Shown here: positions 1 through 64,000 of the stretch, one piece after another
Numbering within the stretch: position 1 is the first letter of the stretch
Layout of the letters: every line of letters begins with the position of its first letter
NCBI GenBank assembly: GCA_025934695.1
Contig: JAICWS010000002.1
Location: forward strand, 434,001 to 498,000
DNA length: 64,000 nt
DNA from: Alphaproteobacteria bacterium
GTDB lineage: Bacteria; Pseudomonadota; Alphaproteobacteria; Micavibrionales; UBA2020
Direction: 5' to 3'
The notes under the pieces: generated by a model
Seen by the model: only the letters and a program-made list of their open reading frames with translations
What the model was told of the DNA's origin: nothing
The model's database searches: none
Program-made: the position numbers and the translations under genes

Positions 1-711
1 GACCTTGAACAGCATGGCGCGGTTGTAAAAACCGGTCAGCATATCGGTCGAGCCCATGTGCTCGAGGTGATCGCGCTGCGCCTTGATATGCGCCATCGCG
101 GGCGCCACCAGCGAGGTCATCTGGTAAAAGACGAGCGCCAGCATGGCGGCATAGAGGCCAAGGCCGATTTTCGACAGCAGGTCGATTTCCTTTTGCGCCT
201 GCGCGATGTAGCCGTTGACCGCGGACTGCCAGCTGTCGGCGACGTCCTTCAGCGCGAAGTCGGCGACGCCCTGCGCGTCTTCCTTCGCTTCCGCCCCGTC
301 AGGGTTGCCCGCGAAAGCGAAGGCCAGGTTCACGAGGCCGCGCACCTTTTTGTCCGCGGTGCCCGCTTCCATGCCGGCCTGGTCGGCAAGCCCGTGCGAG
401 AGGGCGGACAGCACGTAAGGACTGACCTCCTCGTGCTCGGCGAGCGCGGTCGTCGCCGCCTCTTTGAGCGTCGAAATCAAGGCTTCGTCATGCGTGACCT
501 GGAACTCCGCGGTCAGCAGGGCCACGCGCTGAGTCATCGCAAATTCATGCTGTGCGGCGGCAGCGGTCGTCGACAAGGTTTTTTCCTTGGCCGCAAGGGT
601 AAAGTGGATGAAACCCGCAGCCGCGATCAGCGCGGCGAGGATGAGCGCGCTTATCATATAGCTGCGCGATGCTTTTTCGTGCGAAAAGCCGCTGGTTGCC
701 TGATCGCTCAT
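1..711 (-). CDS. Membrane-anchored diguanylate cyclase (GGDEF), 3' end outside window
   Basis: Reading the minus strand from the ATG at 711 gives 237 codons that run off the window edge. The protein has one membrane segment at about residues 19-41, then an extracytoplasmic helical sensor-like region of about 140 residues, and a second membrane segment near 188-206. It then enters the N-terminal signature of a GGDEF domain (STDMLTGFYNR). GGDEF domains make cyclic di-GMP from two GTP; the catalytic GGDEF loop lies beyond the window, so activity cannot be judged. The start is 27 bp after the hrcA stop on the same strand, so cotranscription with hrcA is possible. The periplasmic sensor part matches no family I recognise. 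Confidence 0.8.
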   Translation of the reverse strand, partial: MSDQATSGFSHEKASRSYMISALILAALIAAAGFIHFTLAAKEKTLSTTAAAAQHEFAMTQRVALLTAEFQVTHDEALISTLKEAATTALAEHEEVSPYVLSALSHGLADQAGMEAGTADKKVRGLVNLAFAFAGNPDGAEAKEDAQGVADFALKDVADSWQSAVNGYIAQAQKEIDLLSKIGLGLYAAMLALVFYQMTSLVAPAMAHIKAQRDHLEHMGSTDMLTGFYNRAMLFKV

Positions 712-738
712 ATGCTGCCCTGACCCATGAAAATGCCT

Positions 739-1776
739 TTACCCGATAATCCTGCTGATGATCTGCGACGTGTAATTCACGACGGGAATGACCCGCCCGT
801 AATTGAGGCGCGTGGGCCCGATGACCCCGATCGCTCCCGCGATGCGCGAATCTTGAGTTTTATACGGCGCGACAATCAGGCTGCAGCCCGAATGGCTGAA
901 CAGCTTGTTCTCCGCCCCGATGAAAATCTTGACCCCGTCGGCCGCCGTCGTCGCCTGGAGGAGCTTCAACATGGTCTCTTTCGTCTCCAGCGCCTCGAAT
1001 AACAGGCGGATGCGCTCGAGGTCCTCGAGCGCGGTCACGTCTTCAAGCAAATTCGCCTGTCCCTTGACGAACAGATGCCCGCCTGCGTCCTTCGGCGCCA
1101 ACGACGCGATGCCCGAGGCCACGACTTTGGCGGTCAGCGCGTCCAATTGTGTTTTGTCGCGCGCCAGCTCGGCGGTCACGAAATCGGCGGCTTGCGGCAG
1201 GGTCTTTTCGGTGATGCGCGAATTGAGGTAATTGGAGGCGCGCGCCAGCGCCGTCGCGGTCACGCCCGGCGGCACGTCGAGCAGGCGGTTTTCGACCACG
1301 CCCGAGCTGGTGACGAGGACGGCCAGTGCGCGTCCGGGGCCCAGGTGCACGAATTCCACTTGCTTGACCGAATCTTCCGTCTTGGGCGCGAAGACGAGTC
1401 CCGCGCAGGAAGATAATCCCGACAGGAAGGCACTCGTCTGTTCCATGATATCGGTGATCGAATTGCCGCGCACCGCGGCCATTTTTTCGTCGATGGCGCG
1501 GCGCTCATCCGGCGACAGGGCGTCGATTTCCAGCAGCCCGTCCACGAACACGGTCATGCCGCTGTCGGTCGGCAGCCGTCCGGCTGAAGTATGGGGCGAA
1601 TAGAGGAGCCCTAAGTCCTCCAGTTCCGCCATCGCGCTGCGGATGGTGGCGGGCGACAGTTTCATGCCGAGCTTTTGCGAAATCGCCATGGAGCCCACGG
1701 GCTCGCCCGTCTCGACATAGGCATCGACGACGAGCTTTAAGATCCGCCTTGCGCGTTCGTTGAGCTCCCGGATCAT
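739..1776 (-). CDS. hrcA: Heat-inducible transcription repressor HrcA
   Basis: The product is 345 residues, the normal HrcA length. It begins with the winged-helix DNA-binding region (ARRILKLVVDAYVETGEPVG, then SPATIRSAMAELEDLGLL) and continues into the GAF-like dimerisation domain; the C-terminal part contains the typical GVIGPTRLNYGRVIPVV stretch. HrcA represses chaperone genes by binding CIRCE operators. I chose the ATG at 1776 because GGAGAAG precedes it and HrcA proteins begin MIRELNERARRIL-like; the open frame extends further upstream. The start overlaps the stop of the upstream esterase gene by 4 bp (ATGA), so the two are translationally coupled. The usual downstream partner grpE is absent here, and I found no CIRCE element in the window. 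Confidence 0.95.
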   Translation of the reverse strand: MIRELNERARRILKLVVDAYVETGEPVGSMAISQKLGMKLSPATIRSAMAELEDLGLLYSPHTSAGRLPTDSGMTVFVDGLLEIDALSPDERRAIDEKMAAVRGNSITDIMEQTSAFLSGLSSCAGLVFAPKTEDSVKQVEFVHLGPGRALAVLVTSSGVVENRLLDVPPGVTATALARASNYLNSRITEKTLPQAADFVTAELARDKTQLDALTAKVVASGIASLAPKDAGGHLFVKGQANLLEDVTALEDLERIRLLFEALETKETMLKLLQATTAADGVKIFIGAENKLFSHSGCSLIVAPYKTQDSRIAGAIGVIGPTRLNYGRVIPVVNYTSQIISRIIG

Positions 1777-2774
1777 GTCTTCTTCTCCGGCAGGCGGATG
1801 TCGCGGAAGAAATCCCAGATGAAGCTCGAGGCATCGATATCCATGTTCTGCGGGCCCACGGCGTCGCGGTAGGTCTTGCAGATTTTCTTGTCGGGCTCGG
1901 CATCGCACACAGGCGGCCCGCGGTCATGCGCGCCCGCCCACATGTGCCCCGCGCCCGCGATCGAGCACAGTTCGACGGGCGCGTTCTTCGGGCAGCCTTC
2001 GAAGGCCTCGCAGGTCACCGCTCCCTTGGTGAAGACGATATCGGTGATACCCTTGCAGCCGTTGATCTGCGCCTGTTCGCGCACCACGTCGCGCACGGGG
2101 CGGCAGGTCCAGGTGTCGTTGCCGAAGGAAAAGCCCAGCATCTTCGAATAGCAGCCGCCGCATTTCTCTCCGCCGTCATACAGCGCGCAGGGATCTTCGG
2201 TACCGTGCAGATGCAACACGGCGACGGGGCGCGAGGGATGGCAATCCGCCTGCAGGCGCTGGCCCGCATTTGCGGCGATGGCGGCGACCTTGTCGGACAG
2301 CTCGCAGGCGAGGCGATAGCTCATCATCGACCCGTTTGAATGTCCGGTCGCATAGATGCGGGTGCGGTCCGCGCCGTAATTCGCGATCATGAAGTCGATC
2401 AGCTTCGAGATGAATCCGACGTCGTCGACATGCGTGCGCCCGGCTTTGCCGCAACAGGGACCGACGTTCCAGGTGCGCATTTTTTCGCTGAGAAGGGCCG
2501 GCGTGCCTTGCGGGTACACGGCGATAAAGCCGTTGCGGTCCGCGACCTCATCCATGCCCGTCTGGCGGCGCACGCCCGCGGCATCGCCGCCGCCACCATG
2601 CATGACAATGACGACGGGGAGATTCCTCCGGTCTTTCACATTATCCGGAACATGGACGAAGAAGCTGCGCTCGTCCTTTCCGACGATGATTTTATGGGTA
2701 AAATCGGCGGCTCCGGCGGACTGCGCCAGCACTATGATAAATGCAAAGATTATCAAATGGACAAGTTTCGCCAT
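1773..2774 (-). CDS. Secreted PHB-depolymerase/feruloyl-esterase-like hydrolase
   Basis: The product is 333 residues and begins with a clear Sec signal peptide (about residues 1-22, ending SAGAA). The rest is an alpha/beta hydrolase of the LpqC/polyhydroxybutyrate depolymerase type. An oxyanion-hole HGGGG lies near residue 60, the nucleophile elbow GHSNGSMM places the serine near 146, an aspartate sits in HGTEDPC, and the catalytic histidine is in GAGHMW. Several cysteines (GPCCGK, EKCGGC) suggest disulphides, which fits an exported enzyme. Substrate is uncertain: family members cleave short-chain polyesters or feruloyl esters. The start at 2774 is favoured by the signal peptide; a longer frame exists. 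The gene ends in a 4-bp overlap with hrcA. Confidence 0.85.
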   Translation of the reverse strand: MAKLVHLIIFAFIIVLAQSAGAADFTHKIIVGKDERSFFVHVPDNVKDRRNLPVVIVMHGGGGDAAGVRRQTGMDEVADRNGFIAVYPQGTPALLSEKMRTWNVGPCCGKAGRTHVDDVGFISKLIDFMIANYGADRTRIYATGHSNGSMMSYRLACELSDKVAAIAANAGQRLQADCHPSRPVAVLHLHGTEDPCALYDGGEKCGGCYSKMLGFSFGNDTWTCRPVRDVVREQAQINGCKGITDIVFTKGAVTCEAFEGCPKNAPVELCSIAGAGHMWAGAHDRGPPVCDAEPDKKICKTYRDAVGPQNMDIDASSFIWDFFRDIRLPEKKT

Positions 2775-2836
2775 GGCTCTTAATATAGGGCAGAAATCGG
2801 TCAAAAAATCAATTAATTCAAGGCTCTCATAAGGCA

Positions 2837-2864
2837 TTGACATAATAGCAAAAATGCTTATAGT
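2837..2864 (+). promoter_or_regulatory. Sigma70-type promoter for the J-domain gene
   Basis: TTGACA (2837-2842) and TATAGT (2859-2864) are separated by 16 bp. This lies about 50 bp upstream of the J-domain start, between divergent genes. Confidence 0.6.
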
Positions 2865-2914
2865 CGGGAATCTCAAAAGAGCGAACAAGAGCCGAAGTCA
2901 GAGCGAAAAAGGCC

Positions 2915-3607
2915 ATGAGCGATAAGCCGGATTATTACCAGGTACTGGGCGTCGATAAAAAGGCGACAAAAGCGGATATCCAGTCCGCTTACAAGCGCAT
3001 CGCGATGAAGAACCACCCGGATATCATCAAACACAAGCCGCTGTCGCAGGCGGAAAAAGACGCCGCCAACGAGAAATTCAAGCTCGCGACCGAGGCCGAA
3101 GGCGTCCTGACCGACGACGCCAAGCGCGCAACCTACGACCAGTACGGCCACAAGGGGCTCGAGAACCTTGCCGCCGGCAAGAATGCCAAATCCGGTCAAT
3201 CCTATACCGAAGCGGCCGGCGGCCGCATGAAGCGCGGTCCGTTCACTGAGGAAGACACTTTCAGCTTCTTCGAAAAGCGCGCCGAGCGCAGCAGCAGCGA
3301 CAATACGCCCGACGACGGGCTGACCGCCGAGCAGCGCCGCGCCAAGGCGCGCGAAGAGCGCCTGGCCAAGCGCAACCGCGACGCCTCGACCACGCCGACG
3401 GTCCGCGAGCCGTTCGACAACGCCTCCTCGACAAACGTCTTCAAGGACGTATCTGATAATATCAGCACGGCGTCGGATGCGCTGAAAGGCGGCGTGACGC
3501 TGCCCTTCGACATTCTCGAGAAATTCCGCGACAACCTGCAGGATTTCGTGCGTGAAGTCGACAAGGCGATCGCCCGCGCCCGTCCGCCCGGCCCGAAGCA
3601 CCCGTAA
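2915..3607 (+). CDS. J-domain protein with unique charged C-terminus
   Basis: The first 70 residues form a DnaJ J-domain: DYYQVLGVDKKATKADIQ, the HPD motif needed to stimulate Hsp70 ATPase near residue 35, and a DQYGHKGLE ending. An insertion of about ten residues follows HPD. The rest (about 80-230) has no Gly/Phe region, zinc fingers or DnaJ C-terminal substrate domains. It is instead a low-complexity, Arg/Ala/Glu-rich stretch followed by a predicted helix, so this is a class III J-protein and not the general DnaJ. The Hsp70 partner may be the DnaK encoded at 52.8-54.7 kb, but nothing here shows that. AAAAAGG precedes the ATG. Confidence 0.8.
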   Translation: MSDKPDYYQVLGVDKKATKADIQSAYKRIAMKNHPDIIKHKPLSQAEKDAANEKFKLATEAEGVLTDDAKRATYDQYGHKGLENLAAGKNAKSGQSYTEAAGGRMKRGPFTEEDTFSFFEKRAERSSSDNTPDDGLTAEQRRAKAREERLAKRNRDASTTPTVREPFDNASSTNVFKDVSDNISTASDALKGGVTLPFDILEKFRDNLQDFVREVDKAIARARPPGPKHP

Positions 3608-3633
3608 AACAAGGCCCATAACTCTTAGGTATA

Positions 3634-4356
3634 ATGAAGATGAGACCCTCCGGACGCGCAGCCGACCAGCTCCGCAACATCATCCTTGAGCCCGGTTTTT
3701 CCAGACACGCTGAAGGCTCCTGCCTCGCGCGCTTTGGCGAAACCCATGTGCTCTGCACCGCCTCCGTCGAGGACCGCGTGCCGCCCTGGATGAAGAACAA
3801 GGGCAAGGGCTGGATCACCGCCGAATACGGCATGCTGCCGCGCTCGACCGGCTCCCGCACCGACCGCGAGGCCGCGCGCGGCAAGCAGTCGGGCCGCACC
3901 CAGGAAATCCAGCGTCTTATCGGGCGGGCCCTCCGCGCTGTCGTGAACCTCGAAATATTGGGCGAGATCCAGATCATCTTCGACTGCGACGTCATCCAGG
4001 CCGACGGCGGCACGCGCACCGCGGCCATCACCGGCGCTTACGTCGCGCTGCAGCAGGCCTGCCAGCACCTGATCAAGATCGGCGCCGTAAAGGAAAACCC
4101 CATCGTCGACGAAGTGGCCGCCGTTTCCTGCGGCCTCTACCAGGGCACGCCGGTCCTCGACCTCGACTACGCGGAAGATTCGACCGCCGAGGCAGACGCC
4201 AATTTCGTCATCACCGGCAAGGGCGGCCTCGTCGAGGTGCAGGGCACCGCCGAACACCGCGCCTTCTCGGAAGAGCAGTTCCTGGGCCTCATGAAGCTCG
4301 CGCGCAAGGGCGTGGGCGAGCTGATCGCGCACCAGAAAAAGGCGCTGGCGGCATAA
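3634..4356 (+). CDS. rph: Ribonuclease PH
   Basis: A full-length RNase PH of 238-240 residues. It trims the 3' end of tRNA precursors by phosphorolysis and acts as a hexamer. Recognisable parts are [12 protein letters not shown] at the start, [14 protein letters not shown], the [20 protein letters not shown] block, and the [20 protein letters not shown] phosphate-binding and active-site region. The open frame gives MKMRPSGR. The first ATG (3634) overlaps a TATAAT-like hexamer, so the second ATG (3640), matching the family N-terminus, may be the real start. rdgB begins 3 bp after the stop, the usual alphaproteobacterial order. Confidence 0.96.
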
Positions 4357-4359
4357 GTC

Positions 4360-4986
4360 ATGGAACCCGCGAAAAAACAAACTCCGCGCAAATTCACCGG
4401 GGACGAGCTCGTCGTCGCGACGCACAATAAAGGCAAGCTCAAAGAGCTGCGCGAGCTTTTCGGCGACCGAGTGCAGAAACTTTCCGCCGCTTCCGATTAC
4501 GGCGTCGAAGCGCCGCCCGAGACGGGCACGACCTTCATCGAAAACGCGCTGATCAAGGCGCAGGCGGTGGCGAAAGCGACCGGCAAGCCCGCGCTCGCCG
4601 ACGACAGCGGCATGTGCGTCGATGCGCTCGACGGCGCGCCCGGCGTCTATTCCGCCGACTGGGCGGAAGAACCCGGCAAGCCGCGCGACTTCGGCATGGC
4701 GATGAAAAAGGTCCATACGCTGATGGCTGGCAATCCCGACAAGAAGGCGCATTTCGTGTCGTGTCTCGTCCTCGCCTGGCCCGACGGACACTACGAAACG
4801 GTCGAAGGCTATGCCCATGGGTCCATCACCTGGCCGCCGCGGGGCGACAAGGGCTTCGGCTACGACCCCATCTTCGTTCCGGACGGCGACACCCGCACCT
4901 ACGGCGAAATGACCTCGGACGAAAAGAACGCCACCAACCACCGCGCCGTCGCCTTCAAGCTGATGATGGCGAAATGCTTCAGCTAG
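4360..4986 (+). CDS. rdgB: XTP/dITP diphosphatase (non-canonical purine NTP pyrophosphatase)
   Basis: The 208-residue product is a RdgB/HAM1 family enzyme that hydrolyses dITP, XTP and related deaminated purine nucleotides to monophosphates, keeping them out of DNA and RNA. The nucleotide-binding start VATHNKGKLKELREL matches the family (T/S)xNxxK motif. Also present are PPETGTTFIENALIKA, the catalytic ALADDSGMCVDALDGAPGVYS block and GFGYDPIFVPDG. An N-terminal extension of about 16 residues precedes the usual start. The gene follows rph by 3 bp and is probably cotranscribed with it. A palindromic repeat pair separates it from hemW. Confidence 0.95.
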   Translation: MEPAKKQTPRKFTGDELVVATHNKGKLKELRELFGDRVQKLSAASDYGVEAPPETGTTFIENALIKAQAVAKATGKPALADDSGMCVDALDGAPGVYSADWAEEPGKPRDFGMAMKKVHTLMAGNPDKKAHFVSCLVLAWPDGHYETVEGYAHGSITWPPRGDKGFGYDPIFVPDGDTRTYGEMTSDEKNATNHRAVAFKLMMAKCFS

Positions 4987-4997
4987 GTACAATCCAG

Positions 4998-5040
4998 TTC
5001 CCTCTCCCGCCGCATGGCGGGAGAGGGTTAGGGAGAGGGA
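4998..5040. repeat. Palindromic REP-like element, copy 1
   Basis: An 11-bp perfect stem (5001-5011 with 5016-5026) closes a 4-nt loop and is followed by a GGGAGAGGG tail. A 9-bp direct repeat, GTACAATCC, occurs just before it (4988-4996) and again at 5057-5065, between this copy and the next. The same family recurs at 28.2-28.4 kb. Confidence 0.8.
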
Positions 5041-5048
5041 TTTAAGCG

Positions 5049-6254
5049 ATGGTGCAGTACAATCCCCCTCCCCAACCCTCCCCCGCGACAAGCGCGGGAG
5101 AGGGAACAAAACAACTCGCCGTCTACATCCACTGGCCGTTCTGCAAGTTCAAATGCCCCTATTGCGACTTCAACAGCCACGTGCGCGAAAACATCCAGCA
5201 TCAGGACTGGGCTTCCGCTTACCTGAAAGAACTTGCGCATTACCGCACCCTGACGGGCGAGCGACATATCGAATCCGTCTTCTTCGGCGGCGGCACACCC
5301 TCGCTCATGGAACCGGAAACGGTGGAAAAGGTTATCGACGCCATCGACGAGCTCTGGGGCATTCCCCAAGGCACCGAAATTACGCTGGAAGCAAACCCGA
5401 CTTCGGTCGAGGCGGGGAAACTCGAAGGCTTCAAGTCCGCGGGCGTCAACCGCGTTTCGCTGGGCGTGCAATCCTTGCGCGACACGGATCTCAAAAAACT
5501 CGGCCGCCAGCATTCGGCGGCGGAAGGCATCGCGGCGGTGAAACTGGCGGCGAAAATCTTCCCGCGCTTTTCCTTCGACCTCATTTACGCGCGGCCTGAC
5601 CAGGCGCCCGCCGACTGGAAGCAGGAACTCGCCGAGGCGCTGCAATATGCGGGCGGGCACCTGTCGCTGTACCAGCTGACCATCGAAGAGGGCACGCAAT
5701 TCCATACGCTGCATGCGCGCGGCGAGTTGAAAGTGCCCGACGGCGACGCGGGCGCGACGCTTTATGAGATCACGCAGGAGATGACAGAGGCGACGGGCCT
5801 CCCGGCCTACGAGATTTCCAATCATGCGAAACCCGGCGACGAATCGCGGCATAACCTCGTCTATTGGCGCTACGGCGATTACGCCGGCGTCGGCCCAGGC
5901 GCGCACGGGCGTCTGACTCTGCAAAACGAAAAGCGCGCAACCCGCGCCCACCGCGCGCCCGAGTTATGGATGGAGCGCGTCCGCCAGAATGGGCACGGCG
6001 CGCATGAAATGGAAGTGATTACAGCCGATCAGCGCGCACGCGAAATGCTGATGATGGGATTACGTCTAATGGATGGCATCGATCTTGCCGCCTTCGCTAC
6101 GGAAACCGGCAAAGATTTTTCAGCCATCGTTAACCTGAAACGCGTTAAAGTACTCGAAGAAGAGGGCCTGCTGGAGGAAACCAGCGCAAGGGTCGCTGCG
6201 ACAAGGGCAGGCAGGCAGCGGCTCAACGCCGTTCTGGCTTATCTGCTCTCCTGA
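5049..6254 (+). CDS. hemW: HemW-type radical SAM protein (heme chaperone)
   Basis: The 401-residue product is a HemW/HemN-like radical SAM protein, thought to carry heme for insertion into respiratory proteins. The 4Fe-4S cluster motif FCKFKCPYCDF sits at residues 31-41, with the extra cysteine spacing typical of this group. VFFGGGTPSLM, EANPTSVE, RVSLGVQS and the C-terminal HemN domain (YAGVGPGAHGRL) follow. The first 20 residues are encoded by a palindromic repeat and do not look like family sequence. No later ATG, GTG or TTG is available in frame before the conserved region, so this start appears forced. It follows rph-rdgB, the conserved alphaproteobacterial neighbourhood. Confidence 0.93.
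   Translation: MVQYNPPPQPSPATSAGEGTKQLAVYIHWPFCKFKCPYCDFNSHVRENIQHQDWASAYLKELAHYRTLTGERHIESVFFGGGTPSLMEPETVEKVIDAIDELWGIPQGTEITLEANPTSVEAGKLEGFKSAGVNRVSLGVQSLRDTDLKKLGRQHSAAEGIAAVKLAAKIFPRFSFDLIYARPDQAPADWKQELAEALQYAGGHLSLYQLTIEEGTQFHTLHARGELKVPDGDAGATLYEITQEMTEATGLPAYEISNHAKPGDESRHNLVYWRYGDYAGVGPGAHGRLTLQNEKRATRAHRAPELWMERVRQNGHGAHEMEVITADQRAREMLMMGLRLMDGIDLAAFATETGKDFSAIVNLKRVKVLEEEGLLEETSARVAATRAGRQRLNAVLAYLLS
5065..5104. repeat. Palindromic REP-like element, copy 2, inside hemW
   Basis: A stem with one mismatch (5076-5087 with 5093-5104) lies in inverse orientation to copy 1. It falls within the first 20 codons of the hemW frame and encodes the low-complexity NPPPQPSPATSAGEG. Confidence 0.8.
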
Positions 6255-6267
6255 AAAAAATATATCC

Positions 6268-7137
6268 ATGATGCAGGTTGCATTCGAAACTAATCCTGAG
6301 CGTTTTTTGTCCCGTTACGGCGATTACCTGCGCCGCCACGAGGCGGAGCATAATCTCATCCTATCGCTGTGCCGCACCGCCGAGCAGAAAATCGCGCGCG
6401 GCGAGAAATGCGACATCCGGTTTGCCACGCTGTCCAATGACGAAGGCCTTGTCATGGCGACCGTCCAGACGCCCCCGCACAATCTGGTCTTGAGCCGCGC
6501 GACGCAGCACGAGGTCGCGCCGCTGGCCGAAATGCTGTTCAAGCAGCATACGCATTTTCCCGGCATCGTGGGCCCCAGCGACATCGCCTCGTCCTTTGCC
6601 GAAACCTGGGGCGATCTGACAGGCCAGAAATCCGTCGAATACATGGACCAAATCATTTATTCGCTGACCAAGGTCCTCCATCCGGCGCCGGTCGAAGGCA
6701 AGATGCGCCTGGCGAAGCCCGATGAAGCCCCGACCATCGCGGCCTGGATGCGCGCCTTCGCCGCCGACGCGCTGCCCAAATCCGAACAGCTCAATGAGAC
6801 CGACGCGCTCAAAAAAGCCGACGAGATCATCAAGGCCGGACGCATGGCCGTCTGGGACGTGAAGGGAAAGCCCGTCGCGCAGGCCGCCGTATCGGGCACC
6901 GATACGGTCGCCCGCATCAGCATGGTCTATACGCCGCCCGAAGAGCGCGGTCACGGCTATGCGACCGCCGTCGTCGCGGCGCTGAGCCAGCAGCAGCTCG
7001 ACAGCGGCAAGACCATGTGCTGTCTTTACGCCGATGCGCGTAATCCGGTGTCGAATTCCATCTACCGCAAGATCGGCTATGAATTCGTGGGCCGCTCCAG
7101 CCTCTATGTGCTGGACAGGCAATCCGAAAAGCAATGA
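6268..7137 (+). CDS. GNAT-family N-acetyltransferase
   Basis: The 289-residue product carries a GNAT fold in its C-terminal half. The acetyl-CoA-binding signature appears as PPEERGHGYATAVVAALSQ near residues 225-245, and the typical N-x-x-SNSIYRKIGYEFVGR ending follows. The N-terminal 130 residues are a helical region seen in some two-part GNAT proteins. The acceptor substrate cannot be inferred. The gene starts 13 bp after hemW, with tandem ATG codons at 6268 and 6271, and overlaps the next gene by 4 bp (ATGA), suggesting coupled expression. Confidence 0.8.
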   Translation: MMQVAFETNPERFLSRYGDYLRRHEAEHNLILSLCRTAEQKIARGEKCDIRFATLSNDEGLVMATVQTPPHNLVLSRATQHEVAPLAEMLFKQHTHFPGIVGPSDIASSFAETWGDLTGQKSVEYMDQIIYSLTKVLHPAPVEGKMRLAKPDEAPTIAAWMRAFAADALPKSEQLNETDALKKADEIIKAGRMAVWDVKGKPVAQAAVSGTDTVARISMVYTPPEERGHGYATAVVAALSQQQLDSGKTMCCLYADARNPVSNSIYRKIGYEFVGRSSLYVLDRQSEKQ

Positions 7138-7727
7138 CCGGCGTGACGCCGCCGCCCGCCGGCATGATCGCCGCAGGCTACATGGCGAAGAAAATCGCCA
7201 AGCGTCCGGATTTTATAAAAACTGACAAGGTCGAGGATATCTATTCCGTCTGCAGCTGCATCTCGGCCAATTTCGCGGACTACATCGGCTTCTGGAAGCA
7301 TAACGGCTGGTGGCTGTTCGATTCACCCGACATCATCCGCCGTCTCGCCCGCGACAAGGACATCGACCTCTCCGGCGCGCGGTTCTTCTATTACGAAGTT
7401 TTCGAGCGCGAATATGCCGCCGAGGACAAAATGTGGTACACCGTCGACCGCGAACATTCCCTTCCGACCGACGTGCATATCCCAAAGCATAAGACGCTGG
7501 AAGGATACGATGTGGTGACCTTTTCGGCAGCCTCCGATCCCGAACACTCGCCCTTGTCCTGCAACAGCCTGGCCAAAAAAATGCCGGCGAACCGGCATTG
7601 CCTGTTCAATTCGTTCGACGAGGCGCAGAAACTTCTGGAAGCGGGAAAATTCAGCAACAGCGAGCCCGGCCCGTTCCGGATTTTCGCCGTTTACTCGCTG
7701 CCGGAAAATCTTACATCTTCGGCTTGA
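7134..7727 (+). CDS. Hypothetical protein, coupled to the GNAT gene
   Basis: This 197-residue protein has no family I recognise. It lacks a signal peptide and membrane segments. It is rich in aromatics in its centre (YIGFWKHNGWWLFDSP, ARFFYYEVFE) and has three cysteines in the first 55 and middle residues. The start overlaps the GNAT stop by 4 bp, and the codon use resembles its neighbours, so it is likely a real gene cotranscribed with the acetyltransferase. Its 3' end overlaps the convergent gene at 7711-8109 by 17 bp. Confidence 0.7.
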   Translation: MTGVTPPPAGMIAAGYMAKKIAKRPDFIKTDKVEDIYSVCSCISANFADYIGFWKHNGWWLFDSPDIIRRLARDKDIDLSGARFFYYEVFEREYAAEDKMWYTVDREHSLPTDVHIPKHKTLEGYDVVTFSAASDPEHSPLSCNSLAKKMPANRHCLFNSFDEAQKLLEAGKFSNSEPGPFRIFAVYSLPENLTSSA

Positions 7728-8109
7728 TCTGCAGCGGCTTTCCCAATTTCATGTCACCGGAAATGCCGGCCTGGATTTCCGCGTCGATGCCCGTGGGCGA
7801 GGCGGGGAAGAGGAGCCCGTCGCTATTGCCGTGCGCGTCTTTCACCAGATGAACGCCCTTCACCTGTTGCGACATTTCGTAACAGAATTCGCGGAAGTAA
7901 AGTGTGTCGCGCGCGGTTTCCAGCTGGTCGCGGACCTGGTTCAGGGAGAACAACCCCTGGACGCGGTGCGATTCATAAACGTTTTCGACGAGGATATTGT
8001 CGCGGTCATGGAAGGTGATTTCGATGGAACGATAATGCGTGCCATCCCACGAACTGCCGCTGCTGTAGCCGACCACCTCGCGCAGGGTTCTTTCCCGGAT
8101 ATCTTTCAT
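7711..8109 (-). CDS. Hypothetical protein, 132 residues
   Basis: A soluble protein without recognisable family. A beta-rich first half (GTHYRSIEITFHDRDNILVENVY) is followed by a helical region with a lone cysteine. It has its own promoter-like sequence upstream (8156-8185) and converges on the preceding plus-strand gene with a 17-bp tail overlap. Confidence 0.65.
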   Translation of the reverse strand: MKDIRERTLREVVGYSSGSSWDGTHYRSIEITFHDRDNILVENVYESHRVQGLFSLNQVRDQLETARDTLYFREFCYEMSQQVKGVHLVKDAHGNSDGLLFPASPTGIDAEIQAGISGDMKLGKPLQIKPKM

Positions 8110-8155
8110 GCGACGTTCCTGCCCAAATGAAGAAGGCCTTGCTGAGGCCCTGTTA

Positions 8156-8185
8156 TTTATAGCAGAACCTAACTTATTATGTCAA
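8156..8185 (-). promoter_or_regulatory. Sigma70-type promoter for the 7711-8109 gene
   Basis: On the minus strand TTGACA (8180-8185) and TATAAA (8156-8161) are spaced by 18 bp. The element lies between the porin stop and the start of the small gene. Confidence 0.65.
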
Positions 8186-8188
8186 ATT

Positions 8189-9790
8189 CTAAAAGGGATA
8201 ATACCGCAGCGACATCATGACCACATCCTCGTCCGTATGCGGCGCGCCGCCGATGCCCGAGAAGGTGTTGCGCCGCGTATAGGAATTTTCGATGCCCGTC
8301 TGCATCAACCCGTAATTGCCGTGATAAAACTTCCACCAAGCGCCAATGGCGACCTGTGAGGAGGAGGAGGTATTGGCGACGCAGGTTGCGGCGGCCGCGC
8401 CCTCGGTATCGCAGCCGCTGTTGTTGTAGAGCGGGCTGCCATAGCCAAAGCCGAGGAGCCCGGACGTGAAGGCTTCACGCTGCGAGCGCTCGGTGCCGCC
8501 ATAAAGATAAAGATCCCAATCATCCGTCGGATGCCCGACAAGCCCGGCCAGCGCCTCGACCTCGCGGATGGCGGCAAGACTGCCGTCGGGCCTGAAGGTC
8601 ACATCCGGCAATTGGGCCGAGCCATAGCGTCCGACGCCGCTGCCGGCAAGACCGCTTAGCTGGAATTCCAGTTTCTTCTCGATCAGCGGCAGGATCATCC
8701 CGCCGCCGATGCCGCCGCCGGTGATGGTCGAATTTTCCTTGGAATGCCGGTCGCGGAAGAAGCGGGCGAGACCGTAAAGTTCATAATGTCCCCAGCCGGG
8801 ATCGAGCGCCAGTTTCGCGACGATATCGGGTGCCACATCGGTCGAATAGTTCGACGTCGATGCAAAGCCCGATCCGCCGGGATTGGTAAAGGTGGGCGTG
8901 CCGGCGGGCGTATTCGGGCCGCCGCCCAAGAGCGCCTGCGGGCTTTCCAGCGACAGGCCGGCCGTGACTTTGTCGCTATCGAAGCCCTTGACGAAGCGCA
9001 ACTGGGGCTGGCGCGTCCAGGTGAAGCCCGGCACATACTGCGCGTCGATGGTGAGCGGAACATTTTCGCCGCGCGCGGCGATGCCTTTCTTGTTCAGCGT
9101 GATCAGGCTCCAGGCCTGTCCCGCCACCAGATGGAAATCATCGTCCTTCTTGTCCAAGGCGGCAAATGCCTGGCGCAGGCGCGGGTTGTAGCTGTTGCTC
9201 TCGGCGGAATTCGCGGTGGGCGCGGCGCCCAGGAAGTCGCCCTCGAAATAGGCCGATAGATCGGTCGTGGCGTCGGGGCTTCCCTGCGCCAGCAGCGACA
9301 GGCGGCTCTGGCGCGCGCTGCCGCGGAATTCCGTCATGTGGTAATTCGGCGAGATCGGCAAGGGCATGCCGGTGTTCCAGTTGGAGCCGATATCCGCCGT
9401 TTCATTGCGCATCCGCCAGATCCCGGCGGCTTCCGCGTAGCCGCCCAGCGTGAGGCGGATGTTGTTCTTGTTCGTAACGGTGACGCCGGACGCCGGCTGC
9501 GCTTCCGGCGCGGGCGTCGGCGCGGCCGTGACAACCAGCGCGGCCCGCGGCGCCGCCACGACCGGGCTTGCGGCGGGCGCAGTCTGCGCTTCCTGCGGAG
9601 AGGTTTGTTTCGCCAGCTGCTGCTTGAGGTCGTTCAACTGCGCCTGCATCTGCTGCATCTGCTGCTGCATCAGTTCCATCTTTTGCACCAGCTGGGCATT
9701 CGTCTCCGCCTGTGCCGGAGATGTGGCGGCCAGCGCCAGCACGACGGCTGCGGCCAGAGAGCAGAAGCGAATTGAAATGCGATGCAGCAT
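8189..9790 (-). CDS. DcaP-like outer-membrane porin
   Basis: The 533-residue product starts with a signal peptide (MLHRISIRFCSLAAAVVLAL, ending SPAQA). A Gln/Met-rich coiled coil at about 30-60 then precedes a Pro/Ala linker and a beta-barrel domain beginning IRLTLGGYAEAAGIWR. The barrel has alternating hydrophobic strands and closes with LRYYPF, ending in the C-terminal phenylalanine used for BAM-dependent insertion. N-terminal coiled coil plus barrel is the arrangement of DcaP-type trimeric porins, which pass small organic acids. I chose the ATG at 9790 for its signal peptide; an open frame extends to 9904. Transported substrate is unknown. Confidence 0.8.
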   Translation of the reverse strand: MLHRISIRFCSLAAAVVLALAATSPAQAETNAQLVQKMELMQQQMQQMQAQLNDLKQQLAKQTSPQEAQTAPAASPVVAAPRAALVVTAAPTPAPEAQPASGVTVTNKNNIRLTLGGYAEAAGIWRMRNETADIGSNWNTGMPLPISPNYHMTEFRGSARQSRLSLLAQGSPDATTDLSAYFEGDFLGAAPTANSAESNSYNPRLRQAFAALDKKDDDFHLVAGQAWSLITLNKKGIAARGENVPLTIDAQYVPGFTWTRQPQLRFVKGFDSDKVTAGLSLESPQALLGGGPNTPAGTPTFTNPGGSGFASTSNYSTDVAPDIVAKLALDPGWGHYELYGLARFFRDRHSKENSTITGGGIGGGMILPLIEKKLEFQLSGLAGSGVGRYGSAQLPDVTFRPDGSLAAIREVEALAGLVGHPTDDWDLYLYGGTERSQREAFTSGLLGFGYGSPLYNNSGCDTEGAAAATCVANTSSSSQVAIGAWWKFYHGNYGLMQTGIENSYTRRNTFSGIGGAPHTDEDVVMMSLRYYPF

Positions 9791-10040
9791 CGAGGAGATT
9801 TTCCTTTTCTGGCGGAGGGTGCGATGAAAGACGGATGAACAGGGGGAGGCCCGGCCGGACGCGCCGGAAAAATTCAGCAGAGCAGGATCTGCGTCTTGTG
9901 CCATAGCGGCGTAAACCCCTTATTGCGCCGGGCCCAGTATGTCACAGCGCCTTGGCGGAAAACCACCATTTAATGCGGTTACGCGGCCGAATCTGAAGAA
10001 AATCGTTTAAGGATTTGCCGCCGATGGATTTTCGGGTCGG

Positions 10041-10739
10041 TCAGAAGTCGAACGACTGTCCCTTGGTCAGGGGCTTGGGTGGCGGCGGAGAGGCGAAAAG
10101 CTCGCCGATGTCGCTCTTGAGCTGCGTCGCCAGCGGCACATACAGGCTGCTGACCAGGTTGAAAGACAAGACGGTCTGGCGGCGCACGGCGGCCATCAGC
10201 GGATCCTCGCCGCCGGGGGGCGTCTTTCGCGCCGCGCCAAAAACTTCGCTCAGTTCGGGGTCGCTGACGTCCTGCGCTGCGGCCACGAGCGGCTTTTTGA
10301 AGCCCAGATTGTTGCGCATCACCGCTTGGCTTCTCGTCGCGTCATCGGCGACCGCTTCCAGAAGTCGGCGGCTGCGCCAATAGGCCTCGGCCGTGCCTGA
10401 ATCGAACTGGAGGCTGTTATAATGCTCTTCGTATTTCGGCGGATGGACGCCCAGCGTGGCTGCCATCGGCGAGCTGCGCAAGCTGGCTTTCGCGACCGCC
10501 TCGGCGAAGGATCCGCCGCTGTTCATCTGGCCGCCGTCTTTCAGATGGCGGATGCCGTTTTGCAGGAGGTTCCAGACTTCGCGCGTGGCGGCATCGCGCG
10601 CGTCTTCGGGGTAAATCTGCGTCAGGCTGACGGTCAGCAGTGCGGGAACGGCGTCGAGGTTCTTCTGGATAAGCGCGAGAATGCGGTCATAGGCCGCGAG
10701 GCGTTCCTGTTCGTATTGTGCCGGTGTCGTCTCGGTCAT
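10041..10739 (-). CDS. Hypothetical protein, 232 residues
   Basis: A mostly helical soluble protein of unknown family, without signal peptide or membrane segment. It starts MTETTPAQYEQERLAAYDR and ends in a proline-rich tail (SPPPPKPLTKGQSFDF). A good promoter match lies upstream at 10792-10821. Codon use is typical for the region. The 250-bp gap between this gene and the porin start holds no gene that I can see. Confidence 0.65.
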   Translation of the reverse strand: MTETTPAQYEQERLAAYDRILALIQKNLDAVPALLTVSLTQIYPEDARDAATREVWNLLQNGIRHLKDGGQMNSGGSFAEAVAKASLRSSPMAATLGVHPPKYEEHYNSLQFDSGTAEAYWRSRRLLEAVADDATRSQAVMRNNLGFKKPLVAAAQDVSDPELSEVFGAARKTPPGGEDPLMAAVRRQTVLSFNLVSSLYVPLATQLKSDIGELFASPPPPKPLTKGQSFDF

Positions 10740-10791
10740 GGTCCTTGCCGCCTCATTGGCAAAAAGTAAGCGATTTCAAAGTCCTGTTTCT

Positions 10792-10821
10792 ATTCTAAAC
10801 AATCAGGGCTGATTCCTGCAA
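10792..10821 (-). promoter_or_regulatory. Sigma70-type promoter for the 10041-10739 gene
   Basis: On the minus strand TTGCAG (10816-10821) and TAGAAT (10792-10797) are separated by 18 bp, about 50 bp before the start codon. Confidence 0.5.
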
Positions 10822-10889
10822 ATATATTACATAATAAATGACAAAGCGGCAATGAAAGTTTCGGGTTTTCTGGGCTTTCACGCATAAAA

Positions 10890-10915
10890 AAACGGCCCGG
10901 AGAACCGGGCCGTTT
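10890..10915 (-). terminator. Intrinsic terminator of the 10938-12602 gene
   Basis: A perfect 11-bp GC-rich stem (10890-10900 with 10905-10915) closes a 4-nt loop. An A-run on its left gives a U-tail on the minus strand, and a short T-run on its right could make it bidirectional. Confidence 0.85.
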
Positions 10916-10937
10916 CTTTTCGTTATACCTTGAAATA

Positions 10938-12602
10938 TCAAGGTGTTTTCGGCGTTGCCGGTGCGCCGCCGGGGGCATGCAGACCCATTGCACCTACGCT
11001 GTTGCTGAAGTCGGCGCCGTTCAGCATGATCTTGCCTTCCGGGCTCACCTCCAGCTTGTAAGTGCGCTGGCTGCGACCGTCGGGCGCCTTGGTCAGTTGG
11101 CCCATCAGCTGGACCATGCCGAGGCCTTGCGCCCAGCCCATCAGTTTCGGGTCGGCGTCGGCGCCCTGCGCGAGGCTTTGCAGCTTCACCACCAGCTCAT
11201 CGAGGCCGGTGATGAGCAGCGTGATGCTGCCCTGCGCCATGACCGGCGAGGCCGCGCTCGCGGTGAAGGAGCCGTCCAGCGTCGTGCCGACATCAGGCGC
11301 TTTCGCGAAAGTGTTGACGATCGAGAGCTTGGAACCCGCAGTCTGCAGCGTGGCCGGGATCGAGGCCATTGCCGCTGCAACCTGCGCCTGCGTCTGGTTC
11401 TGCAGCGCGGTCTTCTGCGCGGGGTCGGTCACATTCTGCGTGGCGACCGCGCTCGAGACGATCTGGGAGAACAGGCCCGAAAGCCCTTTCGACAGGTCCT
11501 GGAACGGCAGGTTGTCGAGATGGACCTCGAGGTTCGAAGCGGTCGGCACGATGCTCGCCGTGCCGGGGTCCATGTTCGCCACATTCAGCCCGTCCATGCC
11601 GAACTTGAGCGAGATGTTGCCCTTCTCCTGCTGCAGGCCGGCCAGGTCGAAGCCCCAGGAAATCGAGCCGAGGCGGATGTCGAGCGGCTTTTCAGCCGTC
11701 GCGTTTGCATCCTTCGGCGCGCCCGGGTTCACCTTGATCGCGATGCCCGAGATTTTGAACTGCGAGCCCATGCCGTCGATGTAGCTTTGCAGGCTGTCCA
11801 CGATGGAGGTGAACATCGACTGCATCTGCGCGGGATCGGGCTTCGCGGCAGGATCTTTCGCGACATTCTGGTGGATGGTCGCCGCGGTCTTCTCCTCGAC
11901 ATCCTTGCGCACCTGCATGTTGAGCTTGGTGTAGCTCGCGTCGCCCTTGATGCTGTCGACGGTCATGTCGAATTCGCCCTTCGAGCCGCCCGCCAGGTGC
12001 AGGCCGGTCATTTCGAAGGTGGCGGGGCCGGACCAGATGTCGCCGCTTTCATTTTTGAGATCAAGCAGGGTCTTGAAGTCGCCGAGGCTGATGGAAACCT
12101 TGTCGCCGGCCTTCGCCGTCGTAATCGAGATGTCCTTGTAGTCCGCGTCGATATTCGTGAAGGAATGGTACTTGGGCAGCCAGACGCTGGAGAACTGCTG
12201 GCTGCCGAACTTGACTTCGGCGACGGGGGTGTGCGTCGCGTCATAAACCATGATACTGGGGGGCAGCGCCATCGTCATCTTGTACTGATCGCCCGCGGGC
12301 GTGACGTTCATCGTGATAGTGCCGAATTCCGCCTTCATGCCCTGCAGCTGGTACGTCACGGAGGGCAGCGTCACTTCGTAATAATCGCCGTTCGGCTTGA
12401 CCTCGACCGGACCGCCGATGGCAAGGCCCATGCCGGTCGTCTTCTGCATGTCGAGCGGCATCGCGATGGCCGCTTCGACCTGCTTTTTAACGTCGCCCGC
12501 GCCGTCATCAGACACGGCGGCGTAGCTGTAATGCGCGGTCGCTGCAAAAAGAGCCGCGGCGCAGACCATGGCAGCCGCTTTGGCCGGGAATAACTTCTTC
12601 AT
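10938..12602 (-). CDS. Exported hypothetical protein, beta-rich, 554 residues
   Basis: The product begins with a strong signal peptide (MKKLFPAKAAAMVCAAALFA, ending YSYA) and AGGGGTG precedes its ATG. The mature protein is a long series of alternating beta-strand-like segments (for example GDYYEVTLPSVTYQLQG and GEFDMTVDSIKGDASYTKLN) with one helical stretch around residues 255-300 and a second near 420-450. It has no cysteine or transmembrane anchor after the signal. This resembles periplasmic lipid-contacting proteins of the DUF945/DUF2125 or AsmA kind in style, but I cannot assign a family. It is monocistronic, with a strong terminator directly downstream. Confidence 0.75.
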   Translation of the reverse strand: MKKLFPAKAAAMVCAAALFAATAHYSYAAVSDDGAGDVKKQVEAAIAMPLDMQKTTGMGLAIGGPVEVKPNGDYYEVTLPSVTYQLQGMKAEFGTITMNVTPAGDQYKMTMALPPSIMVYDATHTPVAEVKFGSQQFSSVWLPKYHSFTNIDADYKDISITTAKAGDKVSISLGDFKTLLDLKNESGDIWSGPATFEMTGLHLAGGSKGEFDMTVDSIKGDASYTKLNMQVRKDVEEKTAATIHQNVAKDPAAKPDPAQMQSMFTSIVDSLQSYIDGMGSQFKISGIAIKVNPGAPKDANATAEKPLDIRLGSISWGFDLAGLQQEKGNISLKFGMDGLNVANMDPGTASIVPTASNLEVHLDNLPFQDLSKGLSGLFSQIVSSAVATQNVTDPAQKTALQNQTQAQVAAAMASIPATLQTAGSKLSIVNTFAKAPDVGTTLDGSFTASAASPVMAQGSITLLITGLDELVVKLQSLAQGADADPKLMGWAQGLGMVQLMGQLTKAPDGRSQRTYKLEVSPEGKIMLNGADFSNSVGAMGLHAPGGAPATPKTP

Positions 12603-12757
12603 AAGACACCCCTGAATGATAAAAAAACCGCCGCAAACGCGGCTCCTGAATGACAAATAGCGATCACCCTCCAAGTATGCAAGGAAACTGTTAAATAATG
12701 GTTATTGAACTAGCCATAAAACGGGACTAGAAATAGTTGTTTTTCACAAGGATCGAC

Positions 12758-13159
12758 ATGACGAAGGCCGCCTCCATTCTCTTGCTGATCGTCCTCGTTT
12801 GCGGCCTCGGCACGCGCGCCGCGCAAGCCGGCTTCGTTTCGACCGCCTCGCTGGAGGCCGCCTGCACGTCGGACAAGAAAGAACAGATCGCGGGCTGCCT
12901 CAACTACATCGCGGGCGTGCTTGATTACCATATCCTGATGCAGTCCTTCGGGACCCAGCCGGTCATCGATTTCTGCCTGCCCGATACCATTACCATCGAG
13001 GACGCGGGCGTAGCGGTCATGAAGTACCTCAAAAGCCACCCGCAGCACGACGCCCTGGCCTCGGCCATCGTACCCCTGGCGATGAACGATACCTGGCCCT
13101 GCCATCCCATCAAGAAGGCCCCGATCCGCGCCAGCCATTCCAGGCACCACAAGCATTGA
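12758..13159 (+). CDS. Secreted Rap1a/Tai-like protein
   Basis: The 133-residue product has a signal peptide (MTKAASILLLIVLVCGLGT, ending AQAG) and a small helical domain whose cysteine pattern matches the Rap1a/Tai immunity-protein family: AACTSDKKEQIAGCLNYIAGVLDY, then FCLPD, and WPC near the end. In Serratia, Rap1a and Tai-type proteins neutralise secreted amidase effectors in the periplasm, but most family members are not linked to an effector and none lies here. The ATG at 12758 is preceded by AAGGA; a TTG 21 bp earlier is an alternative. The His-rich tail (SHSRHHKH) is unusual. Confidence 0.7.
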   Translation: MTKAASILLLIVLVCGLGTRAAQAGFVSTASLEAACTSDKKEQIAGCLNYIAGVLDYHILMQSFGTQPVIDFCLPDTITIEDAGVAVMKYLKSHPQHDALASAIVPLAMNDTWPCHPIKKAPIRASHSRHHKH

Positions 13160-13185
13160 TCTGACGCCTTAAAACCCTACATAAT
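13156..13185 (+). promoter_or_regulatory. Promoter for uvrB predicting a leaderless mRNA
   Basis: TTGATC (13156-13161) and CATAAT (13180-13185) are separated by 18 bp. The expected transcription start, about 7 nt after the -10 box, coincides with the A of the uvrB ATG at 13192. Confidence 0.5.
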
Positions 13186-13191
13186 TGGCGC

Positions 13192-15261
<2,070 letters not shown>

Positions 15262-15564
15262 TATTTTTCTGCGAGTTCATGGCGTCTTAATCGCGAACGC
15301 CAAGCGGGCCTCTCCATCGCCGCAATCACGCATTGGTCGCTCACCACCCGTGGTCTATCCAGCCTTCTGCCTCGCCGTGAACGCGCGCTGTTCGTCGTCC
15401 GCCGCCTGTGGCGGCGGCAGGCGCTGCAAGCGCGATTTGCCGCGTAAAGACCGGGTTTTCCGGCGCTCCTCAAAAATAAGATATTGAAATGGCTATGAAA
15501 TCCTGCTTCATGGTCCTTTAATATTGCTGTGGGACAATATGACTAAGCCAGCAGAAAGGCTCCG
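15262..15564. other. Intergenic region of 303 bp after uvrB, with one strong hairpin
   Basis: I see no convincing gene. A perfect 8-bp hairpin (15399-15406 with 15410-15417) lies in the middle. An 86-codon minus-strand frame crosses the region (15213-15473), but it overlaps the uvrB end, is arginine-rich and has no Shine-Dalgarno, so I do not call it. It may be decayed repeat sequence or hold an RNA. Confidence 0.5.
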
Positions 15565-15741
15565 ATGAAACCCGAAGAAAAGAAGCAATGGGAAAAGCGC
15601 ATCCAGGCGGCGAAGACGCCGCAGGAAAAAGCGAAGATCTGGCAGGAGATCATGGACGAGTTCGACCGGCAGTTGAAGGCCAAGGGCCTGAGTGACGCCG
15701 AGCGCGAAGCGCTTGTCGCTGAAATCATGCATGGGGACTGA
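15565..15741 (+). CDS. Small helical protein, candidate antitoxin of the PIN pair
   Basis: A 58-residue protein starting MKPEEKKQWEKRIQAAKTPQ and ending LVAEIMHGD. It is strongly charged and predicted to be almost entirely helical. AAAGG precedes the ATG by 5 bp. The stop codon overlaps the start of the PIN-domain gene (TGATG), the tight coupling typical of type II toxin-antitoxin modules. It shows no ribbon-helix-helix or AbrB motif that I recognise, so the antitoxin role rests on position and size. Confidence 0.6.
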   Translation: MKPEEKKQWEKRIQAAKTPQEKAKIWQEIMDEFDRQLKAKGLSDAEREALVAEIMHGD

Positions 15742-16253
15742 TGATGGATGAGGACAAGGAAATTACCGTCCTCGATACTAACCTGGTTCTTTCTTCGCTC
15801 ATTTCGCCGCGCGGGTCGGCGGGCGCCGCGGCGGTCGCCGCCTTCGAAAACGATATCGTCGTCCAGTCGCCCGAAACCATCGCGGAGTTGCGTCGAAAAT
15901 TATCGAGCCCCAAGCTGCGGGAATTCATCGACCCTGACCTTGGCGATCTTGCGTTCAACGCTTTCGTCAATTCCGTGACAGTGGTGGAAGCCGCGCATAA
16001 TATCGATGCCTGCCGCGACAAGGATGATAATAAATTTCTCGACCTCGCCGTCGCCGCGCGCGCCGACCGCGTCGTCTCCGGCGACAAGGACCTGCTGACG
16101 CTCAAAGAAGTCCATGGCATCGGCCATTATATTCCGATCGTCACGCCTGCCCGCTATGTCGCCTGTAAGGAAGCGGACGGAGCCGCCCCGCAGCGCCCGG
16201 CCAAGGAATTCGGCGCGCTGCTCTCTTCCCTGCGCGCGCCCAAGCCGGGCTAA
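15741..16253 (+). CDS. PIN-domain protein, putative toxin component
   Basis: The 170-residue product has a PIN nuclease domain of the COG1569 type. The first acidic motif is TVLDTNLVLSSLISPRGSAG, and the later acidic cluster is CRDKDDNKFLDLAVAARADRVVSGDKDLL, giving the conserved Asp residues that bind metal in PIN RNases. Family members act as RNA-cleaving toxins of type II systems. A tail of about 35 residues (EADGAAPQRPAKEFG onward) follows the domain. The gene overlaps the 58-residue upstream gene by one base. No mobile-element genes are adjacent. Confidence 0.8.
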   Translation: MMDEDKEITVLDTNLVLSSLISPRGSAGAAAVAAFENDIVVQSPETIAELRRKLSSPKLREFIDPDLGDLAFNAFVNSVTVVEAAHNIDACRDKDDNKFLDLAVAARADRVVSGDKDLLTLKEVHGIGHYIPIVTPARYVACKEADGAAPQRPAKEFGALLSSLRAPKPG

Positions 16254-16257
16254 AACG

Positions 16258-17301
16258 TCAAAGCGTATGTCGCGGCGGCTGCTCACGCAGAGATGCCGCG
16301 GGCGCGGGTTGCGGATCCGTTGAAGGCGTTCCGTTGCCGACGCTAGGCCAGCCGGCTTCATAGCGAATAGGGTCGATGATCATCACGCGGCGCAAATGCC
16401 GCAGGCGCTGCCACAGCTGATCCGGCGTCCGGCGCAGTTCCGCGTAATCCGGCACGTCGCTGCGCAGCGACGCATGGCTGACCAGCCATTCGTTTCCCGC
16501 GCCGTCCACCGTGATGGCGGAAGCGCCGGGGTTCACGAACTGCGCGTTGCCGGCATAAATGATGCTGTCGGCGCGCCCCGTCGCCTGCGCCAGCGTCACG
16601 AAGCCCGACAAAGGTCCTTCTTCCGACCGGGCCACCTGCACCGTATAGCTGTCATCGCCGAAGGCGTCGGGACCTGAAGTGTAAAGGTAGAAAAAGGTTT
16701 TGCCGGTCGCCTCGTCCTTGCGCGCGGTCATCCATGCCGCTTCGTAAAGCGCCGTCCATTTGTTCGCTGGGTCAGGCGTCAGCAGGTTGATGGGCGCAGC
16801 TTCAGGATTTTTGAAGCCCATCAGGTCATCGCGCAGTTCCTGGATTTTGATCGGCTCATAGCAGGAACCCCAAAGCAGGTACCACTTCCCGTCCACCGGA
16901 TTCCGGAAGGCTTTTGCGTCGATATTCACGTATTTGTCGCCGTGGACCAGCGGACCGCCCTGCACGGTGAAAGGCCCTTGCGGCTGCGACGCGGTAGCGA
17001 CGCCGATGCCTTGGCCGCTGCCGTGGACCTTGGCATTGAAGAACATGCGGTAATCGCCGGGCGCAACTTCCATGACGTCGGGCGCCCAATAATCCTGCTC
17101 AGTGGCCCAGGACGCCTTGACGGGCAGGGCATCCGGCCCACGCGTCCAATGCACGAGGTCGGGCGAGAACAGCTGCTGGATATTCTGCATGCCGTTCGCC
17201 GTCATTCCTTGTGAGGCATAGGCATAATAGCCTTCCGGCCTTTTTAGGATGCCAATGTCGGCGAAGTCTTCTTGGAAAACGGGATTGACGTACCGGCGCA
17301 T
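16258..17301 (-). CDS. Glycoside hydrolase family 43-like protein, no signal peptide
   Basis: The 347-residue product reads as a five-bladed beta-propeller glycosidase of the GH43 clan (arabinan- or xylan-acting). The N-terminal NPVFQEDFADIGILK corresponds to the general-base Asp motif. YWAPDVMEVAPGDYRMFF is the hallmark second strand, NIDAKAFRN carries the second conserved Asp, and LYEAAWM could supply the acid Glu. There is no signal peptide, so a cytoplasmic enzyme acting on imported oligosaccharides, or a GH43-like phosphorylase, is possible. It is the last gene of a minus-strand run of four with gaps of 4, 22 and 7 bp. The proline-rich tail is unusual. Confidence 0.75.
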   Translation of the reverse strand: MRRYVNPVFQEDFADIGILKRPEGYYAYASQGMTANGMQNIQQLFSPDLVHWTRGPDALPVKASWATEQDYWAPDVMEVAPGDYRMFFNAKVHGSGQGIGVATASQPQGPFTVQGGPLVHGDKYVNIDAKAFRNPVDGKWYLLWGSCYEPIKIQELRDDLMGFKNPEAAPINLLTPDPANKWTALYEAAWMTARKDEATGKTFFYLYTSGPDAFGDDSYTVQVARSEEGPLSGFVTLAQATGRADSIIYAGNAQFVNPGASAITVDGAGNEWLVSHASLRSDVPDYAELRRTPDQLWQRLRHLRRVMIIDPIRYEAGWPSVGNGTPSTDPQPAPAASLREQPPRHTL

Positions 17302-17305
17302 CGCG

Positions 17306-17623
17306 TCAGCGGATCAGGCCCATGCGCTTGGCATGGCCGCGCAGCACGTCGGTCGCTTCCTCGAGATCGGCGATGGAATCGAGATTGCCATGGTTGAGGA
17401 TGGCGGCGGTTTCCGCCAGCTGCATCCTGAGGAACTTGTTCTCGTCATCGTTGAATCGTGGAATAGCGGCCAAGCCGGTCGAGGCGGTGAACAGGTCCTC
17501 GGCGTGCGTCAGCGGATTTCCGTCGTCGCTGTTCATGCGCGCGGAGAGGTTGAAGCAGAAAGCCAGGCGGCGCGCCTCGGGACCGACATTTTTTTCCTCG
17601 AAGAAACCGGTGATCTTGGACAT
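17306..17623 (-). CDS. Hypothetical protein, 105 residues
   Basis: A small soluble helical protein (starts MSKITGFFEEKNVGPEARRL), family not recognised. It stands 4 bp before the GH43-like gene and 22 bp after the preceding gene, in the same direction, so it is probably part of one operon. Confidence 0.6.
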   Translation of the reverse strand: MSKITGFFEEKNVGPEARRLAFCFNLSARMNSDDGNPLTHAEDLFTASTGLAAIPRFNDDENKFLRMQLAETAAILNHGNLDSIADLEEATDVLRGHAKRMGLIR

Positions 17624-17645
17624 GATATTTGTTCCTTTGAAAAGT

Positions 17646-17966
17646 TTACCAGCCGCGCGCCGGGTTGAAAGGCTCTTTTTTGACCGGGGCGGGGCAGCGG
17701 GAGCGCAAATCCAGCGTTTTCGCGTTGCGGTCGGCGAGCGCGATTTCGTCCGCCAGGTCGATGGCGTCTCGTAGAGACTCTTTACTCGCGCTCAGGCGGA
17801 AATAGGATTGCAGGCGCGACTTGCCCTGGTCGGCATATTCACGCACGCGCACGCCGCGATGCACCTGGATCACGCAGGAATTGTCGCCGGGTTCGATGCT
17901 GGCGATGTTGGACGTATTGCACAGGAAATCATCCCCGTCTTCGTCCCGCAGCAGGATAAAAGCCAT
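17646..17966 (-). CDS. Hypothetical protein, 106 residues
   Basis: A small soluble protein with a beta-rich N-terminal half (MAFILLRDEDGDDFLCNTSN, CVIQVHRGVRVREY) and a helical middle segment. Family not recognised. It follows the 17974-18624 gene by 7 bp in the same direction. Confidence 0.6.
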   Translation of the reverse strand: MAFILLRDEDGDDFLCNTSNIASIEPGDNSCVIQVHRGVRVREYADQGKSRLQSYFRLSASKESLRDAIDLADEIALADRNAKTLDLRSRCPAPVKKEPFNPARGW

Positions 17967-17973
17967 GTTGAGG

Positions 17974-18624
17974 TCAGGCTTTCGGTGCGTCGGGCTTCGG
18001 CGGTTCTTTTGCCTGGGGCTGGGCCTTGGGCTCGTCTGTCTTCGGCGTCTCGGCCTTTGGTGCGGGCGGCGCCGGGTCCTGCTTCTCCTGGACTTCCTTC
18101 GCGCGCTTGAGGAATTCGTTAAGGCGCGTGAGTTCGTCCTGGCTGCGGCCGGCCAGCTGCATGAAGAACCGGGTCACGCCTTTCACCGAGATGGAGGGGG
18201 ACTCGATTTCGGTCATCTCCATCTTCAGCACGTCCTGGATCTCGGGGTTTGCGAACAGCTTGCGCGTCCACTCCAGCGAGTCCTTGATACCCTGCACGTA
18301 TTTGCCTTTGCCGGCGGCTTCTTCCACCGCGATGATCTCTTCCATGATGTTGATCATGGGCTTGCCCTTGGTGTCGATGCCGAGTTTCTTGGCGACGGCA
18401 AGCGAGAGGATTTTGACTTCGAGAATGACGGGCAGCACGTCATAGGAGGTCATGACCATGCCTTTTTTCGGGTCGGACAGGATATCCTTCTGCGTCGTCA
18501 TCGCGTTGCTCAGGTCCTGCGCCAGAAGATGCGGATTGTTCGAGTGCAGAATTTTCGGACCATGGTCGCGCGCCATTTTGGCGAAGACGAGCGCGAGCTT
18601 TGCCTGCGGGGGAAGGAATCCCAT
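17974..18624 (-). CDS. Hypothetical helical protein with Pro/Lys-rich tail
   Basis: A 216-residue protein, first gene of the four-gene minus-strand run that ends at 16258. The first 165 residues are helical with no membrane segment. The last 45 residues are low-complexity Pro/Ala/Lys (APPAPKAETPKTDEPKAQ). Family not recognised. The tail resembles disordered linkers of cell-envelope or nucleoid proteins, but nothing more specific can be said. Confidence 0.6.
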   Translation of the reverse strand: MGFLPPQAKLALVFAKMARDHGPKILHSNNPHLLAQDLSNAMTTQKDILSDPKKGMVMTSYDVLPVILEVKILSLAVAKKLGIDTKGKPMINIMEEIIAVEEAAGKGKYVQGIKDSLEWTRKLFANPEIQDVLKMEMTEIESPSISVKGVTRFFMQLAGRSQDELTRLNEFLKRAKEVQEKQDPAPPAPKAETPKTDEPKAQPQAKEPPKPDAPKA

Positions 18625-18988
18625 TGTGTATCCCTTTCGAAGAATGTGTTTTGGACTGCTGCTTTGTTAACATAAGCACTGGGGCGGGTCAATGCGCTGC
18701 CACAGATTTTAAATTTACATAATGCGCATGAGACGCGCAGGATGTAGGAGCGGGGTTGCGCTTGTCACCTAAGTCGTCATCCCCGCGAAAGCGGGGATCC
18801 CCATGGGCCTCGCAGCGCCTTGGATGCCAACGGGATTCCCGCTTTCGCGGGAATGACGGAATCAACGGGAAAGCCAAGAAAACATCTGTGGATAACTTCA
18901 GGCGGATATTCCGCTTTGCTGTACAGATTCCGCGTTTTGAATTATGGTGAGATGGAGGGTGACATTTCAGGTTGGGAGTTCGTGTTCG
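18625..18988. other. Intergenic region of about 360 bp with an inverted REP pair
   Basis: Between the divergent hypothetical operon and the histidine kinase gene. It contains the inverted repeat described at 18775-18859. The rest is AT-richer than the genes and probably holds the two divergent promoters. No gene was found. Confidence 0.6.
18775..18859. repeat. Inverted pair of CCCGCTTTCGCGGGAATGAC repeats
   Basis: Two arms of about 26 bp (18775-18800 and 18832-18859) face each other across about 31 bp. Each arm is itself palindromic around CCGCGAAAGCGG. This is the widespread dispersed repeat whose translation reads SFPRKRES; such elements are REP/BIME-like in proteobacterial genomes. Confidence 0.85.
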
Positions 18989-21007
18989 ATGCCCGATAGG
19001 CGCCGATCCGCGCAGCCACGAAGCGATCAGGACATGATGCGCTGCGTCGTGGACCAGAAGGGTGACCTTGTCTTCGTCAGCCCCGCTTTGGGCTGGGCGC
19101 TGGGCCAGGGTTCCGGGGTGCTGCTCAACCGGCCCCTGTCCTCGATGATCCGCGTCGTTCGGTCACTCGATTCCAGCCACCAGACGCTTGATCTCACCGA
19201 AATCCACTCCGGCTTCTACGAAGTCGCCTTGCTGCGGCAGGAGCGCGATCCGCTCGTCGTGCAGGCGCGCATCGACCGCGTGGACGCGCCGGGCGGGCGC
19301 AAGTTCACCGTCATCTGGCTCGACCCAGACGACAAGATGAAGCGCCACAAGCCCGACGACTTCAATGTCGCCGCGCGCGAATTCGCGCATTTCATTTCCG
19401 AGAACCAGCACAAGCAGGAAATCGCGGCAACCGAGAAAAAGCCCGACCTCGGCCATATCTCGAAATCCGACGGCGAGCTGCGCCACTTCCTCAACCTCTC
19501 GAACGATCTGCTCGGCGTTTACCGGCGGGATATGTCGTTTGTGCGCGTGAACTTCGCTTTCAACCGCGTGCTCGGCTATACCGACCCGGAACTGAAGATG
19601 TTCCCCTTCATCGACCTCATCCATCCTGAAGAGCGCGACCATATCCTGCAGCTGATGCAGAAGGTCATCCACGCGCCGATGGACGTGGAAACGCGCATCG
19701 ACTTCGAATCCCGCGCGCGCTGCAAGGACGGCGGTTTCCGCTGGATCGAATGGATTCACAAGGCCGCGGGCGAGCATATCTACATCGTCGGCCGCGACGT
19801 GACCGAGATCAAGCAGCACGAGAACGAACTCAAGCGCCGCGAAGAACAGTTGTCGGAAGCGCAGAAAATCGGGCGCATGGGCCACTGGTACTGGGAAAAC
19901 GGCCAGAACGGCATCGAATGGTCCGACCAGATCTACGCCGTCTTCGGCGTCGAGAAGGAAAAATTCACGCCCAATATCGACACCGTCAGCGCGATGCTGC
20001 TCAAGCGCGACGTGGGCCGGCTGTTCCGCGTGTTCCAGCGGGCCCTGGTGCGCCGCAAGGATTACGCGCTGGAATTCTCGGTGCGCCGGCCGACCGGCGG
20101 CATACGCTACGTCAGACTGGAAGGCCGCTGCAAGACCGATCCGAAAACCGGCGCGGTGGTCGCGCTCTTCGGCATCATGCAGGATATCACCGAACGTACG
20201 CTGCACGAGCGGGCCTTGCGCGAGGCGAAGGAAGCGGCGGAAAGCGCCTATGCCTCCAAGACGCGCTTCCTCGCCAACATGTCGCATGAACTGCGCACGC
20301 CGCTGAATGCCATCATCGGCTTCTCCGAAGTGATCCAGCGGCAATTGTTCGGCCCCATCCAGGGCCATGCGAAATATTTGAGCTATGTGGGCGATATTCA
20401 CCGCGCGGGCGAGCACCTGCTCGACCTCATCAACGACATTCTCGACATGTCAAAGATCGAGGTCGGCAAGTACGAGCTCTATGTGGAAGAACTCAACGTC
20501 GGCAAGATCATCCGTCTCGCCATCCATATGGTCGAAGGGCGCGCGCACGAGGCGCAGGTGAAGCTGGTCGCCGACGATATCCCGGACGATGTCCACATCA
20601 TGGCCGACCGCCGCGCGTTCATGCAGATTTTGCTGAACCTCATGTCGAACGCCGTCAAATTCACCAAGGCGGGCGGGGCGGTCGAAATCCGCTGCTTCCG
20701 CGAGCTGGGCGGCGTCGCCATCGTCGTATCGGATACGGGCGTCGGCATCCCGAAAGACAAGCTCGACGTCGTGACGCTGCCCTTCGAACAGGTCTCGTCC
20801 GAATTCACGCGCAACCACGAAGGTTCGGGGCTTGGCCTTGCGATTACGAAAGATCTGATCGAGCTCCACGGCGGCACGCTCGACATCGACAGCGAAGTCG
20901 GCGTCGGCACCATCGTGACCGTCCTCCTGCCCGACAAGGTGCCCGAGGCGCGCAACCTCAATGCCGGCCAGCCGCCGGCGAAGAAGGAGCTCGAGCCCGC
21001 GGGCTGA
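18989..21007 (+). CDS. Soluble PAS-domain sensor histidine kinase
   Basis: The product is 672 residues from the ATG at 18989 (GGGAG about 11 bp upstream); an ATG at 18944 would add 15 residues. There is no membrane segment. A degenerate N-terminal PAS-like region is followed by a PAS domain at about 163-275 (HFLNLSNDLLGVYRRDMSF) and a PAS/PAC unit at about 290-400 (WSDQIYAVFGV, IMQDITER). The HisKA H-box FLANMSHELRTPLNAIIGF has its phospho-accepting His near 433. The HATPase_c domain has the N box, DTGVGIP and EGSGLGLAI motifs. The overall plan resembles PleC/DivL-type kinases, which control polarity and cell cycle in alphaproteobacteria. No response regulator is adjacent, so it is an orphan kinase. 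Confidence 0.9.
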   Translation: MPDRRRSAQPRSDQDMMRCVVDQKGDLVFVSPALGWALGQGSGVLLNRPLSSMIRVVRSLDSSHQTLDLTEIHSGFYEVALLRQERDPLVVQARIDRVDAPGGRKFTVIWLDPDDKMKRHKPDDFNVAAREFAHFISENQHKQEIAATEKKPDLGHISKSDGELRHFLNLSNDLLGVYRRDMSFVRVNFAFNRVLGYTDPELKMFPFIDLIHPEERDHILQLMQKVIHAPMDVETRIDFESRARCKDGGFRWIEWIHKAAGEHIYIVGRDVTEIKQHENELKRREEQLSEAQKIGRMGHWYWENGQNGIEWSDQIYAVFGVEKEKFTPNIDTVSAMLLKRDVGRLFRVFQRALVRRKDYALEFSVRRPTGGIRYVRLEGRCKTDPKTGAVVALFGIMQDITERTLHERALREAKEAAESAYASKTRFLANMSHELRTPLNAIIGFSEVIQRQLFGPIQGHAKYLSYVGDIHRAGEHLLDLINDILDMSKIEVGKYELYVEELNVGKIIRLAIHMVEGRAHEAQVKLVADDIPDDVHIMADRRAFMQILLNLMSNAVKFTKAGGAVEIRCFRELGGVAIVVSDTGVGIPKDKLDVVTLPFEQVSSEFTRNHEGSGLGLAITKDLIELHGGTLDIDSEVGVGTIVTVLLPDKVPEARNLNAGQPPAKKELEPAG

Positions 21008-21135
21008 CGCGCTTTAGTTCCCTTCCCATGTCATTTATTCACCGATTGCTTTTTACCCCGAATTGGGTGAACGTTGAGTTCGTTCGGGGGAACGAAGAGT
21101 TTTCTGAAAATCAGTTCACAAAGGGAAAGTCTAGA

Positions 21136-21672
21136 ATGAAAAAACAATTGCTGCTCAACGTGGCGATCGCCGCCATCATCGCCGGCGCCGTCGCGGTCTC
21201 GACGCCGGTCAAGGCCGATCCGCCTGACTGGTCCGATCATGGCGGCCACTGGAGCCACGATCACGGCGACGACGATCATGACTGGGCCGGCGAAGAGCAT
21301 CATCATGATCATCACGATCATGATCACGATCGTTACGAGCATCACGACGATCATCATCATCATGGGCATTTCACGGTGGCCGAACATGACCGCGAACAGT
21401 TCCGCGTGTACTTCGAGCATCACCACAAAATCTGCCCGCCGGGCCTTGCGAAGCATCATCACCACTGCGTGCCGCCCGGCCGTCTGTATGCCGTCGGCGC
21501 GGTGATCCCGGTCGGCGTCCAGTATGAAGTCCTGGCGCCCACCGTCGTCGCCGTTGCCCCGCCGCCGCCGAACGCGGTCTACGTCCAGACCGGCGGCAAC
21601 GTCTACGTGATGGACAGGACCACGCGCACCATTCTCGACGCTGTCAATCTGGCGAACGATCTGTCGCACTAA
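21136..21672 (+). CDS. Exported histidine-rich protein, probable metal binding
   Basis: The 178-residue product has a signal peptide (MKKQLLLNVAIAAIIAGAVA, ending VKA) followed by a segment at about 30-80 dominated by His and Asp, with dozens of histidines. The rest is a small domain (PPGRLYAVGAVIPVGVQYEV, then NVYVMDRTTRTILDAV) that reads like RcnB/DUF1236-type periplasmic proteins. The His/Asp stretch suggests Ni, Co, Cu or Zn binding, by inference. The C-terminal domain is shared with the protein at 34354-34767. I chose the ATG at 21136 (AAAGGGAAAG before it, signal peptide after it) over one at 21028. Confidence 0.75.
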   Translation: MKKQLLLNVAIAAIIAGAVAVSTPVKADPPDWSDHGGHWSHDHGDDDHDWAGEEHHHDHHDHDHDRYEHHDDHHHHGHFTVAEHDREQFRVYFEHHHKICPPGLAKHHHHCVPPGRLYAVGAVIPVGVQYEVLAPTVVAVAPPPPNAVYVQTGGNVYVMDRTTRTILDAVNLANDLSH

Positions 21673-21683
21673 TCGCGCTTTAA

Positions 21684-21726
21684 AAAACCGGCCCCGCTTG
21701 CGAAAACGGCGAGCGGGGCCGGTTTT
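21684..21726 (+). terminator. Intrinsic terminator after the His-rich gene
   Basis: A perfect 15-bp stem (21684-21698 with 21712-21726) encloses a 13-nt loop. It is flanked by A-runs and T-runs, so it may work in both directions. Confidence 0.85.
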
Positions 21727-21892
21727 CATTTGGAGGCGCGTGCTACATATAAATGCTTGAAAAACATGCACTCTAGTTGCGAATGACTATTAACCTCAAT
21801 TTAACCGCGCGCTGTTATAATGAAAGGTAATCATCAAAAACATGGCCAGCTTTCCACGCAAGGGAGCGGCTGCAGGCACAGTGAGGCACAAG

Positions 21893-23230
21893 ATGTTCAG
21901 GCTCCTTCTCGGCGCTTTGTTTTTCTTTTCATCGGTGGTTCCGGCTTTCGCGCAGGCGTTCGACTGCACCTGGTGCCGTGGGCACGGGATGCATTACCCG
22001 CCGCCTTATCCCTACAATCCGCAAATGATGTTTCCCGCGCCAATCCCCGCTGCAACGGCGGTCGCGCCTTATCCCGGTGGTCTCGCAGGGGCAGCCGCCC
22101 TCGCGATCATCTTTCCCGGCCTGATCATGATAATGACGATGGCGACGCGTTATTTCATGGGCGTGGCGAACCCGGGAGGAATGCAGGATGAACCGAAGTT
22201 CATGCGCAATACGGCGGCGCTGTCGGCCCTGTGGCTGCTGTGCTTTTATCCGTTTCTCTCTACGGCGCTGGGCGGCTTTCTTTTCCTTGTCACCGGCTTC
22301 TCCTGCGTGGGCGGCTGGATCATCGTGCGGCGGCTTGGCGTCGAGATGAAGCTGTGGGAACGTCTGCTCGTGCTATGGTCGTTTTTTTTCTTCTCCCTTG
22401 TTGCCGGAGTGATGGCGGCAGCTTACGGGCGCGATGCAGGCGCCGTATTCGGGAAGGCGGCGGACATGACGCTCATGTCCACGGTGATCTGGGGGCCGTT
22501 TCTGCTCGCCGCCACCAACGCCGGCGCGCTCTACTTGGGCTTTCGCATCATCGGCGTCCGCGCGCCGAGCGACCCCGAAACCTGCGCGCGGCTCAAGGTC
22601 TATGGCATCATCGTCGCGGTCGCGGGACTGGATACCGTCGTCATGGCCGGCCAGTCACGCGCCATGTCATGGTTCTGCTGGCCGCTGCTGGTCCTTCCCG
22701 GGCTTGCCTATTACGGCGTTTACTGGCTGGTGGCGCGGTTGCCCGATGCCTTGCGCGCCCGTGCCAGCCTGGTGCTTTTTGCGGCGCTGGCCCTTTTCCT
22801 GACAATCGTCGCCTGCTTTGCGGCGGGGGGTTCCGCCGCTTTTGTCAAACTGTCGGGAAGCGCTGTCGCCTTCGGCCTGTCGGTCTGCTATGCCCTGCTG
22901 ACGCTGTGGCAGTCGAATTGCCGACAGCGGATCAAGGAACTGCTGACCCTGTCTATGGCGGTACTGGTTTGCGCATTGAGCTGGCTGGCCGCGCAGATTG
23001 AAATGCAGACAACGGATCAAAGACTGTCCTTCGTCTTCGACACGGTCATGCCCTCCGTTGCGAACCTGATTTCCTGCGGCCTGCTGGTGATGATTTACGG
23101 TCTTGGCGTATCATTCGTCCTGTCTCGCAGGGCGCCGCCAGACGCGCGCTATGCGGTGGCTGCCGTGCTGGTGTCCTTCATGCTTCTCGTTATCGCCTGC
23201 ATCGACATGGCGGCCGCCGGCACGTTCTGA
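21893..23230 (+). CDS. Polytopic inner-membrane protein, unknown function
   Basis: From the ATG at 21893 the product is 445 residues, with a signal-peptide-like start (MFRLLLGALFFFSSVVPAFA), a short Cys/Pro-rich periplasmic stretch (CTWCRGHGMHYPPPYPYNP) and then about ten hydrophobic segments. Loops are short, with no soluble domain. Family not recognised; a transporter or sensor role would be guesswork. The CTWCRGHG motif is a CxxC that might bind metal or heme. An in-frame ATG at 21842 lies 20 bp after a TATAAT-like box (21816-21821) and is an alternative start. Codon use is normal for the window. Confidence 0.7.
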   Translation: MFRLLLGALFFFSSVVPAFAQAFDCTWCRGHGMHYPPPYPYNPQMMFPAPIPAATAVAPYPGGLAGAAALAIIFPGLIMIMTMATRYFMGVANPGGMQDEPKFMRNTAALSALWLLCFYPFLSTALGGFLFLVTGFSCVGGWIIVRRLGVEMKLWERLLVLWSFFFFSLVAGVMAAAYGRDAGAVFGKAADMTLMSTVIWGPFLLAATNAGALYLGFRIIGVRAPSDPETCARLKVYGIIVAVAGLDTVVMAGQSRAMSWFCWPLLVLPGLAYYGVYWLVARLPDALRARASLVLFAALALFLTIVACFAAGGSAAFVKLSGSAVAFGLSVCYALLTLWQSNCRQRIKELLTLSMAVLVCALSWLAAQIEMQTTDQRLSFVFDTVMPSVANLISCGLLVMIYGLGVSFVLSRRAPPDARYAVAAVLVSFMLLVIACIDMAAAGTF

Positions 23231-23278
23231 CGACCGGCTGAGCATCGGTGTCAACTCATGGCCCGAAGCCATCCAGCG

Positions 23279-24250
23279 CTACCCCGTCGACGCGTCCGTC
23301 TGCTCGAAGCGCAGCAGCGCGGCGGTCTGGTCTTCGACGTCCATGCAGGCCTGCAGGCCCGAGTGATAATCGGGATAGAGCAGGTCGACGCCGAGCTCGG
23401 CCTTGATGCGGTCGTTCTTCACGCGCTTGTTGTCTTTGTAAAAGCTGCGCACGATAGGCGCCATTTCGGCCTGGTCGAAAGGAATGAGCGGGGGCGGGTC
23501 GATGCCGATGAGGTTGCAGGCAAACGAAACCACTTCATGACTGGGTGAGGGGAAGTCATCCGACACATTGTAAATCGCGCCCGGGTTCGGCTTGTTCATC
23601 GAGGCGACGAGCGTCTGCACGATATCTTCGACATGCACGCGGTTGAAGACATGGTTCGGCTTGTCGATGCGGCGCGCGGTGCCGGTGCGCACTGAATCGA
23701 TCGCCGAGCGTCCCGGACCGTAAATGCCAGACAGGCGAAAGACATGCAGCGGCAATCCTTCGTTGAGGTGCAGGAACTGCCATTGCTGCTCGGCGCGCAG
23801 GCGCAGGGCGCCGCGTCGGCTTTCAGGCTCGGGCTGCGTCATTTCATCGACCCAGTTGCCGTCCTGGTTGCCATAGACGGCGGTGGTGGAGAGATATCCC
23901 ACCCATTCGATATTCGGCATCTTGGCTAGGTCCGAGCCATGCACGTCCACGACCGGGTCGCCGTCCGCGCCGGGCGGGATGCACAGCAGCACATGGGTCA
24001 CGTCCTTGAAGGTCTGGTACGGGTCCATGATGGTGCGGTTGTTGTCGTAGAGCATGGCCTCGACGCCGGCCTGCTTCAAAAACACTTTTTTCTCGGGGTC
24101 GGTCGTGGTGCCCGCGGCCTTCCAGCCGAATTTCTTCAGCCGGTCGGACAGGAAGCTCGCGGTATAACCGTAGCCGAAGCAGAAAAGCTTCTTGTCGCGC
24201 TGAACAGGCTCGATCGTGTGCTTTGTTTCCGTCATCGACCGCCCGTCCAT
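23279..24250 (-). CDS. NAD(P)-dependent epimerase/dehydratase-like SDR protein
   Basis: The 323-residue product begins with a Rossmann fold (LFCFGYGYTASFLSDRLKK), has TAVYGNQDG in place of the usual S/T-Y-x-x-x-K context, then SGIYGPGRSAID and NRVHVEDIV, which are hallmarks of extended SDR proteins of the YeeZ/COG0451 kind. No obvious YxxxK lysine follows the tyrosine, so catalysis may be atypical or lost. It starts 5 bp after the fzlA stop and is probably cotranscribed. The start at 24250 is the first ATG after that stop; 24235 is an alternative. An upstream in-frame extension inside fzlA is not credible. Confidence 0.75.
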   Translation of the reverse strand: MDGRSMTETKHTIEPVQRDKKLFCFGYGYTASFLSDRLKKFGWKAAGTTTDPEKKVFLKQAGVEAMLYDNNRTIMDPYQTFKDVTHVLLCIPPGADGDPVVDVHGSDLAKMPNIEWVGYLSTTAVYGNQDGNWVDEMTQPEPESRRGALRLRAEQQWQFLHLNEGLPLHVFRLSGIYGPGRSAIDSVRTGTARRIDKPNHVFNRVHVEDIVQTLVASMNKPNPGAIYNVSDDFPSPSHEVVSFACNLIGIDPPPLIPFDQAEMAPIVRSFYKDNKRVKNDRIKAELGVDLLYPDYHSGLQACMDVEDQTAALLRFEQTDASTG

Positions 24251-24255
24251 CTTCT

Positions 24256-24924
24256 TTAAAAGTCCAGGTCCTGGTAATGGCTGGGTGGCGAAAAGCCGGG
24301 AATGACGTCCTCGAGCAGCGGCTTGAAAGAAGGACGCGATTTGATGCGCGCGTACCAGTCCTTGGCCGCCTTGTGTTCGTCCCAAGGCACATCGCCGATA
24401 TAGTCGATGGCCGAGAGGTGGGCTGCGGCGGTCACGTCGGCGATGGAGATGTCGTCGCCCGCCAGCCAGCGGCGGCGCTCGGTCAAAAAGCCGATATAGT
24501 CGAGATGGTAATGGATGTTCGCGTGGCCCGCGCGGATGCTGGGGCCATGGGGTTCGCCCATTTTAAGGAAGCGCTTCATCATCTTCTCGCCGACCAGGTT
24601 TTCGGTCACCTCGGCATTGAACTTCTGGTCGAACCATGCGACGAGGCGCCTTGTTTCCGCCCTCTGAAGGGGGTCGCGGCCCATCAGGTCGATCGAATTG
24701 TATACCTCGTTCAAATATTCGGAAATCACCTGGCTGTCGGTCAGGATCGTGCCGTCCGGCTCGATCAGCACCGGCACATCCCCTGCCGGGTTGATAGCAA
24801 GGAACTCCGTGCGCCGTTCCCAGACCTTTTCGATCTTCAGGTCGAAGTCGAGCTTCTTTTCCGCAAGCGCGATGCGCACCTTCCGGGAAGAGGGATGCAG
24901 CCACAGATGATACAACGTTCTCAT
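24256..24924 (-). CDS. fzlA: FzlA-like glutathione-transferase homologue (FtsZ-binding)
   Basis: The 222-residue product has the full GST fold: thioredoxin-like N-terminal domain (HPSSRKVRIALAEKKLDF, NPAGDVPVLIEPDG) and all-helical C-terminal domain. The details match FzlA of Caulobacter: WERRTEFLAINPAG, RLVAWFDQKFNAEVTENL, LDYIGDVPWDEHKAAKDWYA and the ending PPSHYQDLDF, whose tail is needed for FtsZ binding in Caulobacter. FzlA binds and curves FtsZ filaments and is required for division there, rather than detoxifying substrates. The gene is followed by an SDR gene with a 5-bp gap. Confidence 0.85.
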   Translation of the reverse strand: MRTLYHLWLHPSSRKVRIALAEKKLDFDLKIEKVWERRTEFLAINPAGDVPVLIEPDGTILTDSQVISEYLNEVYNSIDLMGRDPLQRAETRRLVAWFDQKFNAEVTENLVGEKMMKRFLKMGEPHGPSIRAGHANIHYHLDYIGFLTERRRWLAGDDISIADVTAAAHLSAIDYIGDVPWDEHKAAKDWYARIKSRPSFKPLLEDVIPGFSPPSHYQDLDF

Positions 24925-24967
24925 TACGTTGAATCTAACGTAAAAAGGGCAAATTCCAAAATTAAAA

Positions 24968-25696
24968 TCAGGGGCTTGCGGGCTTGTTACCTGCAGGTGC
25001 CTGAGGCGGGGCGGAGGAGTTTGACGTGGCGGCGGTCGCGGTTATTTTGACGTCGACGGGCACTTCATTTGCAATAACGGTGGGGTCGGCCCAATCCCCT
25101 GTTCCTAATTGGAATTTCGAGCGGTCCAGCGTGACTGTCCCGGTCATAATGACGCGGTCCTGTCCGAAGCCCACCGCCTCATGCGCCAGCTTGAATGGAA
25201 GCTGGATCGGCACGGTAATACCGTGAATTGTCAGATTGCCGTCGGCGGTAAAGGCGTCGTCGCCGGTCTTGGTGAACTTGGTCGTTTCGAATCGGGCGGT
25301 CGGGAAGCGGTCCGTGTCGAACCAGTCCGATCCCTTGATGCTCTTATTGCGCTCCGGGTCCTTGGCGTCGATGCTGGTGATGTCGATGTCGACGGTCGCT
25401 TTCGACGTGTCGAGATGGTTTTCGTCAAAGCTGATGTCGGCCTTGAATTTCGGAATGACGCCGTCGAAATCGTTGCCCATCTGCTTGCCGTGGAAGGTGA
25501 TGGCGCTTTTGTCCAGGATGACATCCCACTTCGTGGCGCCTGCCGAGGCGGTGAGCTGGTCGGCGGCGGTCAGCGGCTTTTCGGCGGGCGCCGGTGTGGC
25601 AACAGGCGCGGGCGCGCCCTTGTCGTCCGCAGCATGGGCCGCGACGGACAGGACGATCAGGCCGGCGGCGGCGAGCGATGCTAGGTAACTCTTCAT
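24968..25696 (-). CDS. YceI-family periplasmic protein (second copy)
   Basis: The 242-residue product has a signal peptide (MKSYLASLAAAGLIVLSVAA, ending HAA), an Ala/Pro linker, and a YceI lipocalin-like barrel (SAITFHGKQMGNDFDGVI, SIKGSDWFDTDRFPTARFET, GNLTIHGITVPIQLPF). YceI-like proteins bind polyisoprenoid or other hydrophobic ligands. A Pro/Ala/Ser tail ends the protein. The start overlaps the cytochrome b561 stop by 4 bp (ATGA), so the two are coupled; E. coli yceJ-yceI has the same pairing. Confidence 0.9.
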   Translation of the reverse strand: MKSYLASLAAAGLIVLSVAAHAADDKGAPAPVATPAPAEKPLTAADQLTASAGATKWDVILDKSAITFHGKQMGNDFDGVIPKFKADISFDENHLDTSKATVDIDITSIDAKDPERNKSIKGSDWFDTDRFPTARFETTKFTKTGDDAFTADGNLTIHGITVPIQLPFKLAHEAVGFGQDRVIMTGTVTLDRSKFQLGTGDWADPTVIANEVPVDVKITATAATSNSSAPPQAPAGNKPASP

Positions 25697-26259
25697 GGTT
25701 TATCCTCCCCGGTATCTTTCACGCCGAATGGCAGCATCCGCCTGAGCGTAATATCATGGTCGATGAAATGGTGCTTGAGCGCGCCCGCGACATGCAGGCC
25801 GACGATGCCCAACAGCGACCAGCCCACGACCTGGTGCGCCGCATGGAAGAAATGGCCGAGCGCCTTGTCCTGCGTGAGGTTCGGCAGCGTGTAGCCGAAG
25901 AAATCGACCGGACGGCCCGCCGCCGACGAGAAAATCCAGCCCGACAGCGGCATGAAGAACATGCAGCAATAGAGCAGGAAATGGACGGCGCCGGCCAGGC
26001 GCTTTTCCCAGGTGCGCAGGCTCGCCACGTAATCGGGCACGGCGGAATAAAGCCGCCATAAGAGCCGCGGCACGACGAGAACCAGCACCAGCAGCCCGAA
26101 TTCCTTGTGGTACTTGAAGTAATGCAGCGCCGTCGCCTTGTCGGCCAGTTCGGCCAGGTAGAGGCCCGCCAGCATGACGCAGATAAAGTCGATGGCGATG
26201 ACCCAGTGAAAGGTCTTGGAAACGGCGCCGAAACGGTCCTGGGTATTTTTGAACAACAT
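25693..26259 (-). CDS. Cytochrome b561-family protein
   Basis: The 188-residue product has four membrane helices and the pattern of prokaryotic cytochrome b561 (CybB/YceJ): an early RFGAVSKTFHW with the first heme-ligand His, HYFKYHKEFGLL with the second, and HFFHAAHQVVGWSLLGIVGLHVAGALKHHF with the third and fourth. These proteins hold two b hemes and move electrons between quinone and the periplasm. The gene lies between two yceI genes on the same strand and overlaps the downstream one by 4 bp. Confidence 0.9.
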   Translation of the reverse strand: MLFKNTQDRFGAVSKTFHWVIAIDFICVMLAGLYLAELADKATALHYFKYHKEFGLLVLVLVVPRLLWRLYSAVPDYVASLRTWEKRLAGAVHFLLYCCMFFMPLSGWIFSSAAGRPVDFFGYTLPNLTQDKALGHFFHAAHQVVGWSLLGIVGLHVAGALKHHFIDHDITLRRMLPFGVKDTGEDKP

Positions 26260-26264
26260 GCGAT

Positions 26265-26915
26265 TTACTTTCTAATGTCCTCGAAATCCTGTCGAATGCC
26301 CTCGACCTGGAGGTCGATATTCACCTCGTCGCCAATGCCGGGAAGGCCCCAGGTCATGCCAAAATCGGAACGGTTGATCTTCGTCACGGCGGAAAAGCCG
26401 GCGATGTAATTCTTGTTATACGGGTGGATGCCCGACTTGTTATAAGTCACATTCAGCGTCACGGGTTTCGTGACATTGAGAATGGTCAGGTCTCCCGTCA
26501 TGCGTCCGGTCCTGTCGCCGGTCTTTTCGATCTTCGTGCTTTTGAAGACGATGACGGGATATTTAGCCGTGTTGAGGAAGTTGCTTCCTTTCAGCATCCG
26601 TTCCCAGTCCTTGCTCGCCATGTCGATGCTGTCGGCTTCGATGGATATCTGGACCGCCGAGGCTTCAGGGTGCGCGGGGTCGAAGATGAAGCCACCCTTG
26701 AATCTGTCGAAGCGCCCGTGGGGATGCGAGAAGCCGAGATGGTCGACAGAGAAAAGGATCTGCGTATGGGCCGGATCGTAGATGTACTTATCCGGCGCCT
26801 TCGCGAAGGCGGCGATTGACGCAAGCAGCGCGAAGCAGCAGAGCAGAGCTGCGCGCTTTACGAAGCGGCTTTCTTGGCTTCCTCTTTCTGACGTGCGAGC
26901 GTTTTTTCGAGCCAA
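26265..26915 (-). CDS. YceI-family periplasmic protein (first copy)
   Basis: A YceI barrel is clear ([76 protein letters not shown]), with a signal-peptide-like [19 protein letters not shown] in front. The start is uncertain: the frame has no ATG near the signal peptide. The only standard candidate is the TTG at 26915, which overlaps the 3' end of accC by 58 bp, or an unusual codon closer to the signal peptide. With the next two genes it makes a yceI-cytochrome b561-yceI unit directly downstream of accC. Confidence 0.8.
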
Positions 26916-28225
26916 TGGATATTGAACTTTCCGGCGCGGAAATCCGGCTCCTGAATGATGCGCTCGTGCAAGGGGATGTTGGTCTGTATCCCCTCGATGA
27001 TCGTTTCCTCGAGCGCGCGCTGCACCCGCATCAGGCCTTCTTCCCGCGTCTTCGCGTGGACGATAAGCTTTGCCACCAGGCTGTCATAGGTGGGTGGCAC
27101 AGTATAGCCCTCGTAAATCGCGCTGTCCATGCGCACGCCTAAGCCCCCGGGCGCGTGGAAACGCGTAATTTTTCCGGGTGAGGGGAGGAACGTATCGGGG
27201 TTCTCGGCGTTGATGCGGCATTCAAAGGCATGGCCGTTGAACTTGATGTCTTCCTGTTTGAACGGCAGCTTGTTGCCGGCCGCGACCATGATCTGCTCGC
27301 GCACGAGGTCGACGCCGGTGATCATTTCGGTAATCGGGTGCTCGACCTGCAGGCGCGTGTTCATCTCGAGGAAGTAGAATTTGCCGTCCTCGAACAGGAA
27401 TTCCATAGTGCCCACGCCGCGATAGCCCATTTTCCGCGCGCAGTCGGCGGCGATGCCGCCCACGTATTTGCGCTGCTCCGGCGTCAGGATGGGCGAGGGA
27501 CCTTCCTCGATCACCTTCTGGTGGCGGCGCTGGATGGAGCAGTCGCGCTCGCCCAAGTGCACTGCGTTGCCGTGCGTGTCGCCCAGCAGCTGGATCTCGA
27601 TATGGCGCGGGTTCGACAGGTATTTTTCCATGTAGACGTCGCCGTTGCCGAAAGCGGCTTTGGCCTCCGACGAGGCCATGGTGAAGCAGGAGCGGAATTC
27701 CTCTTCCGAGCGCGCGACCTTCATGCCCTTGCCACCGCCGCCCGCGACCGCCTTGATCAGGACGGGAAAGCCGATGTCTTTGGCGAGGCTCAAGCCCTCG
27801 TCGGCATCCTTCACGATGCCGGGCGAGCCCGGAATCAGCGGCAGGCCCAGCGCCTTGACCGTATCCTTCGCGACCGCCTTATCGCCCATGCTGGCGATAT
27901 GCTCGGGCGTCGGGCCGATGAAGGTGAAGCCGTGTTCTTCCACCATGCGCGCGAATTCCTCGTTCTCGGCCAGGAAGCCGATGCCGGGGTGGATCGCATC
28001 CGCGCCGGTGAGCGAGGCCGCGGTCAGGATGGCGGGGATGTTCAGGTAGCTTTGGCGCGACGGGGGCGGGCCGATGCAGACGCTCTCGTTCGCCATGCGC
28101 ACGGCCATGCCGTTGGCGTCGGCGGTCGAATGGACGACGACCGTCTCGATGCCCATCTCCTTACAGGCGCGCACGACGCGAAGCGCGATTTCGCCGCGGT
28201 TGGCGATCAGGATTTTTTTGAACAT
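26858..28225 (-). CDS. accC: Acetyl-CoA carboxylase, biotin carboxylase subunit
   Basis: A full-length 455-residue biotin carboxylase, which uses ATP and bicarbonate to carboxylate the biotin on AccB in the first step of fatty-acid synthesis. The N-terminal [20 protein letters not shown], the ATP-grasp glycine loop [11 protein letters not shown], the [13 protein letters not shown] block and the active-site [14 protein letters not shown] are all present. It is downstream of accB, separated by a palindromic repeat pair, in the conserved aroQ-accB-accC order. Its end overlaps the following yceI-type frame. Confidence 0.98.
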
Positions 28226-28243
28226 GGCTTCCTATACCCTCCG

Positions 28244-28387
28244 AAGTACCCTCACCCTAACCCTCTCCCAAAGGGAGAGGGGACTGAAGGCTTTCGCTAA
28301 CGCGAAAGAGAAATAATTTATAATCTTCGCGCGAAGCGCGCCGTAAGTCCCTTCTCCCTCTGGGAGAAGGCTAGGTTGAGGGTACTT
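28244..28387. repeat. Inverted pair of REP-like palindromes between accB and accC
   Basis: Two hairpins (28262-28280 and 28350-28370) are bounded by a perfect 11-bp inverted repeat (28244-28254 with 28377-28387). They belong to the same CCCTCTCCC/GGGAGAGGG family as the copies near 5.0 kb. They fill nearly all of the 166-bp gap between the two carboxylase genes. Confidence 0.85.
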
Positions 28388-28391
28388 ACCC

Positions 28392-28892
28392 TTACTCGAT
28401 AATCGCAATCACCTGCCCGAATTCCACCGGCTGGGAGTCGTCGACGAGGATATCGGCGACGGTGCCGCCTTTTTCGGCCTTGATCGGGTTCATGACCTTC
28501 ATAGCCTCGATGATGCAGAGCGTGTCGCCCGGCTTGACCTTCTGGCCCTTCGAGATGAATTTCGGCGCGCCCGGCTCGGATTGCAGGTAGATCGTGCCCA
28601 CCATGGGCGATTTGACGGCGCCGGGGTGGCTTTCGGGCGAAATTGCGCTGACGGTGCCGCCCGTGGCGGCGGCGGCGGTAGCGGCCGCGGGGAGGGCCGG
28701 CATATGGCCGGTACCGGCGACATGGTGCACGGTCACGGATTTCGAGACGCGCAGGCTCTTGTCGCCTTCGGTGATTTCGATCTCGGTCAGGCCCGTTTCG
28801 TTCAAGAGTCCGGCCAGTTTCCGTATCGCCTCATGGTCGATAGTCATGGGGGGCATCGGGTTGTTCCTCTCCAGTTTCTTCGTATTCGTCAT
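28392..28892 (-). CDS. accB: Acetyl-CoA carboxylase, biotin carboxyl carrier protein
   Basis: The 166-residue product has an N-terminal helical region (IRKLAGLLNETGLTEIEI), an Ala-rich linker and the C-terminal biotinyl domain. The biotinylation motif EAMKVMN has its lysine at residue 132, and the thumb region GAPKFISKGQKVKPGDT precedes it. It carries CO2 on biotin between AccC and the carboxyltransferase. AAGGATAAGC precedes the ATG at 28892. The gene begins 3 bp after aroQ and precedes accC, the conserved order. Confidence 0.97.
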   Translation of the reverse strand: MTNTKKLERNNPMPPMTIDHEAIRKLAGLLNETGLTEIEITEGDKSLRVSKSVTVHHVAGTGHMPALPAAATAAAATGGTVSAISPESHPGAVKSPMVGTIYLQSEPGAPKFISKGQKVKPGDTLCIIEAMKVMNPIKAEKGGTVADILVDDSQPVEFGQVIAIIE

Positions 28893-28895
28893 TGC

Positions 28896-29348
28896 TTATC
28901 CTTCATCAAGCAGGGAGCGCACCGCGTTCAGGGCCAGGATGTAACCATGGCCGCCGAACCCGCAGATCGTGCCTTTGGCGACCGGGGATATGTATGATGT
29001 ATGCCGGAACGCTTCGCGGGCCATCGGGTTGCTCAAATGCACTTCAATCACAGGGACTTCGAGGATTTTGAGCGCATCGTGAATGGCGATGGAGGTATGG
29101 GTATAGGCCCCCGCATTAATGATCAGGGCCGCATGATTGCCGCGCGCCTGCTGGATGATCGTCACCAGCTCGCCTTCCGCATTGGTCTGGCGGAAGTCGA
29201 CGTCAAAGCCCAGCTCGTCCGCATATTCCTGGCAGTCGTTGGCGATATCGGTGAGGGTCTGCAGCCCATAGACCTCGGGTTCCCTGATGCCCAGCATGTT
29301 CAGGTTCGGCCCGTTCAAAATAAGAATATTATGGCGCGGCTTGGCCAT
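28896..29348 (-). CDS. aroQ: 3-dehydroquinate dehydratase, type II
   Basis: The 150-residue product is a complete type II dehydroquinase of the shikimate pathway, a small flavodoxin-like dodecamer. Motifs are ILNGPNLNMLGIREPEVYG with the catalytic Tyr and the flexible Arg loop, INAGAYTHTSIAI, and EVHLSNPMAREAFRHTSYIS. It heads the aroQ-accB-accC operon. A TATAAG box preceded by TGC, an extended -10, lies about 40 bp upstream on the minus strand (29390-29395). Confidence 0.97.
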   Translation of the reverse strand: MAKPRHNILILNGPNLNMLGIREPEVYGLQTLTDIANDCQEYADELGFDVDFRQTNAEGELVTIIQQARGNHAALIINAGAYTHTSIAIHDALKILEVPVIEVHLSNPMAREAFRHTSYISPVAKGTICGFGGHGYILALNAVRSLLDEG

Positions 29349-29478
29349 TCGCTCTCGTCAGCCCCTTGTTCCGTTAGGTCGGAAGCTTATAGCACATCAT
29401 CCGGGGCGGGGCAGTCGGAAAATATTTTACATAATCTACATGCAAGTCGGGTTTGGGACGTTCGAAGGATCGAAAGGC

Positions 29479-29730
29479 TTATGGCTTGGGCGGGTTCGGG
29501 CGAATGCTGTCTTTCAGGAACTTCTCGAGCGGCGTTTTGTAACGTTGGGCCGAATCTTCCATGAACTTCAGGAATTCCTTACCTTCCGGCGTCTCATTTT
29601 CGACTTCGGCGACATATTCGCGCGGGGTGACGGCTTTGCTGCCGCGTGCCAGGAAGGGCTCGTCGGGATTGGTCGAGGCCATCCAGTCCTTCAGCAGCTT
29701 GACCGTCAGCTGTTTCATTTTGTCGTCCAT
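29479..29730 (-). CDS. Hypothetical protein, 83 residues
   Basis: A small charged soluble protein (MDDKMKQLTVKLLKDWMAST) with GGAGGG ahead of the ATG at 29730. Residues 20-60 are acidic and helical. Family not recognised. The 130-bp gap to aroQ holds nothing except the probable aroQ promoter. Confidence 0.65.
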   Translation of the reverse strand: MDDKMKQLTVKLLKDWMASTNPDEPFLARGSKAVTPREYVAEVENETPEGKEFLKFMEDSAQRYKTPLEKFLKDSIRPNPPKP

Positions 29731-29806
29731 GGTGCGGGTCCCTCCAGGTTTCATTTTCCTTATAACTAATAATTTTACGGAAAGGAAGGTCAAAATAGCC
29801 GCTGTT

Positions 29807-30577
29807 TTATGCCGCCTTCAGTCGGTGCAGATAGTTCGACAAGTCCCGGGACATTGAGATCATGTCCGAGGGCATGAGCACGATCGTCGTCGTGTTCTTG
29901 TCGGCGCCCACTTCGGTCACCATCTGCATGCGGCGCAGCTCGAGCGCCAGCGGATCGGCGGCGATAATTTTAGAAGCGTCCGCCAGCTGCCGCGAGGCTT
30001 CCAGCTCCGCCTGCGCCTTGATGATGCGCGCACGTTTCTCGCGCACGGCTTCGGCCTCCATTGCCATGACGCGCTGCATCGAGGCTGGGATTTCGACATC
30101 CTTCATTTCGACCATGCCGATCTTGACGCCCCAGGCCTCGGTCGCATCGTCGACGATCTTCTGCAGCGTCATGTTGATCGTGTCGCGCTCCTTCAGCACC
30201 TCGTCCAGCACATGCTGGCCGATGATGTTGCGCAGGCTCGTCAGCGCCACCTGGTAGACGGCGTCCTTGTAATGCTCGACCGCAATGATCGCCTTTTGCG
30301 GGTCGGCGATGCGGTACCACAGCACAGCGCTGATCTTGACGGTGACGCTGTCCTTGGTGATGCTTTCCTGCTGCTCGACGGCGACCGTCTTCGTGCGCAG
30401 ATCCACCTTCGTCTGCCACTCGATGCCGAGCGGGATCAGCCAATAGATGCCGGGCCCGCAGATCTTCCTGTAACGGCCGAGGCGGAACACGACGGCGCGC
30501 TCGTATTCCTGCGCGACGCGCAGCCCCGAGAGCGCAAGCAATATGATGATGGCTGTGGCGATAATCGTAAAAGGCAT
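29807..30577 (-). CDS. Stomatin-like SPFH/band 7 protein (slipin)
   Basis: The 256-residue product has one N-terminal membrane segment (MPFTIIATAIIILLALSGL) followed by an SPFH domain: EYERAVVFRLGRYRKICGPG, then VDLRTKTVAVEQQESITKDS, and RNIIGQHVLDEVLKERD. A helical C-terminal part follows (EAEAVREKRARIIKAQAE). Bacterial slipins form membrane microdomain cages and often associate with an NfeD protease partner. No nfeD-like gene is next to it here. AGGAG precedes the ATG at 30577. Confidence 0.9.
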   Translation of the reverse strand: MPFTIIATAIIILLALSGLRVAQEYERAVVFRLGRYRKICGPGIYWLIPLGIEWQTKVDLRTKTVAVEQQESITKDSVTVKISAVLWYRIADPQKAIIAVEHYKDAVYQVALTSLRNIIGQHVLDEVLKERDTINMTLQKIVDDATEAWGVKIGMVEMKDVEIPASMQRVMAMEAEAVREKRARIIKAQAELEASRQLADASKIIAADPLALELRRMQMVTEVGADKNTTTIVLMPSDMISMSRDLSNYLHRLKAA

Positions 30578-30682
30578 GTTCCGTACTCCTGACTGTAATA
30601 ACCCGGATGATATGCCTGTCGCGGCCCTTGTCAAATGGCGGAAGATTTAGTCAGGTGATTCAAGGAGAAGGGATAAAAAAGG

Positions 30683-31408
30683 TCACGGAATCCGGTAAAA
30701 CGGATCCGGCAGCAAGAAAGTACGCTCGGCATGGCCGCCGGCCAAATCGCTGGGCTGGTCGCCGATGTTGGCGATGATCGTATAGCCTTCGGCTTCGATC
30801 CGCGCGCGCTGGGGCGCCTTGTAGTCGGCGGCGGAACGCGTCTCCGCCCCATCAGGACGCAGGATCAGTTCTTTCCAGTTCGCGTAGCCGGCGCGGCGCA
30901 GGTTTTCGGCGGTGGCCTCGCGCACCGCTTCATGCCGTCCGGTGAGGAAGAACAGCGTGACGCCCATTTTCTGCGCTTCCGCGGCGAGGCGCACGGTCGG
31001 GGCGATGCCGTCCGCCTGCGCCATTTGCTGCCAGGCGACGAGGCCACAGGGGCCTTTCGGCAACTGGTCGCAGGGTCCCGGCATCCGGAAGATCAGGCCG
31101 TTCGCAGCCAGTTCCGCCCAGTTCGACAGCGACGTCTCATCGATGTCGAGCACGAGGGCGGGCTTGTTTACTCGCTTTGCCCGCCGGCGAATGTAATCAA
31201 ACGCCGCCGCATCGACTTTCGTCAGTTCGCGCATATAAGCGCCGGAATTGTGATAGGCGATGGCTTTGGCGCGCGCATCGCCAACGTTGGGCACCGTGGC
31301 CCGGGCGGGCAAGGCGGCCGCAAGCATGATGATGGCGGCAATCGCCGCAGAGACTATACACATGAGAACTACCCCGCAGACAAGTTCCGCACGCCTGATG
31401 TAGAACAT
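30683..31408 (-). CDS. HAD-superfamily acid phosphatase (subfamily IIIB)
   Basis: The 241-residue product has an N-terminal membrane or signal segment (about 8-37, ending LPARA). It then shows the HAD pattern: ALVLDIDETSLSNW with nucleophile Asp near 88 and acid Asp near 90, FFLTGRHEAVREATAENL with the motif II Thr, and NIGDQPSDLAGG with the metal-binding acidic residues. This is the secreted class B/plant vegetative-storage type of acid phosphatase. It probably dephosphorylates nucleotides or lipids in the periplasm; the exact substrate is unknown. Confidence 0.85.
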   Translation of the reverse strand: MFYIRRAELVCGVVLMCIVSAAIAAIIMLAAALPARATVPNVGDARAKAIAYHNSGAYMRELTKVDAAAFDYIRRRAKRVNKPALVLDIDETSLSNWAELAANGLIFRMPGPCDQLPKGPCGLVAWQQMAQADGIAPTVRLAAEAQKMGVTLFFLTGRHEAVREATAENLRRAGYANWKELILRPDGAETRSAADYKAPQRARIEAEGYTIIANIGDQPSDLAGGHAERTFLLPDPFYRIP

Positions 31409-31441
31409 CGCGCCGCTGGCTGTACAGAATTTTCTGCAGGT

Positions 31442-31750
31442 TCAGAGGCCGAGGCCCTTGGGCTTTCTTTCGATCACGACCGTTTCCGATGCCGGGAGCG
31501 GCGGCGGATGGCCGCCGAGATCGGTCAGCTTCGCATGCATCGTCTCCAGCACGTCACGGTCGACTTCGGAGAACGGCGTCACGCTGACGCCGCCGCGCGT
31601 CGAGGTCAGGACGTGCCGCAGCCCGAAGTCGTAATAGCTCGTCGCAAAGAAAGTACGCTGGCTCACCGTGCCGCTGCGCACCATCAGGATCATGTCGTTT
31701 TCCTTCGTCGCCTTATACAGATCGTCGTTGAAGATATGGCTTAGGGACAT
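31442..31750 (-). CDS. Hypothetical protein, 102 residues
   Basis: A small soluble protein (MSLSHIFNDDLYKATKENDM) ending in a basic tail (VIERKPKGLGL). GAGGAAC precedes the ATG at 31750 and a clear promoter lies at 31806-31834. Family not recognised. Confidence 0.65.
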   Translation of the reverse strand: MSLSHIFNDDLYKATKENDMILMVRSGTVSQRTFFATSYYDFGLRHVLTSTRGGVSVTPFSEVDRDVLETMHAKLTDLGGHPPPLPASETVVIERKPKGLGL

Positions 31751-31805
31751 GGCCGGTTCCTCGAGATGCAAAACGCGCGCGATAAAATCTTCAGGTATGT
31801 GGGCT

Positions 31806-31834
31806 CTTATAGCAGGGCATCTTGTTTATGTCAA
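31806..31834 (-). promoter_or_regulatory. Sigma70-type promoter for the 31442-31750 gene
   Basis: On the minus strand TTGACA (31829-31834) and TATAAG (31806-31811) are separated by 17 bp, close to the consensus. Confidence 0.7.
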
Positions 31835-31846
31835 ACAGCGGAGTTT

Positions 31847-33244
31847 TTAGCGCCCGGCGCGTTTGGCGCGCACCGCTTTTTCCAGCTCAACCGCCACTGC
31901 CTTAAAAACGCTATCCCAGTCGCCGGGCCGCGGCTGGCGGAACAGGCGCATCGAGGGGTACCAAGGGCACTCCTCGCTTGTCCGGCCATAAATCCAGTAG
32001 GGGGTGAAGGTCAGCAGGTTCCAGACCGGCACCCCCATCGAACCCGCCAGATGCGCAACTGCGCTGTCCGTCATGATAACGAGGTCGAGTTTTGAAAGCG
32101 CTGCCGCCGTTTCCGCGAAGCTGTTCAGGTGAGGGCCCAGGCGCGGGATCAGCCCGTCGCCGCCGACATCGAGCAGCTGCTTTTCCGCCTCATCTTTCTG
32201 GAGGCTGAACAGCTGCACGCCCGGAATGGCGGCGAGCGGCAGGAAGCGCGACGCATGCACGGCGCGCCGCTGGTTGTTGGGAAATATCTTGCTGCCTGAC
32301 CAGATAATACCGACCCGGAACCGGTCGGCACCCAAGGCCAGCAGCCGCGCGACATCTCCAGCAGGCGGCGCGGATGTGCGGAACTGCGGTGGAGGCGGGA
32401 TCGCGCCGGGGCGCGTGCTAAACAGGCGCGGCAGGCTGATGACGGGCAAATGACAATGCACCCGCTCGCCAACCGGGCCCGGCGACAGAAGCCGGTCGAT
32501 GCCCGCGCAGCCTTCGAAGAGCCTGTGCAATGCGGGCCGGCAATGGAGCAGCACGCGCGCGCCCCTATCCTTCACCATCTTAAAGTAACGCGCGCATAAA
32601 ATCGTATCGCCAAGCCCCTGGTCTTCCCAGAGCAGGATCGTCTTGCCAGCCAGATCGCCGCCGTCCCACTGCGGCGCCTTATAGTCAGGCATGCGGAGGT
32701 CGCCGCGCTGCCAGCGATATTCGTATTCGGCAAGGCCTTCGTCGTAGCGGCCCATCTGCAGCAGCGTCGCCGCGCGCTCCACGCGTACGCGCGCGTTTCC
32801 GGGTTGCACGGCCAATGCGGCGTCGAATTCGGCCAGCGCTTCCTCCCGCCGCCCGAATTCATTGAAAGCGATGCCACGGTTAAGGCGGATATTGACATCC
32901 TGCGGCGCAATCTGCGCCGCGCGCTCATGAACCGCGAGGGTCTCCGCACGGTCGGACTGGCGCAGGGCGCTGCCGAGATTACTCAAAAAAATCGCATTGT
33001 CGGGCGCCAGTTCGACGCTGCGCCGCGCCGCCGCCACCCCCGCCGCGAAATGCGACTGCTGGCGCAGGGCGATGCCGAGATAGCACCAGGCGCCGGCATC
33101 GTCCCTGTTCGGTTGCAGCCATTGCTCCAGGAGCTCCTGCGCCTCACCATATTCCTGCCGCTGCAACAGCGCGCCGGCGCGCTCCAGCGCCCCGCCTTGG
33201 GGCGGGCTCGTCTGCTGAGGGGATGTTTCATTCGGAACGGCCAT
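31847..33244 (-). CDS. TPR protein fused to a GT9-like glycosyltransferase domain
   Basis: In this 465-residue product residues 20-170 form about four TPR repeats (for example AWCYLGIALRQQSHFAAGVA, then NIRLNRGIAFNEFGRREEAL). The C-terminal half resembles heptosyltransferase-type family 9 glycosyltransferases: LLWEDQGLGDTILCARYF, RVGIIWSGSK and DLVIMTDSAVAHLAGSMGVP, the last being the donor-binding signature. Such TPR-GT proteins modify surface polysaccharide or flagellin in other bacteria. No LPS or flagellar genes are adjacent. No signal peptide. The TPR-sulfotransferase at 41573-43429 has the same overall plan. Confidence 0.8.
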   Translation of the reverse strand: MAVPNETSPQQTSPPQGGALERAGALLQRQEYGEAQELLEQWLQPNRDDAGAWCYLGIALRQQSHFAAGVAAARRSVELAPDNAIFLSNLGSALRQSDRAETLAVHERAAQIAPQDVNIRLNRGIAFNEFGRREEALAEFDAALAVQPGNARVRVERAATLLQMGRYDEGLAEYEYRWQRGDLRMPDYKAPQWDGGDLAGKTILLWEDQGLGDTILCARYFKMVKDRGARVLLHCRPALHRLFEGCAGIDRLLSPGPVGERVHCHLPVISLPRLFSTRPGAIPPPPQFRTSAPPAGDVARLLALGADRFRVGIIWSGSKIFPNNQRRAVHASRFLPLAAIPGVQLFSLQKDEAEKQLLDVGGDGLIPRLGPHLNSFAETAAALSKLDLVIMTDSAVAHLAGSMGVPVWNLLTFTPYWIYGRTSEECPWYPSMRLFRQPRPGDWDSVFKAVAVELEKAVRAKRAGR

Positions 33245-33308
33245 GAAGTCGCGGGCGTTTTTTTTCGGACCCGATTATACGCCGCCGCGCGATGATGCGC
33301 AAAGTGTC

Positions 33309-33608
33309 TTAGCTTCTTAAGTTATGCCCGGGACGCATATAGGGAGAACGGTCGGCTTCCGCCTTGCAGGTATAAAAGCCGCGGTCGAGAAAGGCGCCGT
33401 GAAATGCGCGCCCATAAAGCGGTTCGTTCGGCATGTGATAGGTGCCCGTGCTGCGGTCGGCCCAGACGACGACATCATGCGGACAATGCCGTTGCGCCTC
33501 CGCCTGGGTGTCGAACATGCGCGCAGGCGGGCCGTTCGCGGCATACTGGCCCTGGCAGCCGGACATGAGGACGAGCAAGGGAATGAAAAGAAGAGGACGT
33601 AATGTCAT
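33309..33608 (-). CDS. Small predicted lipoprotein
   Basis: The 99-residue product begins with a lipoprotein signal peptide (MTLRPLLFIPLLVLMSGC; the lipobox cysteine is residue 18). The mature part is about 80 residues with HCPHDVVVWADRSTGTYHMP in the centre, a pattern found in small uncharacterised lipoproteins. GGAG precedes the ATG. The same frame is open much further upstream, but that region overlaps the PH-domain gene and is not coding in this frame. Confidence 0.75.
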   Translation of the reverse strand: MTLRPLLFIPLLVLMSGCQGQYAANGPPARMFDTQAEAQRHCPHDVVVWADRSTGTYHMPNEPLYGRAFHGAFLDRGFYTCKAEADRSPYMRPGHNLRS

Positions 33609-33679
33609 GGTCAGCTCCAAAAAAGAAATTGCTGCCTTCTTAAAACATCTTGCACCCAAATCCCGAAAATGGCGAGCGC

Positions 33680-34234
33680 TTAGAGTGCGTAGGGATTGGG
33701 GCTGCTCCAGCGCTGCCCATAGGGTGTCGAGGGCAGCGGCATTTCGCGCTCGAGCAGCTTCTGCGCCAGGTTGTCGCGGAACGATCCCGCGTCCTCGATA
33801 AAGGGGATCAGGATCCGCGCGCGGCCCGTGCCCGACAAAATGACGGTGCCGTAGCCGAATATCATGCCCGGCAGGGTGCGCAGCAGCTCGATGCTTTCGA
33901 TCTTGCTGTGGCGCAGGTCGAGGCGGTCCTGGTTGAAGACGCCGGAGCGAATAATGACCCGCTGGTCGGTCGCCGCCAGCAGCAGGAATTTCTTCGTCAT
34001 CCGCGCCATGATCAGCAGGCCGCTGGCAATGACGCAGAAATAGGAGGCCAGCACGTACGAAAACTGGAGCGCGATGAGGGCGAAGCACAGCATGACGGCA
34101 CCCTTCCAGTAGATGCCGCGGCTGATGGTCGCGACATGGATGACTTTTTCGCCGGGCAGCAGCATCGCATGCGTCATATGGACGGCTTCTTCCGACGGAA
34201 TCGGCTCCGGGGGCGGAAAGGAATCTGACGTCAT
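33680..34234 (-). CDS. Membrane protein with bacterial PH domain
   Basis: The 184-residue product has two adjacent hydrophobic segments at about residues 45-80 and then a bacterial Pleckstrin-homology domain of the DUF304/YdbT type (LLAATDQRVIIRSGVFNQDR, ESIELLRTLPGMIFGYGTVI). AGAGGAGGA precedes the ATG at 34234. These proteins are small inner-membrane proteins of unclear role. Confidence 0.8.
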   Translation of the reverse strand: MTSDSFPPPEPIPSEEAVHMTHAMLLPGEKVIHVATISRGIYWKGAVMLCFALIALQFSYVLASYFCVIASGLLIMARMTKKFLLLAATDQRVIIRSGVFNQDRLDLRHSKIESIELLRTLPGMIFGYGTVILSGTGRARILIPFIEDAGSFRDNLAQKLLEREMPLPSTPYGQRWSSPNPYAL

Positions 34235-34353
34235 CTTGTCCTCCTCTGACCTTCGCCAATGCGGGAGCGCCGCGCTTAGTGCCCAAGGAACCGGAGCGGG
34301 CATGGGACGTTGACGAGAATGAAGCCTTTATCGAACCCGAAAGGAGAAACCCC

Positions 34354-34767
34354 ATGAAATCATGGCGTTTTCCGCGCCCGGCCCTCTGCGCCGCCGCGCT
34401 CGCCGCGACCTTGCTGACGTCCGGCCCCGTCTTTGCGCAAGTGTATGATTATGGCGGTTATGTCATCAACGCGCGCGACCGCGCGATCCTGCGCGATTTC
34501 ATTGTCAACCAGCATGCGCGCCGCTGCCATGAAAATGAAACGCGCCGCATCGAACCCTGCGGCGTCGCCAGCCGCATCGTGGTTTCCTTCGCGCCCGGCA
34601 CGACATTGCCGCTCGGCGTGCACGATGAAGTGATCCCGCGCCGCGTCGCCCTCCACATCGCGCCGCCGCCGCACGGGGCGGCCTATGTCTATGCCGACGA
34701 CAACGTCTATCTCATCGACGTGCTGTCACGCAACATCATCGACACGGTGCCGATGGGGACAGACTAA
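34354..34767 (+). CDS. Exported small protein related to the His-rich protein
   Basis: The 137-residue product has a signal peptide (MKSWRFPRPALCAAALAATL, ending VFAQ). Its mature C-terminal part (APGTTLPLGVHDEVIP, AYVYADDNVYLIDVLSRNII) matches the end of the His-rich protein at 21136-21672, making the two paralogues; the His-rich insert is missing here. The domain resembles RcnB/DUF1236 periplasmic proteins. AAAGGAG precedes the ATG at 34354. A strong terminator follows. Confidence 0.75.
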   Translation: MKSWRFPRPALCAAALAATLLTSGPVFAQVYDYGGYVINARDRAILRDFIVNQHARRCHENETRRIEPCGVASRIVVSFAPGTTLPLGVHDEVIPRRVALHIAPPPHGAAYVYADDNVYLIDVLSRNIIDTVPMGTD

Positions 34768-34786
34768 ACCTTTTTTCCAGCCAATA

Positions 34787-34822
34787 AAAAAGACCGCCGT
34801 TACAACGGGAGGCGGTCTTTTT
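34787..34822 (+). terminator. Intrinsic terminator, probably bidirectional
   Basis: A 12-bp stem (34787-34798 with 34811-34822) sits between two convergent genes and is flanked by A-runs and T-runs. Confidence 0.85.
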
Positions 34823-34858
34823 ATTTCAGAACGAGCTTTGTGAAAAGCGGTTGCCGTT

Positions 34859-35092
34859 TTAAGCGGCGGGGCCGTCTTTCTTGGGCTCTTCTTTCTTCTT
34901 GCGAAGGGAAGCGACTTTCGTCTCGACCTTGGTGGCGAGCTTGGTCGCGCCTTCCTGAACTTTATTGTCGAACTTGGTCAGTTTCGCGTCGGCCTTGACG
35001 ACGACCTGCTTGCCCGCTTCAACAGCCTGGGTGAAGGCCGCGCCAGCTTTTTCCCTGCCGTCTTTCAGTTTTTGTTTCCAGTCGAATGCCAT
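34859..35092 (-). CDS. Small amphipathic helical protein, MAFDWK type
   Basis: The 77-residue product starts MAFDWKQKLKDGREKAGAAF and consists of lysine/alanine-rich amphipathic helix, with a Lys/Glu tail (RKKKEEPKKDGPAA). It is closely related at its start to the protein at 35243-35509. Together with the genes at 35719 and 36199 it forms a same-strand run of four similar helical proteins. The composition recalls phasins, LEA or apolipoprotein-like proteins, but there is no clear family match. Confidence 0.7.
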   Translation of the reverse strand: MAFDWKQKLKDGREKAGAAFTQAVEAGKQVVVKADAKLTKFDNKVQEGATKLATKVETKVASLRKKKEEPKKDGPAA

Positions 35093-35194
35093 GTTGTTTA
35101 CTCCTCTATTGCGACATTTGTTGTTTTACCTTCCCTGCGTAACAGGTCGGCCATGACGGGCGGCTTTACCAAAGGTTAAATATCGGCAACAAAA

Positions 35195-35219
35195 AACCGC
35201 TCCTTTTGGGGGAGCGGTT
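35195..35219 (-). terminator. Intrinsic terminator of the 35243-35509 gene
   Basis: A 9-bp stem (35195-35203 with 35211-35219) has a T-run on its minus-strand 3' side. Confidence 0.8.
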
Positions 35220-35242
35220 CCTTGATTTCATCGCGCTTGCGT

Positions 35243-35509
35243 TTAGCCCTGTTTGGGACCCTTGCGCAGCTCATCGACTTTCTTGGTCACCTTGCCGGCG
35301 ACTTCGGTCGTCTTGTCTTCGAGCTTCTGGATGCCGGCCTCGATCTGGGGGCCGTATTTCTGGTCGAGCTCGTCCAGTTTCTGGCCCGCGCGCTCGGTCA
35401 GCTCGGCGCCTTTTTCGGCGGCCGTGTGGAAAGCTTCCGTTGCGATCGTCTTGCTGCTGTTGGCCAGCTCTTTGCCCTTTTCGAGCGTCTTTTTCCAATC
35501 AAATGCCAT
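35243..35509 (-). CDS. Small amphipathic helical protein, MAFDWK type
   Basis: The 88-residue product starts MAFDWKKTLEKGKELANSSK, like its downstream neighbour, and is all-helical with Ala/Lys/Glu heptad-like pattern (AEKGAELTERAGQKLDELDQ). GAGGAGAA precedes the ATG at 35509. A separate intrinsic terminator follows, so the genes of this run are probably transcribed individually. Confidence 0.7.
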   Translation of the reverse strand: MAFDWKKTLEKGKELANSSKTIATEAFHTAAEKGAELTERAGQKLDELDQKYGPQIEAGIQKLEDKTTEVAGKVTKKVDELRKGPKQG

Positions 35510-35660
35510 AATAAATTCTCCTCGATATTCCTGTGTTGCCGTTGCGTTACGAGTCATAGCAAGCCGAAGCCGGTCTTGTCAATTATTATGAATAAAATAG
35601 ACATGTAACAACATGAATTCGTTGGAAAAGTCCCCTTCCGCGCGCATGCGTCCTGAATGA

Positions 35661-35696
35661 AAAAAGCCGTCCGGAGTTGTCTCCGGGCGGCCTTTT
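35661..35696 (-). terminator. Intrinsic terminator of the 35719-36150 gene
   Basis: An imperfect GC-rich hairpin (35663-35676 with 35681-35696) with A-run on the left gives a U-tail on the minus strand, 20 bp after the gene's stop. Confidence 0.75.
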
Positions 35697-35718
35697 GTCT
35701 CTCCGTGTTTATCCGTAT

Positions 35719-36150
35719 TCAGCGCTTGCGGGGCTGCCGCGGGCCGCGCTTGCGGGCTTTCGGCTTGGCCGCCGTCTCCGCCGGCGGGGCTTCCGCTTTC
35801 GGCGCTGCGGGCATTGTCAGGCCCGGCTTGGTTTCGGCGACGGTCTGCGGCGTCGCTTCCGACACCGTCGCTTCGGGCGCTGCCGCGTGCTCCTGCTCAA
35901 GGTCGTTCACCGCAGCTTCGAAAGCCTCGGCGAAAGCGGTGACATGGTCTTCGACCGCCTGGCGCAGGTTCTCGCGGGTGCGTTCGACCTTCTCGGCGGC
36001 GCGCTGCGCGCGTTCCTCGAATTTGCGGCCGAGGTCGGTGCGCTTTTGCTCCGCGGTGTCGATGATTTCCGCGCCGGTCACCACGGCATGCGCGATGACG
36101 GTGGCGGCGGCTTCAGTGCCTTCCTTGATCAGTTTTCCAAGCAGTCCCAT
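35719..36150 (-). CDS. Helical protein with basic Pro/Ala tail
   Basis: The 143-residue product starts MGLLGKLIKEGTEAAATVIA. It has one long amphipathic helix up to residue 90 and then a low-complexity tail rich in Ala, Pro and, at the end, Lys/Arg (AKPKARKRGPRQPRKR). Third of four tandem helical genes. The tail is reminiscent of histone-like or phasin (PhaF-type) tails that bind DNA, which is inference only. Confidence 0.65.
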   Translation of the reverse strand: MGLLGKLIKEGTEAAATVIAHAVVTGAEIIDTAEQKRTDLGRKFEERAQRAAEKVERTRENLRQAVEDHVTAFAEAFEAAVNDLEQEHAAAPEATVSEATPQTVAETKPGLTMPAAPKAEAPPAETAAKPKARKRGPRQPRKR

Positions 36151-36198
36151 GTGATTTCTCCTCAGGGCTATGTTGATGATGGATTAGATGATGATGAG

Positions 36199-36657
36199 TT
36201 AACCGCGGCCGGGTTTTTTGCCGGCGGGCTTTTTCGTCGCGCGCTTGCGGGCTTTTTTCACCGCCTCCTGCACGACAGGCGCCGCTTCCACTGGCGCGGG
36301 CGCGGGCTGGCGCAGGTTGAGGCGGTTGCGCGCGCTCTTGCCGAATTCGGCGGCCACCGTGCTGACCTGGCCGGCTTTCGCGTCGATCGCGTCGCCGAGC
36401 TTTCCCAGGTTCGTGAGGGTCTTTTCCTTCACCGTTTCGGTCGCAACCATGACGGCTTCCTTGGTCGCATCGACTTTTTCGCCGACCTTCGCGCGGATCT
36501 CGCCGGTCTTGCGGGCGGTCGCGTCCTGCAGCGCGCCCAGTTTTTCAAGCGCGCGATCTGCCGCGCTGTCCGCCACGATAACCGCGATCGAAAGCGCCGC
36601 CGTACCGGCATCTTTCGCGTTCTGGAGTTTCTCTTTCAGGTTGAAACCGAATTTCAT
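36199..36657 (-). CDS. Helical protein with histone-like basic tail
   Basis: The 152-residue product starts MKFGFNLKEKLQNAKDAGTA. A helical stretch with repeated K-x-G-E-x-V-D-A-T-like units spans residues 10-110. It ends in a strongly basic tail (KKARKRATKKPAGKKPGRG) like those of AlgP, PhaF and other nucleoid-associated or granule-associated proteins. A weak promoter candidate is at 36701-36730. First gene of the run of four. Confidence 0.65.
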   Translation of the reverse strand: MKFGFNLKEKLQNAKDAGTAALSIAVIVADSAADRALEKLGALQDATARKTGEIRAKVGEKVDATKEAVMVATETVKEKTLTNLGKLGDAIDAKAGQVSTVAAEFGKSARNRLNLRQPAPAPVEAAPVVQEAVKKARKRATKKPAGKKPGRG

Positions 36658-36700
36658 CGTATGTCCCTCTATGTGATGCGACTGTGACTAAATCGCGTCT

Positions 36701-36730
36701 CCAATAGCAGGGTTTTCATATCCATGTCAA
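36701..36730 (-). promoter_or_regulatory. Candidate promoter of the 36199-36657 gene
   Basis: A perfect -35 (TTGACA, 36725-36730) but a poor -10 (TATTGG, 36701-36706) with 18-bp spacing, on the minus strand. Confidence 0.4.
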
Positions 36731-36831
36731 GATTACGACAAAAGAAAATAGCCATATTATTTTATTGTCATAATGTGTTGAAGTGGAGATGGGGCGACTT
36801 GGGAATGATAGTGCCGGAAACGAGTTGAAAA

Positions 36832-37467
36832 TCAGCCCTTCAGGCCGGGGAATTTGGCGCTGTAATAGGCGGCGGCGAAACCGAGGATGCCAAAGTCGTC
36901 GACAAAGCCGAAAACCGGCACGGAATCAGGGACCAAGTCAAAGGGGGTGCAGAGATAGAACAGCGCGCCATAGGCCGCCATTTTGTCGACCAGCGTAATC
37001 TCAGGCAGGTGGACGGCTTTCAGCAGCAGCCTGATGCGGTGTTTCCAATCCGCGCTCCAGCTTTGGACCATCTGTAGGAAATCCGCCGATCCGTTAACCT
37101 TGTCGCGGATCTTCGCGCTGCTGCCGAGGCTGGAGAGCGCGGCGATGATCTTTTCATCATGCGGCGATTTTTCGGACGAGAGGTCCGCCGTGCCGCCGAG
37201 GAAGCCGACGACCGCGGAAAAATATCCGGGAAGATTGTTTTCCAGAAACTCTGACACGCGGGGAGAGTCGTGGCTAAGCTTGCCCTCCTGCAGCAGGCGG
37301 TAGACGCCCGCGCCGATGCTCGGCAGATATTCGGCCGGTACCTGGTCCTTGGCGGGCGCTTTCTGCCAGCGACGATAGGTCGAGCCCGAAACGCCAATAT
37401 AGTCGCTCAGGCTTTCTGGCAATAGCCTGGCTTCGTCCAGCAGTGTGATAACTTGGCCATAATCCAT
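36832..37467 (-). CDS. DUF1232 (YkvA-like) protein with HTH-like N-terminus
   Basis: The 211-residue product ends in a DUF1232 domain: KMAAYGALFYLCTPFDLVPD, then SVPVFGFVDDFGILG, a short membrane-associated motif of unknown function. The N-terminal 60 residues (ARLLPESLSDYIGVSGSTYR, RWQKAPAKDQVP) read like a helix-turn-helix or XRE-type region, an unusual fusion. Predicted cytoplasmic with a membrane-dipping C-terminus. Confidence 0.75.
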   Translation of the reverse strand: MDYGQVITLLDEARLLPESLSDYIGVSGSTYRRWQKAPAKDQVPAEYLPSIGAGVYRLLQEGKLSHDSPRVSEFLENNLPGYFSAVVGFLGGTADLSSEKSPHDEKIIAALSSLGSSAKIRDKVNGSADFLQMVQSWSADWKHRIRLLLKAVHLPEITLVDKMAAYGALFYLCTPFDLVPDSVPVFGFVDDFGILGFAAAYYSAKFPGLKG

Positions 37468-37712
37468 ACGGACATTTTAATTTGGACCGCGCAAAAGACC
37501 AGTCCATAAATCGCAGGTCAGTCGCAATTTTTCATTTGAAAAGTTTTTTTATCTTTTGCAATATGGCCTTCAGGACTTTGAAGGGCGTTTCATTACGTCC
37601 ATCATCCTGAATGAACTGATGGGACCCATCCCGCTGCCCCGGGGTGGGTCCTTTCATTTTCGAAAGCGCTTTTTTCTATCCAGAAGAAACCGCGCGGCCG
37701 TTTGGCGGCTTT

Positions 37713-39080
37713 CTATTTCCCGACATTCAGGCTTTGAACCGTCAATTTCGCGCCCGGTGTGAGCGGAGCGGGCGCATTGACGCCCGAGGTCTGCGTGCCG
37801 GTCACGACCTGGACCGCGCTCGTCTGTATCTGCGCGGCGGGGAACCAATTGAGGATGCGCACGTCGGTCTGGCAATCCTGCAGCGGCCCGCCGTTGATCG
37901 AGCATTTGGCGAACTTGCTCGGATTGTCGGCCTCCGTCACCTGCACGCGGAACTTGTAACCCGTGCCATGATCGGCATCCGTCTGGTCGTCAGGCACGAA
38001 GTAGGCCGCGTAGTTGAACTGCTGGCCAAGGCGCTCGGGCGGACGGATCGGCCGGCGCGCGATGTCCGCGGTTTCGGCTGATGCGGTGGCTGTTTCCGTG
38101 GAAGCAGCAACGGGCGACGATTCTTCCAATGGCAGGCGGCGGCCGGATTCAGCGGATTGTATGTGGGTGAAGACGGTAAGCGGGCTCGTCACCTGGTCCT
38201 GACCCGCCCCGTCCCATGAATCCGATGCGCGGCAGCCAAATTGCGACGAGCAGTTCGTCTTGATCGAATAATAGAAATAGCTTTGCTGGTCTTTCTCCTG
38301 CGCCTTCGGGTCCGAGCTCGCGAGCTCCTTCCAGAAACCATATTCGTTGTTGCCGTCCGAGCAGCGGCGGTCCGTCACGTAGGTCACCGCGACCGCGTAG
38401 CCGCCATCGGGCGCGCCGGGCGCATTGCCTTCCGCGGCCGAGGTCACGCTAAGGCCGCGCACGCCGTTCATCGGCTGGCTGATCGTCCATTCGCCAGGAA
38501 CGCCGTAACGGTAATTCGGGTGATTGTCAGGATCGGCGCCGAGATCGGTGTGCGATTTGTCGGCATTGGCGTAGGGGTTGAACCAGAAAATCTTGTTGTC
38601 CGGCTGGTTGCGGAAGGGACAGCCCGCGAACTGTGTTTCCATCGCGATCGGTGCGCTCTGCTGGAAGTTGAAGACAACCGGTTGGTTATCGAGCGGCTGC
38701 GGCCGGTGAGGATCTGTTGTTGATGAGCGGATTTCGTTATTGAAGCCGGGCAATGCCGCTTGCTCGGCGGTCGTCGCGCCATTGAGTCCCCAGTAGCGGA
38801 AGTAATCCATCGGCTCGCCGGGCTGTTCGATCGCCTGCCAGAAAGGCGCGCCTTCGCCAGGTTTGGGTGCGTCGGCCGCGGCGGCGGAAGAAGAGACGAA
38901 TCTGGAGTTGGCCTCCGCCGTATTCGCCTCGGCGTTTGCATCGGCGGCGGGCGCCTTGCGGCGGAAGTTCGGGCGCTGCGCGGCGGCAACCGCCGCAGGC
39001 GACGTCACATCGGCGGTTTGCGCGTCGGCGCCGGCGGCAAGCCCGGCAGCCATGGCGAAGGCGAGTGTCAGTTTACCCAT
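37713..39080 (-). CDS. Exported hypothetical protein, 455 residues
   Basis: A signal peptide (MGKLTLAFAMAAGLAAGADA) is followed by an Ala-rich disordered segment and then a globular region with many Trp, Tyr and Cys residues (CPFRNQPDNKIFWFNPY, DRRCSDGNNEYGFWKEL, IKTNCSSQFGCRASDSWDG), which suggests disulphides and an extracytoplasmic location. Family not recognised. A promoter with good boxes lies at 39108-39136. The 245-bp gap downstream holds only a GC-rich hairpin near 37621-37650. Confidence 0.7.
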   Translation of the reverse strand: MGKLTLAFAMAAGLAAGADAQTADVTSPAAVAAAQRPNFRRKAPAADANAEANTAEANSRFVSSSAAAADAPKPGEGAPFWQAIEQPGEPMDYFRYWGLNGATTAEQAALPGFNNEIRSSTTDPHRPQPLDNQPVVFNFQQSAPIAMETQFAGCPFRNQPDNKIFWFNPYANADKSHTDLGADPDNHPNYRYGVPGEWTISQPMNGVRGLSVTSAAEGNAPGAPDGGYAVAVTYVTDRRCSDGNNEYGFWKELASSDPKAQEKDQQSYFYYSIKTNCSSQFGCRASDSWDGAGQDQVTSPLTVFTHIQSAESGRRLPLEESSPVAASTETATASAETADIARRPIRPPERLGQQFNYAAYFVPDDQTDADHGTGYKFRVQVTEADNPSKFAKCSINGGPLQDCQTDVRILNWFPAAQIQTSAVQVVTGTQTSGVNAPAPLTPGAKLTVQSLNVGK

Positions 39081-39107
39081 GAGAATCCCCGATCCATATA
39101 CTCATTT

Positions 39108-39136
39108 ACCATAACATTTGGAAATGAAAAAGTCAA
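39108..39136 (-). promoter_or_regulatory. Sigma70-type promoter for the 37713-39080 gene
   Basis: On the minus strand TTGACT (39131-39136) and TATGGT (39108-39113) are separated by 17 bp. Confidence 0.55.
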
Positions 39137-39238
39137 TGAATTTATGATTTTAACGGCGAAATCGGTGTTTTCTAATAGCTGTTGCGGGGGGAGGTCGCCG
39201 TGTTAAAGTCCGCCTCATTCATTTTAGACGGAGTTTTT

Positions 39239-39550
39239 ATGCGTCCTTTGAGAGACGGCGATGAATTTCGCATCGACCTGCGTCATTTCGACCAGCATCT
39301 TTATGCCAGCGTTCACATGAAGGGGACTCAGGCCGACGTCGCGCTGTTCAAGGCCGATGACAAGGGCCGCAGGCTCGCCAGCATCGTGCGCATGACGCCG
39401 GAAAGCCGGGCCGAACTGCACAGCACGCTTGGCTATCTCGGCGTGCCGCTGGATAAAATTCATTTCTTTGCCGATGATCCGCGGGCGCCCGTGCACCCGC
39501 ATATTCCGGGCGGCCCGAAAAGCCCGCCGCCCCCGGGTGGCATGTTCTAA
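39239..39550 (+). CDS. Hypothetical protein, 103 residues
   Basis: A small soluble protein (MRPLRDGDEFRIDLRHFDQH) with a Pro-rich C-terminus (GGPKSPPPPGGMF). Family not recognised. The ATG at 39239 has GGAG ahead of it; an in-frame GTG at 39200 has an even stronger GGGGAGG and would add 13 residues. It converges on the protease gene with a 4-bp overlap of the 3' ends. Confidence 0.65.
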   Translation: MRPLRDGDEFRIDLRHFDQHLYASVHMKGTQADVALFKADDKGRRLASIVRMTPESRAELHSTLGYLGVPLDKIHFFADDPRAPVHPHIPGGPKSPPPPGGMF

Positions 39551-40467
39551 ACGGCGCGCGTCTCCGTCGGTAGCACGGATTTGACGATACGCTCTTCCTT
39601 GCGCAGGATTTCGACCTCAATGGCGCGCGCGCTGCCCAGCGACAGGACCCGCTGCAGGTCGTCGAGATTCCACAGCTCATTTGCTTCGGCGCGCGTCAGG
39701 ATATCGCCATCTCGCAATCCGCCGTGATGCGCGGGCGAGCCACTTTCGACGCGGTGGATATAAACGCCGCGGCCATGGTGCGGCTCTTTCGCGAGGCGCA
39801 GGGGAATATCGATGCCCGAAGCCGCAACGCCCAGGTAACGGCGATTGACGCGGCCTTTCAGGATCAGCTCGCCCGCGACCCAGCTTGCGGTATAGGCCGG
39901 CACGGCAAAGCCGAGACCCTGCGCGTAGGGGACGATGGCGGTATTGATGCCGACAATGTCGCCGGAGGCCGAGACCAGCGGACCGCCCGAATTGCCGGGG
40001 TTGATGGCGGCGTCGGTCTGGATCAGCCCTTCCAGCGCGCCTGCGTGCGAAGGCAGCGTACGGTCGATGGCGCTCACCAGCCCCCAGGTGACGGAGCGTT
40101 CGAAGCGCAACGGATTCCCGATGGCGAGGACGATCTGCCCGACCTTCACATTGCGCTTGTCGATGAGTTTGAGGTAACCAAGCCCATGTGGCGCATTCAC
40201 GCGCACGACGGCAAGATCGGTCTTCGGGTCGCGGCCCATGACTTCGCCGTCGAGTTCCTCGCCCGAGCGGAAAGAGACTTCCAGCTTGTTTGCGCCCTGC
40301 ACGACATGGCTGTTCGTCAGGATATAGCCGTCTGGCGCGATCACGACGCCGGAACCTGCGCCTTTGGGATGCGCGATGCCGACTACTGCTGGCGACACGG
40401 TTTCGACGAGCTGCACCAGTTGATCGGATAAAGCATGAAGAATATCGGCGGAGTCACCCATATCCAT
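39547..40467 (-). CDS. HtrA/DegP-like serine protease with PDZ, no export signal
   Basis: The 306-residue product has a complete S1C trypsin-like domain: ILTNSHVV with His near 54, KTDLAVVRV with Asp near 84, and INPGNSGGPLV with nucleophile Ser near 160. A single PDZ domain follows (GVYIHRVESGSPAHHGGLRD). Unlike DegP, DegQ and DegS it has neither signal peptide nor membrane anchor, so it appears cytoplasmic or exported by another route. The start at 40467 (or 40461) is chosen from MDMGDSADILHAL; the open frame upstream adds nothing export-like. Confidence 0.85.
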   Translation of the reverse strand: MDMGDSADILHALSDQLVQLVETVSPAVVGIAHPKGAGSGVVIAPDGYILTNSHVVQGANKLEVSFRSGEELDGEVMGRDPKTDLAVVRVNAPHGLGYLKLIDKRNVKVGQIVLAIGNPLRFERSVTWGLVSAIDRTLPSHAGALEGLIQTDAAINPGNSGGPLVSASGDIVGINTAIVPYAQGLGFAVPAYTASWVAGELILKGRVNRRYLGVAASGIDIPLRLAKEPHHGRGVYIHRVESGSPAHHGGLRDGDILTRAEANELWNLDDLQRVLSLGSARAIEVEILRKEERIVKSVLPTETRAV

Positions 40468-40524
40468 TAAGCTGTATCGGCGGGGCCATCCGTCAAGGCT
40501 GCGCAACCAGCTGGAAAACCGGGT

Positions 40525-41472
40525 TTATTTGAAGCGGCGAAGCGGATGGTTTTTGGGAAGGGCGTCGAGGCGCTTGTCCAGCTGGCGGCGGACGCGATCC
40601 CATTGATGGCCTTCCAGCTTGATCTCGTGGCCGTCGAAAACCGTGCCCTCATCCCGCAGCGCGCCCTGCAGCACGCGCGCGCCGAGATAGAAGGTCGTGG
40701 AGTCATCGTCCGCGTCGAACGTGATCCGGGCGAGTTTTTTGAAAGCGTCTTTCAGCGGCAGGCGTTTGAGTGGCTTGAAGTTCTTGGCCAGCGCCTCGAG
40801 CTCTTTTTTCGGCGGCGTGTTCAGCTTCGCATATTCCTCGGCGATGGCCGCCGTCTCTTCGGGCGTCAGCGTCATGAAGTCCGCCGTCTTGCGGTCGCAC
40901 AGGATTTTATCGACCGTGAAAGTCGTCAGATGCGTGGGCACGCCGGTCGTAACGAAGACCGCCGCGCGCTTCCAGGAACAGTATTCGAGGCTTTCCGCTT
41001 CGCCACCCGAGCGCTGCAGATGCCGCAGCGCGGCATAGGCGTCGGCAACATTTTCAGCGGGCGTACCATGAAGATCGGGCGTCAGCGCATGGCCGGTTTC
41101 ATGGTCGAAAGTCGCGGCATCATCCACGATGCCCCGTTCGGTGCCATACAGCGGATGCTTGTCGGGATGAAACACGACCGCACTGAAAGTCTCTTCGACG
41201 CCGCCGCGCGTCATCGGCACGTGGAATGAGGTCTTCAGGCGCCGCGCATCGTTGAAGGTTTTATGAAGGCTCTCGACATCCTCTTCGTCCACATCAAGGC
41301 GGTCGAGCGTGTATTCGATATCCTGCCAGTTGTCGTTGGCGGCATTGATGAAGATGGCGTGCTTGCGCAGGGCAGGATATTCATGGCGCGTCTGGCGCAC
41401 GGCGGCGTTGAAATCAAAACGCAGCGCGGGACGTGCGGGGTCACGTTTCTTCGGGTGCGGCTTCGCCACCAA
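40525..41472 (-). CDS. HExxH-motif protein, putative zinc metalloprotease
   Basis: The 315-residue product carries AATFDHETGHALTPDLHG with an HExxH zinc signature (His 124, Glu 125, His 128), and a Glu at about 140 (TPAENVADAY) that could be the third ligand as in gluzincins. There is no signal peptide. The rest is charged and helical with no family I know. The start is preceded by a plain leader. It lies just upstream of the HtrA-like gene on the same strand (57-bp gap), so the two may be expressed together. Confidence 0.65.
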   Translation of the reverse strand: MVAKPHPKKRDPARPALRFDFNAAVRQTRHEYPALRKHAIFINAANDNWQDIEYTLDRLDVDEEDVESLHKTFNDARRLKTSFHVPMTRGGVEETFSAVVFHPDKHPLYGTERGIVDDAATFDHETGHALTPDLHGTPAENVADAYAALRHLQRSGGEAESLEYCSWKRAAVFVTTGVPTHLTTFTVDKILCDRKTADFMTLTPEETAAIAEEYAKLNTPPKKELEALAKNFKPLKRLPLKDAFKKLARITFDADDDSTTFYLGARVLQGALRDEGTVFDGHEIKLEGHQWDRVRRQLDKRLDALPKNHPLRRFK

Positions 41473-41572
41473 AGCATTCCTTCAGGTTTAATTGCTTGCA
41501 AAAAATCATACGAAAACCCGATGTTCCGGGAAAGCGCGCGATTCAGGCTATGAAAAATGAAAGTCGGTTTCT

Positions 41573-43429
41573 TCAGTCGATGTCATAGCCGTAGCGTTCG
41601 GCATGACGCCGTAGGATTTCCAGAATAGGCAAGAGGTGCTTTCGGTAGCGTAACCAGCGCCCGCTGGCGCGGGTATAGAGCTTCTGCGTCACCTGGGCGT
41701 AACTAGCGGTGTTGATGCGTTCCTTGGCCTTCGCGGTCTTGTCGAATTCCAGCACGGCGTCAGTCCAGGGAAGATCGAGGAACGCCAGGAGACCCGCGAC
41801 AGTCGGCCGGAAGTCGGCGACCACATCTTCATAGCGGACGGAATGGATCTTCAGCGGCAATAGTTTCGCCGTATGCTCCCAGACGCCGAACATTTCGTCA
41901 TAGAACCGCGCCGTGTCGCCCAGGTCGTTGAACCGCGCCATGGCGGTATTGAGCGCGAAGGCCTGCATATAGGCGGACAGCACGCAGTCGCAGGGATGGC
42001 GTAGCGCCAGGATGAATTTACTGTCGGGAAAGACCGCGTGGATCAGCGCCGCATGCATCAGGTTCACCGGCATCTTGTCGACCAGCAGGCGGCCCCGGAT
42101 CGCCGCCTCGCCGCCGTGTTCGCGGTAGAAAACCGGCCGCATCTCGGCAATGTCGGCCTCTGTCAGGCGCGAAATGGCGAAAGGATAGGCGGGTTCGCCC
42201 GCGCCGCCATGGGTCTTCTTCAACTGCGATATCATGGCGCTGACCGCAGGTTTTTCGTCGCCCACGTAAACGCCCGGATGGCTCGACAGAATTTGGTCGA
42301 GCAGCGTGGTCCCTGAGCGCGGGAAGCCGACAAGAAAAACCGGCGGCAGGCCGGTCTCTGGCGGCGCCATCGGGAAAATTTGCGCGGCCGCGGGCGTCAG
42401 GAATTTTTTGAGCTGTTCCGCCATCACCGTATGCGTGCGCTTGTCGATGGCCTGTGCGCGGGGGGTGGCCGCCTGCAGCGCGTTCGCGCGCTCGAACGCC
42501 ACGAAAGCCTTGTCGGTCTCACTAGCATCGTCGTACAGCTGGCCGAGCTCGAAGAAGAAATGGATGCCCGGCCAGTCCTTTTCAGTGGCGGGCAATAATT
42601 CCTCGAGCAGCGCCAGCGCCTCTGCGTTCTTCCCCTGGCGGCGCAGGATTTTCGCCTCCATCGCGCCGAGGCGCGGGGATTGCGCGACGTGCTGCTTCGC
42701 CTGTGCAAGCGCGCTTGCGGCGTCCTCGACGCGGTTGGTCATTTCAAGAAGCAGCAACAGCAATATCCAGGGTTTCTCGTCGCCCGGTGCAATATCAATG
42801 GCCTTGCGCAGCGCTTCTTCCGCGTCCTTGTTGCGCTGCAACTCGGTGTAAAGGCTGCCGAGCGCGGCGAGGGTGCGCACATTGCGCGGGTCGAGGTCGA
42901 GCGCGCGGACATAGGCAGTTTCCGCCTCCGCCATGCGCCGCGTGTCGCGGTAAACGTCGCCGAGATTGCCCTGCGCCTCCGGCCAATTTGGCGCGGCCGC
43001 CAAGGCCGCCTTAAACGATGCTTCCGCGCCCGCAAAATCGCCGCGGCGGCATTGCAGCAGGCCCATGTTGTTAGCAACCGACGCATGCTGCGGCTTCAAC
43101 GCGTAAGCGCGCTTCAGGTGCGCTTCCGCTTCATCGAGCTTTTCCTGTTCCATCAGCAGCGCGCCATAATTAGTTTGCGCCAGCGCGTTATCCGGGGCGA
43201 GGCGCACGGCCTTCGCGTAGTGCTGAAGGGCTTTGTCGGTGTTGCCCGTTTTCCAGCAGGCGGTACCGAGATTATTGAGGATCTCGGGCGACTGCGGCAT
43301 CAGCGCCAGCGCCTTTTCCAGCAGCGGCAGGCTTTCCGCAAAGCGCCCGGCAGACATCGCCGCGCCGGCGCTGCGGTACAGCGCCTGCGCCTCGGCGGCT
43401 TTCGCGGATGATTGGTTTCTCGGCCCCAT
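41573..43429 (-). CDS. TPR-repeat sulfotransferase
   Basis: In the 618-residue product residues 10-330 form about eight to nine TPR repeats (for example NLGTACWKTGNTDKALQHYA and NNMGLLQCRRGDFAGAEASF). The C-terminal 260 residues are a sulfotransferase of the Sulfotransfer_3 type. The 5'-phosphosulfate loop is VFLVGFPRSGTTLLDQIL, and the 3'-phosphate-binding motif is ILALRHPCDCVLSAYMQAF. It would use PAPS to sulfate a protein, sugar or lipid; the acceptor is unknown. No signal peptide. This TPR-sulfotransferase arrangement is common in alphaproteobacteria. Confidence 0.88.
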   Translation of the reverse strand: MGPRNQSSAKAAEAQALYRSAGAAMSAGRFAESLPLLEKALALMPQSPEILNNLGTACWKTGNTDKALQHYAKAVRLAPDNALAQTNYGALLMEQEKLDEAEAHLKRAYALKPQHASVANNMGLLQCRRGDFAGAEASFKAALAAAPNWPEAQGNLGDVYRDTRRMAEAETAYVRALDLDPRNVRTLAALGSLYTELQRNKDAEEALRKAIDIAPGDEKPWILLLLLLEMTNRVEDAASALAQAKQHVAQSPRLGAMEAKILRRQGKNAEALALLEELLPATEKDWPGIHFFFELGQLYDDASETDKAFVAFERANALQAATPRAQAIDKRTHTVMAEQLKKFLTPAAAQIFPMAPPETGLPPVFLVGFPRSGTTLLDQILSSHPGVYVGDEKPAVSAMISQLKKTHGGAGEPAYPFAISRLTEADIAEMRPVFYREHGGEAAIRGRLLVDKMPVNLMHAALIHAVFPDSKFILALRHPCDCVLSAYMQAFALNTAMARFNDLGDTARFYDEMFGVWEHTAKLLPLKIHSVRYEDVVADFRPTVAGLLAFLDLPWTDAVLEFDKTAKAKERINTASYAQVTQKLYTRASGRWLRYRKHLLPILEILRRHAERYGYDID

Positions 43430-43517
43430 AAACTATTGTCGGTCACGGAGGGCCGGTTGACAACGGTGCAGATACAGGCGTTAATCATTATGTTTACTTC
43501 TTTGCAGGGGAAGAAGC

Positions 43518-44780
43518 ATGAAGGGCATTTACCGGCGGCTTTATTTCTGGGTTCTCGTCGCGATCGTCGCGGGCGTCGTCCTTGGCCAGGTGGCGCCGGA
43601 AGTCGGGCAGAAACTGGGACCGGTCAGCGATGGATTCATCGCGCTGATCCGCATGCTGATCGCGCCGATCGTCTTCTGCACGGTCGCGCTCGGCATCACG
43701 CAGGCGGGCGACATGAAAAAGGTCGGGCGCGTGGGGTTGCGCACCATTGTCTATTTCGAAGCCGTTTCCAGCCTTGCGCTGTTCATCGGCATCGCAGTCG
43801 GCAATATCCTGAAGCCGGGTGCCGGTTTCCATGCCGACGCCTCGAAGCTGAATGACGCAAAAGTCGTGGGTTACGCCAAAACGGCCGAGAGCCTCCATGT
43901 CTCCGATTATCTCCTGCATATCATTCCCAGCACTTTCTTCGACGCCTTCACCGCAGGCGGCAACCTGCTGCAGGTGCTGCTGGTCGCGATCCTGTCCGGC
44001 TATGCGCTGAATAAAATGGGCAGCAAGGGCGAGGCCCTGCGCAACGTGCTGGAGCAGGTCTCGCAGATGTTCTTCACGATGGTGAATCTTGTCGTGAAGC
44101 TGGCCCCCTTGGGCGCGGGTGCCGCCATGGCCTTCACCGTCGGCACCTACGGTCTTGCGTCGCTGAAGCCGCTGGCCGCGCTGATGGGCTGCTTTTACCT
44201 GACCTGCATCCTCTTCATCGTGGCTGTGCTGGGCGCGGTCGCGCATCTGGCGGGCTTCAATATCTTCCGGTTCCTGCGCGCAGTGGCCGACGAGGTACTG
44301 ATCGTGCTCGGCACCTCTTCATCCGAAAGCGCTCTCGCCCCACTCATGGAAAAACTCGAGACGATGGGCTGTCCGAAAGACATCGTCGGCCTTGTTGTTC
44401 CCTCCGGTTATTCGTTCAATCTCGACGGGACGAATATCTACCTGACGCTCGCGACGCTCTTCGTGGCGCAGGCCCTCGGCGTGGATTTAAGCTTCAGCCA
44501 GCAGATGACGATCTTCGCGGTCGCGATGCTGACCTCCAAGGGCGCTTCGGGCGTCACGGGCGCGGGCTTCATCACGCTCGCGGCGACGCTGGCTGTGGTG
44601 CCCGATGTGCCGGTCAAGGGTCTTGCATTGATCCTCGGCATCGACCGCTTCATGTCCGAAGCGCGCGCCATGACCAACCTCATCGGCAACGGCGTCGCCT
44701 GCGTGGTTGTTTCAAGGTGGGAAAAATCGCTCGACGCGCGCGCGCTCCAAAAGGCGCTGGACCACCGCGAAGACGGGTGA
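43518..44780 (+). CDS. dctA: Dicarboxylate:cation symporter of the DAACS family (DctA-like)
   Basis: The 420-residue product has the glutamate-transporter fold: MLIAPIVFCTVALGI, the re-entrant serine-rich hairpin GTSSSESALAPLMEKLETMG, and SGYSFNLDGTNIYLTLATLF, the signature containing the substrate and Na-site residues. About eight membrane helices are visible. Members import C4-dicarboxylates or acidic amino acids with Na+ or H+. Start ATG at 43518 has GGGGAAG upstream. No DctB/DctD regulators are adjacent. Confidence 0.93.
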   Translation: MKGIYRRLYFWVLVAIVAGVVLGQVAPEVGQKLGPVSDGFIALIRMLIAPIVFCTVALGITQAGDMKKVGRVGLRTIVYFEAVSSLALFIGIAVGNILKPGAGFHADASKLNDAKVVGYAKTAESLHVSDYLLHIIPSTFFDAFTAGGNLLQVLLVAILSGYALNKMGSKGEALRNVLEQVSQMFFTMVNLVVKLAPLGAGAAMAFTVGTYGLASLKPLAALMGCFYLTCILFIVAVLGAVAHLAGFNIFRFLRAVADEVLIVLGTSSSESALAPLMEKLETMGCPKDIVGLVVPSGYSFNLDGTNIYLTLATLFVAQALGVDLSFSQQMTIFAVAMLTSKGASGVTGAGFITLAATLAVVPDVPVKGLALILGIDRFMSEARAMTNLIGNGVACVVVSRWEKSLDARALQKALDHREDG

Positions 44781-44843
44781 GTTCCGGAACCCTTTCGCCA
44801 CGCCGCCGTTAATTTGGCGCAAAGAAGCGAAAGGATGCTCCCC

Positions 44844-45317
44844 ATGGCGAAAACCAGCAAGAAAACGGCGAAAAAGGCGACAGCCAAGAAAACGAAGGCA
44901 AACGGAAAAAAGAAAACCCTGCGTGCCGGCGCGAGCCGGAAAGCGCCCCAGCGCGGCGAAAATTCCCGTTATGAGCAGGAATCCTGCCCGATGTGCGGCT
45001 ACGGCGGCGAAAAATCGATGCATCGCACCGCCAGCCGCAACCGCTCCGGCGAGGGATACGGGGACTACAATCCCCGCACCAGCAATCGCGGCGGCCAGGA
45101 GCGTTTCATGGACGAAGACCGGCTGTCGCGCCGGCGCGGCATGGGCGGTGAGGGCGAGGACGACAGGTTCTACCGCAGCCGCATGCGCGGAAGCCGTTAT
45201 GCCGAAGATGAAGATTACGGCCCTGGCTCCCTGCGCAACGGACCGCGCCAGCGCGACTGGTCCGGCGAGCCTGAAAGATATGCCGAGTCCGCACGGAACA
45301 GTCACGACTACGATTAA
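44844..45317 (+). CDS. Basic low-complexity protein with CPMCG motif
   Basis: The 157-residue product begins with a histone-like lysine/alanine stretch (MAKTSKKTAKKATAKKTKAN). It then carries SCPMCGYGGEKSMHR, a single CxxC that could be a half zinc site, and ends in an Arg/Tyr/Asp-rich disordered region (DRFYRSRMRGSRYAEDED). Predicted disordered. AAAGGATG precedes the ATG at 44844. It may bind nucleic acid, by composition only. It follows dctA by 63 bp. Confidence 0.6.
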   Translation: MAKTSKKTAKKATAKKTKANGKKKTLRAGASRKAPQRGENSRYEQESCPMCGYGGEKSMHRTASRNRSGEGYGDYNPRTSNRGGQERFMDEDRLSRRRGMGGEGEDDRFYRSRMRGSRYAEDEDYGPGSLRNGPRQRDWSGEPERYAESARNSHDYD

Positions 45318-45324
45318 AGGCCGT

Positions 45325-46227
45325 TCAGGCGTCTTTGGCGATCAGCTGGAAGATGCTCGAGAAGTCGAGCTTCGCATTCCCTTGGCCGATATGCTTCTGG
45401 TAGAGCTTCCAGGCGGCCTCGCCGAGCGGCGTGCTGGCGTGCGCGGCCTGCGCCGCTTCCTGCGCTAACCCTAGGTCCTTCGCCATCAGCTGGCTGCCGA
45501 AGCCGCCGGCATAACCGCGCGACGACGGCACATTATCCATGACGCCGGGCATGGGGTTATAGATCTCGAGCGCCCAGTTGCGGCCTGAGCTTTTGGCGAT
45601 GATGGAGGAGAGGACTTTCGGGTCCAGCCCGTTCGCGACGCCAAGGTTGAGCGCCTCCGAGGTGCCGATCATCAGGATGCCCAGCAGCATGTTGTTACAT
45701 ATCTTGGCGACCTGGCCCGCGCCCGAATCGCCTGCATGCATCACGTTCTTGCCCATTTTTTCGAGCAGCGGCGCCGCTTTTTCCAGCGTCTTTTTGTCCC
45801 CACCGACGATGAAGGTCAGCGACGCTCCTTGAGCGCCCGCGACGCCGCCCGAAACGGGCGCGTCCAGCATCTCGAAACCCTTGTCTTTCGCCGCCTTGGC
45901 AATGCGCCGCGCGGCGTCGGCGTTGATCGTGCTGCTGTCGATCAGCAGCGCGCCCTTCTTCGCGCTGGCGATGACACCGCCGGGGCGTAAATAAACCGTC
46001 TCCGCATGCTCGGTCGCGGGCAGCATGGTGATGACGACATCGGCCTTCGCCACGGCTTCCGCGATGCCGACGGCGGGCGCAGCACCCGCGTCCGCCAGGG
46101 TTTTGACCGCCTCGGGCGCGACATCGAAGACCGTCAGCGGATATCCCGCTTTCGCAAGGTTCAGCGCCATCGGTCCGCCCATGTTGCCAAGGCCGATAAA
46201 GGCGACGTTCGGTTGCGTGGCCGTCAT
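45325..46227 (-). CDS. mmsB: 3-hydroxyisobutyrate dehydrogenase
   Basis: The 300-residue product is a beta-hydroxyacid dehydrogenase: N-terminal Rossmann loop NVAFIGLGNMGGPMALNLAKAGY, substrate-binding DAPVSGGVAGAQGASLTFIVGG, and GAGQVAKICNNMLL with the catalytic lysine. The length and C-terminal RNWALEIYNPMPGVMDNVPS, DLGLAQEAA are characteristic of MmsB of valine degradation, which oxidises 3-hydroxyisobutyrate to methylmalonate semialdehyde with NAD+. Start at 46227 gives the family N-terminus and overlaps the upstream stop by 4 bp. No other valine-catabolic gene is adjacent. Confidence 0.88.
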   Translation of the reverse strand: MTATQPNVAFIGLGNMGGPMALNLAKAGYPLTVFDVAPEAVKTLADAGAAPAVGIAEAVAKADVVITMLPATEHAETVYLRPGGVIASAKKGALLIDSSTINADAARRIAKAAKDKGFEMLDAPVSGGVAGAQGASLTFIVGGDKKTLEKAAPLLEKMGKNVMHAGDSGAGQVAKICNNMLLGILMIGTSEALNLGVANGLDPKVLSSIIAKSSGRNWALEIYNPMPGVMDNVPSSRGYAGGFGSQLMAKDLGLAQEAAQAAHASTPLGEAAWKLYQKHIGQGNAKLDFSSIFQLIAKDA

Positions 46228-46721
46228 GGCTTTTTCTTTCCGGGAATTTTGAACCGCAGGGTCATCCAGAGGAGGAAGCTGATGAAGCAGAAGATGAAGA
46301 CGCCCAGGAACAGCCATATCCCGCGCTCATCCAGGTGTGGCGGCTTGACCATATTCGCGTTGATGACGAGCTGGTTGATCGCAACCAGCAGCAGGCCCAG
46401 CATCAGCCCCAGCATGCGAAAGCCGCGCGCCAGGCTGCCCACCGCCTCGCCGCGGCGGGACTTGTCCATCCAGTAATCCTTGTTGGGAATGTTGAGCGCG
46501 ACGGGTAATTTCTCGATGACCAGGCTCACGATAAACAGGATGCCCGGCATGAAGAAGGTAAACCCTAAATCGAAGATGATGAAACCGCCCTTGGGCGCGA
46601 AGCCGTTGGGCGCGCCGCCGGCCGCGAAATGTATCGCCATGACCTGCGGGAGGTTTTCGGCATAGCTGCCGACCTGTATCAGCGCCAGCGCGATCAAGAA
46701 TGCATAGGCGACGATGAACAT
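46224..46721 (-). CDS. Hypothetical membrane protein (DUF1648-like)
   Basis: The 165-residue product has four hydrophobic segments. The N-terminal part (SYAENLPQVMAIHFAAGGAP) resembles DUF1648, in which the motif LPxxxxxHF precedes GxP or GxA. GGGGAAG precedes the ATG at 46721. It is translationally coupled to mmsB through a 4-bp overlap, although no functional link is known. Confidence 0.7.
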   Translation of the reverse strand: MFIVAYAFLIALALIQVGSYAENLPQVMAIHFAAGGAPNGFAPKGGFIIFDLGFTFFMPGILFIVSLVIEKLPVALNIPNKDYWMDKSRRGEAVGSLARGFRMLGLMLGLLLVAINQLVINANMVKPPHLDERGIWLFLGVFIFCFISFLLWMTLRFKIPGKKKP

Positions 46722-46881
46722 GCGGTCTTCCCCTTTTTTTTCCCCGAGCCTCTTCCCACAATATAAAGAATGATGCTTCATGGCAACGTTGTCATAAGAC
46801 GGGATAAATTCCCAATCGCGAAGGCGCCGCGCTTTGGTTAAGCTTGGATGCGAAAAAAAGGAAAATCGAATATTGAGCAGG

Positions 46882-47796
46882 ATGAAGACAGTGCTGACCG
46901 GCCTCTACTGGCTCCTCAGCCTCGCGCTCGTCGCGGGCGCGGCCTTCTTGCTGTTCTCGGTGCCTGATCTGCTCCGGCATAAGGGCGAGGATACGAAAGC
47001 AACCATGCCGCCGATGCCGCCGGTGCCGGCGCCCGCGCCGCAGGAACAAGATTCGCGCATCCGCTATGATGTTCCGCGCACACAGAACCCACTCGGCGAC
47101 CTGACCAAATTCTACACGCAGAAGGAGATCCTCGTCGGGCAGGCACCGCGCAAGCATACGCTCACCTATTACCTCTATGCGCCGGCCAAGCCTTATCCCG
47201 AGGGGCTGAAGTTTCCGCTCGTGCTGGTGCTGCATGACGTGATGGGCGAGGCGCCCCCGGGCCAATATCTGATCGAGGGCGACATGCCGGTCAGGCATCC
47301 GGCCTTCGTCGCGGTGCCGGTGCTTCCCTATGGGAAGATATGGTCGATGCCCGAGGCTTTCCCTGAAATGCCGAACTACCAGCAGCTGGACAAGGCGCAG
47401 GACGGCATCAGGGACGCGGTGCAGCTCATTGACGCGCTGAAGCAGAAGTATCCCATCGACGACAAGCGCGTCTACGTCGTCGGTTGCGCGGAAGGCGGTT
47501 TCGGGGCTTTCGGCGCGGCGCTGCGCTATCCCGGCGTCTTCGCCGCCGCCGTGCCCGTCAACAGCGGCTGGGCCGCTGAGGACGCCAAGGGCTTTTCAAA
47601 AGTGCCGCTCTGGGTCTTCCACGGCGCGAACGACACGACCTATTCCGCCCAGCTAAGCCGCGACGCCGCATCCTATATCGACGCCTATGGGGGCAAAGCG
47701 GCCTATACCGAAGTGCCCAATGTCGGCCACGACTGCACGAGCGACCAGTTCTACCTGCCGCAGATGTGGGACTGGCTGTTCCAGCAGCACAAGTGA
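46882..47796 (+). CDS. Membrane-anchored alpha/beta hydrolase lacking its nucleophile serine
   Basis: The 304-residue product has an N-terminal anchor (MKTVLTGLYWLLSLALVAGA), a Pro-rich linker and an esterase/phospholipase-like alpha/beta hydrolase domain (LVLVLHDVMGEAPPG). At the nucleophile elbow the sequence is YVVGCAEGGFGAF: the usual G-x-S-x-G-G has Ala 203 instead of Ser. The Asp (HGANDTT, near 251) and His (VGHDC, near 283) remain. This suggests a non-catalytic, pseudoenzyme role unless the neighbouring Cys 202 serves. GCAGGATG-like sequence precedes the ATG; an upstream in-frame start exists. Confidence 0.75.
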   Translation: MKTVLTGLYWLLSLALVAGAAFLLFSVPDLLRHKGEDTKATMPPMPPVPAPAPQEQDSRIRYDVPRTQNPLGDLTKFYTQKEILVGQAPRKHTLTYYLYAPAKPYPEGLKFPLVLVLHDVMGEAPPGQYLIEGDMPVRHPAFVAVPVLPYGKIWSMPEAFPEMPNYQQLDKAQDGIRDAVQLIDALKQKYPIDDKRVYVVGCAEGGFGAFGAALRYPGVFAAAVPVNSGWAAEDAKGFSKVPLWVFHGANDTTYSAQLSRDAASYIDAYGGKAAYTEVPNVGHDCTSDQFYLPQMWDWLFQQHK

Positions 47797-47797
47797 G

Positions 47798-49486
47798 TTA
47801 GTAGCGCCAGGTCAGCGCGCCGAAATAGCGCGGTTCTTTGTCGTTCGCGGTGGCCACGACCCGCGTAAGCGGCTTGGCCGCTTCAAAGGTCGCGAAAAAA
47901 TTCGCATTCAGGTTGGCGCGGAATCCCGCGCCCGCCGAGGCCAGCGAGCGGATGCGTTCCTGCGGAACGGAATTTGTCGGATCCCAGACCTGGCCGATAT
48001 CGTAGAAACCGTAAAGCTCCAGCAGGTTCAGCGGTGTGCGTAAAAGATTATCCGCGCGCAGCTCCACGCGGCCCGCGATGCCGTCGTCGCCGGTAATCTC
48101 CGACGCGTCATAGGCGCTGCCGAAAGCGGGGCCGCCGACGCCGAATTGTTCCGAGGCCAGCAGCGTTTCCGCCGCCTTCTGTCCCGATATGGCGGTATAG
48201 ATCGAATAGGGTCCCACGACCGGCTGGAGCCGCGTCGCCTGCGCCGCGACCTTGAAGAACTGCGGGTCGCCGTCCGCGCGGGTCAGGTTGGCGTCGCCCG
48301 GGCGGCTGGCGTCGAAGACATTGAGGCCCTTGCTCGCCTCGGCGGAAAGGACGTTGAGCGCGCCGAAGCGATCGACGGCCTGCATGTTGCCGCCGAGGCG
48401 CAGCGCGCGGATGCGGTCGACGGTCGCGGGCAGCGGCAGATTGTCGCTGCGGAACGAATCCAGGTAATCGAATTTCGCGCTGCCCGTGACACTGATGTTG
48501 CGCGAGCGCAGGAAAGGGTGCTGCACGTCGATGGCCAGCGTGCGGGCGATGCCTTCCTCGTCGAAGGGCGTCAGCGTGAAACCGGGATGCGTCGAGCTGA
48601 TGCTGCCCGACAGGTCGAACTTCGTCCCTTCGTGGCCAACGGGCTGGATCCAGGTCAGCGCGCCATAGGTCAGCTCGCGCCGCGGCCAGCCGTCGGGCGC
48701 GGTCACCGCCTGGAAGCTGAGGCCCTCGTAATGACCCAGCGCGTTGTTGAGCTGGACGCCTGCGTTCACCTGCAGCGGCCCGATATAGCGCGAGCCGCGG
48801 TTGTCGGTTTCAAGGAACAGGTTATACGGCTTCTGCTCGATGACGATGGTGACATCCGAGGCGCCAGGCACTTTCGCCGGCGACAGCACGGCGCGGGCCG
48901 AAATGCCGGGCAGGTCGTTGAGCAAAAGCATATAGCGCTCGAGCGCGGCGGCGGTCAGCGGGCGCGCGGCCCGGATCTTGTCGGCGAAGCCTTCGATGTA
49001 TTTTTTGTCGCCGCGGGTCCCGCCCTCGATCGCGACGCGGTCGACATAGCCTTCGACGACGCGGATATGCACCACGCCGTCCGCGATCGTCTGCGGCGGC
49101 AGGATCGCCTGCGTCAAGATATAGCCGTCGTTGCGGTATTTCGCGGTGAGCGCCGCCGCGACGCCGAAGACATCCGCCAGCGTAATTTTTTTGCCGAGCA
49201 GGTTTTTATACAGCGGCTCGACCTCCGACGGCTTGTAGACCGTCATGCCCTCGATGACGATTTTTTTCAGCGTCAGCTTGATTTTTTCCGCGCCTGCGGG
49301 CGCGGCCGCGGCGGGCGCCGAGGTCACCGGCGCGCCGGACGCCTTTGACGGCGGGACGATCATCGGCGCGATCTGCTGCTGCACGCGCGACGGTTCGGCG
49401 GATGCCGGAACATTCTGCGCCACGGCGGGCGACGCGATGAACAGGAAAAGGACAAAAAAACAATGAGGCAGACGGGGGAAATTCAT
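47798..49486 (-). CDS. Two-partner secretion transporter (TpsB, ShlB/FhaC/HecB family)
   Basis: The 562-residue product has a signal peptide (MNFPRLPHCFFVLFLFIASP, ending AVAQ), a Pro/Ala-rich linker with the plug-helix region, POTRA domains (KLTLKKIVIEGMTVYKPSEV, YILTQAILPPQTIADGVVHI), and a C-terminal 16-strand beta-barrel closing with EPRYFGALTWRY. TpsB proteins export TpsA exoproteins across the outer membrane. It is transcribed divergently from a TpsA-like gene at 49711, with 224 bp between the starts. The hallmark barrel loop L6 motif VRGY is not obvious; the corresponding region reads EQFGVGGPAFGSAY. Confidence 0.85.
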   Translation of the reverse strand: MNFPRLPHCFFVLFLFIASPAVAQNVPASAEPSRVQQQIAPMIVPPSKASGAPVTSAPAAAAPAGAEKIKLTLKKIVIEGMTVYKPSEVEPLYKNLLGKKITLADVFGVAAALTAKYRNDGYILTQAILPPQTIADGVVHIRVVEGYVDRVAIEGGTRGDKKYIEGFADKIRAARPLTAAALERYMLLLNDLPGISARAVLSPAKVPGASDVTIVIEQKPYNLFLETDNRGSRYIGPLQVNAGVQLNNALGHYEGLSFQAVTAPDGWPRRELTYGALTWIQPVGHEGTKFDLSGSISSTHPGFTLTPFDEEGIARTLAIDVQHPFLRSRNISVTGSAKFDYLDSFRSDNLPLPATVDRIRALRLGGNMQAVDRFGALNVLSAEASKGLNVFDASRPGDANLTRADGDPQFFKVAAQATRLQPVVGPYSIYTAISGQKAAETLLASEQFGVGGPAFGSAYDASEITGDDGIAGRVELRADNLLRTPLNLLELYGFYDIGQVWDPTNSVPQERIRSLASAGAGFRANLNANFFATFEAAKPLTRVVATANDKEPRYFGALTWRY

Positions 49487-49710
49487 CAGCCGTAAGTATA
49501 GACACTTCGCCAAAAAATGAAAATGGTATCAAGTTATTGATTCAAAATAATATTTCAAGGGGCCGATCCAACTGCGGCACTGGGAGGTTCATGAACGGTC
49601 AATCAAAAAACAATCGAAAGAGGTATCGGAAGCGCAAAGGGATGAAAAAGGAACAGCAGGCTCCGGACCTTTGTTTTGCTTCCGCACATCCCCCCACAGG
49701 AGTTTCATTC

Positions 49711-51990
49711 ATGAAAAGTCATACTGGAAATAAATTTTCGTCTTCCCTTCGTTCATCCCTTCTCCTGACCACGACGCTGGCGACATGCCTCGTGCTTGGG
49801 GCGGGCCAAGCCTTTGCGGTCACGCCAACAACGACGCCGACCGGGGGCGCGGTCGTCGGCGGCACGGCGACGTTCAGCAATCCCACGACCGGCGTGCTGG
49901 ATATCAACCAGACAAGCAGCCGCGTCGTCATCAACTGGCAGAATTTCGACATCGGGACGAACGCGACCACCCAATTCTTTCAGCCGAGTTCCTCTTCCCT
50001 CGCGGTGAACCGCGTCGTCGGGGCCAGCGCAAATCCGGCCCAGATTCTCGGTACGCTGCAGGCCAACGGCAAGATCATGATCCTGGACAAGAACGGCGTC
50101 CTGTTCGGACCGCAGTCGCAGGTCGACGCGGCCGCGCTGGTCGCCTCAACGGGCGACGTCTCGACTTCCAAGGTCATGGCCAGCAGCACGACCAAGCTGC
50201 CGATCTCCAATATGGGCGACGCGACGATTGAAAACGACGGCGTCATCACCGTCGCCGATGCAGGGCTCGCCGCCTTCGTGGCGCCGACGGTCCTGAACGT
50301 CGGCACCATCAACGCCAGGGTCGGAAATGTCACCTTGGGCGCCGCGCAAAATGCGACGCTCGACCTGACGGGCGACGGGCTTATTTCGCTAGCGGTGCCC
50401 AGCAATCTTTCCCATGCCCTGGTCAGCAACACGGGCGCGATTAACGCGGCCGGCGGGACGATCACGGTGTCGACCGCCGTCGCCAAGAACGTCGTCGACA
50501 ACATCATCAACATGAACGGCATCGCCACCGCGTCGTCGGCGACGCAAAAAGGCGGCCAGATCATTCTGGGCGGCAACGCGAAGGTGAATATCGGCGGCTC
50601 CCTCACCGCCGACGGGGCGAAGGGCGGCGGTTCCATCAGCGTTTCGGGCAACAGCATCGGCGTCTCGGGCCTCGCTTCCGCGCAAGGGGTTTCCTCGAAA
50701 GGCGGCACGATCGTCCTGAACGGCACCGGCACCGTCGACGTGAGCGGCGTTTTGAACGTCAACGGCGATCCTCTTGGCGGCACGATTACGCTGAGCGGCA
50801 ACAAGGTCGATATCGGCGCCACCGGTTCCGCGCTGGCGGTGGATAACGGGACCCAGGGCGGACAAGGCGGCGACATCGAGCTTGACGCCGTTCAAAGCGC
50901 CGAGATCATCGGTCTTGCTGACGCCAGCGGCAATTCCGGCGGCGGTAATATCACCCTGACCGGCGAAAGTGCCCGCATCGCCGGGACGGCGAATGCCTTC
51001 AGCACCAACGCGGGGCAGGGCGGTAACGTCACGCTCGCGGCCAATAACATCGTCTTCTCCGGTCTTGTCGACGCGCATGGCGTGGATGGCGGCGGCAATA
51101 TCACGGGAACGGCGCAAAACGCCATGAAAGTGACTGAGTCCGGCCAGCTGCTGGCCGACAGCACCACCAAGGGCGCCGGCGGCATTATCTCGCTTGACGG
51201 CATTGCGCTGGGCAACCAGATGAATGGCTTGCTCAATGCGAATGGCGTGGATCGTGGCGGCCAGATCGACGTCCTCAGCGACAAGGGTTTCGTCGACTTC
51301 GAAGGCACCGCGTTGGCGGAATCGACCACGCACGGCTCCGGCGGCGTCATTAATATTACCGCCGCACAGGATATCAACGATAGCGGCACCGCGAATGCCA
51401 GCGGTGTCGACCACGGCGGATGGATCAACATCACCGGCGGCGGCAATCTCGACATGTCGGGCAATGCGACCGCGCAGGCGACCACGCACGGCTCCGGCGG
51501 CGACGTCGAGATCAACATCGCGCAGAACGTCAAGTTCAGCGGAACGATCGATGCCAGCGGCGCGGATAACGGCGGCACTATCGGTATCACGGGCGGCGAC
51601 AGCGTGGTGAATGTCTCCGGCACCTTGCTGGCTGAATCATTCAAGTCCGGCATCGGCGGCGACGTCACGCTCAACGCGCCGACGGTAATGTTCAGCGGCG
51701 ACATAAATGTTGACGGCGTGAACGGCGGCGGCACGGCAACCCTGTCGGGCGGCACTGTCTCCTCGACCGGCGATATCAGCGCGGATGGAACGGATACCGG
51801 CGGTGGCGGCGTCATTTCGATGCTTGGCACGACGCTGAACCAGTTCTTCTCGGGCCTGTTCTCGGCGAAGGGCGGCCCGAACGGCGGCAATGGCGGCACG
51901 GTCACCATCGCGACGCCCAATACCATCGGGGCGACGGCCGTGGTGGATGTCTCGGCGCCCGCGGGCAACCCCGGCACCTTTAATCACTGA
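49711..51990 (+). CDS. Small TpsA-like exoprotein with FHA-type secretion domain and tandem repeats
   Basis: The 759-residue product has a long signal peptide (MKSHTGNKFSSSLRSSLLLT, ending QAFA) followed by the TPS secretion domain of haemagglutinin-type proteins (VVINWQNFDIGTNATTQFFQ, IMILDKNGVLFGPQSQVDAA). The remainder is a Gly/Asn/Ser/Thr-rich, cysteine-free right-handed beta-helix. At least four tandem units of about 48 residues occur, with the pattern xxGVDxGGxIxIxG and TTHGSGGxVxI. At 759 residues it is small for a TpsA, and it ends simply (APAGNPGTFNH) with no toxin module or immunity gene. AGGAG precedes the ATG at 49711. The partner transporter lies divergently. Confidence 0.85.
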   Translation: MKSHTGNKFSSSLRSSLLLTTTLATCLVLGAGQAFAVTPTTTPTGGAVVGGTATFSNPTTGVLDINQTSSRVVINWQNFDIGTNATTQFFQPSSSSLAVNRVVGASANPAQILGTLQANGKIMILDKNGVLFGPQSQVDAAALVASTGDVSTSKVMASSTTKLPISNMGDATIENDGVITVADAGLAAFVAPTVLNVGTINARVGNVTLGAAQNATLDLTGDGLISLAVPSNLSHALVSNTGAINAAGGTITVSTAVAKNVVDNIINMNGIATASSATQKGGQIILGGNAKVNIGGSLTADGAKGGGSISVSGNSIGVSGLASAQGVSSKGGTIVLNGTGTVDVSGVLNVNGDPLGGTITLSGNKVDIGATGSALAVDNGTQGGQGGDIELDAVQSAEIIGLADASGNSGGGNITLTGESARIAGTANAFSTNAGQGGNVTLAANNIVFSGLVDAHGVDGGGNITGTAQNAMKVTESGQLLADSTTKGAGGIISLDGIALGNQMNGLLNANGVDRGGQIDVLSDKGFVDFEGTALAESTTHGSGGVINITAAQDINDSGTANASGVDHGGWINITGGGNLDMSGNATAQATTHGSGGDVEINIAQNVKFSGTIDASGADNGGTIGITGGDSVVNVSGTLLAESFKSGIGGDVTLNAPTVMFSGDINVDGVNGGGTATLSGGTVSSTGDISADGTDTGGGGVISMLGTTLNQFFSGLFSAKGGPNGGNGGTVTIATPNTIGATAVVDVSAPAGNPGTFNH

Positions 51991-52020
51991 TAATCACTGA
52001 CAAGATCCGAATAGCAATTT

Positions 52021-52057
52021 GCGCGCCGCCGTTGATCACAAACGGCGGCGCGCAGTG
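52021..52057 (+). terminator. Intrinsic terminator after the TpsA-like gene
   Basis: A perfect 13-bp stem (52021-52033 with 52041-52053) with 7-nt loop is followed by a short T-run 3 bp later, 31 bp after the stop. Confidence 0.75.
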
Positions 52058-52141
52058 CTTTTCCGGCGGCGCTACGGAAATCGGGTGTCCGTAGCAACTA
52101 TTTGTTTTAAATAGATATTTTTGAAAAGTGGTCTATTTCCC

Positions 52142-52171
52142 TTTACAGATGGCCAAGAGCTATTGTATTAA
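52142..52171 (+). promoter_or_regulatory. Sigma70-type promoter for the 52200-52676 gene
   Basis: TTTACA (52142-52147) and TATTAA (52166-52171) with 18-bp spacing, 28 bp before the start. Confidence 0.55.
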
Positions 52172-52199
52172 CATAAAGTAAGGAAATATGGGAGAGATC

Positions 52200-52676
52200 A
52201 TGTCCTTCACCGAAACTGTCGATCAGGTCAAAAAATGGTGCCTCGGCGTGAATAGCCGCGCAGAGGCCGAAGAAGGCATTCGCCGCGACACCGCGCTGCA
52301 GGAAGGTCTGAAAACCTGGTCGAAACGCCTTGGCAAACTGGCGCTCGTCCTTCTTGGCGTGGTCGTTTTGTTTCGCTCAGGGCCGATGCTGATCCCGGCG
52401 GCCATCGCCGGCGCCGCTTATGGCGCGGTGAAGCTGGCCAGCCACCTCGTTGACCGCGACATCAAGAACAAGCGCGAGGCCGAGCAGCAGATGGCGGCCG
52501 ACGAGCAGGCACCGCAGGCAGCCCCGAAACCCTCGCGCCAGCCCGCGCCGAAAGCGGCCGCGAAGGCCACCGGCGCCTTTAACGCGACGGCCTCCGAACC
52601 GGCGAACGACAGCGCGCCCGCGCAGCCGGTCCGGGCCACTACGGCAATCCTCAAGCGCTTCGGCTTCGGGCGTTAA
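52200..52676 (+). CDS. Hypothetical protein with one membrane hairpin and Ala/Pro tail
   Basis: The 158-residue product has a helical N-terminus (MSFTETVDQVKKWCLGVNSR), a hydrophobic hairpin at about 48-82 and a low-complexity Ala/Pro/Lys tail. GGGAGAG precedes the ATG at 52200. It resembles phage-shock or small membrane-organising proteins only in layout. Family not recognised. Confidence 0.65.
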   Translation: MSFTETVDQVKKWCLGVNSRAEAEEGIRRDTALQEGLKTWSKRLGKLALVLLGVVVLFRSGPMLIPAAIAGAAYGAVKLASHLVDRDIKNKREAEQQMAADEQAPQAAPKPSRQPAPKAAAKATGAFNATASEPANDSAPAQPVRATTAILKRFGFGR

Positions 52677-52699
52677 TCACGAAATTCCGCCCAATGAAC

Positions 52700-52727
52700 A
52701 AGGCCTCCATCTTGCGATGGAGGCCTT
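52700..52727. terminator. Bidirectional terminator between convergent genes
   Basis: A perfect 12-bp stem (52700-52711 with 52716-52727) with TTGC loop separates the 52200 gene from the dnaK-like gene. Its flanks are only weakly T-rich. Confidence 0.7.
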
Positions 52728-52754
52728 ATTGTATCTTTTGACGTTCCGTCTGCC

Positions 52755-54734
52755 TTAGAGGGCGGGCGGTGCCGGCGGGGTCGCTTTCGGCGCCGTCGGC
52801 TCGTCTTTCGACGCGGCTTCGGGCTGCGCTTCCGCCGGCTTTTCGGCCTGCGGCTGCGACGCGGCCGTGAAGGCCTCGCCGATCTTGGTGCGGACTTCTT
52901 TCAGCGCGGTGGTCTTTTCGACCATTTCTGTCGTGTTCTTGTTCTGGCGGGCTTCGCCGAGTTCCTTCACCGCTTTGGCGAACTGGTCTTTCAGGTCCTG
53001 CGGCGCGGCTTTGAACCAATCCTGCTCGGGATCTTTCGCGGACGATTTCAGTTCGTAGTCGGCGTTCGCTTCAGCCGCCAGCGCCTCGCGGAACAGGCGG
53101 TCTTTCTCCGCGTTCGCTTCGGCGTCTTTCAGCATCTTGGCGACTTCGTCTTCCGACAGGCCGCCGTTCGCCTTGACGGTGACTTTCTGCGCGCGGCCCG
53201 TCTTCAGGTCCTTCGCGGAGACGTTCAGCACGCCGTCGGCGTCGATGTTCAGCGTCATCTCGATCTCGGGCGTGCCGGCTTTCGCAGGCGGGATGCCGTC
53301 GAGCGTGAACTTGCCGAGCAGCTTGTTCTCGGAAGCCTTCGCACGCTCGCCCTGGTAGATCTGGATGTCCACGTTGGACTGGTTGTCTTCGGCGGTCGAG
53401 AAGATGTCCTTGAACTCGGTCGGGATCGTCGAGTTGCGCGGGATCAGCGCAGCCATGACGTCGCCCTTGGTGCGGATGCCAATCGAGAGCGGGATCACGT
53501 CGAGCAGGAGAACGTCTTCGACATGGCCCTGCAACACGGCGGCCTGAACGGACGCGCCCATCGCCACGATTTCGTCAGGCGTCACGTCCTGGCGCGGCTG
53601 CTTGCCATTGGCGAAGGCCTTCACGACCTCCACCACTTTGGGCATGCGGGTCTGCGCGCCGACCATGATGATGTCGTCGAGGTCGGTGATTTTCAGGCCC
53701 GCGTCGTCAAGCGATTTCTGGAACGGCGGCAGGGTCTTCTTGATCAGGTCGTCGAGCAGGCTTTCGAGTTCCTTGCGCGACAGGTTATAGGTGAAGTTGA
53801 CCGTTTCGCCCGCGTCGTTTTGCATGAGGAACGGCAGGTTGATCTCGGTCACATCTTCGCGCGACAGGTCGATCTTGGCTTTCTCGGACGCTTCGCGGAC
53901 GCGCTGCAGCTGCGAGGCGTATTTCGCCTTGGAGGCCTTGTCGTGGATGTCGATGTCGGTGCCGTTTTCCTCGTTGATCTTCTTGATCAGGAATTCGGAC
54001 ACGCGCTCGTCGAAGTTTTCGCCGCCCAGGAAGGTGTCGCCGTTCGTGGCGAGCACGCGGATCATGCTGCCTTCTTTCGGGTCGATCGAGAGGTCGAGGA
54101 TGGACACGTCGAAAGTGCCGCCGCCGAGGTCATAGACCGCGACTTTGCCGCTCTTCTTCTTGTCCATGCCGTAGGCGAGCGCCGCCGCCGTCGGCTCGGA
54201 GATGATGCGTTTCACGTCGAGGCCGGCGATTTTGCCCGCGTCTTTCGTGGCTTTGCGCTGCGCGTCGTTGAAATAGGCGGGAACGGTAATGACCGCTTCG
54301 GTCACGGGTTCGCCGATCTGCTTTTCGACCGACTCTTTCAGCTCACGCAGGACTTTCGCGGAAATTTCGGCGGGCGCCATCGCCTTACCGTCGACTTCCA
54401 CCCAGGCGTCGCCGTTGGGGCCGGGAACGATCTTGTAGGAAGCGAGAGATTCCATTTTCTTCACTTCGGGATCATCGAAGCGGCGGCCGATCAGGCGCTT
54501 GACGCCGTAGAGCGTGGAGAGCGGGTTGACGATCGCCTGGTTCTTGGCGGTGTCGCCGACGATCCATTCCTGGCCGACGGTGCCGGTCGCCTTGTCTTTC
54601 GTCTTTTTCAGGGCGACGTAGGACGGCGTGATGCGCTTGCCTTTCGAATTCTGATAGATCTTCGGCTGGTCATTTTCGTAGATCGCGATGACGGATTTCG
54701 TCGTTCCGAGGTCGATCCCAACAATTTTGCCCAT
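52755..54734 (-). CDS. dnaK: Hsp70-family chaperone DnaK, divergent type
   Basis: The 659-residue product has both Hsp70 domains. Phosphate-1 loop IVGIDLGTTKS is at the start, phosphate-2 is VYDLGGGTFDVSILDL near 200, and the linker VLLLDVIPLSIGI joins the substrate-binding domain. Deviations from a standard DnaK: TTKSVI instead of TTNSCV, the adenosine motif VGGQTRMP is VGAQTRMP (Ala 360), and the C-terminus is a Pro/Ala/Glu-rich tail ending PPAPPAL rather than an EEV-type ending. No dnaJ or grpE is adjacent. It may be a second, specialised DnaK. GGAGAG precedes the ATG at 54734. Confidence 0.9.
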   Translation of the reverse strand: MGKIVGIDLGTTKSVIAIYENDQPKIYQNSKGKRITPSYVALKKTKDKATGTVGQEWIVGDTAKNQAIVNPLSTLYGVKRLIGRRFDDPEVKKMESLASYKIVPGPNGDAWVEVDGKAMAPAEISAKVLRELKESVEKQIGEPVTEAVITVPAYFNDAQRKATKDAGKIAGLDVKRIISEPTAAALAYGMDKKKSGKVAVYDLGGGTFDVSILDLSIDPKEGSMIRVLATNGDTFLGGENFDERVSEFLIKKINEENGTDIDIHDKASKAKYASQLQRVREASEKAKIDLSREDVTEINLPFLMQNDAGETVNFTYNLSRKELESLLDDLIKKTLPPFQKSLDDAGLKITDLDDIIMVGAQTRMPKVVEVVKAFANGKQPRQDVTPDEIVAMGASVQAAVLQGHVEDVLLLDVIPLSIGIRTKGDVMAALIPRNSTIPTEFKDIFSTAEDNQSNVDIQIYQGERAKASENKLLGKFTLDGIPPAKAGTPEIEMTLNIDADGVLNVSAKDLKTGRAQKVTVKANGGLSEDEVAKMLKDAEANAEKDRLFREALAAEANADYELKSSAKDPEQDWFKAAPQDLKDQFAKAVKELGEARQNKNTTEMVEKTTALKEVRTKIGEAFTAASQPQAEKPAEAQPEAASKDEPTAPKATPPAPPAL

Positions 54735-54870
54735 TGTGCGTGCTCTCCGTGATTTTATTTGTTGTTCTGAAAGCGGTTTCCGGTCGCAAAAATTTTTTCT
54801 CAAGCTGCGGAAGCGGAAGCCTTCAAACTTTTTTTGTTCTCGTCGTCTCTGTTATGTTTAAGTGCTGCGC

Positions 54871-54899
54871 ATTATGCAAACGAGAAAACCAGATGTAAA
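54871..54899 (-). promoter_or_regulatory. Strong sigma70-type promoter for the dnaK-like gene
   Basis: On the minus strand TTTACA (54894-54899) and CATAAT (54871-54876) are separated by exactly 17 bp, about 140 bp upstream of the start. No CIRCE operator and no clear sigma32 promoter was seen in the leader. Confidence 0.65.
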
Positions 54900-54943
54900 G
54901 AGGGTGTTTTCATGAATCCGAATTTATTTTTAAACGGCTGAAA

Positions 54944-55606
54944 TCAAACAGCTTTAGCATTTTCCCTAACACCGAACAGCGCCGTGCCGACGCGAACATG
55001 CGTGGCGCCGTAACGAATCGCGGTTTCAAAGTCGCCGCTCATGCCCATGCTGAGCTGTTTGATGCCCAGTTCGAGGGATAATTTATGCAGCAGCGCAAAA
55101 TGCATGTCGGGGATCTGGTCGTGGGGCGGGATGCACATGAGCCCGTCGACGCGCAACTGAAGGTCCTTGCAGAACCCGTACAGCTTTTCCAGCTCCCGGG
55201 GCGATACGCCGCCCTTCTGCGTCTCTTCGCCCGTATTCACCTGGATAAAGCAGGGCAGCGGGCGGCGCTGGCGGTCCATTTCGTTGCGCAGGGTCTCGGC
55301 CAGTTTCGCGCTGTCGACAGTCTGGATGACATCGAAGAGCTGCACCGCTTCCTTGACCTTGTTTGTCTGCAGGTGCCCGATGAGATGCAGCTTGATGCCC
55401 GGGTATTTCGCGCGCAACGGCGGCCAGCGCCGCTCGGCTTCCTGCACGCGGTTCTCGCCGAAGATGCGGTGCCCGTGGTCGAGCACGTCCCAGATGCGGT
55501 CGAGCGCCTGGTTCTTGCTGGCCGCGACAAGGGCGACGGAAGAGGGCGCGCGGCCCGCTTCCTTGCATGCTTTTTCGATGCGCTCCTTGACCTCGGCCAG
55601 GCTCAT
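54944..55606 (-). CDS. yggS: YggS/PLPBP-family pyridoxal-phosphate homeostasis protein
   Basis: The 220-residue product is a single-domain PLP-binding TIM barrel of the PROSC/YggS family. The PLP lysine is in ALVAASKNQ (Lys 31). HLIGHLQTNKVKEAV, CFIQVNTGEETQKGGVSP, LMCIPPHDQ and MGMSGDFETAIRYGATHVRV match the family. It regulates the PLP pool and amino-acid metabolism in E. coli. Its ATG at 55606 touches the stop of the upstream lpoA-like gene (55607). Confidence 0.93.
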   Translation of the reverse strand: MSLAEVKERIEKACKEAGRAPSSVALVAASKNQALDRIWDVLDHGHRIFGENRVQEAERRWPPLRAKYPGIKLHLIGHLQTNKVKEAVQLFDVIQTVDSAKLAETLRNEMDRQRRPLPCFIQVNTGEETQKGGVSPRELEKLYGFCKDLQLRVDGLMCIPPHDQIPDMHFALLHKLSLELGIKQLSMGMSGDFETAIRYGATHVRVGTALFGVRENAKAV

Positions 55607-56896
55607 TTATGTGCCAGATGAAATGAAGGCGGTGGGCGCGGGGTCGACGACCACGTCGCGGCCCGACTGGATTTCCAGCACCGCGAGGCCGCGTTCCGAC
55701 AGGCCGTCGGAGCGGAAGCGGAACACGCCGTCGATGCCGGCGAAGCCGCGCGCATTCGTCAGCACATCGCGCGCGTAAGTGTGGCCGGGTTGACCGGTGC
55801 GGGCGAGCACTGCCGAGAGCGCGGTCGCGTCATAGGCGAGCGACGCCAGGCGCGGCGGCGCGCCGCCGTAATTCTCGGCATAGCGCTTCTCGAACTCCTT
55901 GCGCAGGGCCGGGTCGGGCGCCGCGAACCAGCCGCCGAACACCGCGGGGTTACGCGTCAGCCCGGGATCGTCCCATAGGCCCGTTCCCAGCAATTTTACC
56001 GTGCCGGGCTTGATGCCCTGGATGTCGAAGACCGACATCAGCGAATGCAGGCTCTCGCCGCCGACGGGAAGCATCAGCGCGTTGAAGGCCAGCTGTCCGC
56101 CGCCTTGCTGCTTCGCCGTATTCACGAAGTCGGCCACGATATCCGACAGGTCCGGCTGCTGCGGCGAATAGCGGCCGATCTTGACCACGTTGACGCCGGT
56201 GCGCTGCAGCGTGCTCAGGACCACGTCGCAGTATTCGGTCGAAGGCGCGAAGACGCCGATATGATCGAAGCCCCTGCTCTGGGCAAATTGCGCGACGCGC
56301 GTCACCTGCGCGAAAGGCAGGAATCCCATGATATAGGTGTCGCTGCCTGCCTGCTTCCAGTCGGTCGAGAAAGAGATCACGGGGATGTTCGCCGACGACG
56401 CGACGGGCTTCACTGCTTTCAGGTCTTCCGCGAAAACCGGGCCCAGGATCAGCTGATCATGATCGGCCGCTGCCGCCTGCGCCGCGGCGGCTGCGCCGTC
56501 GGGTGTGCTTTTCGTGTCGCGCGGGACAAGCTCGTAATTCGCGGAGCCCACGTCGAACAGCGCCATCTGCGCTGCTTTCAGCATCGACTGGCCCAGCTCG
56601 CCGCTTTTGCCGCTCAGGGGCAGCAGCAGCGCCACGCGTACTTTTTCCGCGGGCGCGGCGGGCTGGGCGGCCGCGACTTCCTTGTTCTGGGCGGTCAGGT
56701 CCTGGCGCTGGTCCTTCGTCTGCCAGCCGATGTTCGGCAGCGCATTCTGGTCGTTCGTGACGACGCCGGTGTTCTCGTGACCCCAGGGCATGGACATGCC
56801 GGACATGCCGCCGCCGCAGCCGGTCAGCACCAGCGCGCAGCAGGCAAACAAGAAAAATTGAACAGAAGCTTTGGTTTTTGCGTATAATCCGGTCAC
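55607..56896 (-). CDS. LpoA-like lipoprotein, putative penicillin-binding-protein activator
   Basis: From the GTG at 56896 the product is 429 residues: a lipoprotein signal (SVQFFLFACCALVLTGC, lipobox Cys near 27), a linker, and a periplasmic-binding-protein-like domain (VRVALLLPLSGKSGELGQSM, QLILGPVFAEDLKAVKPVA, YIMGFLPFAQVTRVAQFA) as in the LpoA C-terminal half. It lacks the N-terminal TPR part of E. coli LpoA. AGGGGAG precedes the GTG by 7 bp. The ATG at 56929 is unlikely because it lies inside the -10 box. The gene is divergent from rsmI, as in E. coli, which supports an LpoA-type role in activating peptidoglycan synthases. Confidence 0.8.
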   Translation of the reverse strand: MTGLYAKTKASVQFFLFACCALVLTGCGGGMSGMSMPWGHENTGVVTNDQNALPNIGWQTKDQRQDLTAQNKEVAAAQPAAPAEKVRVALLLPLSGKSGELGQSMLKAAQMALFDVGSANYELVPRDTKSTPDGAAAAAQAAAADHDQLILGPVFAEDLKAVKPVASSANIPVISFSTDWKQAGSDTYIMGFLPFAQVTRVAQFAQSRGFDHIGVFAPSTEYCDVVLSTLQRTGVNVVKIGRYSPQQPDLSDIVADFVNTAKQQGGGQLAFNALMLPVGGESLHSLMSVFDIQGIKPGTVKLLGTGLWDDPGLTRNPAVFGGWFAAPDPALRKEFEKRYAENYGGAPPRLASLAYDATALSAVLARTGQPGHTYARDVLTNARGFAGIDGVFRFRSDGLSERGLAVLEIQSGRDVVVDPAPTAFISSGT

Positions 56897-56927
56897 GGCA
56901 CGACTCCCCTGGAATGGACGTGCCAAC

Positions 56928-56933
56928 ATTATA
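56928..56933 (-). promoter_or_regulatory. -10 box (TATAAT) of the lpoA-like gene
   Basis: A perfect TATAAT on the minus strand (complement of 56928-56933) sits 32 bp upstream of the GTG. No strong -35 was found. It overlaps the in-frame ATG at 56929 and so rules that start out. Confidence 0.6.
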
Positions 56934-56942
56934 GTGAATCAA

Positions 56943-57812
56943 ATGCCTCGAAAATCAGAATCTGACCTGCCCGGCGGACTTTATATCGTGGCGACGCCGA
57001 TCGGCAATCTGGGGGACATCACGCTGCGGGCGCTGGAGACGTTACGTAAAGTCGATCTCATCGCCTGCGAAGACACGCGCGAAGCCGGCAAGCTCGCCGC
57101 CGCTTATGACATCCATTGCGACAAAATCCCCTATCACGACCATAATGCCGCCGAAATGCGGCCCAAAATCATCGCCATGCTCAAAGAGGGCATGCGCATC
57201 GCGCTCATTTCGGACGCCGGCATGCCGCTGGTCTCCGATCCCGGCTACAAGCTGGTCGAAAACTGCCTGACCGAAAACCTGCATGTGACTTGCGCGCCGG
57301 GCGCGAGCGCGTCATTAACAGCACTTGTCCTCTCGGGCCTGCCCTCCGACCGGTTTTTCTTCGCGGGCTTCCTGCCGCCCAAACAGGCGGCGCGCAAAAC
57401 CGCATTGGCCGGGATCAAAACGGTGCCCGGCACGCTGGTGTTTTATGAAACGGCGCCGCGTCTCTCGGAATCTTTGGCGGACATGGCGGAAATTCTGGGG
57501 GATCGCCCCGCCTGCGTGTGCCGCGAGCTCACGAAAAAATTCGAGGAAACGCGGCGCGGTAAGCTATCGGAACTCGCCCGGCATTACGATGTGGCGGGCG
57601 CGCCGAAGGGCGAAATCGCCATCGTCGTTGGGCCGCCGGATGCCGGCGCTGCCGATGCCTGGACAGATGAAGCCGTCGACCGCGCGCTTTGCGAGATGAT
57701 CGGGGAAAAGGGCATGAGCGTAAAGGACGCCTCCGCCTTCGTCGCCGCGCAGTCGGGCATCAAGAAAAGCCTCATCTACCAGCGCGCCCTCTTGCTGCGG
57801 AACCGGAAATGA
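56943..57812 (+). CDS. rsmI: 16S rRNA 2'-O-ribose C1402 methyltransferase RsmI
   Basis: The 289-residue product is a complete RsmI: SAM-binding start GGLYIVATPIGNLGDITLRA, ACEDTREAGKLAA, ALISDAGMPLVSDPGYKLV, GASASLTALVLSGLPSDRFF and the C-terminal HTH-like region (SVKDASAFVAAQSGIKKSLI). It methylates C1402 in the decoding centre of 16S rRNA. The ATG at 56943 lies 47 bp from the divergent lpoA start. yraN overlaps its end by 4 bp. Confidence 0.96.
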   Translation: MPRKSESDLPGGLYIVATPIGNLGDITLRALETLRKVDLIACEDTREAGKLAAAYDIHCDKIPYHDHNAAEMRPKIIAMLKEGMRIALISDAGMPLVSDPGYKLVENCLTENLHVTCAPGASASLTALVLSGLPSDRFFFAGFLPPKQAARKTALAGIKTVPGTLVFYETAPRLSESLADMAEILGDRPACVCRELTKKFEETRRGKLSELARHYDVAGAPKGEIAIVVGPPDAGAADAWTDEAVDRALCEMIGEKGMSVKDASAFVAAQSGIKKSLIYQRALLLRNRK

Positions 57813-58162
57813 AAGCGCTGGCGAAAACGGGCCATCGCAAGGGGCTCAATGCCGAAACTATCGCCGCGCTTTATCTGCGGTGCAAGGGCTACCGTATTTT
57901 GGAACGGCGCTTCAAAACGAAAATGGGCGAGATCGATATTGTCGCAAAGCGCGGGCGGGCGATCGCCTTCGTCGAGGTCAAGCTGCGCAAAACGCATGAG
58001 GATGCGGCGGAGGCCATTCATAGCATCAATCAGGCGCGCGTGCGCCAGGCGGCCGCGCTTTACCTCGCGCGGCATCCCGGGTATGCTGTCTATGAAACAA
58101 GGTTCGATGCGCTGGTCATGGCGCCGGGCAGGCTGCCGCAGCATATCGTCAACGCTTTCTAA
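57809..58162 (+). CDS. yraN: UPF0102 protein YraN (endonuclease-like fold)
   Basis: The 117-residue product has the restriction-endonuclease-like core of the UPF0102 family: AETIAALYLRCKGYRILERR, KMGEIDIVAKRGRAIAFVEVKLR with the E-x-D/E-V-K catalytic-type residues, and SINQARVRQAAALYL. Its biological role is not established. The start overlaps the rsmI stop by 4 bp, as in many proteobacteria. Confidence 0.92.
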   Translation: MKALAKTGHRKGLNAETIAALYLRCKGYRILERRFKTKMGEIDIVAKRGRAIAFVEVKLRKTHEDAAEAIHSINQARVRQAAALYLARHPGYAVYETRFDALVMAPGRLPQHIVNAF

Positions 58163-58187
58163 GAAAAAATAAAAAGGGGTTGCACAC

Positions 58188-58838
58188 ATGAAACGGATTT
58201 TCCTGACGGCGTCGGCGCTCGCGCTCATGAGCCTCAGCCTGTCCTCCTGCGGCGTCGTCGGCATCGCGGCGGGCGTGGGCGCGACGGTGGGCGTCGCGGC
58301 GGCGCAGGAAGGCGGTCTCAAAGGGGCCACGACCGACGTCTCCATTCGCGTCGCAATCACCGACGCCTGGCTCAAGGAAAATCCCGAGATCTACAAGCAT
58401 TGCAGCCTGACCGTGCGCGAAGGCCGCGTGCTGCTGACCGGCACCGTCCCCAATCCCGACATGCGCGTCGACGCCGTGCGGCTCGCCTGGCAGGCCGACG
58501 GCGTGCGCCAGGTCATCAACGAAATCAGCGTCGCCAAGGGCGAGGGCGTGACCGGCTACGTGACCGACAGCTGGATCACCGGCCAGATCAAGACGCACCT
58601 GACCTTCGACAAATACATTCAGTCGATCAATTACACGATCGACACCGTCAACGGCACCGTCTACCTCATGGGCGTCGCGCAGGACCAGAAGGAACTCGAC
58701 CGGGTCCTCGATTACGCGCGCAACACCAAGCACGTGAAGAACGTCGTGTCCTATGTCCGCCTGCGCGGCGAAACTCCGCCCGGCGTGCTGCCCGCGTCCG
58801 AGGAAGCGCCGCCGCCCAAGAAGACGGGCGCTCAATGA
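58188..58838 (+). CDS. BON-domain lipoprotein (DolP/YraP-like)
   Basis: The 216-residue product has a lipoprotein signal (MKRIFLTASALALMSLSLSSC, Cys 21), a glycine-rich hydrophobic stretch and two BON domains: AWLKENPEIYKHCSLTVREG to QVINEISVA, and ITGQIKTHLTFDKYIQSINY to NVVSYVRL. This is the plan of DolP, an outer-membrane lipoprotein that binds anionic phospholipid and supports envelope integrity. In E. coli, dolP is in the same neighbourhood (lpoA, rsmI, yraN). It overlaps the following gene by 4 bp. Confidence 0.88.
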   Translation: MKRIFLTASALALMSLSLSSCGVVGIAAGVGATVGVAAAQEGGLKGATTDVSIRVAITDAWLKENPEIYKHCSLTVREGRVLLTGTVPNPDMRVDAVRLAWQADGVRQVINEISVAKGEGVTGYVTDSWITGQIKTHLTFDKYIQSINYTIDTVNGTVYLMGVAQDQKELDRVLDYARNTKHVKNVVSYVRLRGETPPGVLPASEEAPPPKKTGAQ

Positions 58839-59734
58839 GCGGCGACGGCCCGCCCGAAATCGAGACTTTTGACGACCTCCACCGCTTCGAGACGCCGGAC
58901 GAGGCTTTCCAGTATGTGCGCTATGCCGGCACGCAGAAGGATTCCGAAATCGACCTCGGTGAAGCCGCCCTTGCACTCGGCCTCCTGTTCCTGCCCGGCG
59001 TGCGGCCCGAACGCTACCGCTACCACCTGAAGAAACTGGGCGACCACCTGATCGAGGAATTCCAGGCGCGGCTGCGGCAGAAGGACGCCGACACGCTCGC
59101 CCTGCGGGTCGCGACATTGCGCAAGATCATTCACGAGGCGCACGGCTACAAAGGCGACGAGTCGAGCTACGACGACATCCAGAACGCGAACTTCATCCGC
59201 GTCATCGAGCGCCGCAAGGGCCTGCCCATCGCGCTCGGCATCCTTTACATCATCGTGGCGCGGCGGGCGGGGTGGGAAATCGACGGCATGAATTTTCCCG
59301 GCCATTTCCTGATCCGCATGGAAAAGGACGGCGAACGCATCATTCTTGACCCCTTCAAGGAGGGGAAGGAAATGAACGCGGCCGAGCTGCGCCAGCTGCT
59401 CAAATCCATCGCCGGCAAAAATGCCGAGCTTTCACATAATTATTACCAGCCGGTCGAGAACCGCGACATGCTGATCCGCCTCGAGAACAACCTGAAGAAG
59501 CGCCTCATCGAGGGCGAAGATTACGCGCAGGCCGTCATCGTCCTCGAGGCGATGGAGGCCTTGGCGCCCGACGAATACCGCACGCTGTTCGACAAGGGCG
59601 TGCTTTACGCGAAGCTCGGCCAGGAAGGGCAGGCCGTGACGGCGCTCGAGCGCTATATCGAGAAAGCCCCCAGCGCCCGCGACAAGCAGCAGGCGCGCGC
59701 GCTGTTGCAGCAGATTCGCTCAAATCCCGACTGA
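58835..59734 (+). CDS. SirB1-family protein (transglutaminase-like, TPR)
   Basis: The 299-residue product is a SirB1-type protein. The central IQNANFIRVIERRKGLPIAL, GMNFPGHFLIRME and RIILDPFKEGKE correspond to the degenerate transglutaminase core, and C-terminal helices near 220-295 read as TPR repeats (DEYRTLFDKGVLYAKLGQEG). Role not known. The usual His of the triad is visible in GHF; the Cys position is Asn-Phe, so catalysis is doubtful. Translationally coupled to the DolP-like gene (ATGA). Another frame over the same region is open but not coding. Confidence 0.85.
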   Translation: MSGDGPPEIETFDDLHRFETPDEAFQYVRYAGTQKDSEIDLGEAALALGLLFLPGVRPERYRYHLKKLGDHLIEEFQARLRQKDADTLALRVATLRKIIHEAHGYKGDESSYDDIQNANFIRVIERRKGLPIALGILYIIVARRAGWEIDGMNFPGHFLIRMEKDGERIILDPFKEGKEMNAAELRQLLKSIAGKNAELSHNYYQPVENRDMLIRLENNLKKRLIEGEDYAQAVIVLEAMEALAPDEYRTLFDKGVLYAKLGQEGQAVTALERYIEKAPSARDKQQARALLQQIRSNPD

Positions 59735-59807
59735 TATTCAACAGCTTGCCTCGCCCAGCCCCTTTTGCTTAAGATGCGAGAGGTACAGTCGCCGGGGGAT
59801 TTTCGTC

Positions 59808-60218
59808 ATGGGACTCATATCGCTGGTGCTCCTTTGCGCCTTCACGCTGCTCTATTTAAGCAGCGCCATCCAGAACAAGCCGACCTTCGTCGAAAAGACG
59901 CTCGCCTTCATCAAGCAGAACCTCAATTACATCGCCATGGGCGGGCTGATTTACGGCTTCGTCGCGTTCTGCATTGCGCCAATTTCGGTCGCGAGCGGGC
60001 CGGGCATTTTCGTACGCATGGTCGCGGACCTGCTGATCGTCGTCATGGCCATACCCTATACTTTCGAAAAGCTCATCGCCCAGTACGAGGCCCAGATCAA
60101 CGCCGCCATCCTGCGCGAGGCGCGCAATATCGTGGCCGCCATCGCCGCCAGGGACAAGATCATCGGCTGGGCGGGCGCCGTGGTGGCGCTGCTGCTGTTC
60201 GCGGTGGTGTTCCAGTAA
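59808..60218 (+). CDS. Small membrane protein, 136 residues
   Basis: Four hydrophobic segments (MGLISLVLLCAFTLLYLSSA, NYIAMGGLIYGFVAFCIAPI, MVADLLIVVMAIPYTF, WAGAVVALLLFAVVFQ) with a short amphipathic helix before the last. Family not recognised. It lies 73 bp after the SirB1 gene. Confidence 0.7.
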   Translation: MGLISLVLLCAFTLLYLSSAIQNKPTFVEKTLAFIKQNLNYIAMGGLIYGFVAFCIAPISVASGPGIFVRMVADLLIVVMAIPYTFEKLIAQYEAQINAAILREARNIVAAIAARDKIIGWAGAVVALLLFAVVFQ

Positions 60219-60285
60219 CGCCCGCCGCTTGCCCGAGCGCGGACGGGGACTATTTTAATGGCAACGCAAGCGGGGGAGGCTGGGC

Positions 60286-61254
60286 ATTTCCAATACCGGT
60301 GACATCGCCAGGGCGCAGCGCCTGTCGTTCCAGGATTCCCTGCAACCCTTCCTGATTTTCGCGGCCTGGCTGTTCGCCTGGGAATTGCCGGTCGACGGCC
60401 TCTGGCTCAGTTTCAGCGTACTGGGCCCGCTGCACTACCTGACGCAGATGTCCTGGCTGCACGACCGTTCCTATTTCTTCCGCGACCCCTTGCCGAAAAA
60501 GATATTCGTGCCCGCCGCGGCGGTCGCGGCGGGATTTTATATTTACGCGGCGATCGAGCCCTCGGGTCTTTTCGAATCCGCCTGCGCGATCCTGGCGGTC
60601 TTCCTGCTGCCGGCCTTTATGCGCACGCCGAAGACGCTGCGCCTGGGCGTCGCGGCCGCGGCGTTCCTGGCCGTGCTGCTGTGCGTTTCGCCGCTCGCGG
60701 CCCTGTTCGCGGGCGTGTTCCTGCCCACGGTCGTGCATGTCGGGCTGTTCACGCTGCTGTTCCTGCTCACCGGCGCGCTGCGCGGCAACAGCATTGCCAG
60801 CTATATCTCGGCCCTCGCCTGGATCGTGGCGGCGGTCAGCCTGTTCCTGCTGCCGCCCAGCGGGCATCTGCTTGCGGGCGACTGGGCCAAGCCGCCGCGT
60901 ATCTTCTGGACCGGTCTGGCGGAAGGCTTCGGTTGGGTTTTCTCGATAAAGCCCTCGACGGTATTCCCGTTCCTGACCTTCGCCTATACCTATCACTTTC
61001 TGAACTGGTTCACGAAGACCGAGCTTTTGAAATGGCACCTGGTGCCGCCCCGGCGCCAGGCGGCCATCGGCGTCATCCTGGCCGTGACCCTGGCGGCCTG
61101 CCTTTACGATTACCAGTTCGGCTATATGACCCTGCTGCTGCCCTTAAGTATCATGCACGTGCTGCTGGAATTCCCGCTCGATATGCAGGTCATTCTGGGC
61201 CTGCCGGCGCTGGTCACGGCCAAAATCGCAAAGGCGCACGGGCCGGCTCGCTGA
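60286..61254 (+). CDS. Polytopic membrane protein, start codon uncertain
   Basis: The reading frame opens after a TAA at 60256 and encodes about ten hydrophobic segments. Coding character begins before the first ordinary start codon (TTG at 60385): QDSLQPFLIFAAWLFAWELP would be a first membrane helix. The best ribosome-binding site, GGGGGAGG at 60272-60279, is 6 bp before an ATT codon at 60286, which would give a 322-residue product with a rare AUU start. Family not recognised. The C-terminal 90 codons (60977-61246) are duplicated downstream at 62526. A 14-codon ATG frame at 60258-60302 overlaps the start region. Confidence 0.7.
   Translation: MSNTGDIARAQRLSFQDSLQPFLIFAAWLFAWELPVDGLWLSFSVLGPLHYLTQMSWLHDRSYFFRDPLPKKIFVPAAAVAAGFYIYAAIEPSGLFESACAILAVFLLPAFMRTPKTLRLGVAAAAFLAVLLCVSPLAALFAGVFLPTVVHVGLFTLLFLLTGALRGNSIASYISALAWIVAAVSLFLLPPSGHLLAGDWAKPPRIFWTGLAEGFGWVFSIKPSTVFPFLTFAYTYHFLNWFTKTELLKWHLVPPRRQAAIGVILAVTLAACLYDYQFGYMTLLLPLSIMHVLLEFPLDMQVILGLPALVTAKIAKAHGPAR
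60977..61246 (+). repeat. 270-bp direct repeat, upstream copy (3' end of membrane-protein gene)
   Basis: Matches 62526-62795 in the same orientation with 8 mismatches by my count and no gaps. This copy is in the intact gene. Confidence 0.95.
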
Positions 61255-61296
61255 CGGCGATGATGAAAATGCGCCGCGGATTTCATTTACGACAGC

Positions 61297-61872
61297 CTAC
61301 TTTCTGAACCTGAGCGGCCGGAAAACTTTGATTTTTTCCTGCGGCACGGTCGTCGCGCAAGCGTTCGGCACAGTCGGCGCGCGTTCCTTTGTTGCCGGAG
61401 ACATCCAGACCAATCGCAGGCGTCCAACGGTACTCTCGTCAAGCCCTCCGCTTCGCTTTGATCCGTTGCTGAAGTTTAGCCGGCATGACTGCCTTGAGAA
61501 TCCGCGTAAACGACGCTCTGAAAACGACCAATATTCACCCGCTTTCTTAAAGGTCCCTTTCAGGGCGCCCTTTTCCATGTTTTTATAAATTTGTTCTATT
61601 TGGCGTTCGGTGGGAATCTTGCCCCCGACTTTGCTAGCGCGGTGCATAGCCCGTTTGAAAGTATTCTTTGAAATAAGGCCCGCAGCCCAGCGCTCGTCTT
61701 TCGGTGAAATATAAAGTTCCATACCGGTTCTTTCTTCGACACCCATGTAGACCTGTCCGGCATGTAGATGACCCGCCGGCATTACGTCGCCAACCTCGAG
61801 CGCTTTCTGCGCCGGAGAATCATTTGCGGGGGTGCGTGAATCTTTGTTCCGTCCGAACTTCAATAAGCCCAT
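61297..61872 (-). CDS. DUF1566-like protein
   Basis: The 191-residue product has the pattern of the DUF1566/Lcl C-terminal domain: VGGKIPTERQIEQIYKNMEK, then KKAGEYWSFSE, LNFSNGSKRS and GRLRLVWM, with YWS-S-E and the closing L-R-L-V. This fold is C-type-lectin-like in phage and some secreted proteins. There is no signal peptide. The N-terminal half (HLHAGQVYMGVEERTGMELY) begins the same domain. AAGGAGAAGAAC precedes the ATG at 61872. It lies about 70 bp downstream of an intrinsic terminator, so its expression may depend on read-through. Confidence 0.65.
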   Translation of the reverse strand: MGLLKFGRNKDSRTPANDSPAQKALEVGDVMPAGHLHAGQVYMGVEERTGMELYISPKDERWAAGLISKNTFKRAMHRASKVGGKIPTERQIEQIYKNMEKGALKGTFKKAGEYWSFSERRLRGFSRQSCRLNFSNGSKRSGGLDESTVGRLRLVWMSPATKERAPTVPNACATTVPQEKIKVFRPLRFRK

Positions 61873-61941
61873 GTTCTTCTCCTTATCAACTGTTGCGGTT
61901 GATCAGGGCTGGCCATGTTGCGATCGGGAAGATCCAGACAT

Positions 61942-61979
61942 AAAAAAACAACCCTGAACGCTCAAGTTCAGTGGCTGTT
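61942..61979 (-). terminator. Intrinsic terminator in the leader of the DUF1566-like gene
   Basis: On the minus strand a hairpin (CTGAAC pairing with GTTCAG, extended by outer AACA/TGTT pairs) is followed by seven Ts (complement of 61942-61948). Confidence 0.75.
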
Positions 61980-62059
61980 TTGCTTTCGTGCTGTGATTGC
62001 CCAGAGGTAAAACAGTTCCTAAACTAGGAAAACCGCTCTGTCACAAGAGTGCACGTTGC
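61942..62059 (-). ncRNA. Putative small RNA/leader RNA, copy 1 (terminator-bearing)
   Basis: A promoter at 62066-62095 predicts transcription from about 62059, and the RNA would end at the terminator at 61942, about 118 nt. It can form a helix (GTGA-CAGAG with CTCTG-GGCAA-TCAC) around an inner hairpin (TTCCTA with TAGGAA). It is homologous to the leader at 62370-62480, sharing TCACAGCACG and GCAAAAC. It contains no credible open frame. Not a known family that I recognise; it could be an independent sRNA or an attenuator for the DUF1566-like gene. Confidence 0.55.
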
Positions 62060-62065
62060 AGGATA

Positions 62066-62095
62066 TTTATATCCGAGAGGGGGATACTATGTCAA
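62066..62095 (-). promoter_or_regulatory. Sigma70-type promoter of RNA copy 1
   Basis: On the minus strand TTGACA (62090-62095) and TATAAA (62066-62071) with 18-bp spacing. Confidence 0.7.
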
Positions 62096-62138
62096 CTAAT
62101 TCCGGGTGTGATAATGGGAATCCGGGCACCAAATCCGT

Positions 62139-62321
62139 CTACGGCCGGAAGTTTTCGTTCGGGTCGCCGTCGTCGTAGGAATTGGATTTCGTCCGGTCCC
62201 GGTAAGGCGTCGAGGAGTAATCGCGCTCGGGGTGGCGACGGCGTTCTTCGGCGTCCTTTCGGGCCTTTTCGTCGAATTCTTCCCGGATGTCGTCCATATC
62301 GGTCCAGCCGTCGTCGTTCAT
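62139..62321 (-). CDS. Small charged hypothetical protein, 60 residues
   Basis: MNDDGWTDMDDIREEFDEKA is the start; the protein is rich in Asp, Arg and Glu and predicted to be mostly disordered. GGAG precedes the ATG at 62321. It follows RNA copy 2, which has lost its terminator, so it may be transcribed from that promoter. Family not recognised. Confidence 0.5.
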   Translation of the reverse strand: MNDDGWTDMDDIREEFDEKARKDAEERRRHPERDYSSTPYRDRTKSNSYDDGDPNENFRP

Positions 62322-62369
62322 TGAAAGCTCCGTTGTCGGATAAGGGATCTGTCTAAAGGGATGGAATCG

Positions 62370-62480
62370 AATAATCCTGAATAACAAGTCCATGACGGTT
62401 TTGCCGACCGTGCTGTGAAGTCCCAGGCATGAAACGTGAATAGTCTTAAAAAACCACGCTGGCACAAGATGCACGCAACG
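62370..62480 (-). ncRNA. Putative small RNA/leader RNA, copy 2 (terminator decayed)
   Basis: Homologue of copy 1 under its own promoter. The closing helix is preserved with different bases (GTG-CCAG with CTGG-GACTT-CAC) around an inner hairpin (CGTG with CACG). The downstream hairpin that acts as terminator in copy 1 is disrupted here (ATTCAGGATTATT). The transcript probably runs into the 60-residue gene. Confidence 0.5.
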
Positions 62481-62485
62481 ATGAA

Positions 62486-62514
62486 AAGATAGCAAAGCTG
62501 GAGTGTTATGTCAA
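62486..62514 (-). promoter_or_regulatory. Sigma70-type promoter of RNA copy 2
   Basis: On the minus strand TTGACA (62509-62514) and TATCTT (62486-62491) with 17-bp spacing. The -35 is 12 bp from the downstream direct repeat. Confidence 0.65.
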
Positions 62515-62525
62515 TAGTGAGCGTG

Positions 62526-62795
62526 CCTTCGCCTATACCCATCACTTCCTGAACTGGTTCACGAAGACCGAGCTTTTGAAATGGCACCTGGTGCCGCCGC
62601 GGCGCCAGGCGGCCATCGGCGTCATCCTGGCCGTGACCCTGGCGGCCTGCCTTTACGATTACCAGTTCTGCTATATGACCCTGCTGCTGCCCTTAAGTAT
62701 CATGCACGTGCTGCTGGAATTCCCGCTCGATATGCAGGTCATTCTGGGCCTGCTGGCGCTGGTCACGGCCAAAGTCGCCAAGGCGCGCGGGCCGG
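62526..62795 (+). repeat. 270-bp direct repeat, downstream copy
   Basis: Same orientation as 60977-61246, 8 mismatches by my count, no gaps. Most of the differences are clustered at the two ends. Confidence 0.95.
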
Positions 62796-62803
62796 TGCCC
62801 TGA
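62526..62803 (+). pseudogene. Partial duplicate of the 60286-61254 membrane-protein gene
   Basis: Encodes only the last 90 or so residues (FAYTHHFLNWFTKTELLKWH onward) with a changed end (KARGPVP). The frame upstream is open for about 25 codons but has no start codon or Shine-Dalgarno before the homologous part. An internal ATG at 62576 exists. I regard it as a non-functional 5'-truncated copy. Confidence 0.8.
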
Positions 62804-62987
62804 TGCCCGCTGAATGATGGAAAAAGCATATAAACCGGGTTTTTCAGAAGGGGGGCGCTTGACCCCGCCCCAAGTCGACCTTAAATTTGACCAGCCTGCG
62901 CCGCAAGGGCTCCGCGCGACTGTGGGTGCCGGTCGATGGCGCGGGCAATGACGACCCGGACAGTTACATAAATTAAGGAAAACGAAC

Positions 62988-64000
62988 ATGGCCTCTTATC
63001 AATACGTCTATGTCATGAAAGGCCTGTCCAAGACCTATCCGGGCGGGAAAAAGGTGCTGGATAACATCTATCTCAGCTTCCTTCCCGGCGCGAAGATCGG
63101 CGTGCTTGGCCCCAACGGCTCGGGTAAGTCGACGCTGCTCAAAGTCATGGCCGGTGTGGAAAAGGAATTCCAGGGCGAAGCCTGGTCGGCCGAAGGCGCG
63201 CGCGTGGGCTACCTGCCGCAGGAGCCGCAGCTGGATCCCAACAAGACCGTGCTCGAAAACGTCATGGAAGCGATGAAGGACGTCAAATCGCTTCTCGACC
63301 GCTATAACGAGATCACGAACAAATTCTCCGAAGAAGGGGCCGATTTCGACGCGCTCATGGCCGAACAGGGCGAGCTGCAGACGAAGATCGAGCAGGCCGA
63401 CGGCTGGAACCTCGAGCGCACCCTCGAAATCGCGCTCGACGCCCTGCGCTGCCCGCCGGGAGACGCGAAAGTCACGCACCTTTCCGGCGGCGAAAAGCGC
63501 CGCGTGGCGCTGTGCCGCCTGCTGCTCGAAAAGCCCGACCTGCTGCTGCTCGACGAACCGACGAACCATCTGGACGCGGAATCCGTCCAATGGTTGCAGC
63601 GCACGCTGGCCGACTATCGCGGCACCATCGTCATGGTCACGCACGACCGCTACTTCCTCGACAACGTGACGGGCTGGATCCTCGAACTCGACCGTGGCTC
63701 CGGCATTCCGTACGAAGGCAACTATACCGGCTATCTCGACAAAAAATCCAAACGCCTCGAACAGGAAGGCCGCGAGCAGGAAGCGCGCCAGAAGACGCTG
63801 TCCCGCGAACTCGAATGGGTGCGCCAGTCGCCCAAGGCCCGCATGGCGAAATCCAAGGCGCGTATCACCGCTTATAACGACCTGCTGGCCGAAAGCGAAA
63901 AGCACGAGAAGACGCGCACGGCGCAGATCATCATCCCCGTGCCGCCGCGCCTTGGCCAAAACGTCGTCGAGTTCAAGAACGTCTCGAAAGGATATGACGA
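62988..64000 (+). CDS. ettA: ABC-F ATPase EttA (energy-dependent translational throttle), 3' end outside window
   Basis: 337 codons are visible. The first ABC domain is complete: Walker A LGPNGSGKST at about 40-49, signature LSGGEKRRVALCRLLL, Walker B LLLLDEPTNHLDAESV and the H-loop VTHDRYFLDNV. The interdomain linker (RQKTLSRELEWVRQSPKARM) and the beginning of the second domain follow (FKNVSKGYD). GRLPQEPQLDP-like YLPQEPQLDP and PPGDAKVTHLSGGEKR are typical for EttA, which sits in the ribosomal E site and couples translation to ATP. AAGGAAAACGAAC precedes the ATG. It is outside the direct-repeat module. Confidence 0.93.
   Translation, partial: MASYQYVYVMKGLSKTYPGGKKVLDNIYLSFLPGAKIGVLGPNGSGKSTLLKVMAGVEKEFQGEAWSAEGARVGYLPQEPQLDPNKTVLENVMEAMKDVKSLLDRYNEITNKFSEEGADFDALMAEQGELQTKIEQADGWNLERTLEIALDALRCPPGDAKVTHLSGGEKRRVALCRLLLEKPDLLLLDEPTNHLDAESVQWLQRTLADYRGTIVMVTHDRYFLDNVTGWILELDRGSGIPYEGNYTGYLDKKSKRLEQEGREQEARQKTLSRELEWVRQSPKARMAKSKARITAYNDLLAESEKHEKTRTAQIIIPVPPRLGQNVVEFKNVSKGYD

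What the first reader, a model, noticed from the sequence alone, without database searches (positions are those of the whole stretch)
60977..62795. A 1.28-kb module inserted between 270-bp direct repeats derived from a gene's 3' end
Seen: 60977-61246 and 62526-62795 are the same sequence with 8 mismatches and no gaps. The first is the end of an intact membrane-protein gene, the second a headless copy. Between them lies AT-richer DNA with two small genes and two RNA leaders. Inference: a circular or donor molecule carrying the same 3' end recombined into the gene and restored it, as integrative elements do at tRNA genes, or a tandem duplication was later gutted. No integrase is present, so homologous recombination or a helper in trans would be needed.
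Basis: partly seen in the sequence, partly recalled or inferred. Interest (0 to 1): 0.7.

Follow-up and report, generated by a model that had tools for sequence, protein, structure and literature searches.

The report
Small-gene cassettes with shared RNA leader
Two small genes sit between a membrane-protein gene's tail and a broken second copy of that tail; both genes begin with the same folded, switch-like RNA leader, which occurs about sixty times in this bacterium and may control a whole set of exported proteins.

Summary
The repeat is real: 60977-61254 and 62526-62803 match over 278 nt at 96.0%. At the two sites that homologues resolve, the headless copy carries the changed residue, so it is the decaying one. 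The locus is a lineage-specific insertion: in G002, G003 and G004 the gene before the membrane gene abuts ettA, with nothing between.

The larger result is what fills it. The two 'RNA leaders' belong to a family absent from Rfam 15: an extended TTGACATAAT promoter, then a ~110-nt RNA of two stacked stems and a terminator-like hairpin. I count 63 copies in this genome (61, 2 more), fewer in five congeners, none in 141 other genomes of the class. 27 of 30 pairs show compensatory change. Leader genes are mostly orphans; 14 of 18 genes ending in a ~19-residue tag (ATVLQExxxVxRPLSFRK-stop) lie within 3 kb of a leader, the window's 191-aa gene among them.

How the tail was duplicated is open. A few other leader cassettes also lie between gene-tail or tRNA-tail repeats, but the excess over control sites is modest and no integrase is near.

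The parts
59808..60218 (+). 136-aa membrane protein gene; left neighbour of the insertion
   Evidence: directly precedes ettA in G002, G003, G004
60219..62987 (.). stretch absent from the empty sites of G002, G003, G004
   Evidence: tblastn synteny of relatives' ORFs with the window
60385..61254 (+). intact membrane-protein gene (289 aa from TTG; the frame runs further upstream, perhaps from ATT at 60286)
   Evidence: homologues in 6 other genomes of 55 searched
60977..61254 (+). direct repeat copy R, last 278 nt of the membrane gene
61297..61872 (-). 191-aa gene: divergent relative of Lcl_C-domain proteins plus the C-terminal tag ATTVPQEKIKVFRPLRFRK
   Evidence: tag profile E 3.4e-9 (the profile was built with this copy)
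61946..62095 (-). promoter plus RNA leader 1
   Evidence: CM R1, 117 bits (R1 was built with this copy)
62139..62321 (-). 60-aa acidic ORF, no relative found
   Evidence: own genome only, of 55 searched
62369..62514 (-). promoter (TTGACA, 17 nt, TATCTT) plus RNA leader 2
   Evidence: CM R1, 123 bits (R1 was built with this copy); promoter scan
62526..62803 (+). direct repeat copy R', headless and decaying; begins 11 nt upstream of leader 2's -35 box
62988..64000 (+). ettA (runs off the window); right neighbour of the insertion
   Evidence: 85-93% identical in 5 congeners; annotated EttA relatives

Best explanation
The module is two tandem copies of a lineage-specific expression cassette: a sigma-70-type promoter of fixed sequence, a structured 5' leader RNA beginning at or near the predicted start of transcription, and a small gene. 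It is one locus of a regulon of about 63 leaders. The leader probably acts as a cis-acting switch: an irregular P1-P2 hairpin with a nearly invariant GUUUC loop, followed by the terminator-like hairpin P3 (AAAACxGCC..GGYUGUUUU). In the off state P3 ends transcription; in the on state the GUUU of P2 holds the AAAC at the foot of P3. Many of the genes look like exported or host-contact proteins (ankyrin, leucine-rich-like, lectin-like, orphans), and about 18 share a C-terminal tag that may be an export or delivery signal. The module reached this site together with a duplicate of the membrane gene's tail, most simply by one crossover inside the tail and a second, non-homologous junction just upstream of leader 2. 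The intact gene was preserved and the left-over tail has been decaying. Shown: repeat, empty site, leader family, covariation, promoter link, tag link. Inferred: switch mechanism, export, route of insertion.
For: Repeat. Empty site in 3 of 5 congeners. R' derived at both resolvable residues (Y to H, G to C; all 5 homologues carry Y and G). Leader family: R1 finds 63 matches in 40 own-genome sources, 61 distinct places. R2, built from 9 leaders without promoter, finds 51 matches in 92 sources and none in 20 control stretches of 20 kb. In a search of 6 whole genomes with R2, 29 of 30 fetched matches have TTGACA 34-43 nt upstream; chance about 0.7% each. Covariation: 87.7% of cells paired, 27 of 30 pairs with double changes, score 0.349 against 0.129 +/- 0.008 shuffled and 0.043-0.094 slid. 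GUUUY in the P2 region in 94 and RAAAC further 3' in 92 of 98 leaders. Tag: 14 of 18 within 3 kb of a leader, expected 7.5%, p 4e-13; at the C-terminus wherever read in frame.
Against: No expression data. The terminator reading is weak: the scan finds 2 terminator-like sites against 2.6 expected by shuffling, and in many copies P3 is followed by only 3-5 T. The proposed P2-P3 contact rests on invariant bases and has no covariation. No export system was linked to the tag. Other leader cassettes with tail repeats are few, and controls without leaders also give repeat pairs (44 of 1160 against 9 of 98). The 191-aa gene reads partly out of frame against its Lcl_C relatives.
Confidence: 0.62

Rival explanations
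1. Gene-tail integrative element: the cassettes travelled on a site-specific element whose attachment site carried the tail of the target gene, as e14 does at icd; the recombinase was lost or works in trans (a CIME-like relic).
For: Gene tail restored and displaced tail left behind, as in e14/icd (163 bp; passage in PMC6379469) and IMEs/CIMEs (passages in PMC5704250). Similar layouts: tRNA-Leu 3' fragments around a cassette in L160, tails in L127 and L162, a 31-nt tail in L100.
Against: Repeat lengths differ widely (31 to 448 nt) and I saw no common core by reading; in L108 the headless tail lies beside the cassette rather than across it; no integrase near any leader and only 3 PF00589 hits in the genome; L162's second tail may be a paralogous C-terminus.
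Confidence: 0.2
2. Homology-facilitated illegitimate recombination or a single crossover with incoming DNA from a relative that carries the cassettes behind the same gene (the route favoured in the best explanation).
For: Makes exactly R-module-R' with one homologous and one non-homologous junction; the process is described (abstract of PMC3240628) and transformation can produce repeat-bordered duplications (abstract of PMC3784515).
Against: No donor with that gene order was found: the membrane gene is elsewhere in G001 and G005, and the module has no match in phages or plasmids.
Confidence: 0.4
3. Small tandem duplication of the gene tail first, cassettes inserted or remodelled between the copies later.
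For: Tail duplications arise readily (general knowledge); the insertion point is near the junction.
Against: Needs a second event at almost exactly the copy boundary (R' begins 11 nt from the -35 box of leader 2).
Confidence: 0.25
4. The leader is not a switch but a dispersed promoter-leader repeat, copied between genes by recombination, with structure kept for RNA stability or for binding a protein.
For: The promoter is as conserved as the RNA; leader 1 and the L002/L101 leader stay similar up to the start codon while the proteins differ.
Against: Covariation in all helices shows selection on the fold; the leaders are diverse, not recent copies.
Confidence: 0.3

Closest known systems
Prophage e14 at icd, and integrative elements at tRNA or protein-gene 3' ends (IME/CIME)
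   Same: Intact target gene, cargo, displaced headless 3' end behind it
   Different: No integrase or att core found; cargo is two leader cassettes only 1.28 kb long; repeat 278 nt
Orphan riboswitch / attenuator-type 5' leader families in Rfam
   Same: Conserved covarying 5' leader in front of unrelated genes, hairpin of terminator type at the 3' side
   Different: No Rfam match; about 63 copies in one genome; fixed promoter; genes mostly orphans, not a metabolic pathway
Terminal reassortment of secreted effectors
   Same: Shared ends joined to different bodies: here promoter and leader at the 5' side, a tag at the C-terminus (term seen only in a search listing; concept recalled)
   Different: The shared 5' part is a structured RNA rather than a coded secretion signal; secretion untested

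Membership tests
Rfam RNA families (release 15) | score above a family's gathering threshold | tested here: not met
   0 matches in the window; only unrelated weak hits in the module; around leaders of 7 loci, a tRNA away from the leader and two unrelated weak families
Cis-regulatory leader RNA (general kind) | conserved structure with covariation, located 5' of genes on the coding strand | tested here: met
Riboswitch | binds a ligand and changes expression | not testable with these tools
   needs in-line probing and reporters
Integrative element at a gene 3' end (e14/IME/CIME) | gene tail restored, displaced copy at the far end, empty site in relatives | tested here: inconclusive
   layout and an empty locus found, but the empty relatives lack the membrane gene too
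Integrative element at a gene 3' end (e14/IME/CIME) | site-specific recombinase in the element or shared att core | tested here: not met
   no recombinase-sized ORF in the module; no PF00589 hit near a leader; no common core seen among repeats by reading
Lcl_C (PF07603) domain proteins | Pfam score above cut-off | tested here: not met
   191-aa protein 0 families; only related to proteins that do score (BLAST 29% over 100)
Secreted effectors | export through a secretion system | not testable with these tools
   only the shared C-terminal tag and repeat domains are seen

The most novel reading that the evidence does not exclude
A new class of non-autonomous gene cassette: promoter, RNA switch, variable protein body and fixed C-terminal delivery tag, spread by insertion behind gene and tRNA 3' ends that duplicates and preserves the target's tail, so that one signal read by one RNA fold switches a whole, freely reshuffled arsenal of exported proteins.
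Probability: 0.15. Interest if true: 0.88.

Novelty: new variant of a known kind. Interest (0 to 1): 0.68.

Why it matters
A structured leader present about 63 times in one genome, tied to a C-terminal tag, gives a sequence handle on a whole set of unnamed, probably exported proteins in a little-studied lineage (probably alphaproteobacterial). It asks a testable question: what single signal switches so many unrelated genes? The tail repeats raise a second: how do small cassettes without a recombinase settle behind genes without harming them?

Tried and rejected
Nine of EttA's ten listed plasmid-collection hits are alphaproteobacterial at 59-64%, the tenth is an E. coli plasmid record at 59% (class names recalled).

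Leaders in viruses: the pattern scan of viral contigs gave 7 stretches, none scored by R1 and, by reading, chance matches. Module in plasmids or phages: no match.

General flanking repeats as a rule for leader cassettes: rejected as unproven. Of 98 leaders, 9 rows in 8 loci score 25 or more (two rows are this window; L098 is a pair of ankyrin genes and L090 may be paralogs). Controls give 44 of 1160 (overlapping positions, mostly paralogs by reading), and a cross-locus null has a maximum of 25.5 in 392 pairs. An earlier bit-score test gave 13 of 99 leaders against 10 of 200 controls at 45 bits or more. In L100 the gene behind the 31-nt tail has no homologue in the 5 congeners, so no empty site could be read.

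Structure: AlphaFold on the 191-aa protein alone gave pLDDT 33.6; no fold search was made. tRNA association of own leaders: not enriched by eye. Rows dropped: duplicates of two places seen in overlapping loci; 2 of 61 own leader genes left out of the Pfam scan because their ORF was doubtful (59 scanned). Several downstream ORF choices by script are uncertain, for instance L095:6986, L100:14976 and L089:3001. The G042 and G103 matches were not verified (the slices printed may not show the matched strand).

Full report
OBSERVATION. Copies 60977-61254 and 62526-62803 align without gaps at 96.0% over 278 nt. The first copy ends the intact membrane-protein ORF; the second keeps frame and stop but has no head. 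Against five homologues, two differences can be polarised: Y/H and G/C. All five carry Y and G, so the headless copy is the changed one at both. The module between them has 51.4% G+C against 60.7% for the window.

LOCUS HISTORY. In G002, G003 and G004 the homologue of the 136-aa gene (59808-60218) is followed directly by ettA; G001 carries a different insert of about 1.8 kb; G005's ettA contig ends inside the gene. The membrane gene occurs in 7 of 55 genomes including this one; in G001 and G005 it lies on other contigs than ettA. So the 2.77-kb stretch 60219-62987 is best read as a lineage-specific gain, and the empty sites cannot separate the arrival of the gene from that of the module.

WHAT THE MODULE IS. 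Both small genes lie on the minus strand, each behind a TTGACATA promoter and a leader. Parts of the module match three other places in the genome at DNA level, two of them in the leader and one in the tag. Model R1, built from five leaders, gives 63 matches in 40 own-genome stretches, 61 distinct. R2, built from nine leaders without the promoter, adds C3:1053232 and C3:856272, making 63; this is a lower bound, since only the best candidates were scored. Congeners G001-G005 give 23, 10, 7, 13 and 9 matches at E up to 1. In the order 12 of 114 genomes match at E 0.001 or less, ten of them of this family, the other two unverified; in the class 1 of 142, this genome itself.

STRUCTURE. P1 (outer), P2 (inner, with GGUUU/GAUUU and GUUUC in the loop) and P3 (AAAACRGCCA..UGGYUGUUU) appear in single-sequence folds of most copies. 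On 50 distinct aligned sequences 87.7% of cells pair, 27 of 30 pairs have a compensatory change, and the covariation score is 0.349 against 0.129 (sd 0.008) for shuffles and 0.043-0.094 for slid versions. The alignment was fitted to this structure, which favours it; the slid controls correct for that only in part. R2 has no match in 400 kb of control sequence. In an independent whole-genome search with R2, 29 of 30 fetched matches have TTGACA 34-43 nt upstream, expected by chance in about 0.7% each. The 30th has TTTGCATA. The -10 box then places the start of transcription at or near P1 (inference). Rfam 15 has no matching family.

GENES BEHIND THE LEADERS. Of 59 own proteins scanned, 4 match ankyrin families and single ones match NAMPT, peptidase M15, LRR and others; most match nothing. 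Of 37 in relatives, 2 are ankyrin and one a phospholipase/carboxylesterase. The window's 191-aa protein is related to Lcl_C-domain proteins that are multicopy in genus g3 but does not itself score in Pfam; part of it reads in another frame. Its last residues belong to a tag shared by 18 genes of this genome at E 0.02 or less. Where the locus was read in the matching frame the tag is at the very C-terminus (minus-strand loci there were not reoriented and say nothing). 14 of the 18 lie within 3 kb of a leader, against 7.5% of the genome (p 4e-13). The profile was built from 7 of these tails, all noticed beside leaders; setting those 7 aside leaves 7 of 11 near a leader, still well above 7.5% (my subtraction).

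TAIL REPEATS ELSEWHERE. L162 (G004): tail of a 151-aa gene, cassette, then a similar tail (91 nt, 83.5%), possibly a paralogous end. L160 (G003): cassette between two tRNA-Leu 3' fragments (57 nt, 91%), neither a whole tRNA (ARAGORN found none; identity as tRNA-Leu by likeness to the tRNA-Leu of L101). L127 (G004): tail of a convergent gene repeated upstream of the leader (44 nt, 93%) and once more. L100: a 31-nt tail with 29 matches, between a gene end and the end of a tagged gene. L112: a whole phnA-like gene (name recalled) and a frameshifted copy (448 nt, 91%). L108: an 82-nt tail of a kinase-like gene beside, not around, a cassette. These are suggestive, but tests against control positions give only a modest excess (9 of 98 against 44 of 1160), so I do not claim a rule.

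MECHANISM. Most likely one crossover in the tail and one non-homologous junction, leaving the intact gene and a spare tail; the e14/icd case (PMC6379469, passages), CIMEs (PMC5704250, passages) and HFIR (PMC3240628, abstract) are the nearest precedents. For the leader I commit to a cis-acting switch acting at P3, probably by attenuation; the terminator reading is inferred and only weakly backed.

VERDICT. The repeat is genuine and of a known kind. The leader family is the novel and more interesting part.

Noticed in passing
L199-L228; window 61300-61356: A ~19-residue C-terminal tag (ATVLQExxxVxRPLSFRK-stop) on about 18 proteins of this genome and several of G001, next to leaders in 14 of 18 cases.
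   Followed up: partly
L098, L099, L097, L100 (C3:1016001-1116000): Dispersed palindromic ~110-120-nt intergenic repeats (CCCCGGCGAAAGCCGGGGTC..), in L100 as an array with inverted copies.
   Followed up: no
G000:C3:976001-1116000: 20 of 62 leaders lie in this 140-kb stretch, with many orphan and repeat-protein genes: a possible island.
   Followed up: no
L143 5200-7000 (G001): The same 136-aa gene / ettA junction carries a different insert in G001 (methyltransferase-like by reading), so this may be an insertion hot spot.
   Followed up: no
window 60286: The membrane gene has no ATG near its apparent N-terminus; homologues suggest a start near ATT 60286 behind a GGGGGAGG stretch.
   Followed up: no
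window 61297-61872: Within the 191-aa gene the stretch after YWS resembles Lcl_C relatives better in frame 1 (FQSVVYADSQGSHAG), as if two compensating frame changes occurred; natural or a sequencing error.
   Followed up: partly
L111:3374-4987: A leader precedes a nicotinamide phosphoribosyltransferase gene, strongly similar to a phage family (PHROG 448).
   Followed up: no

Follow-up and report, generated by a model that had tools for sequence, protein, structure and literature searches.

Among the bacterial riboswitches that act on translation, SAM-II and preQ1-II pair a stem that sequesters the Shine–Dalgarno sequence with H-type or triple-helix pseudoknots, and triple-helix elements are also known from eukaryotic and viral RNAs, where they are called ENEs. 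All riboswitch classes that sense signalling molecules were at one time orphans, or were split off from another class (PMC7266159, a review); an orphan leader that spans a regulon is therefore a lead to an unknown signal. Here we describe such a leader family, starting from two copies – c1 and c2 – in a 64,000-nucleotide stretch of alphaproteobacterial DNA, hereafter the window. We hold with high confidence that c1 and c2 belong to a new structured-RNA family acting as a cis leader. Judged from sequence comparison, this 5' leader probably controls translation of the gene that follows, perhaps through a choice between a hairpin that hides the Shine–Dalgarno sequence and the capture of that hairpin's A-tract by a U-rich loop. 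Structured regulatory leaders are a known kind of element; the family, its scale and the putative design of the switch appear new within the searches made.

The original prediction had placed two homologous structured RNAs, each behind its own promoter, on the minus strand, and both are present as described:

61941–62055, minus strand: leader RNA copy 1 (c1), core matched by covariance model R2 (80.0 bits, E 2.7e-15 in the window; member of the training set)
62066–62095, minus strand: promoter of copy 1, TTGACATAG, spacer 18, TATAAA (from the sequence; the family-wide promoter)
62364–62475, minus strand: leader RNA copy 2 (c2), with weakened 3' hairpin and intact loop and A-tract (77.1 bits, E 1.1e-14 in the window; member of the training set)
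62486–62514, minus strand: promoter of copy 2, TTGACATAAC, spacer 17, TATCTT (from the sequence and a promoter scan)

Both promoters are sigma-70-like, with minus-strand boxes at 62095–62090 (TTGACA) and 62071–62066 (TATAAA) for copy 1, and at 62514–62509 (TTGACA) and 62491–62486 (TATCTT) for copy 2, the latter also recovered by the scan. The two RNAs, expected to align over some 115 nt, do so across about 112–116 nt and have a common layout, CGTGC...TGTG / CACAGCACG, around an inner helix (P2) of differing bases. Each of the motifs named beforehand is there – CGTGC/GCACG and TGTG/CACA in the closing helix, CAGAG/CTCTG in one copy where the other has CCAG/CTGG, GCAAAAC and TTCAGG – and so is the inner hairpin, found in c1 as TTCCTA/TAGGAA. 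The supposed decay of copy 2 holds for its 3' hairpin and not for its A-tract and loop. Two is the right number of copies for the window, where a search with the family model finds c1 and c2 only, and the wrong one for the genome, which has about 58. Independently of any model, BLAST with c1 finds a third copy in the same genome (E 3.8e-6) and loci in two other species of the genus (E 8e-13 and 3e-9). Compared with shuffled sequence, the folding energy of c1 gives z = -3.5, and c2 alone folds no better than its shuffled counterparts (z = 0.09), so that the case rests on the family and not on folding energy. Adjoining copy 2, at 62576–62803 on the plus strand, lies a second, truncated version of the C-terminal portion of a 289-aa membrane-like protein encoded at 60385–61254 (plus strand), which suggests a local duplication.

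The figure of about 58 copies in the 4.1-Mb genome comes from covariance models, sequence models and hand inspection: it is the union of the places found by models R2 and R3 and by eye, six of which were picked up by going through promoter sites by hand, and its weak members were only partly checked by eye. A first covariance model built from five sequences (R1) found more than 20 copies in this genome and had matches throughout the genus, in each of its six genomes. R2, a covariance model of 19 sequences – in which a few added N keep the bulge positions in register and some training sequences had their hairpin inserts excised – found 34 copies in the same genome at E ≤ 0.01, and single copies in one further genus and in one further family of the order; at E ≤ 0.001 it gave no match outside the copies' own genome among 385 sampled genomes of the class. 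R3, a model of divergent subtypes used only to find copies, was built from sequence alone because MAFFT misaligned the helices, and it added further copies, including members in additional genera and families of the order. Beyond the genus, a small number of other genera and families of the order, apparently Micavibrionales, have a single leader or a few; the relatives with leaders include metagenome-assembled genomes labelled 'Micavibrio sp.' and 'Alphaproteobacteria bacterium', and two members from another family (L164, L176) retain the Shine–Dalgarno hairpin and ATG.

With Rfam 15, no covariance model matches the window at the gathering threshold; among ten loci searched, tRNA was the only match above threshold, with no related family even at E ≤ 1. 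A pattern scan of the viral contigs of IMG/VR found no match, and no account of the element turned up in literature searches. The covariance search proposed alongside the original prediction, run against genomes of the class and against Rfam, thus gave homologues within the order, covariation among them and a negative Rfam result. Two matches were rejected: one in genome G021 (L177), which sits in apparent coding sequence, and one in Bacteroidales (L054), judged to be a chance coding match. On a contig labelled Bryobacterales (JAOAPR010000097.1; L051, 4564–4760), a family leader with its promoter precedes a gene related to the one behind L132, through either mis-binning or transfer; R2 found nothing in the genome concerned and missed even this visible element, and its empty result there is therefore uninformative.

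The copies are placed as leaders. The promoter sequence TTGACATAAT, with at least nine of ten bases matching, lies upstream of 53 of 64 copies, and an ORF of at least 60 aa led by a Shine–Dalgarno sequence follows downstream in 53 of the 64, compared with 10 of 64 in which such an ORF is divergent. This orientation, together with the position before ORFs, argues for a leader rather than a free small RNA or a random repeat; of the two roles first proposed, leader of small genes thereby gains and duplicated sRNA loses. A trans-acting sRNA would form a unit without a fixed link to the gene downstream, whereas the orientation is fixed in most copies, and leaders have been kept with homologous genes across species (L008/L010, L011/L015). 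Separately, the extended promoter TTGACATAAT-N-TAT occurs at 73 sites in this genome (G000), as against none for the reversed control. At a substantial part of these sites the leader comes next; at the others a short 5' UTR leads into genes of a similar kind, with ankyrin-like, LRR-like or unknown genes at many of them. The extended promoter may define a larger regulon. Within the window, such sites lie at 2837–2861 (plus strand), preceding a J-domain-like gene, and at 8159–8185 (minus strand). The same type of promoter also stands at L150 (G000:C6:35270–36220, minus strand), where the sequence behind it resembles a short RNA containing a strong GC hairpin with a T run and a CCTCCTT motif; this is a possible trans-acting sRNA of the regulon.

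The structure is best described through c1, whose elements are as follows:

62051–62055, minus strand: 5' strand of P1a, CGTGC, pairing with GCACG at 61987–61991 (two-sided changes at all five pairs in the family)
62042–62045, minus strand: 5' strand of P1b, TGTG, pairing with CACA at 61992–61995 (two-sided changes at all four pairs)
62036–62040, minus strand: 5' strand of P2, CAGAG, pairing with CTCTG at 62002–62006 (94.6% of cells paired; five of seven pairs compensatory)
62029–62033, minus strand: near-invariant loop motif 1, GTTTT (family alignment)
62016–62030, minus strand: optional inner hairpin P3, TTCCTA-GTT-TAGGAA, overlapping the end of motif 1 (from the sequence)
62009–62015, minus strand: near-invariant loop motif 2, CTGTTTT in c1 and GTTTC in most copies (complementary to 61975–61981)
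61975–61981, minus strand: A-tract AAAACAG, part of the 5' arm of the Shine–Dalgarno hairpin or alternative partner of loop motif 2
61945–61981, minus strand: 3' hairpin, AAAACAGCC-CTGAAC...GTTCAG-GGTTGTTTT, predicted to sequester the Shine–Dalgarno sequence (minimum-free-energy structure; compensatory pairs in the family)

Across the 58 distinct copies, P1, P2 and the 3' hairpin show compensatory changes, two-sided in 22 of 27 pairs; 83.3% of cells are paired, compared with 33–49% after sliding of the 3' partners, and covariation scores 0.382, with 0.154 ± 0.008 for shuffled alignments. The alignment behind these values (A7) is fitted to the structure model, and a smaller, MAFFT-based alignment agrees (0.250 against 0.132 ± 0.012 shuffled). 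P2 is the best supported helix. The pairing of P3 is kept with other bases in other copies (ACCC/GGGT, TTCC/GGAA, CCAAAA/TTTTGG), and at least eight copies have an optional hairpin between P1a and P1b, with differing stems such as GCCCGG/CCGGGC or CTCTC/GAGAG. The 3' hairpin has the consensus AAAACARCC / GGYTGTTTT and is degenerate in some copies, among them c2, L034 and L020; a short outer helix just 5' of the A-tract is less well supported (mean stem 3.33 against 2.91 ± 0.11 shuffled). With homologues that carry compensatory changes and no match in Rfam 15, the RNAs are indeed what had been surmised, an unrecognised structured family with covarying helices.

The 3' arm of this hairpin contains the Shine–Dalgarno sequence, and 44 of 58 copies have it as RGG. 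In 32 of 58, an ATG or GTG lies 4–12 nt downstream of the GG (28 of them ATG), compared with 8–17 at control positions, and about half of the copies have neither codon directly after the hairpin. The start codon can be that of the gene itself (e.g. L016, L022, L025, L032, L040, L044, L046, L047); in another architecture it opens a short leader ORF, which in five cases overlaps the gene by exactly 4 nt (in several as ATGA; L010, L028, L083, L097 – where the start is TTG – and L099). A conserved, structured 5' UTR domain overlapping the expression platform, one of the class-independent marks of a riboswitch, is thus found here. Around the window copies, the corresponding features are:

61952–61955, minus strand: Shine–Dalgarno-like AGGG within the c1 hairpin (from the sequence)
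61903–61941, minus strand: possible 12-codon leader ORF of c1, with its ATG 10 nt past the AGGG and its end 30 nt before the gene
61297–61872, minus strand: gene after copy 1, 191 aa, no Pfam match, basic C-terminus ...KVFRPLRFRK
62139–62321, minus strand: small gene after copy 2, 60 aa, no Pfam match

The A-tract appears to serve more than the hairpin. GUUUU, GUUUC and the A-tract are all intact in 50 of 58 copies, and A105 and A106 are kept in 55, though pairing with their hairpin partners is seen in no more than 29 and 36 of the 58; conserved beyond these partners, the two adenines probably have a second role or a second partner. Such a partner is offered by GUUUC, with which G56–C109 and U57–59/A106–108 pair in nearly all copies. 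In shuffles that ignore relatedness, and with a few motifs mis-extracted (L143, L148, L152), the flanking pair 54–113 is paired 63 times against 50.3 (0 of 2000 shuffles as high) and 55–110 59 times against 51.8 (P 0.0015). One change missed by the automatic extraction is found in another tandem pair of this genome's leaders (L152 and L153; G000:C6:200110–201750), where GCTTC/AAAGC in one copy and GTTTC/AAAAC in the other form a compensatory exchange of U-A for C-G. On A7 alone the alternative helix, whose pairing is nearly invariant, is not significant (32 of 500 shuffles), and we therefore infer the loop/A-tract step with moderate confidence. Competition between a U-loop/A-tract pseudoknot and the Shine–Dalgarno hairpin is plausible but tentative, and a U.A-U triple with GUUUU is speculation.

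In the mechanism we propose, the transcript from the conserved promoter would carry the P1–P2 domain, optionally with P3, at its 5' end, followed by the hairpin with the conserved AAAACARCC in its 5' arm and the Shine–Dalgarno sequence in its 3' arm and, in about half of the copies, just 3' of it, by a start codon, either the gene's own or one opening a short leader ORF with possible coupling to the gene through the ATGA overlap. Once formed, the hairpin would hide the ribosome-binding site; capture of the A-tract by the U-rich internal loop of the upstream domain (GUUUU...GUUUC), as a helix or perhaps as a pseudoknot with a U.A-U triple, would release it. A candidate signal – metabolite, second messenger, protein or trans RNA – might bias the choice, placing about 58 mostly lineage-specific genes, some of them with ankyrin or LRR repeats, under the switch. 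The boldest version, in which an order-specific translational riboswitch of some 58 copies sets a triple-helix-like pseudoknot against the Shine–Dalgarno hairpin and lets a global signal switch an effector-like regulon, we regard as unlikely to hold in full.

The 3' hairpin could instead be an intrinsic terminator, with the upstream fold as the antiterminator that controls read-through. Its stem has the A-tract/U-tract form of a terminator, the c1 hairpin is followed by TTGTTTTTTT, and long T runs also end L087, L103 and L130. In many copies, however, TTGT gives way to mixed bases (L047, L092, L015, L091, L096, L101) while the helix is still kept by compensatory changes, and a Shine–Dalgarno sequence and start codon are enriched at fixed spacing; a GC stem running directly into a U-tract, expected in most members if they were terminators, is true of c1 and a few others. 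The seven-T terminator first noted in c1 is exceptional, and termination is not supported as the mechanism of the family. Attenuation is accordingly improbable as a general account, and a terminator role is possible in individual copies such as c1. Since many tails are insufficiently U-rich for termination and the seven T of c1 are atypical, translational control is the best reading, and a translational switch through sequestration of the Shine–Dalgarno sequence is reasonably likely.

Translational control might also do without a small-molecule ligand, if heat, or a protein bound at the U-rich loop, opened the hairpin. The AU-rich end of the hairpin fits an RNA thermometer, and the near-invariance of the U-rich loop and A-tract is what protein-bound single strands could show; yet the large covarying upstream domain exceeds what a thermometer needs, and no regulator protein has been identified, so that we consider this pair of explanations rather unlikely. 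The possession of a promoter, a compact fold and many copies would also suit paralogous trans-acting sRNAs, each with its own promoter and terminator and near genes by chance, and c1 could end at its own T run, but the bias in orientation and distance towards downstream ORFs, the start codons built into the 3' end, the poor terminators of most copies and the retention of the leader with homologous genes in different species make this very improbable. Least probable is a mobile or passive repeat of MITE or REP type that spread with the promoter and has no regulatory function: many copies in one genus and few in its relatives are what it would leave behind, but not the strong orientation bias and compensatory substitutions, and neither a match on viral contigs nor a common sequence outside promoter and leader was noticed.

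As for the genes behind the leader, most of the downstream products tested have no Pfam match. Those recognised contain ankyrin repeats (L028, L035), a sub-threshold LRR (L046) or an alpha/beta hydrolase (L023); by eye, the products of L040, L044, L032 and L099 are LRR-like, and those of L022, L036 and L104 have a repeated HR.DGPA motif in common. The term 'effector-like' is a description of this repeat content only. A basic C-terminal tail resembling (V)xxPLRFRK recurs in the otherwise unrelated products of the c1 gene, L034, L036, L046 and L050; as a common signal it was rejected, being present in few products only. Type IV secretion was likewise rejected as an exit route for these proteins: a search of the genome for the VirB4 family PF03135 gave no hit, and type III and type IV systems are reported to be missing from Micavibrio ARL-13 (PMC3189940), so we make no claim of secreted effectors. 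Promoter and leader mark out, in relatives of predatory alphaproteobacteria, a large group of proteins that are uncharacterised and in part of ankyrin or LRR type; these proteins look coordinately controlled, and their control becomes directly testable.

So many copies per genome are reached by few classes of cis-regulatory RNA. In this respect the family is like the many-copy orphan riboswitches – GEMM (c-di-GMP-I) before its ligand was known – which are structured 5' leaders with many copies per genome, functionally mixed genes and an overlap with the expression platform; it differs from orphans of that type in having no sequence or structure match in Rfam, in being found in one bacterial order so far and in preceding mostly lineage-specific genes. 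The alphaproteobacterial 'ar' sRNAs of Rfam are similarly short structured RNAs with a promoter and a 3' hairpin, whereas the leader matches none of them above threshold and is cis-acting. With ENEs it has in common a helix-flanked, U-rich internal loop and an A-tract, a resemblance only, as it is a bacterial 5' leader with a tract of just 3–4 A. With SAM-II and preQ1-II it plausibly shares a pseudoknot of U-rich loop and A-rich strand beside the ribosome-binding site, although its aptamer fold differs and its candidate pseudoknot and hairpin would compete for the A-tract.
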